From an uncultured Pseudomonadota bacterium (GTDB lineage: Bacteria > Desulfobacterota > Desulfobulbia > Desulfobulbales > Desulfurivibrionaceae): a DNA stretch of 64,000 nt. A program made the position numbers and the translations under genes. Below the pieces are notes generated by a model, which was given only the letters and a program-made list of their open reading frames with translations, ran no database searches and had not been told where the DNA came from. Each line of letters starts with the position of its first letter. Within the stretch, counting starts at the first letter, position 1. The stretch spans positions 1-64,000 of the forward strand of contig CALMMG010000051.1 in assembly GCA_937868185.1 (NCBI GenBank), read 5' to 3'. Positions 1 to 64,000 of this stretch are shown here, piece by piece.

Positions 1-1142
1 GCTACATCATCGAATGCCGCGACCACGAGATCGAGGTGCTGCCCCCGGACATCAATGAATCGGACAAGGACTTTGCCGTGGTCAACGACCGCATCCGCTT
101 CGGTCTAGCCGCAGTCAAGAACGTGGGCGGCCAGGCCCTGGACTCCATCATGGAGGTGCGGGCAACCGACGGCCCGTATGGCGGGCTGGAGGATTTCTGC
201 GACCGGGTCGATTCCCGCAAGGTGAACCGGCGGGTCATCGAAAGCCTGATCAAGGCCGGGGCCTTCGATTCCCTTGGAGCCAAGCGCTCCCAACTCTTCG
301 CCATCCTCGATGCCGCCCTGGAACAGGCGCAATCCGCCCAACGGGATCGCTTAAGCGGCCAGATCTCGCTGTTCTCGGCCATGCCACAGGCCCAAGGCAA
401 CAAGGCCAATACCATCGACCTGCCCAACATTGCGGAATGGACCGAGAAAGAACGGCTCGCCTTTGAAAAGGAGACCGTGGGCTTCTACCTCACCGGCCAT
501 CCCCTGGACAACTTCCACCAGGAGATCATGGCCGTGGCCGACACCGACCTCACCAGTCTCGGCGACTGGGGCGATAACCAGCCGGTGCGGGTGGGCGGGT
601 TGGTCCGAGAATACAAGGACCACCGCAGCAAAAAGGGCGACCGCATGGCCTTCATCGTTTTAGAAGACCGGGCCGGCGCCGTCGAGGTGGTCGTCTTCCC
701 CGAGGCCTTTGCCAAATGCGGCCATCTCCTCACCAGCGACGAGCCGATTATCGTGTTGGGCACGGTCAAACAGGAAGAACAGGGCGCCAAGATCATTGCC
801 GAATCGGTGGACAGCCTAAGCGAGGCCCGGAGCAAATACACCAACGGAGCCCGCATCCTGCTCAAGTCCGATCAGGTGAGCAGACAGAAGCTGGAAAGCC
901 TGAAAAACAAGGTGCGCGAGTTCCACGGCACCTGCCCGGTTTCCCTGACCATGCAATTCAACGGGCGGGGCGAGGTGGATATCGAGCCGCCCTCCGATTT
1001 TACCGTCCGACCTTGCAAGGAATTCGATGCGGCGGTGGAAGGGCTGCTGGGTTATAGCGCGGTGGTCTACCTGAAAACCAAGGCGGAGATCCAGCCCCGG
1101 AACGGGGGCAAGGGCGGACGCTGGCGGCAGAACCAAGGATAA
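1..1142 (+). CDS. dnaE: DNA polymerase III subunit alpha, C-terminal part (gene begins before window)
   Basis: Open frame from window start; VVNDRIRFGLAAVKNVG, finger/OB-type C-terminal region typical of DnaE. Confidence 0.93.
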   Translation, partial: YIIECRDHEIEVLPPDINESDKDFAVVNDRIRFGLAAVKNVGGQALDSIMEVRATDGPYGGLEDFCDRVDSRKVNRRVIESLIKAGAFDSLGAKRSQLFAILDAALEQAQSAQRDRLSGQISLFSAMPQAQGNKANTIDLPNIAEWTEKERLAFEKETVGFYLTGHPLDNFHQEIMAVADTDLTSLGDWGDNQPVRVGGLVREYKDHRSKKGDRMAFIVLEDRAGAVEVVVFPEAFAKCGHLLTSDEPIIVLGTVKQEEQGAKIIAESVDSLSEARSKYTNGARILLKSDQVSRQKLESLKNKVREFHGTCPVSLTMQFNGRGEVDIEPPSDFTVRPCKEFDAAVEGLLGYSAVVYLKTKAEIQPRNGGKGGRWRQNQG

Positions 1143-1210
1143 TGACGGCCAAGATTCCACGTATTGCACGGTGAGTGCAAATACACATCCAACTTTGAGG
1201 AACAAAAACA

Positions 1211-1792
1211 ATGAGCACAGATAAAACATTACACACCCGCAGCGAATCAAAATGTGAATTGTGCGGCGCCACAGAGAGCCTGGGGGTGTATGAAGTCCCA
1301 CCCAGCTCAAACACCAGTGCGGATCAGTGCGTGCTTCTCTGTGCAACCTGTCGCGACCAGATTGAAAATCCGGAGAAAGTTGATGTGCATCACTGGCGCT
1401 GCCTGAACGAAAGCATGTGGAGCCAGGTGCCCGCAGTGCAGGTAATGGCCTGGCGGATGCTCAAGCGGTTGAGCGCCGAAGGCTGGGCGCAGGACCTGCT
1501 CGACACGCTTTATTTGGACGAAGAAACCCAGGCCTGGGCGCAAGCAACGGGCGAAGGGGAAAGCAAGGAAGCGGCAGTCAAACATCGCGACAGCAACGGC
1601 GCACTGCTTGCAACAGGGGATACGGTAACGCTGATCAAGGATTTGGATGTAAAAGGGGCCAACTTTACGGCCAAACGGGGCACCGTAGTGCGCGGCATCT
1701 CGCTGGTGGCTGATAATCCCGAGCATATCGAGGCCCGGGTAAATGGCCAGCGGATTGTAATTCTGACCCAGTTTGTCAAAAAGGCCAACTAA
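1211..1792 (+). CDS. PhnA/YjdM-like zinc ribbon protein
   Basis: N-terminal CELCG..CATC zinc ribbon and C-terminal DGDTVTLIKDLDVKG-like PhnA domain. Confidence 0.85.
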   Translation: MSTDKTLHTRSESKCELCGATESLGVYEVPPSSNTSADQCVLLCATCRDQIENPEKVDVHHWRCLNESMWSQVPAVQVMAWRMLKRLSAEGWAQDLLDTLYLDEETQAWAQATGEGESKEAAVKHRDSNGALLATGDTVTLIKDLDVKGANFTAKRGTVVRGISLVADNPEHIEARVNGQRIVILTQFVKKAN

Positions 1793-2035
1793 GCAAGGAG
1801 CTCCACTCCCCAAAAACGAGGACCTCTAACCAAACCCACCGCCAATTGCACATTCACCTTGCTCAGCCCACCATCTTGGCGGAACAAGCGCAACTAGACA
1901 AAAGGCAATATCCCTGGCGGCTATTGACGCCTCCTCCATTTCTGTTTATTTATAATATATAGGCCTGAAAGAGTATCAGGCACATGCGTCTGCTCCGCGG
2001 AAAGGGAAGAACACTCCCATTGATGGAGAAAAGAC

Positions 2036-3139
2036 ATGCCAGTTGATGAGATAAACAGTACCAACCCCGTCTTACCCGCGGCTCTGCAACGTCGAGTACA
2101 GACCTCTGTCCCCCTTGCCACCTCCCCACTTACCACCGTTAAGAATCCTGTTGCCGTAGCGACGGCTGCGACACAAAATTTGACCCCTGTTCAACAAGCT
2201 GCCTTGCTGGGCAGCGAGGCGGTGCAAACCTTGAACCTCGAGCCAACCTCCCCAGCCGAGCCGCTGTTGGCCACGGGGACGACTTCCGCGACAACAACGG
2301 TTACTGAGTCTCAAGGGTTGAGCCCTGCCCAACAAGCGGCCTTGGCGGTGAACGAAACGGTGCAAACCGCTCTTGAGACCCAAAATCTGACCCCCGCCCA
2401 ACAGGCTGCCTTGGCGGTCAAGCAAGCAACGCAAACCCTGGCCGCCCCCCTGACGCCGCCTGAAACTCCCATCACCCCCGCGACGGCCGGAATTGGAGGG
2501 CAAACTCCCGCCCCTGGCCCAGTCGGCACAACGCTCACGACCGGGACAGCAACAGGGGTTACGATGACAAGCACGACTCCAGGCACCACCTTGGCCACGC
2601 CGACTGTTGCTACTACCACCACGGAAACGACGGTGGCCCGCGAAGACCTGACAACCATCCAGCCCACGACAGCCCAACCGATTCCGTATCGAAATGCGTT
2701 TGCGGTTTACGAGGTCAGAAATCCAACCCCCCCACCTCCGGATCCAATGCCAAGGCGCAAGGAAGTCCATCCATCGCTGCCCATCGGAAGGGTGCGACCC
2801 GTTGATCCGCTGGTTCTCAAACAGGAGTGGGAAAAGAGAAAAAAAAACAAGCGCCAAGAAACCGGCCCCCAGGAAGAACCGGAGCCTCGTCCGCCACTGG
2901 CGGAAAAATCCATCCAGCAGATGATAAAACAGACCAATGAAGATCTAATCGCCAGTGGGGTGCCCTTACAATTGGTCCTTACTCAAAACGAGAAGGGCTT
3001 TGCCTTGGAGATCTATGACTGTTCAGATGATACGGTGTGCCAAGTGACGCAGGAGGTCCCTCTTGATCTCGACAACCTCCTGACCATTCTGGATAACCTG
3101 GAACATGAAGCAGGGATTATTGTCAATATCAAGACCTGA
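2036..3139 (+). CDS. Low-complexity Thr/Pro/Ala protein with internal repeats and a FlaG-like C-terminus
   Basis: Three LTPxQQAALxxxxxxQT repeats, TTT-rich linker, C-term LQLVLTQNEKGFALEIYDCSDDTVCQVTQEVPLDLDNLL. Confidence 0.55.
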   Translation: MPVDEINSTNPVLPAALQRRVQTSVPLATSPLTTVKNPVAVATAATQNLTPVQQAALLGSEAVQTLNLEPTSPAEPLLATGTTSATTTVTESQGLSPAQQAALAVNETVQTALETQNLTPAQQAALAVKQATQTLAAPLTPPETPITPATAGIGGQTPAPGPVGTTLTTGTATGVTMTSTTPGTTLATPTVATTTTETTVAREDLTTIQPTTAQPIPYRNAFAVYEVRNPTPPPPDPMPRRKEVHPSLPIGRVRPVDPLVLKQEWEKRKKNKRQETGPQEEPEPRPPLAEKSIQQMIKQTNEDLIASGVPLQLVLTQNEKGFALEIYDCSDDTVCQVTQEVPLDLDNLLTILDNLEHEAGIIVNIKT

Positions 3140-3399
3140 CCCACGGCTTGGAGTCCGTACTTGAAAAATAGGACTGCCGACCTTCGCCTTTTCCCATCTC
3201 CATCTGCCCTTTTCCCGCTCGCACCGACATCGCGAACATCCTGCAAAATAAAAGCGGAAACGCACGCAGAGTTTACTTTAAGAAAGACAGGAAGTCCTCT
3301 CTCTAAGCCTTTGTTGTATGATACAATTAATCTGTGTAGTTGCCGAGACTGCAATAACCGCAGACTTTTCCGTTAACCCATTCCGGCAAGGATACTCCC

Positions 3400-3597
3400 A
3401 TGATCGAACCTAAACATATTCTCGTTGTCACCAGAATGATCCAATCATGCAGGAAAGCGATTCAATATGGCGTTTCGCTTGCCCATGAGGAGGGTTACCT
3501 GGAGCATATCATTTTTGATCGCAGCAAGGATGACCTGGTCTGAAAAATGCCCTGTTCAATCCTACTGGTCAAAAAAGAGCCCGGGGAGAAGCGGTAA
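3400..3597 (+). pseudogene. Decayed/internally deleted universal stress protein (UspA) relic
   Basis: Same frame reads MIEPKHILVVTRMIQSCRKAIQYGVSLAHEEGYLEHIIFDRSKDDLV*KMPCSILLVKKEPGEKR*; N- and C-terminal Usp segments fused and split by TGA. Confidence 0.6.
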
Positions 3598-3725
3598 CGC
3601 CAAGACATGCCAGAATATTCCGTCCGGCCGAATGCGTCAAAAGAAGCTATCCGGAGCGGAATTTTAAGGCACGACCATCTCGCCTCATTCTCTGTCGGCA
3701 GTAGAAAGCTTTATGGACAAAACAG

Positions 3726-6272
3726 ATGACCACAGTCAAAAGAACCAGCAGTCCCATATACACCTTCTTCCCTGCCGAGGTTGAGGGGTTCGATTTACTG
3801 GGCGAACTAGCCCTAGATATGCGTTGGTCCTGGAATCACGCGGCCGACGAAATCTGGGCGCAGCTTGACCCGGACCTCTGGAGCCTCACCCACAATCCCT
3901 GGCTCGTTTTGCAAACCGTTTCACGGGATCAACTCCAACAATCATTGGCCAATCCCCTCTTCCAAAAGAAAGTTGACGACCTGGTAAAAACCAAACGTCT
4001 TGAAGCGGAGATGCCGGCTTGGTTCCAGCAGAGCCATCGCCAGAGTGGTTTAAACTCGGTCGCCTATTTCAGCATGGAGTTCATGTTGAGTGAAGCGCTC
4101 CCCATTTATTCAGGAGGGCTCGGCAATGTGGCCGGAGACCAGCTCAAAGCGGCGAGCGATCTGGGGGTGCCGGTGGTCGGGGTAGGGCTTTTGTACCAGC
4201 AAGGGTATTTCCGCCAGGTGATAGACCGCGCCGGAATGCAGCAAGCTCTCTTTCCTTACAACGATCCCGGGCAATTGCCGATTATGCCTGTGCGCGAACC
4301 CAACGGCGAGTGGCTGCGGCTTAAGATCCTCCTGCCCGGCTATTCCCTTTGGATCCGTGCCTGGCAGGTCCAGGTGGGAAGAGTGACGCTGTACCTGCTG
4401 GACAGCAATGACGCGGCAAATTTTCCCACCTATCGTGGGGTGACCAGCGAACTTTACGGTGGCGGACCGGAACAACGTCTCTGCCAGGAAATGCTCCTCG
4501 GGATCGGCGGCTGGCGGCTACTTGAGGCGCTCGGCATCAAGCCTGAAGTCTGCCACCTCAATGAAGGGCATGCCGCCTTTGCGGTTCTGGAACGAGCCCG
4601 CAGCTTCATGAAAGAAACCGGGCAGCCCTTCGAAGTCGCCCTAGCCGTCACAAAGGCGGGGAACCTCTTCACCACCCATACCCCGGTAGCTGCCGGATTC
4701 GACCGTTTTGAACCCCAGCTTATCGAGCATTACCTCGGCGATTATGCCCGCAACCGTCTTGGCATTTCTTCCCAGAAGCTGCTGGCTCTGGGCCGACTCA
4801 ATCCGGGAAATTCCGCGGAAGAATTCAATATGGCGTATCTGGCCGTAAACGGGAGCGGAGCGATCAATGGGGTAAGCCGTCTGCACGGGGAAGTAAGCCG
4901 AGCCATCTTCCAACCTCTTTTCCCCCAATGGCCGGAGACTGAGGTGCCAGTCGGCCATGTGACCAACGGCATCCATGTGCCCAGCTGGAATTCGGCTGAG
5001 GCAGATCTCCTCTGGACTGAGCACTGCGGCAAAGAGCCTTGGCTCGGAACCATCGAAAACCTGGAGGGGCAGATCCGTGGTGTTCCTGACGACCAACTCT
5101 GGCAACTCCGTGCCGATGCCCGCAAATCCCTGGTTGGCTATGTCCGTGAACGGCTTGTCAATCAACTGCCTGCTTCGGGGGCAACCCCCGAGGAGATCGG
5201 GAACGCCCAGCATCTTTTTAATTCCAACTCCCTGACGCTGGGGTTCGCCCGCCGCTTTGCAACCTACAAGAGGCCCAACCTGCTGCTCCACGATCCGGAA
5301 AGGCTCCTGCGTATCCTCAACGCTCCGCAACGCCCGGTGCAGCTCATCATTGCTGGCAAGGCCCACCCGGCCGACCAGGCAGGACAAGCCATGATCCAGG
5401 AATGGGCCCGCTTTATTCAACGACCCGAGGCGGCTAAGCATGTGGTCTTCCTGAGCGATTACGACATGCTGATGACCGAACGTCTGGTGCAAGGCGTGGA
5501 TGTCTGGATCAACACCCCTCGACGCCCTTGGGAGGCTTGCGGCACCAGCGGCATGAAGGTGCTGGTCAATGGCGGTCTCAACCTGTCAGAACTCGATGGT
5601 TGGTGGGCTGAGGCCTACACCCCGGAAGTGGGGTGGGCACTGGGAGACGGCAAGGAACACGACAACGATCCAGCCTGGGATGCGGCGGAGGCCGAGGCGC
5701 TCTACACGCTCCTTGAACAAGAGGTGGTTCCTGAATTTTACAGCCGCAACAGCAACGGTATTCCGGTGGCTTGGGTGGCACGCATCCGCGAGAGCATGGC
5801 GCGCCTGACCACCCATTTTTCAAGCAATCGCACGGTGCGCCAGTACACTGAACAATATTATCTGCCTACCGCAGCTGCTTATCAAGAGCGCGCGGCCGAC
5901 AACCAAAACGCAGGGAGACAGATGGTGGCTTGGCGACATAACCTGGAACAGGCGTGGGACAATCTGCGCTTCGGCGACAGCAAGGTTGCCCAAGAAGGGG
6001 CCCAACATATCTTCGAAATTCAGGTCTACCTTAACGGCTTGGAGCCGGATGCCGTTTTGGTCGAGTTATATGCGGAAGCAACCGACACCGGCGGTCCTGT
6101 CCGGGTGGCGATGACGCGGGGCTCCAAACTGGTGGGCGCGGAAAACGGTTATTGCTATACGGCACAGGTACAGGCGACACGACCGGCCACGGATTATACC
6201 GCCAGGGTAATCCCGCACCGCACAGGCGTTGCCGTGCCCCTGGAAGCCGCCCATATCCTCTGGCAGCGCTGA
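3726..6272 (+). CDS. glgP: Alpha-glucan (glycogen/starch) phosphorylase, GT35 family
   Basis: Full-length 848 aa; SVAYFSMEFMLSEALPIYSGGLG, CHLNEGHAAF, RPWEACGTSGMKVLVNGGLNLSELDGWW. Confidence 0.95.
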   Translation: MTTVKRTSSPIYTFFPAEVEGFDLLGELALDMRWSWNHAADEIWAQLDPDLWSLTHNPWLVLQTVSRDQLQQSLANPLFQKKVDDLVKTKRLEAEMPAWFQQSHRQSGLNSVAYFSMEFMLSEALPIYSGGLGNVAGDQLKAASDLGVPVVGVGLLYQQGYFRQVIDRAGMQQALFPYNDPGQLPIMPVREPNGEWLRLKILLPGYSLWIRAWQVQVGRVTLYLLDSNDAANFPTYRGVTSELYGGGPEQRLCQEMLLGIGGWRLLEALGIKPEVCHLNEGHAAFAVLERARSFMKETGQPFEVALAVTKAGNLFTTHTPVAAGFDRFEPQLIEHYLGDYARNRLGISSQKLLALGRLNPGNSAEEFNMAYLAVNGSGAINGVSRLHGEVSRAIFQPLFPQWPETEVPVGHVTNGIHVPSWNSAEADLLWTEHCGKEPWLGTIENLEGQIRGVPDDQLWQLRADARKSLVGYVRERLVNQLPASGATPEEIGNAQHLFNSNSLTLGFARRFATYKRPNLLLHDPERLLRILNAPQRPVQLIIAGKAHPADQAGQAMIQEWARFIQRPEAAKHVVFLSDYDMLMTERLVQGVDVWINTPRRPWEACGTSGMKVLVNGGLNLSELDGWWAEAYTPEVGWALGDGKEHDNDPAWDAAEAEALYTLLEQEVVPEFYSRNSNGIPVAWVARIRESMARLTTHFSSNRTVRQYTEQYYLPTAAAYQERAADNQNAGRQMVAWRHNLEQAWDNLRFGDSKVAQEGAQHIFEIQVYLNGLEPDAVLVELYAEATDTGGPVRVAMTRGSKLVGAENGYCYTAQVQATRPATDYTARVIPHRTGVAVPLEAAHILWQR

Positions 6273-6310
6273 GCAGGAGGGGGGCTATCAACTCTGCACT
6301 CGACAGAATA

Positions 6311-6628
6311 ATGCAGCCCATGCGGCGCATGGGGTTTATGCTCCTCGCGATAATGACCGGCGTAATCGCCGGAGTCGGTGCGTTACTCTTTCGCGCGCTA
6401 ATCGCCCTGGTGCACAACCTCTCCTTCTCAGGCAAGTTTTCCCTGGTCTACGATGCGAACCTGCACACCCCGGCAAGCCCCTGGGGCCCGTTCGTAATTC
6501 TCATCCCGGTTCTTGGCTCCTTCATCGTCACCCTGCTCATCACCAAATTCGAACCCGAGGCAAAGGGGCACGGCGTGCCGGAGGTGCCTAAAAAGGCTGT
6601 CGATTTGTTTTCCGAATACCGGGAATAG
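6311..6628 (+). pseudogene. Truncated ClC-type chloride channel N-terminus
   Basis: 105 aa with TM helices and AKGHGVPEV selectivity-filter-like motif, then ends; the rest of the ClC fold is absent. Confidence 0.6.
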
Positions 6629-6647
6629 GAGCCCATCGAACCTCCCC

Positions 6648-7736
6648 TCACAAACCCCGTACCGTCTCGCTGTCCGGCTCAGGTGGTGCATCCGTCACCA
6701 CAGTAAAAGCGTGAACAACAACCGTGCGGCCATTCTCGGTTTCCACATGCACCTTCCATTCCCCTGGGGCCATATCCTGCTTGTAGGTGTAGCCGCGAAA
6801 CCCGCCATTGCGGCCGCCGGAAAGACCAAAGCCCATCCGGGAGGTGGTAACCCAACCCCGCTTGGCATCGTAATGCTCCCAACGGTGGTAGAGCCGGGTG
6901 CTTAAGCCGCCCGGCGCGAATACCGAAGAAACGCAATACAGCCGCTCCCCTGGCGCAAGGTGCACCTCGTTCGACAATTCCCGCCAGAATACCCACCAGG
7001 GGGCCTTTTCTAGGGTAAGGCGATACTCCCCCGCCACATGCTCAAAATTTTTCCCCACCTGAATATCCCGCTTCACCAAAGGAACCGGCGGAATAAGATC
7101 CAGGGGATACGCCACCGCCAACATAGCGGCGATGATCCAGACCGGCGCCGCCCGCCCTGGGCATCCCGGGGTTTTTTTGCGCAGCCAATGGGTAAAGCTC
7201 GCGCCGGCCAAGGTGCTGAGATAAAACCAAACCATGCCAATGCTGCCAACCATAAACGGCAGCAGAAAATTAAACACCAGGATGGCACACAGCCCGAACA
7301 GGGCCCAGGTGAGGGTAAAACGATGGTAGCTATCGTGAATAAATTCGTTGGCGACCAGCAAGACGCCAAGACCAAGGGACCACAGCGTGGCGGTCAGGTG
7401 ACTGGAGCTTTTGAAATAAAGAATAAACAGCACGCTGAAAAGCCCGCCGAACAAAAACTGGATCAGCAGGTGCGGGGCGCGTTCCCACCAGATTGAACGA
7501 AATAATGCGGGCGGGGCTGCTCTCTGCCCGCCCGCTTCAAGAACAGTACCAGCGCGGGTGTGACGCCGATGCCCCAGCCACCAGAGGATGCCGGCTGCGC
7601 TCGCCAGATAGCCGGCCAGTAGCCAAAGGTCCAAAAAAGTTACCGTTTGCCCAATGGTGAGCGCGTCCCAGAGAAAACCGCCAAAAAAGGCGATGGCTGG
7701 GAAATAGGTGCGAAGGGTTGCAAGCTTGCTCTTCAC
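6648..7736 (-). CDS. Membrane protein with C-terminal DUF2914 domain (DUF5924-like)
   Basis: Multiple TM helices then GERLYCVSSVFAPGG...YHRWEH...GGFRGYTYKQDMAPGEWKVHVET. Confidence 0.75.
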   Translation of the reverse strand: MKSKLATLRTYFPAIAFFGGFLWDALTIGQTVTFLDLWLLAGYLASAAGILWWLGHRRHTRAGTVLEAGGQRAAPPALFRSIWWERAPHLLIQFLFGGLFSVLFILYFKSSSHLTATLWSLGLGVLLVANEFIHDSYHRFTLTWALFGLCAILVFNFLLPFMVGSIGMVWFYLSTLAGASFTHWLRKKTPGCPGRAAPVWIIAAMLAVAYPLDLIPPVPLVKRDIQVGKNFEHVAGEYRLTLEKAPWWVFWRELSNEVHLAPGERLYCVSSVFAPGGLSTRLYHRWEHYDAKRGWVTTSRMGFGLSGGRNGGFRGYTYKQDMAPGEWKVHVETENGRTVVVHAFTVVTDAPPEPDSETVRGL

Positions 7737-7776
7737 GGATACGTCCTGCGGCAGGGCAAAGGGATGCCGATTGCCA

Positions 7777-8550
7777 TTATCGCTTCAACTGAAGAGTCGG
7801 CCGATTGCCAAGCACCAGCTTCAGCCAGTCGTAGCCAAAGGTGAGCAGGGCCTCGTCATCGGTCTCGATGAGCCGTTTTCGTGATTTATCCAGCCGGTAG
7901 ACGTTGAGCATATTGTGCTCCGCAACATACTGGCGGAAGCGATCGATATTGTAGCAAACCATGAAGGCCAGCTGCTGCTTGGGCCCGGCCGCGCCCTCGC
8001 CCTGCCAGGGGTTTGAGGCCCAGAGGGTGTCCATCTCGGCCCAAAGATCGTCCATGGCGTTGAAATAGACCAGCTGCTGATCGCGGAGCCAATCCTTCAC
8101 CGTCCACTCCTTTTTCTCCTGATGTCCCAGGCAGTACGAGTGATCGGTCATGAAATAATAGGCCCTGGGCTGGCCGCGCTCGGGGTTGCGATCAACAGCC
8201 CGCTCCAGAGGGTAGGTGCGACAGGCGGAGGGCCGATCCTCATAGACGAGGCAGCCCCGTTCCGGGTCGAGAAACGGGCAAGCGCCTTCTGCGTCATCCC
8301 GCATCCGCATAACAACCGAGGGGAAGAGGGGGTTGGTTCCCTGGGCCACGCCGGTGTATGTGTTGAGAAACTCCTCCGAGGTGATCCCCAATCTTTTCTT
8401 CAAACGGATCAGATCGTAGGGGTAGAGAAAAAGGGTGAGATTCCGGCAACAGCGAGTAAAACAGGGAACCTCGGGGTGGCAGGCAAAGGGGAACAAGGAG
8501 TCACCCAGGGGCTGCATGCCTTCGGGGAATTTTTTCAAGTCGGTCATCAT
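7777..8550 (-). CDS. YkgJ-family cysteine cluster protein
   Basis: C-x3-C-x3-CCRN...CPFLD..RGCLVYEDRPSACRTYPLER. Confidence 0.85.
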   Translation of the reverse strand: MMTDLKKFPEGMQPLGDSLFPFACHPEVPCFTRCCRNLTLFLYPYDLIRLKKRLGITSEEFLNTYTGVAQGTNPLFPSVVMRMRDDAEGACPFLDPERGCLVYEDRPSACRTYPLERAVDRNPERGQPRAYYFMTDHSYCLGHQEKKEWTVKDWLRDQQLVYFNAMDDLWAEMDTLWASNPWQGEGAAGPKQQLAFMVCYNIDRFRQYVAEHNMLNVYRLDKSRKRLIETDDEALLTFGYDWLKLVLGNRPTLQLKR

Positions 8551-8696
8551 CTTTTTCCTGGTGTACTATATAAGCGGCGCGGTAACAATGCAGACAGAGA
8601 TTATCTCGTAACGGCTCCTAAAAACGTCGCGCAAATTACCATCCTAGCGCAAAAAGGTCAACCAGGATGCCAAGCTCACAACCTCAAGGGAAGAAG

Positions 8697-10553
8697 ATGC
8701 CCACCCACCCATATCGTTATTGCCTGTGCACTATCCTCCCAGCCCTGACCCTGCTGTTTCTCACCTCGGCCTGCGCCCCGCGGCTACGGACCTCGGCCTG
8801 GGTTGTCCGTTTCGATCTGGACAGCCCGGAAAAGGTTGCCTCGGTCTGCCAGGAGGCGAAGCAGGCTGGGCTTGACCAACTACTGATTCAGGTCCGGGGA
8901 AGGGCCGATGCCCTGTACCACAGCGACATCGCACCCCGGGCCGAGAATCTGGCTGCAACCCCGGTGGATTTCGACCCGCTGGGGCAGCTGCTCACGGAGT
9001 GCGCCCCCCTGCCCCTCCATGCCTGGCTCAATGTCTTTTATCTCTGGGGCGGCACCACCCCGCCGGAAAACCCCAACCACCCCGGACACCCGAACCAGCC
9101 CTGGATTCTCACCGACAACACCGGACGGCCGGTTTCCAGCTATTCCCCGCGAGAGAAACGGCTGGGCTGGATCGAAGGCAACTATGCCGACCCAGCCTCT
9201 GCGGAATACCGGACCCTTTTTGTCGCGGTGGTCCGCGAGCTATTGACCCGCTACCCGGTGGCCGGCATCCATCTTGACTTCATCCGCTACCCCGGCCCCG
9301 GCTACGGAAAGAGCGACGTCCTGACCGGAAAATTTGAGCAGATCTGGGGGATTGACCCCAGGCTTCTGCCTGAGCAGCTCAGTGCCGAGACAATAACCGC
9401 CTGGCTTGAAGGAACGCAACCGCCTGCAGACCGAGTGCTTACCACAGCCGCACTTTTCTGGAACGAATTCCGCGCAGGCCAGGTCACCCAGCTACTCCGG
9501 GAGGTCCGACAGGCCGTGGCCCAGCATGACGGCCCCCCAATAGCCCTCTCGGCCGCCGTCTTTCCCGAACCCTCTGCCGCCTACCTGGAAAACGGTCAAG
9601 AATGGCAAGCCTGGAGTGCGGAAGGGCTTGTTGATGCCCTTTACCCCATGGCCTATTTCGGGGATACCGAGCGGGTGAGCGCCCAGCTCCGGCAGATTGC
9701 CGCAAACACCCCCCGCGCCCCCAAGGTTGCCCTTTGGGCCGGGCTGAGCGCTTCCGGCAACGACCCGGAACAGCTGGGCAAAGAAGCACGGATCGCCGGA
9801 GAATACGGCTATGACGGAGTCTCCGTGTTCAGTCTGGGGCCCCTCCTGAAAGAAGCCACCGCCCCAGCCTCTGTCGAGGCGATACGCGCTCCCCGCCGAA
9901 CACCTGACCTCAAGGCCGGTCCAGCCTGGAGCGAACCGCCCACCACCGCCGCGCCCGCTCTCCAGCCCCCGAACTTGCAGACCCTGAAAGCCATAGTCAA
10001 CAAGGGGCTGGGCGGCACTCCCCCGGAAAAGGATCTAGAGGGTCGGCTGGCCTTACGATTGCAAGAGTACGACCAAGCCCGCCAACAGACCCTTCCCCTG
10101 ACGCTCAAGCAACTGGAACACAGCCCGGTCACCCTGCCGGAAAGCCTGGAGCTGGGCGGGATCTTCCGCTACGCCAGCCCCATGGACAGCCCAGCCCGCT
10201 GGCAGGAGCAGGAGGCCCTTTGCGAAAAAGCTCGGCAACGGTTGCTGACCGGGGAGAAATTGGCCACCGTGGCTCAAGAGCTGTCCCAGGACGGGACAAG
10301 AACCATGGGCGGCCTGCTTGCCCCCCGCTTTCTTGACCGGTTCAATCCCCAGGACCAGGAGCTTGCCCGACTGCTTCCGCAGGGAATCAGCCAGGTCATA
10401 CGGGTTGCCAATGGCTTCTGGTGCTACCGACTCGAAGGCAGGAGCCCCGGCAGGCAACTGGCTTTCGCCGAGGCCCCCTGGGAGGCAAAGCGCATCCTCT
10501 TCCGCCGGACGCTCCGCGAAATGATGGCTGACCGGGCAGGAAACGGGCAATAA
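8697..10553 (+). CDS. Lipoprotein: glycosylhydrolase-like GHL10 domain fused to a parvulin-type PPIase-like domain (start 8667 or 8697)
   Basis: Lipobox LTSAC; RFDLDSPEKVASVCQEAKQAGLDQLLIQVRGRADALY, GIHLDFIRYPG; C-term EKARQRLLTGEKLATVAQELSQDGTRTMGGLLA. Confidence 0.75.
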   Translation: MPTHPYRYCLCTILPALTLLFLTSACAPRLRTSAWVVRFDLDSPEKVASVCQEAKQAGLDQLLIQVRGRADALYHSDIAPRAENLAATPVDFDPLGQLLTECAPLPLHAWLNVFYLWGGTTPPENPNHPGHPNQPWILTDNTGRPVSSYSPREKRLGWIEGNYADPASAEYRTLFVAVVRELLTRYPVAGIHLDFIRYPGPGYGKSDVLTGKFEQIWGIDPRLLPEQLSAETITAWLEGTQPPADRVLTTAALFWNEFRAGQVTQLLREVRQAVAQHDGPPIALSAAVFPEPSAAYLENGQEWQAWSAEGLVDALYPMAYFGDTERVSAQLRQIAANTPRAPKVALWAGLSASGNDPEQLGKEARIAGEYGYDGVSVFSLGPLLKEATAPASVEAIRAPRRTPDLKAGPAWSEPPTTAAPALQPPNLQTLKAIVNKGLGGTPPEKDLEGRLALRLQEYDQARQQTLPLTLKQLEHSPVTLPESLELGGIFRYASPMDSPARWQEQEALCEKARQRLLTGEKLATVAQELSQDGTRTMGGLLAPRFLDRFNPQDQELARLLPQGISQVIRVANGFWCYRLEGRSPGRQLAFAEAPWEAKRILFRRTLREMMADRAGNGQ

Positions 10554-10556
10554 ATC

Positions 10557-10817
10557 TCAGCTATGGATGAACACATACTCCCCGCCGTTAAAGACAATCT
10601 TCAGCCGCCCGCCGTGGTTCTCGCCGTATACCTCCCAACCCGGCCTGCCCTTGATCTCGCATTGCACACTCCTGGGCGAATGGGCTTCCTGCCGCGTATC
10701 AGACCAGGCGAGACAATCCGTCTCCCCATTCTCTTGCTGGGCCATGATCCTGGCCATACTCCGGGCCAAATCAAAATCAAGGTCTGCCCCGGTGATTGCA
10801 ATCAAAATGTCTTTCAT
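10557..10817 (-). CDS. AF1514-like small protein
   Basis: 86 aa MKDILIAITGADLDFDLARSMARIMAQ...GRPGWEVYGENHGGRLKIVFNGGEYVFIHS. Confidence 0.55.
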   Translation of the reverse strand: MKDILIAITGADLDFDLARSMARIMAQQENGETDCLAWSDTRQEAHSPRSVQCEIKGRPGWEVYGENHGGRLKIVFNGGEYVFIHS

Positions 10818-10909
10818 GCTACTATCCCTCCGTTGAAGAATGATTCCTTTGCCGCAAGAAAAACAGAGCACCGCCCTTTACGCAACAAGAACCAGAGCCA
10901 AGGCATCCC

Positions 10910-13255
10910 ATGAGACTGCGGACCATCATCTTCATCATCCTTCTTGCCCTTGGCATCCTGCCCATTCTCACCCTGGTCGGGGTCAATCTCCGCTCGCATA
11001 TCAACCAACATGAGGCGGTGGAAAAAAAACGGACCGCCGCCGGAGCCGAGAGCAGCTTTGTTGCCCTCAATGCCAGGGTGAAATGCATCCGAAAAAGCCT
11101 CCTCCAGGCGGCAACCACCCCCATGACCGCAGGGCTTACCCCGTCGTCCCTGGACCGAGCCGGACGCCAACGACTGACGGCCCTGCTCATCGGCCAGATG
11201 AATCCGGAAAAAGTGATCCTTGAGGTCCGCCTGCTTGATACCACCGGCAACCAGTTGATCCACCTGCGCCGTAACACGGACTCCCTGCTACTGGAAGTTG
11301 CCCCTGACGAACCTGCCGATCCTGCAAGCCAATTTCCTCTACTTCAGAAAGGCTTGGCGCTCCACGACTCCGAGGTAGAAACACTCCTGACTCCGTATCC
11401 GGCCGATCCCGCACGCAACCGATTGAGTCTGACCACGCCGGTTTTTGGGCCGGATGGCACGGTGGCAGGCGTGGTCATCATGGAGATCGCTCCCGACCTG
11501 TTCCTCGATGACCACGACTATGCCTGTTGGGCAACACCTGAGGGCACCATTGTTCACGCCCCGGCCACCTTTCCCGGGTTGAACCCAGCACATCCCATCC
11601 CCACCACCGGCGCCAACCTCTTCGCCCTTTTCCCCGGTCTTTCTGCCCGCATGAAGGACAACCACTCCTTCGCCTGGGAAGATGCCTCAGGCCAAAGCCT
11701 TATCTGGCTGCCGCTTATCTTCAACGAACAGCTCCCCCCCACCCTGTGGCTCGGCTCACCCGTGGATCGCAGCGCGGCAAGGGAATGGAAACTTTCCCTG
11801 ATCTACAACATTATCTGGATCGTAATCTGCATCGCCATCGTCGTTTCGCTCATCGCCAACGCCATCGCCAAAAAAATAGATCGGATCAAGGATACGATCC
11901 TCACCGGCCTGGACTCCATTTTAAACAAAGGGCAGGAAAACGTGAAATTCAGCTGGAGCGGCCCCCGGGAGATGGTCCAGCTGGCCGAAGAACTCACCGC
12001 CCTGGCCCACCATTATGCGATAACCAGAACAAAGCAACAAGTGGCGGAAGCCGACCTGCGGCAAAGTGAAGACAAGTTCAGAAACCTCACCGCCTCAGCC
12101 CAGGACGCCATCGCCATGATGGACCACCACGGCAACATCTCCTACTGGAACGCGGCCGCCGCCGAGATTTTTGGCTTTAGCGCCGCCGAGGCCCTGGGCA
12201 AGCCGATCCACACCCTGATCTCCCCGCGTCTTTCCGAGTCCAGCCAACGGGGGGCGATGGAAGAAAAACCGGTCAGTGACGGACCGATCCGCGAAACCAT
12301 CGAGCTCATCACCAGCCGCAAGGATGGCACAGAATTCCCCATCGAGCTCTCGCTTTCCGAGGCCCGGATCAAGGACCAGTGGAATTCCATCTGGATCATC
12401 CGGGACATCACCGAACGCAAGCGGGCCGAGGACGAGACTCGCCTCCAACAGCAGCAGCTGGTCCAGGCGGACAAGATGATTTCCTTAGGCGTACTCATCT
12501 CCGGGGTGGCCCACGAGATCAACAACCCCAACAGCATCGCCATGCTAAATACCTCCCTGCTCCTCAAGGCCTGGGAAAGCGCCAAGCCAATTCTCGACGA
12601 ATACTATCACGAACATGGCGATTTTCTCGTTGCCGGGCTGCAATACAGCGAGATGTGCGAACAGATCCCCCGCCTTTTTCTGGAGCTGGAAGAAAGCGCC
12701 CGACGTATCAAAAATATTGTCCACGACCTCAAGGATTATGCCCGCCAGGACACCACCCGCCACATGGAGCCGGTAAAGATCAACGAGATCGCCGAGGCCG
12801 CGGTGCGCCTCAACCACAACAAGATCAAGAACGCCACCCGCAACTTCAGCACCGATCTGGCCTCGGACCTGCCGCCCATCCGGGGCAACCGCCAGCGGCT
12901 GGAGCAGGTGCTGATCAACCTGATCCAGAACAGCTGCGAGGCCCTAGCCAGCCAGGATGGCGCCATATCCATCACCTCACGCTTTGATCCGGAAAACGAC
13001 GCGGTGGAGGTGAACGTCCACGACCAGGGCACGGGCATTGCCCAGGAAATCATCAACCAGATCACCGACCCGTTCTTCACCACCAAACGATCATACGGCG
13101 GCACAGGCCTCGGCCTCTCGGTTTCCGCCGGGATTATCAAGGAACACCAGGGCAGGCTGCGCTTCAGTTCAAGCCCGGAGGCAGGAACCACCGCGACCAT
13201 CTCCTTTCCGGCCTGGCGGGAAGAGACGGATGACAAAACGATGCAAGCCGGGTAG
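10910..13255 (+). CDS. Membrane sensor histidine kinase (periplasmic sensor, PAS, HisKA, HATPase)
   Basis: N-terminal TM, PAS, GVAHEINNPNSI H-box, GTGLGLSVSAGIIKEHQG. Confidence 0.92.
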   Translation: MRLRTIIFIILLALGILPILTLVGVNLRSHINQHEAVEKKRTAAGAESSFVALNARVKCIRKSLLQAATTPMTAGLTPSSLDRAGRQRLTALLIGQMNPEKVILEVRLLDTTGNQLIHLRRNTDSLLLEVAPDEPADPASQFPLLQKGLALHDSEVETLLTPYPADPARNRLSLTTPVFGPDGTVAGVVIMEIAPDLFLDDHDYACWATPEGTIVHAPATFPGLNPAHPIPTTGANLFALFPGLSARMKDNHSFAWEDASGQSLIWLPLIFNEQLPPTLWLGSPVDRSAAREWKLSLIYNIIWIVICIAIVVSLIANAIAKKIDRIKDTILTGLDSILNKGQENVKFSWSGPREMVQLAEELTALAHHYAITRTKQQVAEADLRQSEDKFRNLTASAQDAIAMMDHHGNISYWNAAAAEIFGFSAAEALGKPIHTLISPRLSESSQRGAMEEKPVSDGPIRETIELITSRKDGTEFPIELSLSEARIKDQWNSIWIIRDITERKRAEDETRLQQQQLVQADKMISLGVLISGVAHEINNPNSIAMLNTSLLLKAWESAKPILDEYYHEHGDFLVAGLQYSEMCEQIPRLFLELEESARRIKNIVHDLKDYARQDTTRHMEPVKINEIAEAAVRLNHNKIKNATRNFSTDLASDLPPIRGNRQRLEQVLINLIQNSCEALASQDGAISITSRFDPENDAVEVNVHDQGTGIAQEIINQITDPFFTTKRSYGGTGLGLSVSAGIIKEHQGRLRFSSSPEAGTTATISFPAWREETDDKTMQAG

Positions 13256-13300
13256 GCTACGCACCAAAAGCAACCCGAAATTTCAAGAGGATACCCCCCA

Positions 13301-14722
13301 ATGGACAAGCAGCTTTCCCCGTTTCGCCCCATCCTGCTGGTTGATGATGAAGAGGCCTGGCTGCACAGTTTCAGCCTGACCCTGCGTTCCGTGGGACTCA
13401 GCAATATCCGTTGCTGCGCCGACAGCCGCAAGGTCATGAAGATCCTGGCCAGTGAAGAGGTGGGGGTGATCGTTCTTGATCTCACCATGCCCCACCTCTC
13501 CGGGGAAGAACTGCTGCCGGAGATCGTGCGCGAACACCCGCAGATCCCGGTAATCATCATTACCGGCCTCGATCTGGTGGACACTGCGGTAAGGTGCATG
13601 AAACTCGGGGCCTTTGACTACTACACCAAGGTCAGCGAGGAGACCCGCCTCATTGCTGGGGTGCAGCGGGCCGTGGACTTCAGCCGTCTGCTTCAGGAAA
13701 ACGACCTGCTCAAGGAACATTTTCTCAAGGACAAACTGGATCACCCCGAGGTTTTCAGCCGGATCACCACCCACAACAAGGGGATGCGCTCCATCTTCCA
13801 ATACATGGAATCCATTGCCGACACCAGCGAGCCGGTGCTGATCTCCGGAGAAACCGGGGTGGGCAAGGAGCTCATTGCCCAGGCCTTGCATGTGTTAAGC
13901 AAGCGCCAGGGGGAGTTTGTCCCGGTTAATGTGGCAGGCCTTGATGACACTATGTTTGCCGATACCCTGTTCGGCCACAAGAAAGGAGCCTTCACCGGGG
14001 CAGATCACACCAGGGGCGGCCTTATTGAGCAGGCGGCAGGGGGCACCCTGTTTCTCGATGAAATCGGCGATCTCTCCCAGCTCTCCCAGACCAAGCTGCT
14101 CCGCCTCCTCCAGGAACGGGAGTATCTGCCCCTGGGCTCGGATATCCCCAAACGCACCGATTGCCGGATGATCTTCGCCACCCACCAGAACCTCCAGGAG
14201 ATGCAGGAAAACGGCGGATTCCGCAAGGATCTCTACTACCGACTCCATGCCCACCGCATCCATATCCCTCCCCTGCGAGAGAGGCTCGATGACCTGCCCC
14301 TGCTGGTCGATTCCTTCTTCGAAGAGGGCGCAGCCAGGCTCAACAAGAAAAAGCCGACCTTTCCCAAGGAGCTGATCTCCTTGCTGGGAACCTACGATTT
14401 CCCCGGGAATGTCCGGGAGCTCAAGAACATGATCTTTGATGCGCTCAGCACCCACAAAAACCGCACTCTGTCCATGGATTCTTTCAAGGACTATCTCCGG
14501 CTCAGACGCCCCAATTTTGAAGATGAAGCCAAGAAACATCCTGAGACCCAAACCCCATTTGCCGACCTTGCGCAACTCCCATCCATCAAGGAAGCGAGCT
14601 ATCTCCTGGTCTTGGAGGCCCTGAACCGGGCCAAGGGCAATCAAGCCATTGCGGCCGAAATGCTCGGTATCACCCGGCAAGCTCTCAACTGGCGGCTCAA
14701 ACAAGCGGACCGGAACGAGTAA
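13301..14722 (+). CDS. Sigma54-dependent response regulator (NtrC family)
   Basis: Receiver DLTMPHLSGEELL; AAA+ GETGVGKELIAQALH, GAFTGAD; C-terminal HTH. Confidence 0.95.
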   Translation: MDKQLSPFRPILLVDDEEAWLHSFSLTLRSVGLSNIRCCADSRKVMKILASEEVGVIVLDLTMPHLSGEELLPEIVREHPQIPVIIITGLDLVDTAVRCMKLGAFDYYTKVSEETRLIAGVQRAVDFSRLLQENDLLKEHFLKDKLDHPEVFSRITTHNKGMRSIFQYMESIADTSEPVLISGETGVGKELIAQALHVLSKRQGEFVPVNVAGLDDTMFADTLFGHKKGAFTGADHTRGGLIEQAAGGTLFLDEIGDLSQLSQTKLLRLLQEREYLPLGSDIPKRTDCRMIFATHQNLQEMQENGGFRKDLYYRLHAHRIHIPPLRERLDDLPLLVDSFFEEGAARLNKKKPTFPKELISLLGTYDFPGNVRELKNMIFDALSTHKNRTLSMDSFKDYLRLRRPNFEDEAKKHPETQTPFADLAQLPSIKEASYLLVLEALNRAKGNQAIAAEMLGITRQALNWRLKQADRNE

Positions 14723-14872
14723 GGACTGCAGACTAACCAAAAACTGCTCCACCGTTACTCCACATCCAGCCCCCCTAACGCAAACCTCTTTGCACCCATT
14801 GCCGCAACACCCCCTGCCAGGAAAAGAAATATCCCCCATTATTTCAAGACCGTACAACCACACTCGCCCTCC

Positions 14873-14887
14873 TGGCACCCATCTTGC
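14873..14887 (+). promoter_or_regulatory. Sigma54 (-24/-12) promoter
   Basis: TGGCAC-CCATC-TTGC, exact core with correct spacing, in the 14723-14949 intergenic region. Confidence 0.75.
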
Positions 14888-14949
14888 TATATTCTTAGGC
14901 ACCATCGATAGTGCTATTTTTTGCAAAATAATTTTACACAACAGAGCGC

Positions 14950-15405
14950 ATGGCCAGACAACACATCCTCCTTGCCGAGGGCAGACCCAACCTGCAACAC
15001 AGCCTTGGCCTGATGCTCAAACAAGCGGACTACCGGGTAAGCGTTGCCAACACCACAGAAGAAGCCATGACCATGGCCAAGGCTGTGCACAACAACCCGG
15101 AGACCATTGATCTTTTAATCGCCGATCTGGATTCCGCCTCGATTGAAACGTGCCGTGCCTTCATGCACACCCTGTCCGCCAGCACCCTCGCCATTCCCTA
15201 CCTCGTCCTGGCGGAAGAAATCTGCGATCATACAGCCGAGGCCTTAAAAAGGCACGGCTGCATGGCATGCATTACCAAACCATTTGAACCAGAAATCTTA
15301 CTCCAGAGCATTGAAGATGCTCTGAATCAGCTATCACTTAAAAATGAACACCACACAGGGAGGGCCGCAGCGAAAGACAGCACCGACAGCGCCGTAAACG
15401 GATAA
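14950..15405 (+). CDS. Receiver (CheY-like) domain protein
   Basis: ILLAEGRPNLQHSLGLMLKQADYRV...LLIADLDS...CITKPFEPEILLQSI. Confidence 0.8.
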   Translation: MARQHILLAEGRPNLQHSLGLMLKQADYRVSVANTTEEAMTMAKAVHNNPETIDLLIADLDSASIETCRAFMHTLSASTLAIPYLVLAEEICDHTAEALKRHGCMACITKPFEPEILLQSIEDALNQLSLKNEHHTGRAAAKDSTDSAVNG

Positions 15406-15431
15406 TTATTACTTTTTCAAGGAGATCGATC

Positions 15432-16748
15432 ATGCACAACAAGCAGTTACGCAAATGGATTCCTTTTTTACTCCTTACCGGGCTTCTGGTAAGCGGCCCG
15501 CCCCTTTCCGGCTCTCGGGCCTTTGCTGCCGATCCTGCCCCGCAGGCCAGCCAGAGCGCTAATACCCTGACTGGCAAGGTCACCGGTAAATCCAATAAAG
15601 CTAAAACCATCTCCATCGAGGTTAAGGGCAAGAACGAATTCCTCAAGTTCGATGATAAAACAACCGGACTTGAGCATGCCGACGAAGGCGAGGCCGCAGT
15701 CATTCAATTTGAAATGCGGGGCGATGACAGATTCGCCACCACCATCAAGCCTAAGCTTGCCAGCCTGCCCGAAGGCGTGAAGGAAATGAAGTCCGAGGAA
15801 CTGGCCAAATTTGTCGCCTTGGGTCCGGATGAGGGCAAATACGTGCTGATCGACTCCAGACCTGCAGCGGCCTACCACGAAGGACACATTCCCACTGCCA
15901 TCTCCATTCCCGACAGCGTGATGAAAGAATCCGGCGCAGCCTACCTGCCCGGGGACGCCAAGCTCAAAGACCTACAGCTCATTTTTTACTGTGGAGGGTA
16001 CACGTGAGGCATGAGTCCTAATTCCGCCGGTCTGGCGAAAAAAATGGGCTACACCAACGTACATGTTATGCTCGAAGGGGTTCCCGGTTGGAAGAAAGCC
16101 GGAAAGAGTGTCGTCGCCTCTGAAAAATTTGTCCAAACAGGCAACATCGTTTTAGTTGATCTACGTTCCAAGGAAGAATACGAAGCTGGCCATATCCCGA
16201 GGGCGCATAATATCCCCATGGCCTCTCTGGCGGACAAGGAGGATTCCCTCCCACTCAAGGCCCCCATCGTGGTTTACGCCAACTCCTTTGTCGAGGCGCA
16301 GAAAGGCTACAATCTCATCAAGAAATGGGGCGCAAAAACTGGCTCCATCTGGCCGGGTGGGGTAAAATCATGGTCTGCCACTGGCAAGAAACTGGCCACC
16401 GGCCCAACGCCTGCCGCCATCACTTGGGTGCGGCAGCTGGGCAAGGGCGAGGTCGGGGTGGCTGAATTCCAGAAGGCCATGGACGGCAACACCAACCAGG
16501 TCATCCTCGATGTCCGCACCAAGGATGAGGTGCAGACCGGTGCTTTCAAAAATTCCATTTCCATTCCCTTGGACCAGATCGAAAAACGCATCGCCGAATT
16601 GCCCAAGGACAAAGAGATGCTGATCCATTGTTCCACCGGTGCCCGGGCGGAAATGGCTAAAGCCGCCTTGGACAAGGCCGGACTCAAGAGCCGATTTCTG
16701 CGTGCCGATGTGGAATGCGAACAGGGCAAATGCGCGATCAAAGACTAA
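15432..16748 (+). CDS. Multi-rhodanese-domain exported protein with in-frame UGA, probable selenocysteine (438 codons when read through)
   Basis: ORFs 15432..16007 and 16011..16748 are in the same frame around TGA 16005-16007: YCGGYT(U)GMSPNSAGLAKKMGYTNV; rhodanese repeats continue after the TGA. Confidence 0.8.
16014..16050 (+). promoter_or_regulatory. Candidate bacterial SECIS hairpin
   Basis: Lower stem AGUCC/GGGCU, upper stem CGCC/GGCG, apical loop GGUCU starting 25 nt into the segment counted from the U of UGA. Confidence 0.6.
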
Positions 16749-16799
16749 CCCCATAGCCCCCCAAGAAACAACTGCTTTGTAGCGGTTGTTTTACTGTGC

Positions 16800-16837
16800 A
16801 AGGCCCTGCCGGAACCATCCCCGGCAGGGCCTTTTTT
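16800..16837 (+). terminator. Intrinsic terminator
   Basis: AAGGCCCTGCCGG ... CCGGCAGGGCCTTTTTT. Confidence 0.85.
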
Positions 16838-16904
16838 GCACCCCGATATTTGGGGCAGGACTGACTCTGTTGCAGGAAATATTCCCCTGAGACGGCCGGG
16901 GTTC

Positions 16905-17669
16905 CTATTTTACAAAATAAACACACGCAACAATAGTGCCGATCCCTACGACGACTCGCCGCAGCATCAGGGGACTCACCTGCCCAGCCAGTCTGCCGCC
17001 CAACACACCACCGGCAAGGGCACCCACCGCCATGACCAGGACGGCCGGCCACACCACCTCTCCTGAAAACAAAAAGAAAACAGCGGCAGAGATATTGACG
17101 CTGAAGGCAATGAACTGCTTCAAACCATTGAGCCGGGTCAGCGAATCGTCCACCGCAATCCCCAAAACCGCCAAAACGATCACGCTCAACCCGGCGCCGA
17201 AATATCCACCGTACACTGCGGCAGAGGTCACCGGCATCAAGGCCCATCTCTCATGCGCATGGCTTCCGCTGCTCTGCCCGGTGCGGCGAACAAGCCAGGC
17301 ACGAATTTTCTCCTGTGCCGCCAGCAAGACCACAGCAAACAGGATCAGGTACGGCACCAACAGACGAAAGACATGATTCCCCGTATGCAGAAGCAGAAAA
17401 CCGCCGAAGATCCCACCCAGAACACTTGCAGGGAGAAGCAGCCAAAGCCTGGCCGCTTGGCCGCGCAGATCTTTTTTCTGGGCGAAAGTCGCCCCCAGAT
17501 ACCCTGGACAGAGCGCCACAGTATTGGTCACGTTTGCCGCTATGGGTGGGATACCCACGGCGATAAGCATCGGAAAAGTGATGAGCGTACCGCCCCCGGC
17601 AAGGGCATTCACGCCCCCGCCGACAACGGCAGCCAAACCGACAATAATCAGGTCAAATCCACCTATCAT
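16905..17669 (-). CDS. TauE/SafE family sulfite exporter-like permease
   Basis: [43 protein letters not shown]. Confidence 0.9.
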
Positions 17670-18373
17670 TCTTTCTCCAGGGAGGAAAGGGTTGCGCCGT
17701 GGATGTCGAGCATCGCGGTTGCGGTCGCCACGGCTTGAGATGGGTCCCGCGCCTCGATGGCCGCCACCAAGAGGTGGTGCAGATCGGTGGTTTTCTCGGC
17801 TTTGCCATCATCGACATCCCATAAAACAGCCAGCGCCTCGCGCAGGGTAAAGGCAAAGGTACGATAGAGCTCGGCAAGAACCGCATTGCCTGCAGCATCG
17901 GCAACGGCACAGTGGAAGGAAATATCCGCATCGAGTGCTGCCGCGGCATCGTTACCGGTTAGGGCGTCATGCCGAATCTTGAGTAAACCGCGCATGCGCT
18001 CCAGGTCTGCCTCATCCCTCCGTTCCGCCGCGAGACGCACGATTTCGAGTTCAAGAGTTCTCCGTACTTCATTAACCTCGCGGGTCCTGGCCCGACGCAG
18101 CCTCTGGACAAGCGGTTCCCGGTGCGAGGGAAGGGAACGGACATAGGTTCCGTCCCCCTGCCGCACCTCCAATATGCCGTTGTGGGCCAGGACGCGGATC
18201 GCTTCCCGGAGGGTCGAACGCCCAACGCCGAGCTCTTGCATGAGCAGCGGCTCGGCAGGCAATTTCGCACCAAGGGCATAGTTGCCGGCGGCAATAGCGC
18301 CATGCAGGTGCGTAATCACCTGAGCAGAAAGCTGTGACGACTTGATTTTATTATTTAATTTCATATTCATCAT
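17666..18373 (-). CDS. GntR/FadR family transcriptional regulator
   Basis: [44 protein letters not shown] plus FCD domain. Confidence 0.93.
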
Positions 18374-18569
18374 ATCATCAGATGTTTAAACAAAAGTACC
18401 CGCTTAGGAAAAAAATGTCAACACACCAAGCATCGAATCTTTGCGGCCAACCGCAGACCACCCTTCTGGCCGAAGATCTTTCGGACAGCTCTGTATTACT
18501 GCTGAGACGGCTGCGCCGCCACGACAACTCGCTTGAAAAATATTGACAAAACACCCAATCGCGCTATTG

Positions 18570-18718
18570 TCGCGGACAACATTGTAGTCGAGATCCGTTG
18601 CCAAAAACGGATGCGGGGGACCCAGAGTATGGGGCGTATTCCTTAACCGGATAGGGCACTTCCAAGCCCGAGCCCGTCAGCTAACCTCGTAGGCATTTGG
18701 ATGGGCAATGGTCCGCGT
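18570..18718 (+). promoter_or_regulatory. ydaO/yuaA-type (c-di-AMP) riboswitch
   Basis: Conserved GCGGGGGACCCA and CCGTCAGCTAACCTCGTAGGC motifs; flanking arms CGCGGAC / GTCCGCG can form P1. Confidence 0.85.
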
Positions 18719-18799
18719 CGAGAGCGCACCGCCGACTTACAGCCGACAGCGTTCCCCTCGTTTGGCCAGGCCCTTGATGACCACATTAAGGAGAATGCC

Positions 18800-20782
18800 A
18801 TGCAGCCTGAGCAACCGGAAACGCGGGAAAATTTCGTCCAAAAAATCCGCAAGATAATCTTCGGCGCCCCCAAGTACATCAAAGATCCCCAGCTGTTTCA
18901 CAAGATGTCGCTGATCCCGGTTTTGGCCTGGGTGGGCTTAGGCGCCGACGGCCTTTCCTCGTCGGCCTATGGTCCGGAGGAGGCGTTCCGCGCACTCGGC
19001 AGCCACACCTATCTGGCAATCCTGCTTGGCCTAGCCACGGCGCTCACGGTCTTTATCATCTCCGCCGGGTATTCCCGGATCATCGAACATTTCCCCCACG
19101 GCGGCGGAGGATACATCGTCTCCACCCGCATGCTGGGCGAAAAAGCGGGGGTGGTTTCCGGCAGCGCCCTGCTGGTGGATTATGTCCTCACCATCACCAT
19201 CTCCGTGGCCTCCTGCACGGATGCGCTTTTCAGCTATCTCCCCCTCCATTTTCACCACTTCAAGGTACCCTTCGCCTGCTTTCTGATTATCTTGCTCATT
19301 GTCCTCAACCTGCGTGGGGTCAAGGAATCGATCTCGATCATGGTTCCCATCTTCATGGTTTTCGTGGCCACCCATATCCTTCTCCTGCTGGACGGCATCT
19401 TCACCCACTCCGACCGGTTCGCCCCGCTGGCGCAGGACTTCCACAGTGGGCTGCAACAGGATATGTCCAGTCTCGGGATCTTCGGGATCCTGATGCTTTT
19501 CTTCCGGGCCTACTCCCTGGGCGGCGGCACCTACACCGGGATCGAGGCGGTCTCCAACGGCATCCAGATCATGCGCGAACCCAGGGTCAAAACCGGCAAA
19601 AGGACCATGGTGTACATGGCCACCTCCCTGGCCTTCACCGCCGGGGTGCTGTTCCTTTGCTACGCCCTGGTCGGGGTGATGCCGGTGGCCGGCAAGACCC
19701 TGAACGCAGTACTGGCCGATACCCTGTTTGCCGACTGGCCCCTGGGGCACACCATCGCCTTCATCACCATCTTCTCGGAAGGCGCCCTGCTCCTGGTTGC
19801 AGCCCAAACCGGCTTCGTAGACGGGCCAAGGGTCATGGCCAACATGGCGGTGGATTCCTGGCTCCCCCACCGGTTCGCTGCCCTGTCCGAGCGGCTCACC
19901 ATGCACAACGGCATCGTGCTCATGGGCCTTTCCGCCATCGGGTTGCTGCTCTATAGCCATGGCTCGGTTTCCGCCCTGGTGGTCATGTACTCCATCAATG
20001 TTTTTGTCACCTTCTCCCTCTCCCAACTCGGCATGTCGCTTTTTTACATCAAGCGGCGCCATGAAGACCGCCAGTGGAAGCGACACCTGAATATCCACGC
20101 CATAGCCTTCGTCCTCTGTCTGACCATCCTGACCATCACCACCTACGAGAAATTCACCGAGGGCGGCTGGGTCACCTTCCTCATCACCACCCTGGTCATT
20201 ATCGGCTGTAACCAAATCCGCACCCATTACCTCAAGGTGCGCCAGGGCATGGCCGACCTGGACGAGACCCTGCTTGCCTTCCCCACCCCCGGCCCGGCCA
20301 ATACCGCCGTGCCCAACCCGGAGGAGCGGACCGCGATCCAGCTGGTTTCCTCCTACAGCGGCTTCGGCATCAACGCGCTTTTTTCGATCCTCAAGAATTT
20401 TCCCGACACCTACAAAAACCTCATCTTCGTCTCGGTGGCAGTCATCGATTCCGGCTCGTTCAAGGGGGCCGACGAGTTAGAGGCCCTGGAAAAATCCACC
20501 GCCGCCTCCTTGCGAAACTACGTGACCCTGGCCCGGAGGCTCGGTTTCGCCGCTGACCAGCGGATGCTCGTAGCCACCGACGTGGTGGAAGGAGCAACCA
20601 CCCTGTGTCGGGAGATCTCCCAGGAGTTTCCCAAGTCCACCGTGTTCACCGGCCAGCTCACCTTTGGCCTGGAAAAATTCTACCACCGCATCCTGCACAA
20701 CGAGACCGCCTTTGCCATCCAGCGCCGGTTGCAAAGCGACAGTCTGACCACAGTCATTCTCCCGATCCGGGTCGCCTTATAA
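18800..20782 (+). CDS. APC-superfamily permease, KimA-like (probable K+ importer)
   Basis: SLIPVLAWVGLGADGLSSSAYGPEE, FPHGGGGYIVSTRMLGEKAGVVSGSALLVDYVLTI; located after the riboswitch. Confidence 0.85.
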   Translation: MQPEQPETRENFVQKIRKIIFGAPKYIKDPQLFHKMSLIPVLAWVGLGADGLSSSAYGPEEAFRALGSHTYLAILLGLATALTVFIISAGYSRIIEHFPHGGGGYIVSTRMLGEKAGVVSGSALLVDYVLTITISVASCTDALFSYLPLHFHHFKVPFACFLIILLIVLNLRGVKESISIMVPIFMVFVATHILLLLDGIFTHSDRFAPLAQDFHSGLQQDMSSLGIFGILMLFFRAYSLGGGTYTGIEAVSNGIQIMREPRVKTGKRTMVYMATSLAFTAGVLFLCYALVGVMPVAGKTLNAVLADTLFADWPLGHTIAFITIFSEGALLLVAAQTGFVDGPRVMANMAVDSWLPHRFAALSERLTMHNGIVLMGLSAIGLLLYSHGSVSALVVMYSINVFVTFSLSQLGMSLFYIKRRHEDRQWKRHLNIHAIAFVLCLTILTITTYEKFTEGGWVTFLITTLVIIGCNQIRTHYLKVRQGMADLDETLLAFPTPGPANTAVPNPEERTAIQLVSSYSGFGINALFSILKNFPDTYKNLIFVSVAVIDSGSFKGADELEALEKSTAASLRNYVTLARRLGFAADQRMLVATDVVEGATTLCREISQEFPKSTVFTGQLTFGLEKFYHRILHNETAFAIQRRLQSDSLTTVILPIRVAL

Positions 20783-20839
20783 CAAGCGAGGGGCCTGGGG
20801 GCATTCTTTCCTTGCCCCAGACCCCCAAGCGGTCTATAA

Positions 20840-21913
20840 TTGCGTTTCTTGTATCCTTCCGGCTGGTTGCGCCTTGTTGCCCCAGCCGTGCCTTCTTTGC
20901 TCAACAACCCCAGGAGCCGGTCCGTGACCCTATCCAGCACAAAGAAAAAACAGCTGCGCGATGCGGTTGGCAAATTCAAATCCGCCAATATCCTGGTGCT
21001 CGGCGACATCATTGTCGATCACTTTATCTGGGGCTCAGTTTCCCGGATATCCCCGGAAGCGCCGGTGCCGGTGGTGGATGTCACCCACGAAAATCTGCTC
21101 CTTGGCGGGGCGGCCAACGTCCTGCACAACATCTATGCCCAGAACAGCAGGGGTTCCCTCTGCGGCCTGATCGGCAACGACGCCATGGGCGACCATCTCT
21201 TGAGTCTGCTGGCGGACCTCGGCTCGCCGACGGCCGGAATCGTCCGCACCGGGAACCGCCCCACCACCCTCAAAACCCGAATCGTGGCCCAGCACCAGCA
21301 GGTGGTCCGCTTCGACCGGGAAAAAACCGGGGAGCCAAGCCCGGAAAGGCTGGCGGAGATCTGCCGCTTCATCGACGACAACCTGGAGAGCTTCGACGCG
21401 GTCATCGTTTCGGACTACAACAAGGGCATGATCAATCTGCCCCTGATGGACCATCTGCGGAGCCGGATCAAAGAGCGGGACATTCCGCTGATCATCGACC
21501 CCAAGCCCCAGCATCCGGAACGCTTTCGCGGCGCCACCATCATCACCCCCAATCTGCACGAGGCCGAGCGCATGGCCGACATGGTGATCAAAACCGAAGA
21601 AGACCTGCAAATCGCGGCCCATCTCCTCCAGAAAAAGCTGGCCAGCGACGCGGTCCTCATCACCCGAGGCGAGGCGGGCATGGCTCTGTACGAAAAGGAC
21701 CAGCCCCTCTTCACCATCCCCACCATGGCCAAGGAGGTGTACGATGTCACCGGCGCCGGCGACACGGTGATCGCCACCCTGGCCCTGGGGTTGGCCGTTG
21801 GCCTCACCGCTGCCGATGCCGCCACCATCGCCAACTTCGCCGCCGGCATCGTCGTGGGCAAGGTGGGCACGGCCACGGCCTCCACCGCCGAACTTCTTGA
21901 GGCCATCGGATGA
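20840..21913 (+). CDS. rfaE1: D-glycero-beta-D-manno-heptose-7-phosphate kinase (RfaE1/HldE N-terminal type); true start possibly downstream
   Basis: ILVLGDIIVDHFIWGSVSRISPEAPVPVV, PfkB C-terminal DVTGAGDTVIATLALGLA. Confidence 0.88.
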   Translation: MRFLYPSGWLRLVAPAVPSLLNNPRSRSVTLSSTKKKQLRDAVGKFKSANILVLGDIIVDHFIWGSVSRISPEAPVPVVDVTHENLLLGGAANVLHNIYAQNSRGSLCGLIGNDAMGDHLLSLLADLGSPTAGIVRTGNRPTTLKTRIVAQHQQVVRFDREKTGEPSPERLAEICRFIDDNLESFDAVIVSDYNKGMINLPLMDHLRSRIKERDIPLIIDPKPQHPERFRGATIITPNLHEAERMADMVIKTEEDLQIAAHLLQKKLASDAVLITRGEAGMALYEKDQPLFTIPTMAKEVYDVTGAGDTVIATLALGLAVGLTAADAATIANFAAGIVVGKVGTATASTAELLEAIG

Positions 21914-22791
21914 AAAGACCGTTGAGTATGACCGGCTATGGCCGGGGCGAAGTAACCGGGGCCAAAAGCTGGACCGTGGAGGTTCGCTCGGTGAACCACA
22001 AGTTTCTTGATCTAAGCATCAAGATCCCCCGCAAGTATATGGGTCTTGAAGACCGGATCAAAAAAGAGATCGGGAATTGCTACAGCCGGGGCCATGTTGA
22101 CGTCTACGTCAACCCCGGCGCTGAGGCTGGCGACAATATCCGCCTGGCGCCAAACCTACCCCTGGCCCGCAATTACTACCAGTGCCTGGAGGCCATCCGC
22201 CAGGATCTCTCCCTGGACGACCGACCGACCCTGGCCATGATCCAGAACTACAAAGAGATCATCGTTGCCCACGAGGAAGAGGAAGACCTGGAGGCAGTCT
22301 GGCCGCAGGTCTCCGAGGCTCTTACCCAAGCCATGACCATGGCCCAAGCCATGCGGGCCCAGGAAGGCGCCGCGCTCAAGAGTGAGCTGGACCAGCGGTT
22401 ACAGGAGTTTGCCAAGACTGTGGAAACCATTGCCCAGGATGTCCCCTCCATTGTCCAGCGGAGAACCGAGAAGCTCAAGGAACGATTGGCCGTGCTCCTG
22501 CAAGGCGTTGACCTTGACCCCCTCCGGTTGGCCCAAGAGGTGGCGATGATGGCCGACAAGAGTGATGTCACCGAGGAGGTGGTTCGCCTCAGAAGCCACA
22601 TCAGCCAGTTTTCCGGCTTTCTTGCGGCGGACGAGCCCGTGGGCCGCAGGCTTGATTTTCTCCTCCAGGAATTCCTGCGGGAGATCAACACCCTGGCCTC
22701 AAAGATCAGCGACGCGCCCACCGCCCATCTCACCGTGGAGTTGAAAACCGAGGTGGAAAAACTCCGCGAACAGATTCAGAACATCGAGTAG
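21910..22791 (+). CDS. yicC: YicC family endoribonuclease-like protein
   Basis: MTGYGRGEV...[46 protein letters not shown]. Confidence 0.95.
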
Positions 22792-22799
22792 GAAAAAAC

Positions 22800-23087
22800 A
22801 TGTCAGACCAAAGAATGATCAACGTGGGCTTTGGTAACGCCGTCCTTGCCAGCCGAGTGCTGGCAGTGGTGAACCCCAAATCCTCCCCCATGAAAAAACT
22901 GCGGGAAGAGGCCAAGGAGCAAAAACGGCTCATCGATGTCACCGAAGGGAGGAGGACCCGCTCCATCATCATCCTGGACAGCAACCATGTCCTGCTCTCT
23001 TCGGTACAGCCGGAAACCATCACCCTGCGCTTCATGGCCACCTACGACAGGCACGACGACGAGCAACCGGAAAAGGCGGGGAAATGA
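22800..23087 (+). CDS. DUF370/RemA-like regulator
   Basis: [52 protein letters not shown]. Confidence 0.92.
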
Positions 23088-23710
23088 GCCAGGGCAATCT
23101 TTTTATCGTCTCCGCGCCCTCTGGGGCGGGCAAGTCCACCATCCTGAAAAAGTTGCTGGCGAAGGTGCCCAACCTTGCCTTTTCCGTGTCGCACACCACC
23201 CGCACCCCACGCCCTGGCGAGAGCAACGGCCAAGACTACCACTTTGTCGATCGTCCGACCTTTGAAGGAATGCGCGAAGACCAGGCCTTTCTCGAATGGG
23301 CCGAGGTACATGGCAATCTTTACGGCACCAGCCGGACAGCCATCGAGGCGCAGCAAGCCAAAGGGATCGACGTTTTTCTCGACATAGATGTTCAGGGGGC
23401 CAAGCAGCTCCGTGATTGCGGCCACCCAGGCGCCATTTTCCTCTTCATCGCCCCGCCTTCTTGGCCCGAGCTGGAAAGACGGTTACGGGGCCGAGGCACC
23501 GACCCCGAGGAAACCGTGCAGTTACGTCTGCACAACGCCCGGAAGGAGATGGAGGATGCCGCTCGCTACGACTATCTGGTACTCAATGACCGGCTTGATG
23601 AGGCTGTAGAGGTTCTACGGGCGGTGATCATCGCCGAACGCTGCAAGACCCGCCGCAACCCAGATGGTCTCCCCCTCGATCTTGCGGCCCTGGGCTTCGG
23701 CCCCCAATAA
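23084..23710 (+). CDS. gmk: Guanylate kinase
   Basis: [33 protein letters not shown]. Confidence 0.96.
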
Positions 23711-23736
23711 TTTCGAACTTCTCTTTTGGAGGCCCC

Positions 23737-24492
23737 ATGAACAACCCGACAGACACCGACGACATCCTCTGGGGCATCCATCCCATCCTGGAGATGCTCC
23801 GGCTGCAGCCCAAAAAGGTGCGGGAGGTGGTCATCCAGCAGGGCAAAGGCGGGGCCAAGATCCAGGAGATCATCACCCTGGCCCAGGAGCAAGGGGTCAA
23901 GGTCCGTTTTCTCCCGGGTCAGCGCTTTCCCAGCTCCCCGGACAAAACCCACCAAGGGGTGCTGGCAAAAACAGCGCCCGTATCCACCTGCAGCCTGCAC
24001 GAACTGTTAAAAAAAGCCGGGGAGTCGGAACAGCCGCTCATCGTGGCCTTGGACTCCATCCAAGACCCCCACAATCTCGGGGCCATCATCCGCAGCGCCG
24101 CAGCAGCCGGGGCAACCGGGATCATCCTGCCCAAGGACCGTTCGGCCCCGCTCAACGCCACCGCAGCCAAGGCTGCGGCCGGAGCCATGGCCCACCTGCA
24201 ACTCTGTCTGGTCACCAATCTGGTTACCAGCCTACAAGCCGTTAAGGAGAAAAGCTTCTGGGTTTACGGGGCAGCGGGTGAGGCCAAACGCACCGTATAT
24301 GAGACCAAATTCTCCGGCCCCGTCTGCCTGGTAATCGGCGGCGAGGACAAGGGGATGCGCCCCCTGGTTCGCGAGCAATGCGATGAACTGGTCTCCATCC
24401 CCATGGCCGGCAGCCTCAACTCCCTCAACGCTTCGGTGGCTGCAGGGGTCATCCTGTTTGAGATTGTTCGCCAGCGGCAGGGCAGCAGCTGA
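23737..24492 (+). CDS. rlmB: 23S rRNA (guanosine-2'-O-)-methyltransferase, SpoU/TrmH family
   Basis: LWGIHPILEML; ALDSIQDPHNLGAIIRSAAAAGATG; IGGEDKGMRPLV; SLNSLNASVAAGVILFE. Confidence 0.95.
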   Translation: MNNPTDTDDILWGIHPILEMLRLQPKKVREVVIQQGKGGAKIQEIITLAQEQGVKVRFLPGQRFPSSPDKTHQGVLAKTAPVSTCSLHELLKKAGESEQPLIVALDSIQDPHNLGAIIRSAAAAGATGIILPKDRSAPLNATAAKAAAGAMAHLQLCLVTNLVTSLQAVKEKSFWVYGAAGEAKRTVYETKFSGPVCLVIGGEDKGMRPLVREQCDELVSIPMAGSLNSLNASVAAGVILFEIVRQRQGSS

Positions 24493-24610
24493 ACCTCCCA
24501 TTTCCCCTTGACTTACCCCCCCCTCGCGCTGATAATCTAAAATAAAGACAGCTACCGGGACGGGCCAGAACCCACTCTCCCCCTCATCTTCCCCACACAG
24601 GAGCGCGGCC

Positions 24611-25135
24611 ATGGCCCAGGCGACAGCAATGCAGCAACTCAATCTCCCCCTGAACCGCGATATTTTCCTCAGAACCCTCATCCGGGAGCTGGCCGGCACC
24701 CTGGAAGAGGTGGTGGGCTACGAGGAGGCTGCCGGGTACATCAGCCTGGTCGGCCAGCACATGGGAGACTGGCTCAATTCCCTTTACACCAAGGAGCTAG
24801 GGGTGACCACGCTCAACCGCCAGCAGGTGGGAGAGGTTCTCGTCGATCTCAAACAGCGGATCCACGGCAATTTTTCCATCGTGGAACAGAACAACGGAAA
24901 GATCGTCCTACAAAGCACCAGCTGTCCCTTTGAAGATAAGGTGCTGGATCGACCCTCCATGTGCATGATGACCTCCAACGTCTTCGGGGTCATCACTGCC
25001 GCCAACCTGGGCTATGCCAAGGTGGTCCTTGAGGAAACCATTGCCACGGGATGCGGCCGTTGCCGGGTTGTTGTCCACCTGGAACATGGCCCCGCGGCCG
25101 AGGCGGCCCAAGGCCGGGAATATTACGGGAATTAA
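24611..25135 (+). CDS. Methanogen output domain 1-like signalling protein
   Basis: LNRDIFLRTLIRELAGTLEEVVGYEEAAGYISLVG...CPFEDKVLDRPSMCMMTSNVFGVI; adjacent to histidine kinase. Confidence 0.65.
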   Translation: MAQATAMQQLNLPLNRDIFLRTLIRELAGTLEEVVGYEEAAGYISLVGQHMGDWLNSLYTKELGVTTLNRQQVGEVLVDLKQRIHGNFSIVEQNNGKIVLQSTSCPFEDKVLDRPSMCMMTSNVFGVITAANLGYAKVVLEETIATGCGRCRVVVHLEHGPAAEAAQGREYYGN

Positions 25136-25138
25136 GAC

Positions 25139-27943
25139 ATGCTGACCGAGCTGTTTGCCGACCTGAGCGGGCCCTGGCCCGACGCCTGTTTTCTTCTCAC
25201 CAGGGACGGGGAGATCAAAGCGGCCAACCCCGCTGGTGCCACAATGCTCCGGCTACCCCTCCAGAAGACGGCCGGACACCGCCTTACGGAATTTGTCCGC
25301 GAATCCGCCGAGACGATCTCCAACTATCTTGCCACCTGCGCCAAAAACCGACAGCAGATGCCAGGCGCCCTCTCCCTTCTAACGCCAGACGGGCAGGTTC
25401 TTCGCTACAGCTGCTTCGGCTACCGGATTCAGGCCAAAACGGCGGAGACACCCCTGATCTTTCTCCGCTGTTGCCAAGCCAAAACCGCCAGCAACCGCTT
25501 CAACGCCCTCAACCAGCAACTGGAACGGCAGCTGGCGACTCACCACCGGCTCACCGCCTCCCACGCCATGCTGAAAACCATCCTGGACAGCCTGGAGGCC
25601 CTGGTCTATGTGGCGGACATGCAGACCTATGAAGTGCTGTTCGTCAACCGCTACGGTCGGGAGCTGCTGGGCGGCGACATCACCGGCACCATCTGCTGGC
25701 AAACCATCCAGAGCGGCCAAACCGGACCGTGCTCTTTTTGCACCAATCAATTTCTGCTGACGCCTGAAGGCAAACCCGGCGAGGTTCACGTTTGGGATTT
25801 CCGCAACACTGTCACCAATCGCTGGTTCCATATCCATGACCGGGCCATCCCCTGGAGCGATGGTCGCCTGGTCCGGCTGGAGATCGCCACCGATATCACG
25901 CCCCTCAAAGAGGTAGAGGAAAAAACCCACCGCGAGGAAGAACAGGCCAAGGCTCTGCTTAATCTGGCCCAGCAACCATGGACCACCAGGGACGCCCTGG
26001 CCGACCATGCCCTGGCGGAGGCGGTGCGGCTCACCAACAGCAAGGTGGGCTATCTCCATTTTCTAGCTGCGGATCAACAAACCATCGAACTTTCTTCTTG
26101 GTCGGCAGCGGTGCAGGCCAAATGCTCGGCTGCGAAATCGATGCACTATCCAGTGGAGAAAGCCGGAATCTGGGCCGATTGCCTCCGCCTCCGCCAGCCG
26201 GTAATCCACAACGACTACCCAAACACCCCCAACCGCAAAGGGTATCCTGAAGGCCACTTTCCCGTGCTCCGTCATATGAGTGTGCCGGTTTTTGACGGGG
26301 AGCGCATCGTGGCCATCGTCGGGGTCGGCAACAAGGAAGAGCCCTACGATCAGGCAGACACAAAACAGCTTTCCCAGTACATGAACAACCTCTGGGCCAT
26401 CCTCAAACAGAAGCTCGCCGAGGCTGAGATCCGTAGCATCAAGGAGCAGTGGGAAAAAACCTTTGACGCCATCGATGATATTGTAACCATCCACGATCTT
26501 GAGATGCGGATCGTCCGGGCCAACAAGGCGGCTGGCAACCTACTCGGGGTTGCGCCGACGGAGCTGATCGGCAAGCACTGCTACGAAATGTTCCGGGGAG
26601 CGTCCGAACCCTGTGCCGAATGCCCCGAGGTTCTCGCCCGCGCTGATTTGAGTAATCATAAGGCAAGCATCTGCCATGCAAATCTGGGCAAAACCTTTGC
26701 CGCAGCCTCCTTCCCCCTGGTTGACGAAACAGGGCTCACCGGCTTTGTTCACATCGCCAAGGACATCAGCGAACAAATGCGGATGGAGGAGAGGCTGCGG
26801 CAATCCCAAAAGATGGAGGCCATCGGCACCCTGGCCGGCGGGATCGCCCACGACTTCAACAATATCCTGGCCCCCATCCTCGGCTACACCGAACTGGCGC
26901 TGACCCGGGTTTCCCCGCACGATCCCCTGGCCACCGACCTGCAGCAGGTCACCCGCGCGTCACTACGGGCCAAGGAACTGGTGCAGCAGATTCTCGCCTT
27001 CAGCCGGCAATCCCCGAAGGAACGGAAACCCCTGCGACCGCATCTGGTGGTGAAAGAAGCGCTCAAGTTGCTGCGGGCTTCCCTGCCATCCACCATCGAG
27101 ATTCGCGAGGATATTTCCGCCGAGTGCGGAGCCATTCTGGCCGACCCGACCCAACTGCACCAAATCATCATGAACCTCTGCACCAACGCCTACCAGGCCA
27201 TGCGAGAGACCGGCGGGGTGCTGGGGGTGAGTCTGAGCAATGTGACCATCGGAGAGGAAGACAGCAAGGTGATCAGCGCCGAGCTTGTGCCCGGAGAGTA
27301 TGTGCTACTTGAGGTCAGCGATACCGGCAGCGGCATGGACCGCGCAACCATGGCCAGAATTTTTGAACCCTACTTCACCACCAAGGCAACAGGAGAAGGA
27401 ACCGGCTTGGGGCTTTCCGTGGTCCACGGAATTGTCAAAAGCCACCAGGGGCAGATCAACGTATACAGCGAACTGGGCCAAGGCACGAACTTCCATGTCT
27501 ATCTGCCCAGGGTCGCGGAAACGCCAACCCTGGCGACCGAGGCGCCCAACAAAGAGGCCATCCCCACAGGCACGGAGCGGCTGCTGGTCGTGGATGATGA
27601 AGAACAGATCACCGATATGCTGCGGGTGATCCTGCAAAATCTCGGCTACCAGGTCACCATTTCCGGCAACAGTCTGGAGGCTCTGGCCCTCGTGGCACAA
27701 AAGCCAGAAGCCTTTGATCTGCTGATCACCGACATGACCATGCCCCACCTGACCGGCTTCGAGCTGGCCAAAAAGGTGCTGGCCCTCCGTCCTGACCTGC
27801 CGATCATTCTTTGCACCGGCTTCAGCGAACTGATCAACAGGGAGCAGGCACTGGCCCTGGGCATCCGGACCTACTTGATGAAACCGGTTTCGGTGCGGGA
27901 GCTGGCCCAGGCCGTGCGCAAGACCTTGCAACCCACCGGATAA
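25139..27943 (+). CDS. Hybrid sensor histidine kinase (PAS, GAF, HisKA, HATPase, C-terminal receiver)
   Basis: GIAHDFNNILAPILGYTELA, GTGLGLSVVHGIVKSH, receiver LLITDMTMPHLTGFELAKK. Confidence 0.95.
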   Translation: MLTELFADLSGPWPDACFLLTRDGEIKAANPAGATMLRLPLQKTAGHRLTEFVRESAETISNYLATCAKNRQQMPGALSLLTPDGQVLRYSCFGYRIQAKTAETPLIFLRCCQAKTASNRFNALNQQLERQLATHHRLTASHAMLKTILDSLEALVYVADMQTYEVLFVNRYGRELLGGDITGTICWQTIQSGQTGPCSFCTNQFLLTPEGKPGEVHVWDFRNTVTNRWFHIHDRAIPWSDGRLVRLEIATDITPLKEVEEKTHREEEQAKALLNLAQQPWTTRDALADHALAEAVRLTNSKVGYLHFLAADQQTIELSSWSAAVQAKCSAAKSMHYPVEKAGIWADCLRLRQPVIHNDYPNTPNRKGYPEGHFPVLRHMSVPVFDGERIVAIVGVGNKEEPYDQADTKQLSQYMNNLWAILKQKLAEAEIRSIKEQWEKTFDAIDDIVTIHDLEMRIVRANKAAGNLLGVAPTELIGKHCYEMFRGASEPCAECPEVLARADLSNHKASICHANLGKTFAAASFPLVDETGLTGFVHIAKDISEQMRMEERLRQSQKMEAIGTLAGGIAHDFNNILAPILGYTELALTRVSPHDPLATDLQQVTRASLRAKELVQQILAFSRQSPKERKPLRPHLVVKEALKLLRASLPSTIEIREDISAECGAILADPTQLHQIIMNLCTNAYQAMRETGGVLGVSLSNVTIGEEDSKVISAELVPGEYVLLEVSDTGSGMDRATMARIFEPYFTTKATGEGTGLGLSVVHGIVKSHQGQINVYSELGQGTNFHVYLPRVAETPTLATEAPNKEAIPTGTERLLVVDDEEQITDMLRVILQNLGYQVTISGNSLEALALVAQKPEAFDLLITDMTMPHLTGFELAKKVLALRPDLPIILCTGFSELINREQALALGIRTYLMKPVSVRELAQAVRKTLQPTG

Positions 27944-27949
27944 CCCAGG

Positions 27950-28537
27950 TCATTTCCCGTCGAGCAACCGCATGACTGCCCGAAAAACCTCCTGAAGCGC
28001 ACTCACCGGGGCGTCGGCCATGGCCATGACAACCATTCCCGAGGTGGTCGCGGTTATCGCCCCCGCCACCCCGGCGCAGTCAAACCCCGCCGGGAACTCC
28101 CCCCGCTGCACGCCTTCCTCAAGAACCCTCTGCACCACTTCCCGCTCATGACGGAACAGCGACGCCACCATTTCCTTGGTTTCCCGGTCATGCTGGTGGC
28201 GCTCAAGTGCAGAAAGAATCACCAGGCAGCCGCCCGGCGTCTTCGGGTTGAAATGAAAATCAATGACAAAGACCAGCCAGTTTTTGATCGCTTCCCGAGA
28301 TGACGGTGCAGCTCCGGTGATGCTGGTGAGCATCCCTTCCACCTGGCCAATATAGAGGGCCAAACATCTCTTAAACAGACTCCGCTTGTTACCAAAAGCG
28401 TTGTAAATACTGGCCCGGTTCAGCCCGGTTCCCTTTTCAAGATCGTGCAACGAGGTCGCAGCATAGCCCTTTTCCCAAAAAAGGTGCAACGCCGCTTCCA
28501 GGACCTGATTTTCATCAAAATTCCTTGTCCGGGCCAC
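27950..28537 (-). CDS. TetR family transcriptional regulator
   Basis: N-terminal HTH ENQVLEAALHLFWEKGYAATSLHDLEKGTGLNRASIYNAFGNK. Confidence 0.93.
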   Translation of the reverse strand: MARTRNFDENQVLEAALHLFWEKGYAATSLHDLEKGTGLNRASIYNAFGNKRSLFKRCLALYIGQVEGMLTSITGAAPSSREAIKNWLVFVIDFHFNPKTPGGCLVILSALERHQHDRETKEMVASLFRHEREVVQRVLEEGVQRGEFPAGFDCAGVAGAITATTSGMVVMAMADAPVSALQEVFRAVMRLLDGK

Positions 28538-28659
28538 AGCTTCCCCCCGCCGATCTTTTCTTTACCATTCGATCAACAAAAACGATTGACACCCTTCAAT
28601 ACAGGTTTATATTTTAGTACATATTGTAATGGTTGGTACAAAAAAATTGGAGACCGCCC

Positions 28660-29061
28660 ATGAACCGTTTCGCCATGTCCCTTGCTGCCCTGCTGCTTGT
28701 TCCCACCTTTGCCAACCAGGTGAACGCCGCCCCCTCAACGCGCTATGACGCAACCACCCAAACCTGCCGGGTTCTCAATGACGGCCCGCTGGAATGGGAA
28801 AGCCGCCCCTGGGGCGAGGGCGGCAAGATCTTCAAGAGTGCCTGCAAGAGCTGTCACTCCCGCAACAATGACAAAGGCGCCTCCTTTCTCTGGGTGGAAT
28901 CAAAAAACTCAGCGGGCTGGAACAGAATTTTCGAAACCCGCTCCCCAATCTGCGCCAAGAACGGCTCCTGGGACAGCATCACCCTTGAGCAGCAACTGAA
29001 GCTCAACGACTACCTGTACCGCTGGGCGGCAAACAGCCAAGATCGCAACGACAGCTGCTGA
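28660..29061 (+). CDS. Periplasmic monoheme c-type cytochrome
   Basis: Signal peptide plus single CKSCH; divergent from the TetR gene. Confidence 0.8.
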   Translation: MNRFAMSLAALLLVPTFANQVNAAPSTRYDATTQTCRVLNDGPLEWESRPWGEGGKIFKSACKSCHSRNNDKGASFLWVESKNSAGWNRIFETRSPICAKNGSWDSITLEQQLKLNDYLYRWAANSQDRNDSC

Positions 29062-29115
29062 CGCTAAGCCAACGCTCCCGGTCCGGGAGAAAAACAGCAA
29101 CCAAGCCGCCGCACC

Positions 29116-30360
29116 CTACTTTGCCTTCCCCTTGTTGAAGAGATCGGCAAAGGTGGCCATGGGTGCGGCCTCCTTCTTCTTTTCCGCAATATACTGCCGA
29201 AAATCACCCTGATTTTCACCCTCACCCGCAGCCCTGTTCTTTTTGCCGCCACCCTTGCCGGTCTCCTGCCCCTCAGCCTTGGCAGGCACGGGTAAGGAGA
29301 GGGACAACCGCTTTTTCTCGGGGTCGACACTGTCGATCTTCACCTCAAGGGCATCACCCACCTGGACGACCTCACGCGGATGACTGATGCGTCGCCCCGC
29401 CCCAAGCTTGGAGATATGCACCAGGCCATCTATGCCGGGAGCAAGTTCAACAAAGGCGCCGAACTCGGTAAGACGGACAACCTTGCCGGTGACGACGCTG
29501 CCCTCTGGGAACATCCCACTGATCTCCTCCCAGGGGTTGGGCAGAGAATCCTTAAGGCTGAAAGAGTAGCGGTCCTGGTCCCAATCGAGCTTGAGCACGG
29601 TGACAGTGACTTCCTGGCCCACGGCCAAACGCTCGTTGATATCCTCAATCCTCCCCCAAGCGATCTCGGAAACCGGAATCAGACCCTCGATGCCGCCGAT
29701 ATCGACAAAGGCGCCGAAATCGCGGATGGAGGTAATGACCCCCTTGACGGTCTGACCGATGGCCAGGGATTCTTGCAGGGCTTCCTTCTGCTGGGCCCGT
29801 TCCTCCTCAAGCAACGCCCGGCGGGAAACCACGATGTTCTTGCCGTGTTCACTGAATTTGGTGATCCGGAAGGCAAATTTCTTGCCAATGTACTCCTCGG
29901 CGTTTTCGATCCTCCGCATCTCCATCTGGGAAAAGGGGCAAAAGGCCCGGACACTGCCGGAGAAGCGGACATCAAAACCGCCCTTGACCTCAGCCGTCAC
30001 CGTGCCTTCAACCGGGATGCCGTTCTGGCACGCCTCGTCAAGATGGCCAGCCACCGCCCCACCGCTCACCTTGGCGGTGAACAACCGTTCGTTCCTCTTC
30101 TCGGAAAGGAAATAAACCTGCACCCGGTCGCCTTCCTGCACGGTCAGGTTGCCCTCACCATCGGTGAACTCATTTTTTGCCACCGACCCTTCGCTCTTGG
30201 CGCCAAGATCGAGAAAAATCCATTCCTTGGCAATGCGCACCACGGTGGCCTCAATCTTCTGGCCCGGCCGCAACCGTTCCTTGGTGCTGGCTGGGGTTTC
30301 CTGAAACATTTCGGCAAAACTTTTATCATCATCGGACATTGTCATCACCCTTACCCACAC
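29116..30360 (-). CDS. S1 RNA-binding domain protein (ribosomal protein S1-like, multiple S1 repeats)
   Basis: GQTVKGVITSIRDFGAFVDIGGIEGLIPVSEIAWG; GSVVTGKVVRLTEFGAFVELAPGIDGLVHISKL. Confidence 0.92.
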   Translation of the reverse strand: MWVRVMTMSDDDKSFAEMFQETPASTKERLRPGQKIEATVVRIAKEWIFLDLGAKSEGSVAKNEFTDGEGNLTVQEGDRVQVYFLSEKRNERLFTAKVSGGAVAGHLDEACQNGIPVEGTVTAEVKGGFDVRFSGSVRAFCPFSQMEMRRIENAEEYIGKKFAFRITKFSEHGKNIVVSRRALLEEERAQQKEALQESLAIGQTVKGVITSIRDFGAFVDIGGIEGLIPVSEIAWGRIEDINERLAVGQEVTVTVLKLDWDQDRYSFSLKDSLPNPWEEISGMFPEGSVVTGKVVRLTEFGAFVELAPGIDGLVHISKLGAGRRISHPREVVQVGDALEVKIDSVDPEKKRLSLSLPVPAKAEGQETGKGGGKKNRAAGEGENQGDFRQYIAEKKKEAAPMATFADLFNKGKAK

Positions 30361-30412
30361 GTTGTTTTTCCATGATTATCAACTACGAAACGGAAGCTTT
30401 TCTCTTGTCGTC

Positions 30413-30925
30413 TCAATCCTTGCCAATGGCGGAGCCAATCTCTACCCTTTCCACCTCTTTTGTTTCACACTGCAAAATACAAAATCCGGGCTGTTCATCC
30501 TTGCCCAACAGCTCGCCGGGGTTCACCAGCAGACAATTGCCAACCTTTTCCACCTGGTAGCGGTGGTTATGGCCGCAGCACACCACGTCGAACATGCCCT
30601 GACAGGCAATGCCCCTGGCCAGCTGCGGATAATGGGTAAAGGCGAGCTTAAGCCCTCCACCCTCCACCGCGCCTAAAATCCCGTGGTGGCTGATGGTGGG
30701 AAAGCGGAGCCCGCATGACTGGGAGATGATATGCTGGTCGCCGAGGTTGTTGCCGTAGATCAGATGCACCGCCCCGCTGAAGCGGGCGAGTTCGTCAAGC
30801 ATGAACGGGGAGATCAAATCGCCGCAGTGGATGATCATACTCACGCTGTAGGCGTTACAGTATTTCACCGCAGCCCGCAGGTTGAGAATATGATCGTGGG
30901 TATCGGAGATGATCGCGATTCTCAT
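30413..30925 (-). CDS. YfcE/MJ0936-type metallophosphoesterase
   Basis: MRIAIISDTHDHILNL...IIHCGDL...GNNLGD...CGHNHRYQVEKVGNCLLVNPGE. Confidence 0.93.
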   Translation of the reverse strand: MRIAIISDTHDHILNLRAAVKYCNAYSVSMIIHCGDLISPFMLDELARFSGAVHLIYGNNLGDQHIISQSCGLRFPTISHHGILGAVEGGGLKLAFTHYPQLARGIACQGMFDVVCCGHNHRYQVEKVGNCLLVNPGELLGKDEQPGFCILQCETKEVERVEIGSAIGKD

Positions 30926-32013
30926 GGCCTTTCTCCAAGGATTCCGGCAAGCGCGGCCAGACACCGCGCATTGCGGCTGGGCTCTTGCAGCGAAACCCGA
31001 AAATAGTGAGCATCCAGGCCGGTGAAATTGCTGCAATCCCGAATCATAATCCGCTGACTGAGCATACCCTCCCGCAACTGGGGTGCGGTGATTAGCCCGC
31101 TCAAGCGACAGAGGATAAAATTCGCCGCACCAGGAATCACCCGCACCCCTGGCAACGCAGCCAGCCGGGCGACAAAATCTGGCCTAGTCTGAGCAAGAAA
31201 ATCGCGCACCGCTTGGACATATCCGTCGCCATGCTCCAGGAGATACTCCCCTGCCACCTGGGCCATGCGGTTCACCCCCCAGGGTTTGCGCCGCGCCGCA
31301 AATCGGGACATCTTCTCCTCGTTGGCCACAAGAAAACCAAGACGCAGGCCGGGGATACCGTAGATCTTCGAGGAGGAACAGAGCAAAAAGAGATTCCCTG
31401 GCAAAGGAAACCCAGCCAGGGATGGTTCGTTGACAAAGGGAAGGTACGATTCGTCGACAAGGAATTCCGAGGCGGGATGGGCAAGGATAAAATCATGCAG
31501 CTCGCGGCTTGCCACCACCCTGCCGGTGGGATTGTTGGGGTTGCAAAGAAACACCAGCTCGCCCCCGGTAAGACGGGCGGACAACCGGTTGAAATCAAGG
31601 GCGAAATCCTCGTCGGCTTTGAGGGTAAAGAAGTCAACGCTCAGCCCGGCCCACTCGCTGGCCGTCTGGTAATCACCATAGGTGGGGGCAACAACCAGGG
31701 CGCGCTTGGACTGGACGCTAGCCGGCATGGCATAGATGAATTCGGTGGTGCCGTTACCCGCCAGAACCTGCTGCGGGCTACACCCGTATTTCCTGGCAAA
31801 CAACCGGACCAGGGTTTCGCTGCCGCTTTCCGGCAGAAAGCTGATCTCCGGGAGCCTTTCGCTCAACGCTTCCCGCAACCCCGGCACCATGCCCAACGGG
31901 GTCAGATTGCTGCTCAGGTCGACAAGATCGCCAACGCCGCAGCCCAACCGCTTAGCCATGGAGAGAATATCCCCACCGTGAGCGCCTTGGGCGCTGATCG
32001 TGCTGGTATCCAT
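30922..32013 (-). CDS. cobD: Threonine-phosphate decarboxylase, PLP-dependent (cobalamin biosynthesis)
   Basis: Class I aminotransferase fold: GGDILSMAKRLG, DLSSNLTPLG, SSSKIYGIPGLRLGF; next to cobU. Confidence 0.82.
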   Translation of the reverse strand: MDTSTISAQGAHGGDILSMAKRLGCGVGDLVDLSSNLTPLGMVPGLREALSERLPEISFLPESGSETLVRLFARKYGCSPQQVLAGNGTTEFIYAMPASVQSKRALVVAPTYGDYQTASEWAGLSVDFFTLKADEDFALDFNRLSARLTGGELVFLCNPNNPTGRVVASRELHDFILAHPASEFLVDESYLPFVNEPSLAGFPLPGNLFLLCSSSKIYGIPGLRLGFLVANEEKMSRFAARRKPWGVNRMAQVAGEYLLEHGDGYVQAVRDFLAQTRPDFVARLAALPGVRVIPGAANFILCRLSGLITAPQLREGMLSQRIMIRDCSNFTGLDAHYFRVSLQEPSRNARCLAALAGILGERP

Positions 32014-32532
32014 TTAACCCTTGAGCCGCAGAGGCAGACCAGCGGCCACCAGAACCACCTGCTGACAAACCACAGCCATCTGCTGATTGGTCCAGCCAGC
32101 CAGATCACGAAAGCGTCGACCCAGGGGTGATTCCGGCACGATGCCAAGGCCAACCTCGTTGGCAACCAGCACCACCGAAGTATCAAGACTGCTTACGGTC
32201 TCACACAACCGGGCAACCTCCCCCTGGATTTTCTCGTCGTTGAACCCCTGCATCATCATATTGGTAAGCCACATGGTTAGACAATCCACCAAAAAGATCT
32301 CCGAGCCGGTCTCGTTTTTCTCAAGCACCCCGACCAAATCCAGCGGCTCTTCCACGGTCAGCCAGCCGATGCCCCGACTCTGCAAGTGCAGGGCGATGCG
32401 CTGATCCATCTCCGCGTCGTTGCGCGCTTCCAGAGTGGCGACAAAGACCTTATCAGAAAAATTTTCCGTAACCCATTGCTCGGCGTAGCGACTCTTGCCG
32501 CTCCGGCAGCCGCCGATCACCAGTTTTTTCAT
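32014..32532 (-). CDS. cobU: Adenosylcobinamide kinase / guanylyltransferase
   Basis: LVIGGCRSGKSRYAEQW; VDCLTMWLTNMM; VVLVANEVGLGIVPESPLGRRFRDLAGWTNQQMA. Confidence 0.93.
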   Translation of the reverse strand: MKKLVIGGCRSGKSRYAEQWVTENFSDKVFVATLEARNDAEMDQRIALHLQSRGIGWLTVEEPLDLVGVLEKNETGSEIFLVDCLTMWLTNMMMQGFNDEKIQGEVARLCETVSSLDTSVVLVANEVGLGIVPESPLGRRFRDLAGWTNQQMAVVCQQVVLVAAGLPLRLKG

Positions 32533-32561
32533 GGGAAGCTGTCTGGCCCTTTCCGTATTCG

Positions 32562-34397
32562 TCATAACCCTTTTCCCGTGTGTACCGCCAAGGCAAGGTA
32601 CCTTGTTCCCTGGGCAAAGAGCAACCGTTTTGCCGCGAGTTCCTCAAGAAAAGTTACCAGCTTCTCCCTCCCAAGGGTGGGAAACAGGCGGGCAAGCGCA
32701 TCGAGCTCCACTCCCGTTTCGCAGGCAAGATAAATGGCCCGGGAGGTGCCGCGCAATCGGTGGTGCAGGGTCGCCTGCTCAGGCAGTTCCTGACGAATGA
32801 TGAGCAAGTTGCCCGCATCCCGATAAGAAAGCAGCGGGACCAGATGGGCCGGACTAGGCCTTGCCTGATGAAACCGTTGCCAATCGCGGATCTTTTTGAC
32901 CACCGGCTGCCAGAGTCTGCGCTGATGCGCCCGATCCCCACGATAGTCGTTAATCAGCAGGGTCAACCCCTGGAGCATCTGCGGCGGGAAGAGCCTGCGA
33001 TTATGGGGATGCTGAACAATGGCGCGGATGCCATAGTCACTGGGCTTACTGGCCACCTCGCAGCCATGGCCGAGAAAGAAACTCGCGGCGGTCAGAGGGG
33101 TAAAGGGTAGGACAAAATCAAGGTTGGCCAGGGTCTCTTGCACCTCCGCTTCGGTGGATTGGGGAAAGCCGGTGATCAGGTTCCCATCCAGCCGGATGCC
33201 CAAGGCAACACTATCCTTCATCAGGATCAGATTCTCCATGACCGTGGCCCCTTTGCGCATCCTCTCAAGAAGGCCCTGGCTGAGGGACTCTATCCCGGCC
33301 TGCACCGCCACCAGGCCGCCCTGCCGATATGTTTTGAGCGTCTCCCCCCGCTGGTTGACCCGGATTTCGGCAAAAAAGCGGAAATCTTTTTTGCCAGAGG
33401 CCATCGTGGCAAAAAAAGTCGGGGCGTCCCGGTCGGGCAAGACATTATCCGTAAAGCTGAAATCAAGGCAGCCATGCCGCTCGGACAAACTCAGCACCTC
33501 CCGCTCCATCTGCACCGCACTCTTGCCACGATAGCCGTGCCACTGGAGGTTGAGATTGCAGAAGGTACACTTCCCCCACCAGCAGCCTCGGGAAAATTCC
33601 ACCGGGAGCTCCGGCACAAAGGGCTCACCGGAAAACTCCCGGCGCAGATCGTGAAAATAATCATCGTAATCAGGAGTCGGCAACTCGGAAAGGGCCTTGA
33701 ACTGGCAGCCGGTGAAGGCCTCTTTGTTTGCCTGCGGATTTCGGGACAAGACCTGAGGGACCAAAGCGGTTTGCCTCCCGGCCAGCACCTGGCAGAGGTT
33801 CACCAGCGGCATTTCCCCTTCGCCATGCACCACATAATCAAGCCAGGGAAAGGTTGCCAGCAATGAGCTTCCCATTTCCGCCACACAGGAAGAGCCGCCA
33901 AAGACGATGGGCAACTGCGGTTGCAACGCCTTGAGCTGCTTGGCCGCCAGTAACGAAGCCAGCAGCTGGTTGAAGCAGACGGAAAAACCCACCAGCTCGA
34001 ACTGCCCCCAATCCTGCCGGGCAAGCCATTGTTGCAGATGGGCATCCACCTTCTGCCAGAGATCTTCTATGGAAAGTGTGCCCGCCGCCTTACAGTGCTT
34101 AAGTCTTTTGCCGAGAAAACCGCGCAACACCTCGCATTGCCCGGGAAAGAGCAGCCCGGCGTAAATCCCCTCGCAGAGCCAGACATCCTGGGAAATTTCC
34201 CTATAGAGATCAAGGCCAAGGATCTTGGCCAACCCCAGATAGGGATGCAGACAGCTCACCTGCATATCCGGTTCGGTCTGGGACAAATACCCTTTGAGCG
34301 CCCCCAACTGAATAGAGGGACGGTTGAAAAGCGCCCAGGGCATGGAGATCAACCCCAAGCGGAATTGAGGATGCGGGTGGCTTATGTTCACAACCAT
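32562..34397 (-). CDS. B12-binding-domain radical SAM protein, resembling RiPP-maturation radical SAM C-methyltransferases
   Basis: VEFSRGCWWGKCTFCNLNLQWHGYRGKS (CxxxxxCxxC), N-terminal B12-binding-like region VFGGSSCVAEMG, VHGEGE. Confidence 0.75.
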   Translation of the reverse strand: MVVNISHPHPQFRLGLISMPWALFNRPSIQLGALKGYLSQTEPDMQVSCLHPYLGLAKILGLDLYREISQDVWLCEGIYAGLLFPGQCEVLRGFLGKRLKHCKAAGTLSIEDLWQKVDAHLQQWLARQDWGQFELVGFSVCFNQLLASLLAAKQLKALQPQLPIVFGGSSCVAEMGSSLLATFPWLDYVVHGEGEMPLVNLCQVLAGRQTALVPQVLSRNPQANKEAFTGCQFKALSELPTPDYDDYFHDLRREFSGEPFVPELPVEFSRGCWWGKCTFCNLNLQWHGYRGKSAVQMEREVLSLSERHGCLDFSFTDNVLPDRDAPTFFATMASGKKDFRFFAEIRVNQRGETLKTYRQGGLVAVQAGIESLSQGLLERMRKGATVMENLILMKDSVALGIRLDGNLITGFPQSTEAEVQETLANLDFVLPFTPLTAASFFLGHGCEVASKPSDYGIRAIVQHPHNRRLFPPQMLQGLTLLINDYRGDRAHQRRLWQPVVKKIRDWQRFHQARPSPAHLVPLLSYRDAGNLLIIRQELPEQATLHHRLRGTSRAIYLACETGVELDALARLFPTLGREKLVTFLEELAAKRLLFAQGTRYLALAVHTGKGL

Positions 34398-34554
34398 TCT
34401 TGCTGCTCATGATCGCTAGAAGCATTAAAACATCGGCAACTCCAAAATAATAACCATTCAAGAGTGCTGCAGATGCGCGAAAGAGGCGTACAAAATATGC
34501 TATTGCACATGAGTGGGCCGATGACAATGCAGATGCGGTGCTGTTGGACGGTTT

Positions 34555-35229
34555 TTACTGCTCGATAATTTCCGTGCCCAGAGGCGGGGTGAAAACGAAA
34601 ACCTCCGGCGAAACCGGTTCGTTCCGACGAATATTTGAAAAAGCAAGATCGGTTATACTGCCAAAATGATCGACAATCTCAAGACGACGCACCATGAAAT
34701 TCTCGTCGATCCAGACATGGAGATAATCCACCTGCGGATGGGCAGTCTTGGGCACAAGCTTGATCGCCCTCATGCTTGCATCCCCCTGCCTTTCCGGCGA
34801 CAACACGTTGAAATCGCGGACAATATTCCCGGTGCCAGCAAAGAAGGCATAGGTGACATCAGAGTTGATATATTGCGAAACAGGCTGCACAATCATCTGG
34901 GCTGAATTGGCAAGATACATAAAAACCTTCTTGCCGTCGCTGATCAATACCTGCTTATCCGGCGCCTGATAATCCCAGCGGATGCGACCAGGTTTGGAGA
35001 TCACCACCTTCCCCGCGCCAAGCCGCTTGCGGGTACTCATGGGAACCGAGGTGGACTGCTTGAAATCGGCAGTCATGGTTTTGGTTTCTTCATAGCGAGC
35101 CTGGAGTTTTTGCGCCAACTCCAGAGGGGTCAGGGCAGCACACCGCCCTGTATCGGGAAGAATCGCCAGGACCACGAGGCCAATCAGCAGAGAACACAGG
35201 GATTTCAGGAAAAAAGCAGTACGGTTCAT
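34555..35229 (-). CDS. lolA: Outer membrane lipoprotein carrier protein
   Basis: Signal peptide; MTADFKQSTSVPMSTRKRLGAGKVVISKPGRIRWDYQAPDKQVLISDGKKVFMY. Confidence 0.92.
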   Translation of the reverse strand: MNRTAFFLKSLCSLLIGLVVLAILPDTGRCAALTPLELAQKLQARYEETKTMTADFKQSTSVPMSTRKRLGAGKVVISKPGRIRWDYQAPDKQVLISDGKKVFMYLANSAQMIVQPVSQYINSDVTYAFFAGTGNIVRDFNVLSPERQGDASMRAIKLVPKTAHPQVDYLHVWIDENFMVRRLEIVDHFGSITDLAFSNIRRNEPVSPEVFVFTPPLGTEIIEQ

Positions 35230-36038
35230 GACAAATGGCTCCTGTTGAAGATATCTGAGGCAACCTTTTCCAGGGCAATGGGGCGGCCAAAGACCTTTCT
35301 GGCTATATCGACAGCCGCATCGGTTACGTCGGAAACATAATAATGGCTTTCCCCATTTCGTTCGAGCTGCTGCTCAATAGCCGGGTTGCTTTTCAGAAAA
35401 AGGGACAAACTTTCCGCTACCACCTCAGAGGAATCGATGATCGCCACCCGTTTGCCGATGCGCGGTTGGATCAAATCCTTGAGCAGCGGATAATGGGTGC
35501 AGCCCAGGACAAAGGTGTCCACCTGCCGCAACCTGAGCGGCTGGAGATAACGACGGAGGATCATCTTGGTTTCTCGCTTGCTCAGCCAGCCTTCTTCAAC
35601 CAGGGGCACCAGAAGGGGGCAGGCCTGGGAATACACCGTGTATCCCGGCTGCTCGGCCAGGATTTTTTTTTCATACACCCCGCTCTTGATGGTGGCCCGA
35701 GTGCCGATCACCCCGATCCGGCCAGAACGGCTGGTGGCTATAGCCTTGCACACCGCCGGAGTGATGACCTCGAAGATGGGCACGGGAAACTCCTGCTGGA
35801 GAATCTCGGAGGCCACGCTGGCTGCGGTGTTGCAGGCAACAATGATAATCTTTGCCCCCTGCCCGAGGAGAAACTCGGTGTTCTGCCGGGCATAGGCAAT
35901 GATGGTTTCTGGACTTTTAGAGCCATAGGGGGTACGGGCCAGATCGCCGAAATAGGCAATGCGGTATTGCGGCAGAAGCTGCTCAACGGCCTTGGCCACA
36001 GTCATCCCGCCCACACCCGAATCAAAAATACCAATCAT
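35226..36038 (-). CDS. murI: Glutamate racemase
   Basis: IGIFDSGVGGMTVAKAV; VACNTAAS; LGCTHYPLL. Confidence 0.96.
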   Translation of the reverse strand: MIGIFDSGVGGMTVAKAVEQLLPQYRIAYFGDLARTPYGSKSPETIIAYARQNTEFLLGQGAKIIIVACNTAASVASEILQQEFPVPIFEVITPAVCKAIATSRSGRIGVIGTRATIKSGVYEKKILAEQPGYTVYSQACPLLVPLVEEGWLSKRETKMILRRYLQPLRLRQVDTFVLGCTHYPLLKDLIQPRIGKRVAIIDSSEVVAESLSLFLKSNPAIEQQLERNGESHYYVSDVTDAAVDIARKVFGRPIALEKVASDIFNRSHLS

Positions 36039-36323
36039 GGATCGGTCTCACACAAGAAGTAAAAAAAAGGGCCACTAAAACTAAGATCAACAAATTACAG
36101 CAACGAAGCGACGACTGTTGTAATCACGGCTTTTGACGATTTAACAAAAATAAATCGACTCACATAAAAAATGGAAAACGGATTATACACCAAGCCGGAA
36201 ACGATGTAAAAAAATACCGGAGACTATGCTGTGTATTCAAGGAAAAGTCAACATCCACCCCTTGCCTGAAGCAGCACGGCTCGCATCTCCAGAGAACAGA
36301 ACCTACATCGCCATAACAACAAA

Positions 36324-36363
36324 GGAGGGCCTCCGACCTTCCGGTCAGAGGCCCTCCTTGAGG
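36324..36363. terminator. Strong hairpin, possible terminator downstream of the mucR-like gene
   Basis: GGAGGGCCTCCGACC ttcc GGTCAGAGGCCCTCC, near-perfect stem; no long U-tract. Confidence 0.5.
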
Positions 36364-36389
36364 GACAACTGCAACACCCCAAGCAGGGG

Positions 36390-36890
36390 CTATTTTTTCT
36401 CGGCGACCGCCTTCGACTTCTTGGGCTGACCGTTTTTCTTGCGCTTGGCTATAGCCTTACGCAAATTATCCGGCAAGCCACGATCCTTGCCTGCTTTCTT
36501 GCGCCGCTCAGAAAGAGACTTTGCGCATAAAGGCTGCCGCAGGGCAAAACCCCACTTCCCCCTGTACTCCCTACCGGTCAAGCCATGGGAGCGCAGATGC
36601 TTGGGCGACAGCATCTTAAATTCCTGTCCACACTCCAAGCAGACTATTTTATTTTTCTGGATGGATTTTTCCGGAGTCATACCTGGAGTAACCACCACTC
36701 CGGCAGTCCCTTCTGAAATTCCAGCCTGCTGTTTTGCTTCACCTGCCTGCAACACCTGCAACGCATTAAAAGTAGATTGCAACGCCAGAGTTATTTCCTC
36801 TGTATTCATAGCCTTTGAAGCACATTGCGACTGAACCAGATCTGCCGCCATTTCAACAAGCGATTTTCCCATACTCAAATCCTCCGCCAT
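36390..36890 (-). CDS. MucR/Ros family transcriptional regulator
   Basis: IVCLECGQEFKMLSPKHLRSHGLTGREYRGKWGF. Confidence 0.93.
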   Translation of the reverse strand: MAEDLSMGKSLVEMAADLVQSQCASKAMNTEEITLALQSTFNALQVLQAGEAKQQAGISEGTAGVVVTPGMTPEKSIQKNKIVCLECGQEFKMLSPKHLRSHGLTGREYRGKWGFALRQPLCAKSLSERRKKAGKDRGLPDNLRKAIAKRKKNGQPKKSKAVAEKK

Positions 36891-37166
36891 TGATCATCAC
36901 AAGTAAACAACATATAGATTCATAGGTAGCGGAAAACAAACATCAAAGCAAGTCTTTTCAAGACAGCCCAAAGCAAGCCCCATTACCGCCCAGACATCTG
37001 TTTGTTCTGCCAGTGCTGCTTTCTGCCCCTTGTTACCTGCATCCTCACATACCAATATTCAGCACAAAAAAAAGCACCTGCATCCAAATTCGGTACAGGT
37101 GCTGCACGTCTCATCTGTATTTGACCCCGATCCCCTGCCACTTTCCTGCATACAACAGACCGGCTG

Positions 37167-38096
37167 CTATGTATCCCGCCGATCAATCAAATAATTACTG
37201 CCTTCCAGTTTTTTCACACAATGTTTAAGTTGAGAAGCAACAGAAGAAACCTCGCCATAATGCGTATACTTTCCGCCGCCAGTTGTTACCACGGCGATGG
37301 AAAGGCTCAACAACCCGAAGCGCGTCTCGCGGTCCTGACGATCGCGGCCGACAAACTCGCCGACAGCAATATCTTCCGCACTCAAAAACATGTTTCGCAC
37401 CAGCTCGAAATTGGCCAGAATCTTTTTACAGACCGGCTCCACCATCTCTTCCCGAACGATAAAAACGAAATCATCCCCGCCAATATGCCCAACAAAGCTG
37501 CCTTTCCTGGCAACCTCGTCCACAACATTGACCATGACCCGGGCCACCATAAGGATTACCTCATCCCCACGGGAGAAACCATACCGGTCGTTATAAGGCT
37601 TAAAATTGTCAATATCCACATAGCAGACAGCATAACCGTCCGGTTCCCCGAGAACACGCTGGATGGCACGGATAATCGAGGTGTTGCCGGGAAGCCGACT
37701 AAGGGGGTTGTTGTCAAAGGCCCGAATCATGCGGGACTCCGCCAGGCGAATCCGAGTAAGCAGGATCTCGGGGGTGAAAGGCCTGGTGATGATGTCATCC
37801 ACCGGATAATTGTCCCAATCCAGCTCGGCATGGAGCTGGCTCTCGTCCATGACCAGAAAAATGGGGATGTTGGCCTTTTGCAGACAAGCCTTCACGGCCT
37901 TGATCAATGCAATATCGCCGTCATTGCCAGAAAAACCCTTTTCCGTCACCAACAGATCAGGAGGATCTTCCAGCAACAGCGACAATGCCTCCTGAAGATT
38001 CGCGCTACGCGTCACCGTATAGCCCTTGGCTTCAAGAAAAAGACGACATTCCGGGATGATCAGCGAATCGCTGCCAGCAATCAGGATACGGGACAT
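37167..38096 (-). CDS. Response regulator with GGDEF-type domain (GGDDF signature)
   Basis: N-terminal receiver; YVDIDNFKPYNDRYGFSRGDEVI, VGHIGGDDFVFIV. Confidence 0.88.
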   Translation of the reverse strand: MSRILIAGSDSLIIPECRLFLEAKGYTVTRSANLQEALSLLLEDPPDLLVTEKGFSGNDGDIALIKAVKACLQKANIPIFLVMDESQLHAELDWDNYPVDDIITRPFTPEILLTRIRLAESRMIRAFDNNPLSRLPGNTSIIRAIQRVLGEPDGYAVCYVDIDNFKPYNDRYGFSRGDEVILMVARVMVNVVDEVARKGSFVGHIGGDDFVFIVREEMVEPVCKKILANFELVRNMFLSAEDIAVGEFVGRDRQDRETRFGLLSLSIAVVTTGGGKYTHYGEVSSVASQLKHCVKKLEGSNYLIDRRDT

Positions 38097-38140
38097 TCTC
38101 GCTGCGCCTCAGGCAGAGGATCGCATAACGGAAAAAATTC

Positions 38141-39010
38141 TCATGCCACGCTTTCCGTACCAGGCTGAATATCGAGACTGAAGCCCTTAACATCCCAGAG
38201 CTTTTCCTCTATCTCCTGGAGCAGCGGATCAATATCGCTGGGGGCAAGGGCCAACAGCTTCCAAGCCTTGTTGTTCAGCGGCGGCACCCAAATATCTCCA
38301 GCATGGCCATAGCCAAACCCCCGGATCATGATATTACCGAAATGGACAATGGCACTGGCAAGCCGTTCTTCCCGGGCAAGCTGCGGATCATGATGACAGG
38401 CAATGGGCTCGATCAGCTTGTTGGGCAGGTTCCAGCTTTTGGCGAGCCAGCTTCCCACCTCGGCATGATCAAGGCCCAGGATTTCCCGTTCCGCCTCAAG
38501 CCTGGAAATTTTTTTCTCTTGGGACAGCGCGGTGATCATTGCGTACTCTTTTGGCAATTCCATTTTGATGGCAACCTTGCCGAGATCATGAATAAGCCCG
38601 GCGGTACTGATCTCTTCCGGATCCTTCACCCCCATATGCCGGGCCAAGACATTACAGACCACGGCGCAGCCCAAGGAATGCTCCCAAAGCTCCACATCCT
38701 GCGCTTCCATGACCTCAAAAATAGAGGCACTGATAATCAGACTCTTGATAACATTAAAGCCCAAGAGGATAATGGCGCTGTTCAGGGAACTGATCCGTTG
38801 CGGAAAGCCGTAGAATGCCGAGTTGACCAGCTTAAGCAGCTTGCTGGCCAAAATGTGATCCTTGCTGATCACCCGACCCATCTGCTCCGTGGTCGTATCC
38901 GGATTTTCCGCCATCTTGCCCAGCTTGGCGACAATTCCGGGGAGGGTCGGCAGATTTTTTATCTCCCGAAGCACCTTTTTGAAGTGGAGACGTTCTTGCT
39001 CATCCATCAT
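38141..39010 (-). CDS. HDOD domain protein
   Basis: LPTLPGIVAKLGKM...ISKDHILASKLLKLVNSAFYGFPQRISSLNSAIILLG; HDLGKVAI. Confidence 0.93.
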   Translation of the reverse strand: MMDEQERLHFKKVLREIKNLPTLPGIVAKLGKMAENPDTTTEQMGRVISKDHILASKLLKLVNSAFYGFPQRISSLNSAIILLGFNVIKSLIISASIFEVMEAQDVELWEHSLGCAVVCNVLARHMGVKDPEEISTAGLIHDLGKVAIKMELPKEYAMITALSQEKKISRLEAEREILGLDHAEVGSWLAKSWNLPNKLIEPIACHHDPQLAREERLASAIVHFGNIMIRGFGYGHAGDIWVPPLNNKAWKLLALAPSDIDPLLQEIEEKLWDVKGFSLDIQPGTESVA

Positions 39011-39095
39011 AAGCCGCCATTCAGAAATTAATGTAATAGTGCAACATTTGGCACGACATATAAAGACCGTACGATAGTGGATAAAAATGTATCGA

Positions 39096-39419
39096 TTATT
39101 TCGTAAGAACCTCTAAACTCCTTGAGGCCACCAGCTTTGCCTGCATCCGCTTCTTGAGATACATGAGCGGCACGATATCTTCAACCCGCTGAAAGCGCAC
39201 ATCAATCTCCTGCAATTCCTCCTGCAGGGTCTTTTCCCCCTCAATGTTGACGGGATGCCCTTCCACCGTCACATCAACGACGTCCATACTGGCCAGGCGC
39301 CCAATCAGGGCCGGACTCAACGCCGTGCCGGCCCCACAGAGCACCATCCCCTCGGGGTTAAGAATTTCCTTGGCCAGAATCATTCCCTCAGCAGCTTGGG
39401 CTAACAGTATTCTCTGCAC
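39096..39419 (-). CDS. Small conserved protein (DUF3391/HD-GYP N-terminus-like)
   Basis: QAAEGMILAKEILNPEGMVLCGAGTALSPALIGRLASMDVVDVTVEG. Confidence 0.6.
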   Translation of the reverse strand: MQRILLAQAAEGMILAKEILNPEGMVLCGAGTALSPALIGRLASMDVVDVTVEGHPVNIEGEKTLQEELQEIDVRFQRVEDIVPLMYLKKRMQAKLVASRSLEVLTK

Positions 39420-39659
39420 GCCTATTCCTCATCATTTTTTTTCTAGGACCAGCCGTCTCTGCATACCCGCCAGAGAATCCATCGCTAGACATTGACAGAT
39501 CAGACAACCAGCATTAAATTATACTCCATTTCCGTAGAATGACCATATTGATATATATAGCAAATTTTACAGATATTCTGCGGGAAACAATAAAACCCCC
39601 TGTTTCTCGCTCTTTTTTTAACGCATTACCGTACTGGACTCAAAACGGAGGGACCAGAA

Positions 39660-39968
39660 ATGCCTATTTATGAATACCAGTGTGAGGCCTGCCAAGATGT
39701 AATTGAGGCACAACAGAGCCTGTCCGACAAACCGCTGACCACCTGCCCCGCCTGCACGGGCAACCTCAAAAAACTTATCTCGCGGAGCTCCTTTCAGTTG
39801 AAAGGCGGGGGGTGGTACTCCGATGGCTACAGTAGCAGCCCCGGCAAGACAAGTCCCTGCCAAGCAGCAAGCTCCGGCACATCCACGGCCTGTCCGGCAA
39901 CAAGCTCCGACGCAACCCCAACCTGTCCGGCCAAAGAAAACTCCGCTTGCAAGTGTAAGTGCGACTGA
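39660..39968 (+). CDS. FmdB-type zinc ribbon protein with Cys/Ser-rich tail
   Basis: MPIYEYQCEACQDVIEAQQSLSDKPLTTCPACTGNLKKLISRSSFQLKGGGWYSDGY. Confidence 0.92.
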   Translation: MPIYEYQCEACQDVIEAQQSLSDKPLTTCPACTGNLKKLISRSSFQLKGGGWYSDGYSSSPGKTSPCQAASSGTSTACPATSSDATPTCPAKENSACKCKCD

Positions 39969-39974
39969 GCAGAA

Positions 39975-41093
39975 TCACCCTCGGGGATGCCGGGCAATCA
40001 AGGCCATGGCATCCCCGTAGCTATAAAACCTGTACCCCTTCCCCACCGCCTCCCTATACGCCGCAAGAATCCGCCCCCGTCCCACCAGGGCACTGACCAG
40101 AAAAAGCAGGGATGACTGCGGCAGATGGAAGTTGGTGATCAGGTTGTCAACCACCCTGAATTGATACCCCGGATAGATATACAGATCGCAAAAACCGCTT
40201 CTGGCCACGACTTGACCAGAAACCTCAGCGGCAAACTCCAAAGCCCGCACCGAGGTCGTGCCCACCGCCCAAATTCTCCCACCTGCTGCCTTTGTTTCGT
40301 TGACCAGCGCCGCCGCCTCTTCGGAGACCTTGAGATATTCGGCGTGGATCGCATGCTCCCGGATATCCTCGACCCGCACCGGGGCAAAGGTGCCATAGCC
40401 GACATGCAGCGTGACCTGGGCTACCCGAACCCCTTGCGCCTGAATCCTCGCCAAAAGCTCGGGGGTGAAATGCAGCCCAGCGGTGGGCGCGGCCACTGCC
40501 CCCGGATTTTCGGCATACACCGTCTGATAACGCTGCCGGTCTTCCTCTGTCTGCCCTTCCTCTCGATGAATATAAGGAGGCAGAGGCATCTGCCCATGCA
40601 CTTCCAGAAGTCCAGCCAAATCTCCCCGATACCGCAAGACAACCCGCACCTTACCGTCGGGGAGCAATTCCCGCACCGTACCAACCAGATTTTCCGAAAA
40701 AAACAACTTTCCTTCCGGCTGCGGCCGCTTGGCGCTTTTTACCAATCCAACCACCTCGGCCTGATGCCAACCTTCCGAATCCCCATCGCCAGCGCCTGCT
40801 TCCGTAACGGGATACTCTAAGATCAACAGCTCCACCTTGCCGCCGGTTTCCTTTCTGCCAAGCAACCGGGCAGGGAAAACACGGGTATTGTTGACCACCA
40901 GAAGATCCCCTGGCGCAAAATAATCGCAGATATCGGAAAATTGCCGATCCCTGCTCTCTTCGGCTAGGCAATCCACCACCAGTAATCGCGAAGAATCCCG
41001 CCGAGCCAAGGGGTGCTGAGCAATGTTCTCCTCGGGCAGCACGAAATTATAAGAGGCAAGAAAAAAATCAGCGTTACTGGGCATGGAATCCAT
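39975..41093 (-). CDS. queA: tRNA preQ1(34) S-adenosylmethionine ribosyltransferase-isomerase
   Basis: FDLPEENIAQHPLARRDSSRLLV-like N-term; AAPTAGLHFTPELL; TTSVRALE; NFHLPQSSLLFLVSALVG. Confidence 0.96.
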   Translation of the reverse strand: MDSMPSNADFFLASYNFVLPEENIAQHPLARRDSSRLLVVDCLAEESRDRQFSDICDYFAPGDLLVVNNTRVFPARLLGRKETGGKVELLILEYPVTEAGAGDGDSEGWHQAEVVGLVKSAKRPQPEGKLFFSENLVGTVRELLPDGKVRVVLRYRGDLAGLLEVHGQMPLPPYIHREEGQTEEDRQRYQTVYAENPGAVAAPTAGLHFTPELLARIQAQGVRVAQVTLHVGYGTFAPVRVEDIREHAIHAEYLKVSEEAAALVNETKAAGGRIWAVGTTSVRALEFAAEVSGQVVARSGFCDLYIYPGYQFRVVDNLITNFHLPQSSLLFLVSALVGRGRILAAYREAVGKGYRFYSYGDAMALIARHPRG

Positions 41094-41147
41094 TGCGTTT
41101 ATTTGGGATGGGGGAAGTAAGGAGGAAACGGGAACAAACTGATCCCG

Positions 41148-41348
41148 TCAAGGAAAAAGAGCGGTTCGCTGGGTGAGATAGCAGAGCAGAAGACCAAGAG
41201 CTAGAGCAAACAACCCCGTGCCCCGCAAAGCTCCGGCGGGCATCTGACTGATTCGCGCCAGCCACCGCTGCATACCCTCGGGAAAAAGGACATAAGGAAT
41301 CGCTTCCAGAACAAAGATCAGACCAAGGACGGTGACAAAGAGTTTCAT
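41148..41348 (-). CDS. DUF2065 family small membrane protein
   Basis: 66 aa: VLGLIFVLEAIPYVLFPEGMQRWLARISQMPAGALRGTGLFALALGLLLCY. Confidence 0.8.
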   Translation of the reverse strand: MKLFVTVLGLIFVLEAIPYVLFPEGMQRWLARISQMPAGALRGTGLFALALGLLLCYLTQRTALFP

Positions 41349-41460
41349 GGCCGCACCCTACCAGCTGCCCGGCATTTTTTCAAGACCAACACGCACGATG
41401 ATCGGCGGCCAGCCAAAAGATGGATGCAGGAAGAAAAGCAAAAGTGTATACTCTCGCACC

Positions 41461-42546
41461 ATGATAATCCGTAGAAAAACACGCCAAATCAAGGTGGGCA
41501 ACGTAGCAGTGGGCGGCGACGCCCCCATTGCCGTGCAATCCATGACCAACACCGACACCCGGGATGTGGACGCCACCGTAGCACAGATCGGGCGTCTCAC
41601 CGAGGCGGGCTGCGAGATCATCCGGGTGGCAGTCCTGGACCTGGAGGCGGCGGCGGCCATCGCCCAGATTCGGGAACAGATCTCCATCCCGCTCATCGCC
41701 GACATCCATTTTGATGCGCGGCTGGCCGTGGCCAGCATGGAGCACGGCGCCCAGGGTATCCGGATCAATCCCGGCAATCTGGGCGGCCCGGACAAGCTGG
41801 CCCGGGTTGTCGCGGCGGCAAAGCAGCATCGGGTGTCCATCCGGGTGGGGGTCAACTCCGGCTCGGTGGAGAAGGATATCTTGCAAAAATACGGGCACCC
41901 CACCCCGGACGCCCTGGTGGAGAGCGCTTTGCGCAACGTGCGCCTGCTGGAGGCCCTTGATTTTCACCAGATCAAGATATCCCTCAAGTCCTCTGACGCC
42001 ATGACCACGGTAGCATCCTACCGCCGCCTCTCCAGCCAGTGCGACTACCCCCTGCATCTCGGGGTCACCGAAGCGGGCGGCCTCATTGCCGGCACGGTTA
42101 AATCCAGCGTAGCTCTTGGCATCTTGCTCAACGAGGGCATCGGCGACACCTTCCGCATTTCCCTGACCCGCGATCCGGTGGAGGAAATTCGGGTCGGCTT
42201 TGAGCTGCTCCGCAGCCTGCACATTCGCGAGCGTGGGCCTGAGCTGATCTCCTGCCCCACCTGCGGCCGCTGCCAGGTAAACCTGTTCTCCTTGGCAGAA
42301 CAGGTAGAGCGCCATATCCAAAACATCGACACCCCCTTGAAGATCGCGGTCATGGGCTGCGTAGTCAATGGGCCGGGCGAGGCGAAAGAAGCCGATATCG
42401 GGGTCGCAGGCGGCCACGGGGTCGGTATTATTTTCAAGAAAGGCCAGCTCTATAAAAAGGTGGCCGAGGACAAACTCCTGGCCGTTTTCCTGGCCGAGAT
42501 CGACACCATGATCGAAGAGGCGCGCCAAACCGCGCATAAACCATAA
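41461..42546 (+). CDS. ispG: 4-hydroxy-3-methylbut-2-enyl-diphosphate synthase
   Basis: RKTRQIKVGNVAVGGDAPIAVQSMTNTDT; SCPTCGRCQVNL; VMGCVVNGPGEAKEADIGVAGG; start set at ATG 41461. Confidence 0.97.
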   Translation: MIIRRKTRQIKVGNVAVGGDAPIAVQSMTNTDTRDVDATVAQIGRLTEAGCEIIRVAVLDLEAAAAIAQIREQISIPLIADIHFDARLAVASMEHGAQGIRINPGNLGGPDKLARVVAAAKQHRVSIRVGVNSGSVEKDILQKYGHPTPDALVESALRNVRLLEALDFHQIKISLKSSDAMTTVASYRRLSSQCDYPLHLGVTEAGGLIAGTVKSSVALGILLNEGIGDTFRISLTRDPVEEIRVGFELLRSLHIRERGPELISCPTCGRCQVNLFSLAEQVERHIQNIDTPLKIAVMGCVVNGPGEAKEADIGVAGGHGVGIIFKKGQLYKKVAEDKLLAVFLAEIDTMIEEARQTAHKP

Positions 42547-42564
42547 CTGCTGACCAGGTGCCCC

Positions 42565-44289
<1,725 letters not shown>

Positions 44290-44326
44290 CCGGGCATAAC
44301 CAAAAAACAATTCCGCTGCCAACCGC

Positions 44327-46483
44327 ATGGTTACAATAGAAGAAATACTCGCCCGGGCCAGGGGCTACATGCCCGAGGAAGATCTTGGCCTTCTCAGCAA
44401 GGCCCATGCCTTTGCCAAAGACTTTTATTCTGGCAAGCATCGTCTTTCCGGCCAACCCTATCTGTACCACGCCCTCATGGTCACCGATATCCTGGCGACC
44501 ATGCGCCTTGATGTCCCCACCCTCTGTGCCGGTCTCCTGCACGGTGTTCTCAAGAAAGCCGAAAACCTTAAGGATACGGAAAAAATCCTCCGAGAAACCT
44601 TTGGCGATGATGTCACCACCATCGTCAAGGGCGCCACCAAAATCACCGATGTCCAGTTCAACAGTCACCTCGCTTACCAGGCAGAAAATATCCGGAAGAT
44701 GCTCCTGGCGATGTCTTCCGACATCCGGGTTTTACTGGTCAAACTGGCCGACCGGCTGCACGACATGCAATCCCTGCAGCATGTAGCACGCGAAAAACAA
44801 ATGGAATTTTCCCAGGAAACCATGGAGCTCTATGCCCCCCTGGCTAGCCGTCTGGGAATCGACTGGCTCAAACGGGAGTTGGAAGACCTTTCCTTCTCGT
44901 ATCTCCACCCTGAGGAATACGAGGATCTCGCCACCAAGGTCCACACCTCTCTGGCCGATAGGGAAACCTATGTCGACGAGGTCAAAGCGCTGCTCAACCA
45001 AAAACTGAGCGAGCATGGCCTTAAACAGTTCCGGGTGCTTGGCCGCCCCAAACACCTTTACAGCATCTACAAAAAACTTGTGGCCCAGAATATCCCCTTT
45101 GAGAGGGTATACGACAAGGTTGCCTTCAGGATTATCGTCCCTTCGGTCAAGGAATGCTACGAAGCGCTGGGAATCATCCATTCGCTGTGGCCACCGGTGG
45201 ACGGGCGCTTCAAAGATTTCATCAGCACCCCGAAAGGCAATATGTACCAGTCGCTGCACACCTCGGTGGTTGGTCTGCGCGGGGAGTTCATGGAAGTCCA
45301 GATCCGCACCGAGGAGATGGATCAGGTTGCCAAGGAAGGTATTGCCGCGCACTGGGCCTACAAGGAAGGCAAGGCGATCACCACAAAGGACGCCAAACTC
45401 TTCAAATGGCTCAAGCAGCTGGTGTACACTCTCCAGGAGCTTGAAGATCCCAGAGAATTTCTTGATGCGGTCAAAGGTGAACTCTACGAGGAAGAAATCT
45501 TTGTCCTGACCCCCACCGGCGAGGTAAAGGAATTTCCCAAGGGCAGCACCCCCATTGACTTTGCTTACAGCATCCATACCGAAGTGGGCAATCACTGTAC
45601 CGGCGCAAAGATTAACGGCCTCATTGCCCAGCTCAAAACCCAGCTCAAAAACGGCGATCTGGTCGAAATCCACACCTCGCCCAAACAAAGGCCGAACCGC
45701 TCCTGGCTCGGCCTTGTCAAAACCGCCCGGGCCAAAAGCCGGATTCGTCAGTGGCTCAACCAGGAAGAGAGAGAAAGGACCCTGCAAGTCGGTCGAGAAA
45801 TCTGCGAGCGTGAGCTGAAACGGAACAACCTCAGTCTCAAAAAACTGATCAAGACCGGTCATCTCAAGGAACTTCTCAAGACCATAGCCTGCAACTCCCT
45901 TGACGATCTCATGCGCCGTATCGGTTCGGGCAAAATGATGGTGCAAGCCCTCATTAAGGAGTTGCAGCCCCAGGAAATCCGAGACACCCTGCCGGAGGAT
46001 ATTGCTCAGGAGTCGATATCGCACAAGGGAGGGAAAAAGCGGGACAGGGACAATGTTATCCTGGTGAGCGGCGCGGACAATGTCCTCACCAAAATCAGCC
46101 ACTGCTGCATGCCGGTGCCAGGAGACGAAATAGTTGGCTTCATCACCTCAGGCCGAGGCATTTCCGTACATAAGGCCTCCTGCCCCAACCTCACGACCGC
46201 GGACCAGCAACGTCTTATCGCCGTCAGTTGGGCTGAGGACATCAAGTCCACCCACCGGGCTCAGATCCAGGTTATTGCCCGCGACCAAAAAGGATTACTG
46301 GCCTCGCTCAGCAATGCGATCAGCCACGACGACGCCAACATCCTTACCCTTGAAGCCACAACCTCAAGCGGCGGGATCGCCAAGATCTCCATAGTTGTTG
46401 AAATAAACAGCAGAGAACATCTCTTGCGCCTACTGCAGCATGTGCAACAGCTTGATGGCGTCCTGGAGGCCAGAAGAACCTGA
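44327..46483 (+). CDS. RelA/SpoT family (p)ppGpp synthetase; hydrolase HD motif altered to HG
   Basis: LPAYQAENIRKMLLAMSSDIRVLLVKLADRLHDMQ-type region; RFKDFISTPKGNMYQSLHTSV; TGS and ACT domains; LLHGVL in place of LLHDV. Confidence 0.93.
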   Translation: MVTIEEILARARGYMPEEDLGLLSKAHAFAKDFYSGKHRLSGQPYLYHALMVTDILATMRLDVPTLCAGLLHGVLKKAENLKDTEKILRETFGDDVTTIVKGATKITDVQFNSHLAYQAENIRKMLLAMSSDIRVLLVKLADRLHDMQSLQHVAREKQMEFSQETMELYAPLASRLGIDWLKRELEDLSFSYLHPEEYEDLATKVHTSLADRETYVDEVKALLNQKLSEHGLKQFRVLGRPKHLYSIYKKLVAQNIPFERVYDKVAFRIIVPSVKECYEALGIIHSLWPPVDGRFKDFISTPKGNMYQSLHTSVVGLRGEFMEVQIRTEEMDQVAKEGIAAHWAYKEGKAITTKDAKLFKWLKQLVYTLQELEDPREFLDAVKGELYEEEIFVLTPTGEVKEFPKGSTPIDFAYSIHTEVGNHCTGAKINGLIAQLKTQLKNGDLVEIHTSPKQRPNRSWLGLVKTARAKSRIRQWLNQEERERTLQVGREICERELKRNNLSLKKLIKTGHLKELLKTIACNSLDDLMRRIGSGKMMVQALIKELQPQEIRDTLPEDIAQESISHKGGKKRDRDNVILVSGADNVLTKISHCCMPVPGDEIVGFITSGRGISVHKASCPNLTTADQQRLIAVSWAEDIKSTHRAQIQVIARDQKGLLASLSNAISHDDANILTLEATTSSGGIAKISIVVEINSREHLLRLLQHVQQLDGVLEARRT

Positions 46484-46613
46484 GCCAGGCAGGGAGGAGT
46501 CCGGAAGGAGATCGCCCGGATGCCGAGACTGCTGCCCCCTGGTGGCGTTTCAAAAAAAAAGCCCCAACTTCTTGCGCAGAAGCAGGGGCTATCAAAATCG
46601 ACTGCTCTAATGA

Positions 46614-46808
46614 TCAGGCAGGTTTCAGCACGGAGCCGGAACGGATACAACGGGTGCAAACACGAATATGCATACCATTACCACCGGAGGTAGCCATTCT
46701 AACACGCTGCAAATTCGGCAGCCAACGCCTTCTGTTCTTATTGTTGGCATGACTTACATTGTTACCGGTGGTCGGGCCTTTTCCACAAATCGCACATTTT
46801 TTAGACAT
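46614..46808 (-). CDS. rpmB: 50S ribosomal protein L28
   Basis: [37 protein letters not shown]. Confidence 0.97.
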
Positions 46809-47262
46809 AAGAAAACTCCTTTAACAAACCGCGCCAGCGGGTATCTTGAAATCATTATCCCGAGACAGCCTAATTTTTTCCGGCTTAGTCCCTTTTCAAA
46901 GAGGAAAATGTATACACCGTCTCCCCTCACTTGACAAGTATTTTGTTCTCTTTTTTTATCCACCACGGGAAAAACGCAATTCGGAGAAAAAGGCCGGAAC
47001 AAACCCGAGAGAGTGGTGTCTTGTTATAACAGGGCAAAAGCCAATTTTCCCTGTTCCATCACCATCTGCGGCCTACAACCACGGCCCGCGTGCAGGCTAA
47101 AACACTCACCTTCTGGGGAGTTTTTTTATTGACAGCCCAAGGCAAACACGGGTAGAGATTACAGACAATTACCCAACGCGATTACATTGCAACTAATAGA
47201 CAGAATATTTTGTCTCTTTCTCATCCATTCAACTTAAAAATCACCTCGCACACAAGGCGCAT

Positions 47263-48621
47263 ATGAAAAAAACAGACAACATGGTGTGGCGCTTTTTCGC
47301 ATCCGTCAGGCTTGCCCTTTTTTCCCTGCTGATCCTGGCCACTACCTCTATTATCGGCACGCTTATTCCACAAAAGAATCCGCCTGAATTTTACATCGAG
47401 GCCTTTGGCCAGCGCACCGCCCAGTTTTTCCAGATGCTCGATGTGCCGAACATGTATAATTCCTGGTGGTTTATCAGCCTGCTCCTTTTGTTTAGCATCA
47501 ACCTCATCGTCTGCACCATCGACCGTCTGCCCAACGTCTGGCAGATGGTGGTGATGAACAACCTCGATACCGACCCTGAACGACTGGAAAAGATGCCGCA
47601 GCGCCAAGTGTTCCATGCCTCTGGGGATGCCGTTGCCCTTGCGGAAATCGCTACCACCCTGCTTGCAAAAAACGGCTGGAAACCACAGCGCGAAGACAAA
47701 CCGACCGGCGCGCTCCTCTTTTCCCAAAAACAGGCTTGGAGCCGCCTGGGTGTATATGCGGTCCACCTGAGCATCCTCGTAATTTTCACAGGAGCCATCA
47801 TTGGATCCTTGCTCGGGTTCAAGGCCGGCGTCATGATCCCTGAAGGAAGCGGCACCGACACCGTCTACGAAACCGGCACCGAAAAGCCGATCTCTCTTGG
47901 CTTTACCGTACAATGCGACGATTTCAACGTTTCATTTTACGCAGACGGAACAACACCGAAAGAATTCCGCTCCAAACTCAAAATTATTGACAGCACGGCC
48001 AAGGTGCCGCCTCCAGCTAAGGATATCATTGTCAACGATCCTCTCGACTACAAGGGGATCACCTTCTACCAGTCCAGCTACGAACCCATGCAGGGCTTCA
48101 ACGTGGTCATCACCAACAAAGCCACCAAAGCCAGCCAGTCCTTCCAAATCCCCTTTGGCCAAAAAATTAGCTGGACTGAAGGCGGCATCGACTTCGGGGT
48201 AATCAACCAGGAAGTTCGCAGTCGGATGGGAGATATCAACAAGTTGAAGGTATGGTTTTCCGATGGACAGGGCGACCCCAACATCTTCTGGATGGACAAC
48301 AACGCAACCCAGACCATTTCAAGTCCGACAGCGACATATGACTTCCAGGCAAGCCAGGTGTACGCCACCGGCCTTCAGGTAGCAAAAGATCCTGGCGTCT
48401 GGACCGTCTATGCCGGGTGCGCCCTCATGCTGATAGGCCTCTACGTTGCCTTCTTTCTTTCGCACCGGAGAGTTTGGGTATATATTGTCCGAGAAGAGAT
48501 TCCGGACCGTTGCCGGATATTGGTTTGCGGCGCCAGCAGTAAAAACAAAATTGCCTTTGAAAAAGAATTTAACGCCCTTGTCGAGTGTTTCACACACGAC
48601 TCCACGTTTCAAAACGCTTAA
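47263..48621 (+). CDS. resB: Cytochrome c biogenesis protein ResB
   Basis: VWRFFASVRLALFSLLILATTSIIGTLIPQ; DPLDYKGITFYQSSYEP. Confidence 0.93.
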   Translation: MKKTDNMVWRFFASVRLALFSLLILATTSIIGTLIPQKNPPEFYIEAFGQRTAQFFQMLDVPNMYNSWWFISLLLLFSINLIVCTIDRLPNVWQMVVMNNLDTDPERLEKMPQRQVFHASGDAVALAEIATTLLAKNGWKPQREDKPTGALLFSQKQAWSRLGVYAVHLSILVIFTGAIIGSLLGFKAGVMIPEGSGTDTVYETGTEKPISLGFTVQCDDFNVSFYADGTTPKEFRSKLKIIDSTAKVPPPAKDIIVNDPLDYKGITFYQSSYEPMQGFNVVITNKATKASQSFQIPFGQKISWTEGGIDFGVINQEVRSRMGDINKLKVWFSDGQGDPNIFWMDNNATQTISSPTATYDFQASQVYATGLQVAKDPGVWTVYAGCALMLIGLYVAFFLSHRRVWVYIVREEIPDRCRILVCGASSKNKIAFEKEFNALVECFTHDSTFQNA

Positions 48622-48630
48622 GGACCTGCC

Positions 48631-49476
48631 ATGAACAGTTCGCAACTATTGGGCATAACAACGCTTGCCTATCTTCTTTCCGCCATTCTTTACATTGCAA
48701 TCTTTGTCTTTCGGGCAAAAAAACTCGGCCTTTTTGCCACAGTGATCACGGCCTGCGCCTTTTTGATCAACACCGCAGGCATTGGCTTACGCTGGTATGA
48801 ATCGTATCAAGTGGGCATCGGCTACGCGCCGCTTTCCAACATGTACGAGTCCCTAGTATTCTTCGCTTGGGCCATTGCCATTTTCTACTTAGGCCTTGAG
48901 TGGAAGTACAAGAACAGAGTTCTCGGCGCATTTTCCATGCCCTTTGCCTGCCTGAGCATGGCCTACGCTTCATTGTCCCCTCAGTTCGGCAAAGAAATCA
49001 AGCCCTTGATCCCGGCTCTGCAAAGCAACTGGCTTATCGCCCACGTTATCACCTGCTTTGTTGGCTATGCCGCCTTTGCGGTGGCAAGCGGCATGGGCAT
49101 CATGTACCTGCTCAAGGACCGGAAAACGAACGAGACTCCCGGCTCCCTCCTTGCCTCTCTACCCGACCTCAGGGTCATTGACGATATCATCCACAAAACC
49201 TTGGTTTTCGGTTTTCTCTGGCTCACCGCCGGGATCATCACCGGTGCCGTCTGGGCCAACGCCGCTTGGGGCACCTACTGGAGCTGGGATCCGAAAGAAA
49301 CCTGGTCGCTGATCACCTGGTTTATCTATGCGGCAACCCTCCATGCCAGATTCACCAGAGGATGGGGAGGGCGACGCATCGCCTGGCTGGCTGTACTCGG
49401 CTTCCTTTCGGTGATCTTCACCTACTATGGCGTCAACTTCCTGCTTTCCGGCCTGCACAGTTACGGCGGCAGTTGA
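48631..49476 (+). CDS. ccsB: Cytochrome c biogenesis protein CcsB/CcsA (ResC)
   Basis: PLSNMYESLVFFAWAI; WANAAWGTYWSWDPKETWSLITWFIYAATLHAR. Confidence 0.95.
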   Translation: MNSSQLLGITTLAYLLSAILYIAIFVFRAKKLGLFATVITACAFLINTAGIGLRWYESYQVGIGYAPLSNMYESLVFFAWAIAIFYLGLEWKYKNRVLGAFSMPFACLSMAYASLSPQFGKEIKPLIPALQSNWLIAHVITCFVGYAAFAVASGMGIMYLLKDRKTNETPGSLLASLPDLRVIDDIIHKTLVFGFLWLTAGIITGAVWANAAWGTYWSWDPKETWSLITWFIYAATLHARFTRGWGGRRIAWLAVLGFLSVIFTYYGVNFLLSGLHSYGGS

Positions 49477-49531
49477 ACTAATCCGCTAGCCACTTGGAAC
49501 AAACCGGCTGAATCTAAAATATTCTTCCTGC

Positions 49532-49560
49532 TTGACAAGGCTTGGCAAGTGGGTTTATAA
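49532..49560 (+). promoter_or_regulatory. Sigma70-type promoter for the c7 cytochrome
   Basis: TTGACA-N17-TTATAA. Confidence 0.5.
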
Positions 49561-49632
49561 AACAACATTTGTAAGTGAATGGGGATTCATAAACCCATTT
49601 TTATAAACCAACTGTATTAAGGGAGAAGACCA

Positions 49633-49932
49633 ATGAAGAAATCCATTATCTGTTCCGCAGCCTTCGCGCTTGTTTTCGGCTTTGCCGTTGCAGGCTCCGC
49701 TCTTGCCGCAGACAAGGGCCCGGCCGAGATCACCCTGAAGACCGATGCAGCCAAGAAACCCGCTGTATTCCCCCATGCCAAGCATCAGGCTAAGCAGGAT
49801 TGCGATTCTTGCCACAAGAACGCAAACTTCCCGGCTGACAAGAAATGGGACATGAAGAAAGGCCATGGCCTGTGCCAGGATTGCCACAAAGCCAAAGGCG
49901 GCCCGACCAAGTGCCCAGATTGCCACAAATAA
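49633..49932 (+). CDS. Periplasmic triheme cytochrome c7/c3-family
   Basis: Signal peptide; VFPHAKHQ, CDSCH, CQDCH, CPDCH. Confidence 0.92.
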   Translation: MKKSIICSAAFALVFGFAVAGSALAADKGPAEITLKTDAAKKPAVFPHAKHQAKQDCDSCHKNANFPADKKWDMKKGHGLCQDCHKAKGGPTKCPDCHK

Positions 49933-49949
49933 TTCTCGCTTCATAAAAC

Positions 49950-50001
49950 AAAAAAGCTGCTCACTTGAGTCTCGTTTGAGTCTCGCTTGAGCAGCTTTTT
50001 T
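49950..50001 (+). terminator. Intrinsic terminator
   Basis: AAAAAGCTGCTCA ... TGAGCAGCTTTTTTT. Confidence 0.75.
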
Positions 50002-50058
50002 TATGTCGATTGTTACAAATAACATTGGCCTTGACTGACTATAGCCACCCCACCGACT

Positions 50059-50343
50059 ATGAAATACTTTGCCCTAGTACTCGCATGCCTGCTGATTTTC
50101 ATGGACACGCCTGCCCAAGCTTCGCCACCGGCCGAAATGACCCTAAAGACCAACACCGCCAAGAAACCCGCCGTATTTCCCCATGCCAAGCATCAGGCCA
50201 AAAATGAATGTGATGCCTGCCACAAGGACGCAAACTTTCCAACAGACAAGAACTGGGACATAAAGAAAGGCCACGCCCTCTGCCTGGGTTGTCACAAAGC
50301 CAAGAATCAGGGGGCAGTTAAATGTGACGGCTGTCACAAATAA
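50059..50343 (+). CDS. Paralogous triheme cytochrome c7/c3-family (tandem duplicate)
   Basis: Signal peptide; VFPHAKHQAKNECDACH, CLGCH, CDGCH; closely similar to 49633..49932. Confidence 0.92.
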   Translation: MKYFALVLACLLIFMDTPAQASPPAEMTLKTNTAKKPAVFPHAKHQAKNECDACHKDANFPTDKNWDIKKGHALCLGCHKAKNQGAVKCDGCHK

Positions 50344-50364
50344 GCGGACTGGCTTCATGGACAT

Positions 50365-50398
50365 AAAAAAAGGTTGCTCAAGCGAGCAACCTTTTTTT
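50365..50398 (+). terminator. Intrinsic terminator
   Basis: AAAAAAAGGTTGCTC AAGC GAGCAACCTTTTTTT. Confidence 0.88.
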
Positions 50399-50551
50399 AA
50401 ACTTTACGCTACCCCCTGCAACCAAGGGTCAATCACCAGTCTGTTTTCCCTCAACTGGTCGCTCACTCCTGATCACAGCATTTATGGCGACATCCTACCG
50501 TTTTTTTGTGCAAGGGGAAACCCCACCCCAATTAACTCGTCGAACTTCACC

Positions 50552-50788
50552 TCAAAACATCGCCTCCGGCTCAACCCCATTCCCTTGCTTTGCCAAGGAG
50601 ATCACACTACAAATGGCGGCAATGGCAGAAAACGGCCCCAAGAGAAGAAACAGGGCAAAGGTCACAACTCCCCAGAAACCCTCACTGACCTGCTGAAAAG
50701 AAACCTTGACCGGATCGCTTCCCGCAGCTTCACCCACACCCACTGTACCGATACTGATTTTATCCAAAAACTGCGTAATAGTAGTCAT
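50552..50788 (-). CDS. Small hypothetical membrane protein (78 aa)
   Basis: Hydrophobic stretch GFWGVVTFALFLLLGPFSAIAAICSVISLA; co-directional with MerR and NrfD genes. Confidence 0.6.
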   Translation of the reverse strand: MTTITQFLDKISIGTVGVGEAAGSDPVKVSFQQVSEGFWGVVTFALFLLLGPFSAIAAICSVISLAKQGNGVEPEAMF

Positions 50789-50826
50789 TGTCGTTCTCCT
50801 CGTTAAAAAATAGCCGCGTCCATTAA

Positions 50827-51180
50827 TCAGGCGGCAACATCCCCCGACCTCTGTTCCACGCTAATCTTTCTGGGAACAAGTCCACTGGACATAAAAGCGG
50901 TGCATTGCTTTCTTTTCTCAAAGGGACAATCGGCAATATTCCAGCAGGGGGTATACTGCAGCAGTTTTTTGATCGCGGCGATACTAATTCCATGCTCATG
51001 GATCATGTCACGCAGGCACTGAATCCACTTGATGTCATCCATGGTGTAGTAGCGCCACTGACCGTTTCGTAACGGCGTGATTAGATTTTCTTTTTCATAA
51101 ATCCTCAGGGTCCGCGGATGCACTTCAAGCATTTTCGCCGCGGTTCCTATGGTGAAGATTGCCTTGTTGTCAGATATCAT
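50827..51180 (-). CDS. MerR/HspR-type transcriptional regulator with C-terminal Cys motif
   Basis: FTIGTAAKMLEVHPRTLRIYEKENLI...CWNIADCPFEKRKQC. Confidence 0.88.
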   Translation of the reverse strand: MISDNKAIFTIGTAAKMLEVHPRTLRIYEKENLITPLRNGQWRYYTMDDIKWIQCLRDMIHEHGISIAAIKKLLQYTPCWNIADCPFEKRKQCTAFMSSGLVPRKISVEQRSGDVAA

Positions 51181-51271
51181 AATCTCTACTCCGGTTTGAG
51201 CTTCCTGCGGGCCAAAGAAACCACCCGCAAGAAGCTCATTGATCTTTACCTAGCCTCGCATGGGGCAGTTA

Positions 51272-52453
51272 TCAATGATGACCGGGCCTGAAGGCCTTAC
51301 CAAAAAACCGCTCGCCAAGCAGGAAGCCAAGACCAATAAGACCGAAACCACCGAGGGCGATCAGAAACTCAGCGACAGAGGGGATATAAGAAAGATAAGT
51401 CGGCAGCGCATCCCAACCGTCATAGATCGGCACGATCTGACCGGCAACAACGAGGTCATAGCGCTGAAAGTAGGCTCCGACCAAAACCATAAGGGCCGCT
51501 GCAGCCAAGGCCTGCTGGCTCTTCATCCGGGACAGAGTCAAGATAACGATGGGAGCAAGCATACCGATCACGGTCTCAAACACCCAAAAATTCATGGAGA
51601 GCGGTCCCTGGATCAAGCTCAGCGCAGCAAGACGAGCCTCTTCGGTACCACCGGCGAAAGCGGCGATGAATTTCCAGGTCGTGGCAATGACCAGCAGAAC
51701 GAGGGTGCTGAACATAACCTTGCCGGCACCTTGAAGACCTTCACGGGTGAGTTGGCTCATTTCTTCGCCACGCATCTTATAGGCCCAGTTGCTGAACAGG
51801 ATGATCGCGGCAGAACCGGTCATCACAGCCGAGGCAAGAAAATACACCGGCAACTGAGAACCGTACCAGAAAGGACGAGAGGAAAGAGTTGCGAACACTG
51901 CGCCCAGATTGGTGTTTGCGGCAAGCTCAGCCAGAGCCCCAAGCACGCCAAGAGTAACGGCCATGGAGTATTTCTTGGTCAGGATCAGGTAAAACTCAAC
52001 AAACATGAAACCAACGGCCATACTGTACAGCGTTCCCATCCACCAGATGTTGGAGGTCAGGTTCGGGGAGAGCATGTTGTAGAGAAGCATGCGGTGGGGA
52101 TTTTCAAGTTCAAGACCGATAATAAGGAACCCGCCGAAAATGACCACGATGGAAAGATATACCATACGGTTGGCAAGCGCGGTCAGGCGGTTATGCCCAA
52201 AGATATGGCTCAAAACAGCAAGAAGGCACAGCCCCGTGGAAATGATGGCGAAATAAGCATAGTTCGCGATCAGAATACCCCAGGGCATTTCCCTGGTGTT
52301 GGCAAAGGCATGTTCATGGCCAACGACCTGGGCATACAGACCGGCACCGATACCAACAAGGGCCAAGACCGCGCAGAGGATGGTGGCTTTGGTCACGGTC
52401 GGGGTAGCGACCTTTTCCTCTGCCATCTCAGCGATTGAGAATGTGTTCAACAT
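51272..52453 (-). CDS. nrfD: NrfD/PsrC-type polytopic quinone oxidoreductase subunit
   Basis: GHEHAFANTREMPWGILIANYAYF; ELENPHRMLLYNMLSPNLTSNIWWMGTLYS; ~9-10 TM segments. Confidence 0.9.
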   Translation of the reverse strand: MLNTFSIAEMAEEKVATPTVTKATILCAVLALVGIGAGLYAQVVGHEHAFANTREMPWGILIANYAYFAIISTGLCLLAVLSHIFGHNRLTALANRMVYLSIVVIFGGFLIIGLELENPHRMLLYNMLSPNLTSNIWWMGTLYSMAVGFMFVEFYLILTKKYSMAVTLGVLGALAELAANTNLGAVFATLSSRPFWYGSQLPVYFLASAVMTGSAAIILFSNWAYKMRGEEMSQLTREGLQGAGKVMFSTLVLLVIATTWKFIAAFAGGTEEARLAALSLIQGPLSMNFWVFETVIGMLAPIVILTLSRMKSQQALAAAALMVLVGAYFQRYDLVVAGQIVPIYDGWDALPTYLSYIPSVAEFLIALGGFGLIGLGFLLGERFFGKAFRPGHH

Positions 52454-52752
52454 GATTTTTCCTCCCTAAGATTTTTTCGTACAGATTAACAGTTAGTTTT
52501 CAACTCACTCCCGGCCAGGGAGTTATTTTTTCCACAAGTTTCTTTTATTTTTCAATTTCAGCCTGCCCTCAAGCAGTTGCTGATATTTTCTGGAGCAAGG
52601 TCTACTTTTTCCGGGCCGCCACCCGATGATTGAGGAGTTTTTCCTCTCCAGAATATTTCCCAACCTCTCCCCGGCCACCTCCTTTTCTGTGCATACGCTT
52701 ATTCGGCAATGGGCTTTTCCCGCGCAACATGCCTTGTTGATCACAGTATAAA

Positions 52753-52767
52753 GCAAGGTACATGCCA
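52753..52767 (-). promoter_or_regulatory. Sigma54-like promoter, one mismatch to core
   Basis: Minus strand TGGCAT-GTACC-TTGC upstream of NrfD gene 51272..52453. Confidence 0.45.
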
Positions 52768-53478
52768 CAACAAACTATCCTGGGTTCGTTTCTTTCAAGC
52801 ATCCTATTTTCCCTAGAGAAGCAGGTAGTTAGAGTTATACAAAAATTCATTTCATATCTGTGCGGAACACATACTGTTTCAAGTTACTTAACACAGTGGG
52901 CATTTTTTGATCCTACCCACACATCAATGTGGACTCAAAAATATCCCACGCAAAATAGTACGACAGACGCATCAAAAAACAGCAAAACAATGCATCTTCA
53001 GCGTGATACACAACAATGCGCCCTCAATGCATACTTCCATTTGCACCATACAGACACATAATAGACCTAGATTGCAAACCTCATTTTATCGTTTAAAATC
53101 AAATATATACCAGCTTAAAATCGCAGACATAACGCAAGATGCGCCATAGCAAGATGCCCCTAATTGCGCCATTCTTGATTTCAAAAAATCTAACCGGGAG
53201 GTAACAGGGAAGAAACATGCTGGTTTTACTCAACAAAAAAAGCAAGAGCGTCGCATGAATACGAACGTCCGCCTTGCCATACTCTTACAGACTAAATCCT
53301 CGCAGGCCCCGATTTGACGCAACACCACTTAAGGCGATAACCTACCTATTATTTGACAATAATAATTACAGGGAGACCAGAGAGTACGACAATGGGCGCT
53401 ACGTCTTCGGGATTGTTGCGTGGACAGGTTTGGCCAAAAAAGGACAAAGGCGATTAAAGAAAGAGAGGAAAATAAAAA

Positions 53479-53515
53479 AAGCGGAAAGCCTTTGCAGTGC
53501 AAAGGCTTTCCGCTT
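53479..53515 (-). terminator. Intrinsic terminator of the FeS-protein/cytochrome operon
   Basis: AAGCGGAAAGCCTTTGC/GCAAAGGCTTTCCGCTT perfect stem with U-tract in the minus direction. Confidence 0.88.
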
Positions 53516-53591
53516 AAAAATAAACCACGCTGAACACCACCGCCCTCAGGCTATCGCGCCGGACGGGTTGGTGTTCAGCCACAGAATAAAA

Positions 53592-54020
53592 TCAATGCTT
53601 CCCTTCAGCCTTGCCCTGAGGCGCTGCCCCGGTCAACTTATTGTACCCCTTCACACCGACATGGCATGTTGCGCAGCGGGTGTTGGAGGCAAAAGCCATC
53701 TGCCCGTCATGGCATGCACCACAGTATTTCCCTTTATACAAAGAAGCCATAGTGAAATCGGCCTTCTGCTCGGCAGTACCAGCAGCCATCTCAAAGATCT
53801 TGTCGTGGCAGTTGTCACAGGAAAGACCTGCATCCATGGTGTGGGTTTTATGGGAAAACGCCACACCTTTCACAGGTTTTGTCCAAAGAATTGGCGCCTT
53901 CGGCCCATAGGTGTCCTCATCGTAGGCTTCTTCACCAAAAGACAGGCTAGAAAAAACAAGGAGCCCGATAACAGCCATCAAGCCCACTATAGTCATTACG
54001 CTCTTGTTGTTGCGTTTCAT
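53592..54020 (-). CDS. Triheme c-type cytochrome (c3/c7 family)
   Basis: N-terminal TM/signal; VAFSHKTHTMDAGLSCDNCH, CGACH, CATCH. Confidence 0.88.
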   Translation of the reverse strand: MKRNNKSVMTIVGLMAVIGLLVFSSLSFGEEAYDEDTYGPKAPILWTKPVKGVAFSHKTHTMDAGLSCDNCHDKIFEMAAGTAEQKADFTMASLYKGKYCGACHDGQMAFASNTRCATCHVGVKGYNKLTGAAPQGKAEGKH

Positions 54021-54042
54021 TACGACCCTCTTCGCTGTTTGG

Positions 54043-54804
54043 TTAATCGTTCATGTAAAACACGTTGGGCATGGCGCCTGTCTCAGGCCGAAGAACCCAA
54101 ACCACCTTTTCAGGCTTGTGAATCAGCTTATAGGCTTCGCTGTCGTAATTGGTGAGATCCCCGAAAATACGAACTCCAGCCGGACACGCAGCAGAACAGG
54201 CCGTCTTGCTCTCGCCCTTGGAAATGCGGGTATCAAAACAGAAGTTGCACTTGTCAACGGCCCTGTTCTCTTCCTTGAAATAGCGGGCATTGTAAGGGCA
54301 AGCAGCCATACAGGTTTTACAACCGATGCAACGCTTGTAATCCATCATGACGATGCCGGTTTTCTTGTCCTTGTAAGTTGCAGTGGTAGGGCAAACCCGA
54401 ACACAGGGCGGCCGATTGCAATGGTTACAGAGCACCGGCATAAAAACCCGCTCCTTCTCACCCCTGGCAATCTCCCGCTCCTGCTGGAGAATGGTAGTAC
54501 GATAGCCATAGGAAGGAACATTGTTGGTCTTCACACAGGCCTCCATGCACCGCTCGCAATCAATACAACGATTCTGGCGGATAACCATGGTGTAATGCGG
54601 ACTGTAAGGGAAAGCCCCGGTTGCCGGCACCGGCCCCATGGCGCTCTCAGCGTTACGGGCAGAGGTCAGGGAAAGCACAGACCCGCCAACAAAAACCCCG
54701 GTTACCGCCAAACCAAAGCGAAGGAATCGCCGCCGCTCCTCGGAAGGAAGGCTTTCCGCCCCCTCATTCTCGAGTTTTTCAAGATCATCTATCTTCATTC
54801 TCAC
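54043..54804 (-). CDS. Tat-exported 4Fe-4S ferredoxin-type electron transfer subunit (NrfC/DsrO-like)
   Basis: ERRRFLRFGLAVTGVFVGG Tat-like signal; CIDCERCMEACVKTN, CNHCNRPPCVRVCPTTATY, CIGCKTCMAACPYNARYF. Confidence 0.92.
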   Translation of the reverse strand: MRMKIDDLEKLENEGAESLPSEERRRFLRFGLAVTGVFVGGSVLSLTSARNAESAMGPVPATGAFPYSPHYTMVIRQNRCIDCERCMEACVKTNNVPSYGYRTTILQQEREIARGEKERVFMPVLCNHCNRPPCVRVCPTTATYKDKKTGIVMMDYKRCIGCKTCMAACPYNARYFKEENRAVDKCNFCFDTRISKGESKTACSAACPAGVRIFGDLTNYDSEAYKLIHKPEKVVWVLRPETGAMPNVFYMND

Positions 54805-55142
54805 GTCTCCTCAATGTATTTCAGAAGGGTGCTCGACCTCTTCCACCCTTCAGGAATCGGATAATCCGGAAGGTACTTAAGCAATTAATCTTTGGATTAA
54901 TTGCCGATGGGTAAATTGCCCGCATTGTAATTTGACAAGCCCGCATGTCAAGACAATTTTTTTTACGAGTGTTTTCATAAAAATCAACAAACTGCTCTCC
55001 TCTACAAACAACCCCTATCAACAGACCAGAAAAAACCGCTGGTTGCGCCTTTCTGCAAGCATACCCTGTTTTTTTCTGCTATATTTTTATACTCGATAAT
55101 TCTTATTAAAATATAGCGGAACAACTAACCCTGAACACCACA

Positions 55143-57542
55143 ATGGAAAAGACGACGACCCCACCATCTGCCCCCCCTGTCCAGGAAGCAGTTTTCATCG
55201 TAAATGAAAACTGGCAGATCACCTCCTTCAACGAAGCAGCCCAAAGCCTTATGGGCCTTACTACTGGCGAGACCATCGGCAAGAGTTGCCAAGATGTGTT
55301 TAGCGGGGCAGGCAGATTCGAAGCCCTTTGCAGCCTTTATGGACCGTTGGCCACAGGAAAGGCCATGCATGGACTCCGGGTCGTGATGAACAAGCCGGAC
55401 AGCAAGGAGTCGATTATCCTTCTGGTCACGGCGATCCCTATTCCCGACAAAAACGGCAAACTCTCCGGGGCAATCATCACCCTCCGGGACGCCAGCGACC
55501 CCGGCCAGATCTACCCGTTGGTCCTGGACAGCATTGCCGATGGTGTCTTTACTGTGGATAAGCGCTTTCGCATCACCTCCTTCAATAATGCGGCGGAACA
55601 AATCACCGGCTGGACAGCACAAGAAGTAGTGGGCACCTCCTGCCATAAAATTTTCCAGTCCAACATCTGCGGGGCGGACTGCATTCTGGCCCAAAGCGTC
55701 AACGAAGGAAAGTCCATCGTCAATCGTTCCATCTATATCAAGGGAAAAAATGGCCGTACTATCCCAATCAACATCAGCGCCTCACCGCTTGTTGATCCGG
55801 AAGGCCAGGTCATCGGCGGGGTCGAAACTTTCCGGGATGTTACCTCCAGCCTACAACAGGACCTCATCCTTGACAGCATTGCCGACGGCGTCTTTACCGT
55901 GGACCGGAACTGGACCCTTACCTCCTTCAACCGGGCGGCGGAGCACATCACCGGCTGGCATAAGGATGAGGTTCTCGGCAAACCCTGCAACACCATTTTC
56001 CACTCCAGCGTCTGCGGAGACAACTGCATTCTCGCCCAGAGCGTTGAGAGTGGCAAACCCATTGGTAACCGCTCCATATTTATCAAAGGCAAAGACGGGG
56101 AGACAATTCCGATCAGCATCAGCGCCGCCCCACTTACCGACCCGGATGGGGACGTGATCGGCGGAGTGGAAACCTTCCGCGACCTAACCTCGGTCATGAC
56201 CAAGGATCTGGTGTTGGAAAGTATCGCCGACGGCGTGTTCACCGTAAATCGCAGCTGGAAGATCACCTCCTTCAACCGGGCGGCCGAACTGATTACAGGC
56301 TGGAAACGGCAAGACGCTATCGGCAAGTCGTGTAGTGACGTGTTTCATTCGAGCATCTGCGGCGATAACTGCGCTATTGCTCAAAGCCTTTACAGCGGCA
56401 AGCCTGTGTCCAACCGCTCCATCTTTGTCAAAAACATCGAAGGCAAGCAGATTCCTTTAAGCATTAGCGCCGCACCGCTTCTTGACCACGAAGGCAATGT
56501 TATCGGCGGAGTGGAAACCTTCCGAGATCTCAGCGTGGTCACGGAACTCCGCAAGCAGCTTTCCAGACGCTACACCTTTGGCGAAATTCTCAGCAAGAGC
56601 GCCTCTATGCAGCGCATCTTCAGCATCCTGCCAGAAATCGCCCGAAGCGAGAGCAATGTCCTAGTCCTCGGCGAGTCTGGCACAGGTAAGGAACTGGTGG
56701 CCCGTGCCATTCACACCTCAAGCCAGCGCAACAAAGGCCCCTTCATGGCGGTCAACTGCGGAGCCCTACCTGAAACCCTGCTTGAGTCGGAACTTTTTGG
56801 CTACAAGGCCGGCGCCTTCACTGACGCCAAACACGACAGACCAGGCCGCTTTGCCAGCGCCGAGAAAGGAACCCTGTTCCTCGACGAAATCGGCGATATC
56901 CCTGCCTCCCTCCAGGTCAAACTCCTGCGGGTTCTCCAGGAAAAGGTATATGAGCCCCTGGGCTCCAACAAACCGGTCAAATCTGACGTGCGGATCATCG
57001 CCGCCACCAATCGCAACCTGCAGCAGCTTGTTCAAGAAGGCCTCTTCCGAGAAGATCTCTTCTATCGCCTGAACGTGGTGAAGATTCTGCTCCCGCCCCT
57101 GCGTGACCGCATGGAAGACATCCCCATGCTCGCCGAACATTTCACCAAACAGTTCAGCACCCAACAGGGCAAGGATATCGTCGGAATCTCCGACGAAGCC
57201 TTAGGCATCCTTATGCGCTACAACTTCCCCGGCAATATCCGCGAACTGGAAAACATCATCGAGTACTCATTCATCCTCTGCCATGGCGGCTTTATCAGAC
57301 CGGAACACCTGCCCGAGCCCTTTGCCCCCAAAACCCAAGGGAGCCAGGAACCCGGCGCCATCCCCCTCCACAAGCCACAACCCCTGGACGAGATTGAAAA
57401 ACAGGCAATTTTTCAGTCCCTGGAGCGGAATCACTGGCGGCGGATGACCACCTGCCGGGAACTGAAGATATCCAAAGACACGCTGCGCCGAAAGATAGAA
57501 CGGTATGGACTGAGAAATCCATTTGACGAGGAACTCGACTAG
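55143..57542 (+). CDS. Sigma54-dependent transcriptional activator with four PAS domains
   Basis: PAS repeats; GESGTGKELVARAIH, GAFTDAKHDRPGRFASAEKGTLFLDEIGDI; Fis-like HTH. Confidence 0.95.
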   Translation: MEKTTTPPSAPPVQEAVFIVNENWQITSFNEAAQSLMGLTTGETIGKSCQDVFSGAGRFEALCSLYGPLATGKAMHGLRVVMNKPDSKESIILLVTAIPIPDKNGKLSGAIITLRDASDPGQIYPLVLDSIADGVFTVDKRFRITSFNNAAEQITGWTAQEVVGTSCHKIFQSNICGADCILAQSVNEGKSIVNRSIYIKGKNGRTIPINISASPLVDPEGQVIGGVETFRDVTSSLQQDLILDSIADGVFTVDRNWTLTSFNRAAEHITGWHKDEVLGKPCNTIFHSSVCGDNCILAQSVESGKPIGNRSIFIKGKDGETIPISISAAPLTDPDGDVIGGVETFRDLTSVMTKDLVLESIADGVFTVNRSWKITSFNRAAELITGWKRQDAIGKSCSDVFHSSICGDNCAIAQSLYSGKPVSNRSIFVKNIEGKQIPLSISAAPLLDHEGNVIGGVETFRDLSVVTELRKQLSRRYTFGEILSKSASMQRIFSILPEIARSESNVLVLGESGTGKELVARAIHTSSQRNKGPFMAVNCGALPETLLESELFGYKAGAFTDAKHDRPGRFASAEKGTLFLDEIGDIPASLQVKLLRVLQEKVYEPLGSNKPVKSDVRIIAATNRNLQQLVQEGLFREDLFYRLNVVKILLPPLRDRMEDIPMLAEHFTKQFSTQQGKDIVGISDEALGILMRYNFPGNIRELENIIEYSFILCHGGFIRPEHLPEPFAPKTQGSQEPGAIPLHKPQPLDEIEKQAIFQSLERNHWRRMTTCRELKISKDTLRRKIERYGLRNPFDEELD
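55524..56558 (+). repeat. Three in-frame 345-nt tandem PAS-encoding repeats
   Basis: Equivalent LxSIADGVFTV codons at 55524, 55869 and 56214: spacing exactly 345 nt. Confidence 0.9.
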
Positions 57543-57563
57543 ACATCCCTTTTACATTACAAC

Positions 57564-57603
57564 AAAAAAAAGGCCGGAGAGAGTTTCTCTCCGGCCTTTT
57601 TTT
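57564..57603. terminator. Bidirectional intrinsic terminator
   Basis: A-tract GGCCGGAGAGA gtt TCTCTCCGGCC T-tract between convergent genes. Confidence 0.92.
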
Positions 57604-57627
57604 GTTATTCGTTGACCACCAGCTGTA

Positions 57628-58074
57628 TCAACTGCGCCCGACCTGTTTTTTGCGACCAGAACCGGCACTTTTCCTGGCCCGGTCGGCCGCCTTGGCTTTT
57701 TTTTCCGCTACCTCGTCGCCCGCGACACGCAACGACCGCGGCACAGCCCTGTCACAAAGACATTCGCAGGTTTCATGCACATCACTGGGACATTCTGCAA
57801 TCTCCCAGCATGGCGCAAGCGTCAACAACCTTTTCAACCCCGGAATACTGATCCCCTGATCGTGGATCATGGAGCGCACACATGACACCCACTTTATGTC
57901 ATTCAAGGAATACAGCCGCCGGGAGCCATTATGCTGGGGATGAACCAGCCCATCTGCCTCGTAGATACGAAGTGTTCTCGGATGAACATCCAACAGCTTT
58001 GCTGCCACCCCTATGGGGTAAATCGGCAAATCGGGCCGCAAAGGCTGGATGGCCGTTTTTTTCTTGGCCACCAT
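57628..58074 (-). CDS. MerR/HspR-type transcriptional regulator with C-terminal Cys motif
   Basis: YPIGVAAKLLDVHPRTLRIYEADGLVHP...CWEIAECPSDVHETCECLC; start set at MVAKKK. Confidence 0.88.
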   Translation of the reverse strand: MVAKKKTAIQPLRPDLPIYPIGVAAKLLDVHPRTLRIYEADGLVHPQHNGSRRLYSLNDIKWVSCVRSMIHDQGISIPGLKRLLTLAPCWEIAECPSDVHETCECLCDRAVPRSLRVAGDEVAEKKAKAADRARKSAGSGRKKQVGRS

Positions 58075-58093
58075 ATCCTTCTCCTCCGCGCGC

Positions 58094-59287
58094 TTAATGA
58101 TCCTCGGACAGATGCCCCCTGAAAAGTCTCTCACCCATGAAGAAACCCATGACACAGAGACCCATTGCCCCTGCAGTAATCACAATCTCATGCAGGGAAG
58201 GGGTGTAGGTTAACAACTCGGGCATATCAACAACCCCGAGTTCGCTATACCAAGGAACAAGCTGCCCAACCACAACCAGGTCGTAGCGCATGAAGAAGAT
58301 GCCGACTATACCGGAAACGGAGGCCCAAAAGAGAACGGGGATGTTTTTGGCGCGGGCGGCCAGAATCATGGCAAAGGGAATGACCATGCCGAGCATGACC
58401 TCACCAAGCCAGAAATTAATCGCATAGGGACCACTCACCAGAGCCATCATGGCCTCATATTTCCCTGGCGGCTGACCACTGATGCCGGTGATCATCTTCC
58501 AGGTGGTGAAGAACATAATCACCGCAATCAGGGTTGCCCCCAATTTTGCCGTGGCCATAAGTGAACCCTCCAGCTTCTCGCTCATTTTCCAGCCATTTGC
58601 CCGATACCCCAGGCAATGGAAGAAAATAACCGCAGCGCAGCCGGACATCATGGCGGAGGTGATAAAATAAATGGGCATATACGGACCATGCCAGAACTCA
58701 CGACCGCTGAGCAGGCCAAAAACCGCGCCAAGGTTACTGTGCGCGGCGATACCGGAAATAACCCCCAGCAGACCGAGCATTCCGGCGGTTTTGTGCTTTT
58801 CCATCTGCAACAGCGCAAACTCGACAACCATAAAAAAGAGATACGCACCATACAAGGTTCCCATCCACCAGATATTGGAAGTGGGGTTTGGAGATAAGAT
58901 ATTATAGATGGGCATACGCCAGGGGTTTTCGATCTCAAACGCGATCACGAAAAAACCGGCGACGATGGTGACGATAGCCATGAACACCGAACGCTTGGCA
59001 ATGGGCTTGAATGCTTCAACCCCAAAGACATGACCAATGGAGGAAACCAAACACAGACCTGTAGAACTGACCACAAAAAAAACATAGGCGGCGATCAGCA
59101 GCCCCCAGGGAACATCCCGGGTAACGCCAAAGGTGTGCTCATGCCCGGCATACATGGAATGCAACCCGGCAGCCAAACCAAGAGCCGCGAGCAGACCACC
59201 GATGGCAATGACAGCATTATACGAACGCGAGGGACTGGCAACAAGGCCTCCCTCCTGCGGCAAAACATCCGCTAAAAAATTATTCAT
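58094..59287 (-). CDS. nrfD: NrfD/PsrC-type polytopic quinone oxidoreductase subunit (paralog of 51272..52453)
   Basis: GHEHTFGVTRDVPWGLLIAAYVFF; EIENPWRMPIYNILSPNPTSNIWWMGTLYG. Confidence 0.9.
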   Translation of the reverse strand: MNNFLADVLPQEGGLVASPSRSYNAVIAIGGLLAALGLAAGLHSMYAGHEHTFGVTRDVPWGLLIAAYVFFVVSSTGLCLVSSIGHVFGVEAFKPIAKRSVFMAIVTIVAGFFVIAFEIENPWRMPIYNILSPNPTSNIWWMGTLYGAYLFFMVVEFALLQMEKHKTAGMLGLLGVISGIAAHSNLGAVFGLLSGREFWHGPYMPIYFITSAMMSGCAAVIFFHCLGYRANGWKMSEKLEGSLMATAKLGATLIAVIMFFTTWKMITGISGQPPGKYEAMMALVSGPYAINFWLGEVMLGMVIPFAMILAARAKNIPVLFWASVSGIVGIFFMRYDLVVVGQLVPWYSELGVVDMPELLTYTPSLHEIVITAGAMGLCVMGFFMGERLFRGHLSEDH

Positions 59288-59376
59288 GGGACAACACTCC
59301 TTTTGCGTAATTTAATCGTTTAATCTTGCGATCCCGCATGACGTAAACCTTGCTCTCAGCCTCAACAGAAGAGGCT

Positions 59377-59487
59377 TCAAGGCAATGTTTCCTCATTGGC
59401 CTGAATCAACGGTTTGATCTTGAGATCAAATACGGTATGGAGCGCTGCGCCTCCGACCCAGAAAAACAAAAACAGTAGACCTTCCAT
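59377..59487 (-). CDS. Putative 36-aa single-TM microprotein upstream of NrfD gene
   Basis: MEGLLFLFFWVGGAALHTVFDLKIKPLIQANEETLP*, preceded by GAGGAG; absent from ORF track because of size. Confidence 0.5.
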   Translation of the reverse strand: MEGLLFLFFWVGGAALHTVFDLKIKPLIQANEETLP

Positions 59488-59973
59488 TTTTTTCTCCTCA
59501 ATCAAACGACCTGATCTCCCAGGCTTTTGGTTCATCGTCGACCCGATCGGAATGGCGGTCCCGGACGAATCACTTCTGCGACTTACCAGACAATATTACC
59601 CTTCCCTGCGGCCCTCCTTTGCATGTTGTTTATTAGTGAAAATCTCCAGGGCGCTCCACGATGTAGACCACCCAAGCCAAGTATCTTTATTAGTCAATCT
59701 ACAGAATGGAAAAAGCTATTGTCAAGTTCTTATTCTTTTCATATTCCACATTTTGGTCTTTTTTTTATGCACATTTATCCCACTATTCAATTACCGCTGC
59801 ATAGAATGGCGCAATATCGCATTTTTCGGCAATATTGCAACTCAGGATTTCACGCCGAATCATAGCGCAAAAACAGCCAGATAAACAACATAACAAACGA
59901 ACACCAAACACAGACCTCTGGCTTCGTCGCCAAAAAAACACCAACCACATAACACTGACCACACCAACCAATA

Positions 59974-60024
59974 ATGGCTCGTTTTGATCCTGATTACACC
60001 ACAGGAAGGATCAAAACGAGCCAT
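59974..60024. repeat. 18-bp perfect inverted repeat (outer arms ACACTG/CAGTGT at 59952-60030)
   Basis: ATGGCTCGTTTTGATCCT - 15 nt - AGGATCAAAACGAGCCAT. Confidence 0.9.
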
Positions 60025-60152
60025 CAGTGTACAACTGTCCCCACAGGGGAAATCCGGAAAACCCAAAAAATACCGCAATATAAATCAGGCAACCTACTAA
60101 AACTACACAACAAAAAAAATAACAACGAACAAATTGCCAACTATCGACACAC

Positions 60153-60167
60153 TGGCACGCACATTGC
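60153..60167 (+). promoter_or_regulatory. Sigma54 (-24/-12) promoter
   Basis: TGGCAC-GCACA-TTGC exact core and spacing in intergenic DNA. Confidence 0.7.
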
Positions 60168-60178
60168 TAAGACTACAC

Positions 60179-60304
60179 AGAGGGACAACATGGTTCTCCA
60201 ACCATGAGAAAAGAGACAACGACCTTCTGTCTTTCCGCGCAAGCGGACTCAATCATCCCCTTCTTTGCAAAGGATCCTCGGTGGCGGCCCAGGATCCTTT
60301 TTTT
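60179..60304 (+). ncRNA. Candidate sigma54-dependent small RNA
   Basis: Starts ~12 nt after the TTGC element; ends at terminator AAAGGATCCT...AGGATCCTTTTTTT; no convincing ORF. Confidence 0.45.
60269..60304 (+). terminator. Intrinsic terminator
   Basis: AAAGGATCCT CGGTGGCGGCCC AGGATCCTTT TTTT. Confidence 0.85.
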
Positions 60305-60443
60305 ATCCCGCCACCCCCCTTCCAACCTCTCCCCAAGAAATGTAGTGACCTCGCGGGGCTAACCCTGTATTATCTTTCGCTGACAATACTGTGGCGGAAC
60401 CGACATCGTCCCATGCCGTTCCATAAATGAATACATTCTTCAT

Positions 60444-62471
60444 GTGTCTGCCGTGTATAATAAGACCCAGCCCACAATCAGAACCTGGACCCATGTTCAG
60501 CTCACCTTTTTCCTGCTCACCATCAGCCTCGCCCTGACCCTCGCTCTGGGCGGCGCTTTCTACATCTTTATCTCCCTTGATCTTCCGGCTATCGGCTCGC
60601 TAAAGCACTACCAGCCAGCCATGGCGTCCATCATCTACGACTCAGCCAAACAACCGATCACCTATGTGTCCCGGGAAAACAGAACTCTCGTCCCGCTTTC
60701 CGCGATGCCGGAATTACTTCCCCAGGCCTTTGTCTCTGCGGAAGACTCCCGATTTTATCAACACAGCGGGGTTGATGCCTGGTCGATCATCCGGGCACTT
60801 CTCCATAATATCCGTGCCGGAGAACGGGGTCAGGGTGGCAGCACCATAACCCAGCAGGTCGCCAGGGCGCTTCTGCTCACCCCAGAAAAAACCTACACCC
60901 GCAAACTCAAGGAAGCTATTCTCGCCTACCGAATCGACAACGCCTTGAGCAAAGAGGAAATCCTCCATATTTATCTCAACCAGATATATCTTGGCAGCAG
61001 TGCCTATGGGGTCGAGGCCGCAGCCCAGATCTACTTCGATAAACGCGTTCAGGATCTGAACCTTGCGGAGATCGCAATTCTGGCAGGACTACCACAAGCG
61101 CCAAGCCGCTATTCACCATTTCGCAATTTCAAACTGGCCAAAAACAGACAGCTGTATGTCTTAAATCGCATGGCCGAAGAAGGCTATATCACCCCGACTG
61201 CTGCGAAAAAAGCCTTTGAAACGACGCTCCTCTGGAATCCGGCCAAGGAAGGGCCAACTGAAAACAATTACTTCATTGAACATGTCAAGGCCTACGTCGA
61301 AAGCAAGTATGGCAGCGAAGCCCTCCTGACCGGCGGACTTCGCATTTACACCACCCTTGACCAGAACATGCAGAAAGCCGCCAACATGGCCATAAAACGC
61401 GGCACCGCCAAATGGGCCATCCGCCAGAGCAAACATGCCGACACCTTGCCCCAGGCCGCCCTAATCTCCATGGAGGTAAAAACCGGATATATCCGGGCAA
61501 TGGTGGGCGGCACAGATTTTGAGAAGAGCCAGTTCAACCGAGCGACCCAGGCCAGACGTCAGCCTGGCTCCGCCTTCAAGCCCTTCATCTACGCCGCCGC
61601 CCTTGAAAAGGGAATGACCCCGGCCACCATGATCCTTGACGAACCGATTCAATTCCGCGGTGCCAGCTCAATGCAGTACTGGGAGCCCAAGAATTACAAC
61701 AATAAATTTGAAGGCCCAACCTCCTTCAGAAATGCGCTGGTCCATTCGCGGAATATCCCCACCATCAAGATTCTGCAACAGGTCGGGGCAGCCAACACCA
61801 TTGACCTGGCCAGAAGACTGGGCATCACTTCTCCTCTAGGCAAAGACCTTTCCCTGGCCCTAGGAACCTCCGGCGTCTCCCCCCTTGAACTGACAAGGGC
61901 ATACGCTGCCTTTGCCAACAGTGGCCGGATGCCCCAGGCGCTTTTCATCGAAAAAATTGTGGACAGCAACGGCAAGGTGCTGGAGGAACAGCACCCAACC
62001 TTCAGCGATGCTGTTGATCCCCGGGTTGCCTACCAGATGACCCACCTCATGGAAGCGGTCATCACCGACGGCACCGCCAAGGGCATAAGCAGCTTCGGCG
62101 CACCCGCAGCTGGCAAGACCGGCACCACCGATCAGAATGTAGACGCCTGGTTTGTCGGCTACACCCCGGAGCTGACAACCTGTGTCTGGATAGGACATGA
62201 CCAAAACATCTCCCTGGGATCCGCCGAAACAGGCGGACTGGCCGCAGCCCCAATTTGGCTCGATTTCATGAACCAAGCAAAGACGACGTACCCTTCGACT
62301 GGGGGATTCCCCGTTCCACCGGGCATTGTCATGCTCCCCATGGACAACGCCTCCGGCAAGGCCGGAACAAGAGTCGGCGGCAGTGTCACCATGGAAGCCT
62401 TCCGGGAAGACCTCCCGCCGTGGCCTCCAGAACCACCCCGCTCAGAGACCACCGAACTCCCCAGCCCATAA
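60444..62471 (+). CDS. Penicillin-binding protein 1A family (transglycosylase/transpeptidase); GTG start
   Basis: SAEDSRFYQHSGVDAWSIIRALLHNIRAGERGQGGSTITQQVAR; RQPGSAFKPFIYAAALEKG; GKTGTTDQNVDAWFVGYTP. Confidence 0.95.
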   Translation: MSAVYNKTQPTIRTWTHVQLTFFLLTISLALTLALGGAFYIFISLDLPAIGSLKHYQPAMASIIYDSAKQPITYVSRENRTLVPLSAMPELLPQAFVSAEDSRFYQHSGVDAWSIIRALLHNIRAGERGQGGSTITQQVARALLLTPEKTYTRKLKEAILAYRIDNALSKEEILHIYLNQIYLGSSAYGVEAAAQIYFDKRVQDLNLAEIAILAGLPQAPSRYSPFRNFKLAKNRQLYVLNRMAEEGYITPTAAKKAFETTLLWNPAKEGPTENNYFIEHVKAYVESKYGSEALLTGGLRIYTTLDQNMQKAANMAIKRGTAKWAIRQSKHADTLPQAALISMEVKTGYIRAMVGGTDFEKSQFNRATQARRQPGSAFKPFIYAAALEKGMTPATMILDEPIQFRGASSMQYWEPKNYNNKFEGPTSFRNALVHSRNIPTIKILQQVGAANTIDLARRLGITSPLGKDLSLALGTSGVSPLELTRAYAAFANSGRMPQALFIEKIVDSNGKVLEEQHPTFSDAVDPRVAYQMTHLMEAVITDGTAKGISSFGAPAAGKTGTTDQNVDAWFVGYTPELTTCVWIGHDQNISLGSAETGGLAAAPIWLDFMNQAKTTYPSTGGFPVPPGIVMLPMDNASGKAGTRVGGSVTMEAFREDLPPWPPEPPRSETTELPSP

Positions 62472-62475
62472 AAAA

Positions 62476-62510
62476 AGCCGTATTACCGGGGCACCCCCGG
62501 CAATACGGCT
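62476..62510 (-). terminator. Intrinsic terminator for the CBS-domain gene
   Basis: AGCCGTATTACCGGGG/CCCCGGCAATACGGCT with U-tract in minus direction. Confidence 0.8.
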
Positions 62511-62558
62511 CATAATGCGCCTTGTTTTTCTTTTGCTTATTTCGTAACGATTCCTACA

Positions 62559-63254
62559 TCAAACAGCCCGCTTGCGCGGCATATTTTTCAACTCGTCCTT
62601 GCCATGATACACCACGGTAAAGGTTTCCCGCAGCTCCTTGGCCATCGCCTCTTCCTGCCCGGCATCACTGATCATCACGCGGATGGCTACCCGTTTTTTC
62701 CCTTCGGGGGCATCCTCAAACGAAGTGAGAATACTGATAACCCTGACATCGAATTTGCGCAGACTTTCAATAACCTTGGTCACGGAGCCAGCGGCATCCG
62801 GCAAGTCAAAAACAAACTGAATAGCGCCATCCTTGATTCCCGTGCTGTGAATAAAGCCACGCAGGACATCGGTTTCGCTCAGCAGTCCGACAAGTAGCCC
62901 CATTCCGTCCACAACGGGCAGACCGGAAATCTTGTCCTCCAACATGACCAGCGCGGCCTTTTCCAGGGTATCGTCCTGGCTCAAGGTAAGAGGATTGGCG
63001 GTCATTACGTCCTTTACCTTCATTTCCGACAACAGATAATAGAGCTCATGGATATCCAGAGATGTCGTCTTGGAAGGGGAGGCGTCTTTCACATCCCGAT
63101 CCGTCACGATCCCGATCAGCTTCCCATGGGAAACCACCGGCAGGCGGCGGATACTGTTTTCCTTCAGTATCCTGGTGGCCCGCATCAGAGATGTATTCTC
63201 ATCCACGGTCAGGACGTCTTTCGCCATCCAGTCTTTAATCAGCATAATACACAA
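62559..63254 (-). CDS. CBS-pair and ACT-like domain protein (AcuB-like)
   Basis: DWMAKDVLTVDENTSLMRATRILKENSIRRLPVV; second CBS VKDVMTANPLTLSQDDTLEKAA; C-term ACT-like. Confidence 0.88.
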   Translation of the reverse strand: MCIMLIKDWMAKDVLTVDENTSLMRATRILKENSIRRLPVVSHGKLIGIVTDRDVKDASPSKTTSLDIHELYYLLSEMKVKDVMTANPLTLSQDDTLEKAALVMLEDKISGLPVVDGMGLLVGLLSETDVLRGFIHSTGIKDGAIQFVFDLPDAAGSVTKVIESLRKFDVRVISILTSFEDAPEGKKRVAIRVMISDAGQEEAMAKELRETFTVVYHGKDELKNMPRKRAV

Positions 63255-63508
63255 CCCTCCATATAAATTGCCTTACCAAGCTCAGCAAAGAGCGATTCTT
63301 ATCCACACCGTAAATACGTCAGTCGATAACCAGCACCTGTTTTTATAAAATATTCCTATTGTTCCTGCAAGATGAACTGCGCCTGTTCCCCCAAAAATCA
63401 TAAAGAAAGCCGCAACTCACCCACCTGTCCCGTTTTTTTTACCTTGCTTAACTCCCCGCTAATCGGTAAAGGAGTAACATTTAAAATAGGGATATTTCCC
63501 TAAGACAT

Positions 63509-64000
63509 ATGTCCCCAAACAAGAAAACCCCTCGCGAAAATGCCCGTATGCCTTGCCCCCTAACAAACGAAACCTTAGCCCGGATCATGGCCATAGCGGC
63601 CGCCGAGGACTGTGTTTTTCTTGAGACCAGCAAGGTAACTGCGGAGGAATCCCACTCCTATTTATTTCACCGGCCTGTAGCGCATCTTGCCTGCTACGCC
63701 CATGATGACCCCGCCCGGTTTTTCCAACAGGCTGAAAGTTTTCTAGCGGAAGGGTTGTATCTGGCAGGTTGGCTGGGTTACGAATTCGGCTATCTGCTCG
63801 AACCTTCCCTGGCAAAACGAATTCACCCAGATTCCCATAAACCCCTCGCCCGCTTGGGCGTATTTCGCGCCCCCCTGATCTTCGACCACAACACAGGAGA
63901 ATTACTCGGCACCCCCTGGCCCAATCCGCCCATAACGCAGGCCTCCACGAACTACCGTATCACCAACCTGCACCCCAACCTTACCCAGACGGACTACACC
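63509..64000 (+). CDS. pabB: Aminodeoxychorismate synthase component I-like, N-terminal part (runs off window)
   Basis: Open frame from ATG 63509 to window end: VFLETSK...FFQQAESFLAEGLYLAGWLGYEFGYLLEP...NYRITNLHPNLTQTDYT. Confidence 0.75.
   Translation, partial: MSPNKKTPRENARMPCPLTNETLARIMAIAAAEDCVFLETSKVTAEESHSYLFHRPVAHLACYAHDDPARFFQQAESFLAEGLYLAGWLGYEFGYLLEPSLAKRIHPDSHKPLARLGVFRAPLIFDHNTGELLGTPWPNPPITQASTNYRITNLHPNLTQTDYT

Follow-up and report, generated by a model that had tools for sequence, protein, structure and literature searches.

A predicted selenocysteine-containing triple-rhodanese protein split at an in-frame TGA, and the exchange of selenocysteine and cysteine among its relatives

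Does the TGA that separates two neighbouring open reading frames of the same frame, at positions 15432-16007 and 16011-16748 of the 64,000-nucleotide stretch of DNA analysed here (the window), end a gene, or is it read as selenocysteine (Sec)? An earlier sequence-only reading had interpreted the locus as a Sec-containing multi-rhodanese protein split at the TGA. Direct reading of the sequence confirmed that the two frames are in register and are parted only by the TGA and a GGC codon. With the TGA read as Sec, one intact frame of 438 amino acids is obtained, in which residue 192 lies in the context ...LIFYCGGYT-U-GMSPNSAG.... The coding signal is equal on the two sides of the TGA (0.23 and 0.24 bits per codon), as expected from the claim that coding quality is intact on both. 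The features of the locus are listed in Table 1. Judged by eye, a scan for further recoded TGA codons across the window gave no convincing second case.

Table 1. Features of the rhodanese locus, with positions in the window.
Feature	Position	Strand	Basis
Response-regulator receiver gene, stopping 26 nt before the selenoprotein gene	14950..15405	+	Pfam, neighbourhood clustering
Ribosome-binding site AAGGAG, 7 nt 5' of the ATG	15419..15424	+	Read directly from the sequence
Predicted selenoprotein gene, complete, exported triple-rhodanese protein	15432..16748	+	Frame, Pfam, full-length homologues carrying either TGA or Cys at codon 192
N-terminal signal peptide, predicted cleavage likely after AFA (residue 32)	15432..15527	+	By eye, orthologue N-termini
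All-beta N-terminal domain, residues 44-107	15561..15752	+	AlphaFold model; Pfam scan of 32 members
Rhodanese domain 1, active-site loop C187-G-G-Y-T-U192	15786..16109	+	Pfam, AlphaFold model, alignment
Cys187 codon, loop-start (catalytic) Cys of domain 1	15990..15992	+	Conserved in 110/111
Predicted Sec codon UGA of residue 192, at the end of the loop	16005..16007	+	Codon comparison of relatives
Predicted SECIS upper hairpin CGCC-GGUCU-GGCG, apical loop beginning 21 nt after the UGA	16025..16037	+	80/85 Sec genes exact, codon freeze, compensatory changes
Rhodanese domain 2, without catalytic Cys	16122..16400	+	Pfam; Cys/Sec inventory
Rhodanese domain 3, canonical loop C400-S-T-G-A-R	16449..16709	+	Pfam, alignment
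Cys400 codon, catalytic Cys of domain 3	16629..16631	+	Conserved in 108/111
Cys pair C429, C434 at the C-terminus	16716..16733	+	Alignment

A class-wide search of 258 genomes identified a strong homologue in 167, and 111 genes were compared at the level of single codons. TGA stands at codon 192 in 85 of these and TGC or TGT in the other 26, with no third state, such that residue 192 is Sec or Cys in 111/111. The suggestion that the UGA sits where a Cys would be is borne out, and the alignment of an in-frame UGA with Cys or Sec of homologues is one criterion by which bacterial selenoproteins are recognized. Within the family, for which 27 genomes were examined, nine further genomes of the same genus and one from a different genus (64% identity) carry a single TGA at codon 192, while TGC is found in three more congeners and in two members of the family outside the genus. 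Elsewhere in the phylum, a sample of 20 homologues has TGA in 17 and Cys in 3. The TGA is also present in independent assemblies of relatives, and it is due neither to chance nor to a sequencing error (TGA in place of TGC or TGT). TGA-containing and stop-free paralogues of the rhodanese protein occur together in four genomes (G215, G452, G535 and G572).

The hairpin noticed downstream of the TGA in the sequence-only reading was described as a lower stem (AGUCC/GGGCU) carrying an upper stem with a GGUCU loop, and only the upper part withstood comparison. Exactly 21 nt downstream of the TGA, the sequence CGCC-GGTCN-GGCG is found in 80/85 Sec genes, versus 0/26 Cys genes. The stem is kept paired in all five exceptions, one of which has a compensatory pair (L108, CGCA-GGTCT-TGCG); overall, pairing of the upper stem holds in 100% of Sec cells, and compensatory changes are seen in L108 (CGCA/TGCG) and in L200. 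Outside the class, the stem sequence varies with pairing kept, as observed in L215 (GGCA/TGCC), L216 (GGCC/GGCC), L223 and L229. At codons 198-202, codon identity given the same amino acid ranges from 0.94 to 1.00 among Sec genes and from 0.27 to 0.59 among Cys genes; averaged over the whole gene, it is 0.43 (sd 0.13) in either group. Codons frozen in this manner in Sec genes are what a SECIS element predicts, as the hairpin would be read at the RNA level. The 4-bp stem, the 5-nt loop starting with G and the 21-nt spacing all fall within the bacterial SECIS model, which allows a stem of 4-16 bp, a loop of 3-9 nt with an early G and a spacing of 16-37 nt (PMC13188914). Judged from this comparison of sequences, the hairpin is a bacterial SECIS element. 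The evidence is comparative: folded as a single sequence, the locus has an unremarkable energy (z -0.58), and an Rfam scan of the locus returned nothing above the gathering score. The lower stem is present in the window but is not conserved, its cells being paired in 47% of cases in Sec genes and 54% in Cys genes, and it was rejected as part of the element.

The Sec machinery used as a further criterion for a bacterial selenoprotein was found in the same genome, namely tRNA-Sec (selC, 72.5 bits), SelB (365 bits) and SelD (356 bits), all above curated cut-offs. selA was not found in the window's metagenome-assembled genome (MAG), which is incomplete (85.8%, 205 contigs), and is present in 16/16 other members of the genus. 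Across the class, selB is matched in 71/83 Sec genomes, and eight of the 12 remaining ones have selC. Neither a full selB nor a selC match was obtained in four Sec genomes (G017, G025, G184 and G225), all of which are draft MAGs; G017 and G025 nevertheless carry selA. All Cys genomes tested (n=25) have selB, so the switch between Sec and Cys is a property of the rhodanese gene and not a loss of the Sec trait. The selD gene of the window's genome itself looks like a selenoprotein gene, with an in-frame TGA near the N-terminus (MTKLKLTSTVKAAG-U-AAKLSPGDL), and is also interrupted by a contig break (L081, G000:C94:3-143, minus strand; L078, G000:C169).

Two other accounts of the TGA have to be weighed against these data. 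A true stop, either in a decaying pseudogene or created by a sequencing error in one assembly, would agree with the splitting of the gene by ORF callers and with the ordinary stability of the single-sequence fold, but the TGA is common to 85/111 relatives, independent assemblies included, the two sides carry an equal coding signal and the hairpin is frozen in TGA genes only; conservation refutes this account, which we regard as practically impossible. Scarcely more probable is the production of two polypeptides, with a stop at the UGA and a restart at the ATG at 16011, three bases downstream. Such an ATG, one codon after the TGA, is indeed found here and in most class relatives, yet several Sec relatives (those reading UVLS, UALS, UPFS and UGNS) do without it and Cys relatives have one continuous protein; moreover, the restart would cut the rhodanese active-site loop and leave the frozen hairpin unexplained. 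The comparative data show a single selenoprotein gene at 15432-16748, with UGA 192 predicted to be decoded as Sec, a reading to which we assign a probability of about 0.97. The sequence-only reading is thereby supported: as far as sequence data could address them, the three tests proposed with it (lack of selB and selC, a misread TGA, and homologues with a residue other than Cys or Sec at codon 192) did not refute it.

In the predicted protein, a signal peptide is followed by a small beta domain and then by the three rhodanese domains. Pfam recognizes the rhodanese family (PF00581) in three stretches (7e-45; 152 bits versus a gathering score of 22.2), in agreement with the earlier description of a rhodanese domain at the TGA followed by two more rhodanese units, and the AlphaFold model has a mean pLDDT of 84. 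Comparison of N-termini revealed that a lipobox Cys replaces the signal-peptide cleavage type in some orthologues. No curated Pfam family matched the beta domain in a scan of 32 members. The only Cys or Sec residues of the whole protein are those at positions 187, 192, 400, 429 and 434, and none is located in domain 2. The C-terminal Cys pair is found in most relatives, in tails that vary between CxxxxC and CDC types. The locus very probably encodes an exported Sec-containing triple rhodanese.

Rhodanese-like selenoproteins have been catalogued as five forms (PMC13188914), and form 1, a rhodanese-like domain-containing selenoprotein represented by WP_010941598.1, features the motif UxxS (PMC9312934, PMC13188914). 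The PF00581 fold and a Sec followed by xxS are common to form 1 and to our protein, in which the motif is U192-G-M-S195; U-x-x-S/T is found in most relatives and S195 is invariant in a 32-row alignment. By its UxxS motif, the protein is placed in this known kind. WP_010941598.1 is a Geobacter protein. No curated NCBIfam model matches the protein above its cut-off. Identity with TsoB (NF045694), a rhodanese/DsbD fusion-like protein with a UxxxxU motif, was rejected (53.5 bits versus a curated cut-off of 805). The spacing of five residues between two chalcogen residues is the same and domain 1 aligns (1e-14), but TsoB has a DsbD-like part where our protein has three rhodanese domains, and its first motif residue is Sec instead of Cys. 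Rhodanese_LYCAU (NF041203), a rhodanese-related (seleno)protein with a CxU motif, was likewise rejected (52.7 bits versus 115); both proteins share the fold and a Sec in the active-site loop, and domain 1 aligns (3e-14), but the Sec follows the Cys by two residues in LYCAU and by five here. EanB, YnjE and other solved multi-rhodanese proteins, which also have several rhodanese domains per chain, were the best matches in a fold search (E 3e-13 to 2e-10), although the global TM-score is only about 0.22, identity is 14-18% and none of them contains Sec. The fold search returned the multi-rhodanese fold only, with no functional match, a plasmid search returned only distant rhodaneses, and no paper on a Sec-containing rhodanese from Desulfobulb* taxa was found in the literature searched.

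The active-site loop of rhodaneses has six residues, with Cys first; in a survey of 13 solved rhodaneses, the loop ends with Arg, Thr or Ser, and this end residue is important for the cleavage of thiosulfate (PMC8533005). In domain 1, Cys187 and residue 192 hold the first and last positions. Because the loop-end residue is Sec or Cys and not Arg, Thr or Ser, domain 1 is probably a redox pair. A dithiol-like arrangement is likely, in which one residue carries a persulfide that the other resolves. The UGA would be decoded by the SelB/tRNA-Sec system of the cell, directed by the CGCC-GGUCU-GGCG hairpin; Cys187 would take sulfane sulfur as a persulfide, Sec192 would attack this persulfide with sulfide leaving, and the resulting Se-S bond would be reduced by Cys400, by the C-terminal Cys pair or by an external electron donor. 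A CxxxxC loop is known in a solved structure of another lineage (3nhv/3o3w, CWGPAC). A CxxCH haem-c motif near the N-terminus, found in 10/20 homologues outside the class and in the class paralogue L200, fits electron delivery. The single CxxCH precedes the beta domain (L214, L217, L220-L222, L225-L228 and L230 outside the class, and L200) and is CxxxCH instead in L223 and L224; these homologues are apparent cytochrome c/rhodanese proteins, most of them with Sec. We tentatively propose that the protein reduces or transfers sulfane sulfur (polysulfide/persulfide) in the cell envelope through this Cys187/Sec192 chemistry, a function that falls somewhat short of even odds.

Other functions can be envisaged. 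The protein could be a sulfurtransferase donating sulfur to envelope or periplasmic targets, Sec192 tuning persulfide transfer and not net reduction. General rhodanese chemistry and three rhodanese domains, one with a canonical CSTGAR loop, speak for this role, which is possible if doubtful, whereas domain 1 is without the loop-end Arg, Thr or Ser tied to thiosulfate use (PMC8533005), and the Cys/Sec pair and the CxxCH fusions point to redox turnover. A role of the Sec protein in binding or reducing selenium or tellurium oxyanions, or in envelope selenium handling, appears distinctly unlikely. It is suggested by the ext cluster of Geobacter, which joins the rhodanese-like lipoprotein ExtH (~49 kDa) with a putative cytochrome-c selenoprotein, and by the impaired selenite and tellurite reduction on loss of the neighbouring extI (PMC5877670, PMC6148476). 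ExtH, compared by description only, is exported, similar in size and from a related anaerobe, but lies in a cytochrome cluster and is not reported as a selenoprotein (PMC5877670, PMC6148476). No ext-like cluster adjoins the gene studied here, and the protein is kept in Cys versions in Sec-competent genomes. Neighbourhood clustering identified no conserved operon partner naming a substrate across the class; receiver genes of the cluster to which the 14950-15405 gene belongs are found upstream of the rhodanese gene in only 13 compared loci, within this genus as well as in certain other families. The stand-alone receiver gene is perhaps co-transcribed with the selenoprotein gene. A DUF5619 gene is located at 10557-10871 on the minus strand, and a small gene resembling it lies close to the rhodanese gene at several further loci.

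On a quick tree built without residue 192, the Sec and Cys labels switch about 14 times, at least 11 of them on strongly supported branches. For instance, L147 (Cys) and L157 (Sec) are close sisters. In the Cys genes L136, L147 and L195, a hairpin one base off the Sec consensus accompanies the TGC or TGT, and by sequence these hairpins look like relic SECIS elements from recent Sec-to-Cys replacement. As Sec is also what most of the sampled homologues from outside the class contain, it was probably the ancestral state within the class.

What is new here is the spread of the family, the fixation of the SECIS element and the repeated exchange of Sec and Cys. An envelope enzyme found in 167/258 class genomes is probably widely misannotated, because gene callers split the gene and no NCBIfam model matches it above cut-off. 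Sec and Cys forms of the same protein in close relatives, separated by about 14 switches, constitute a natural experiment; with selB kept in the tested Cys genomes and relic SECIS elements in place, the keeping or dropping of selenium at one residue becomes directly testable. It is possible, though less likely than not, that a family of exported, often haem-carrying triple-rhodanese selenoenzymes throughout the phylum reduces envelope sulfane sulfur via a Cys187/Sec192 selenosulfide pair, with repeated exchange of Sec and Cys and retention of the Sec machinery. If true, these enzymes would represent a step of sulfur metabolism that is as yet unassigned in the class (Desulfobulbia, by its named relatives) and its kin.
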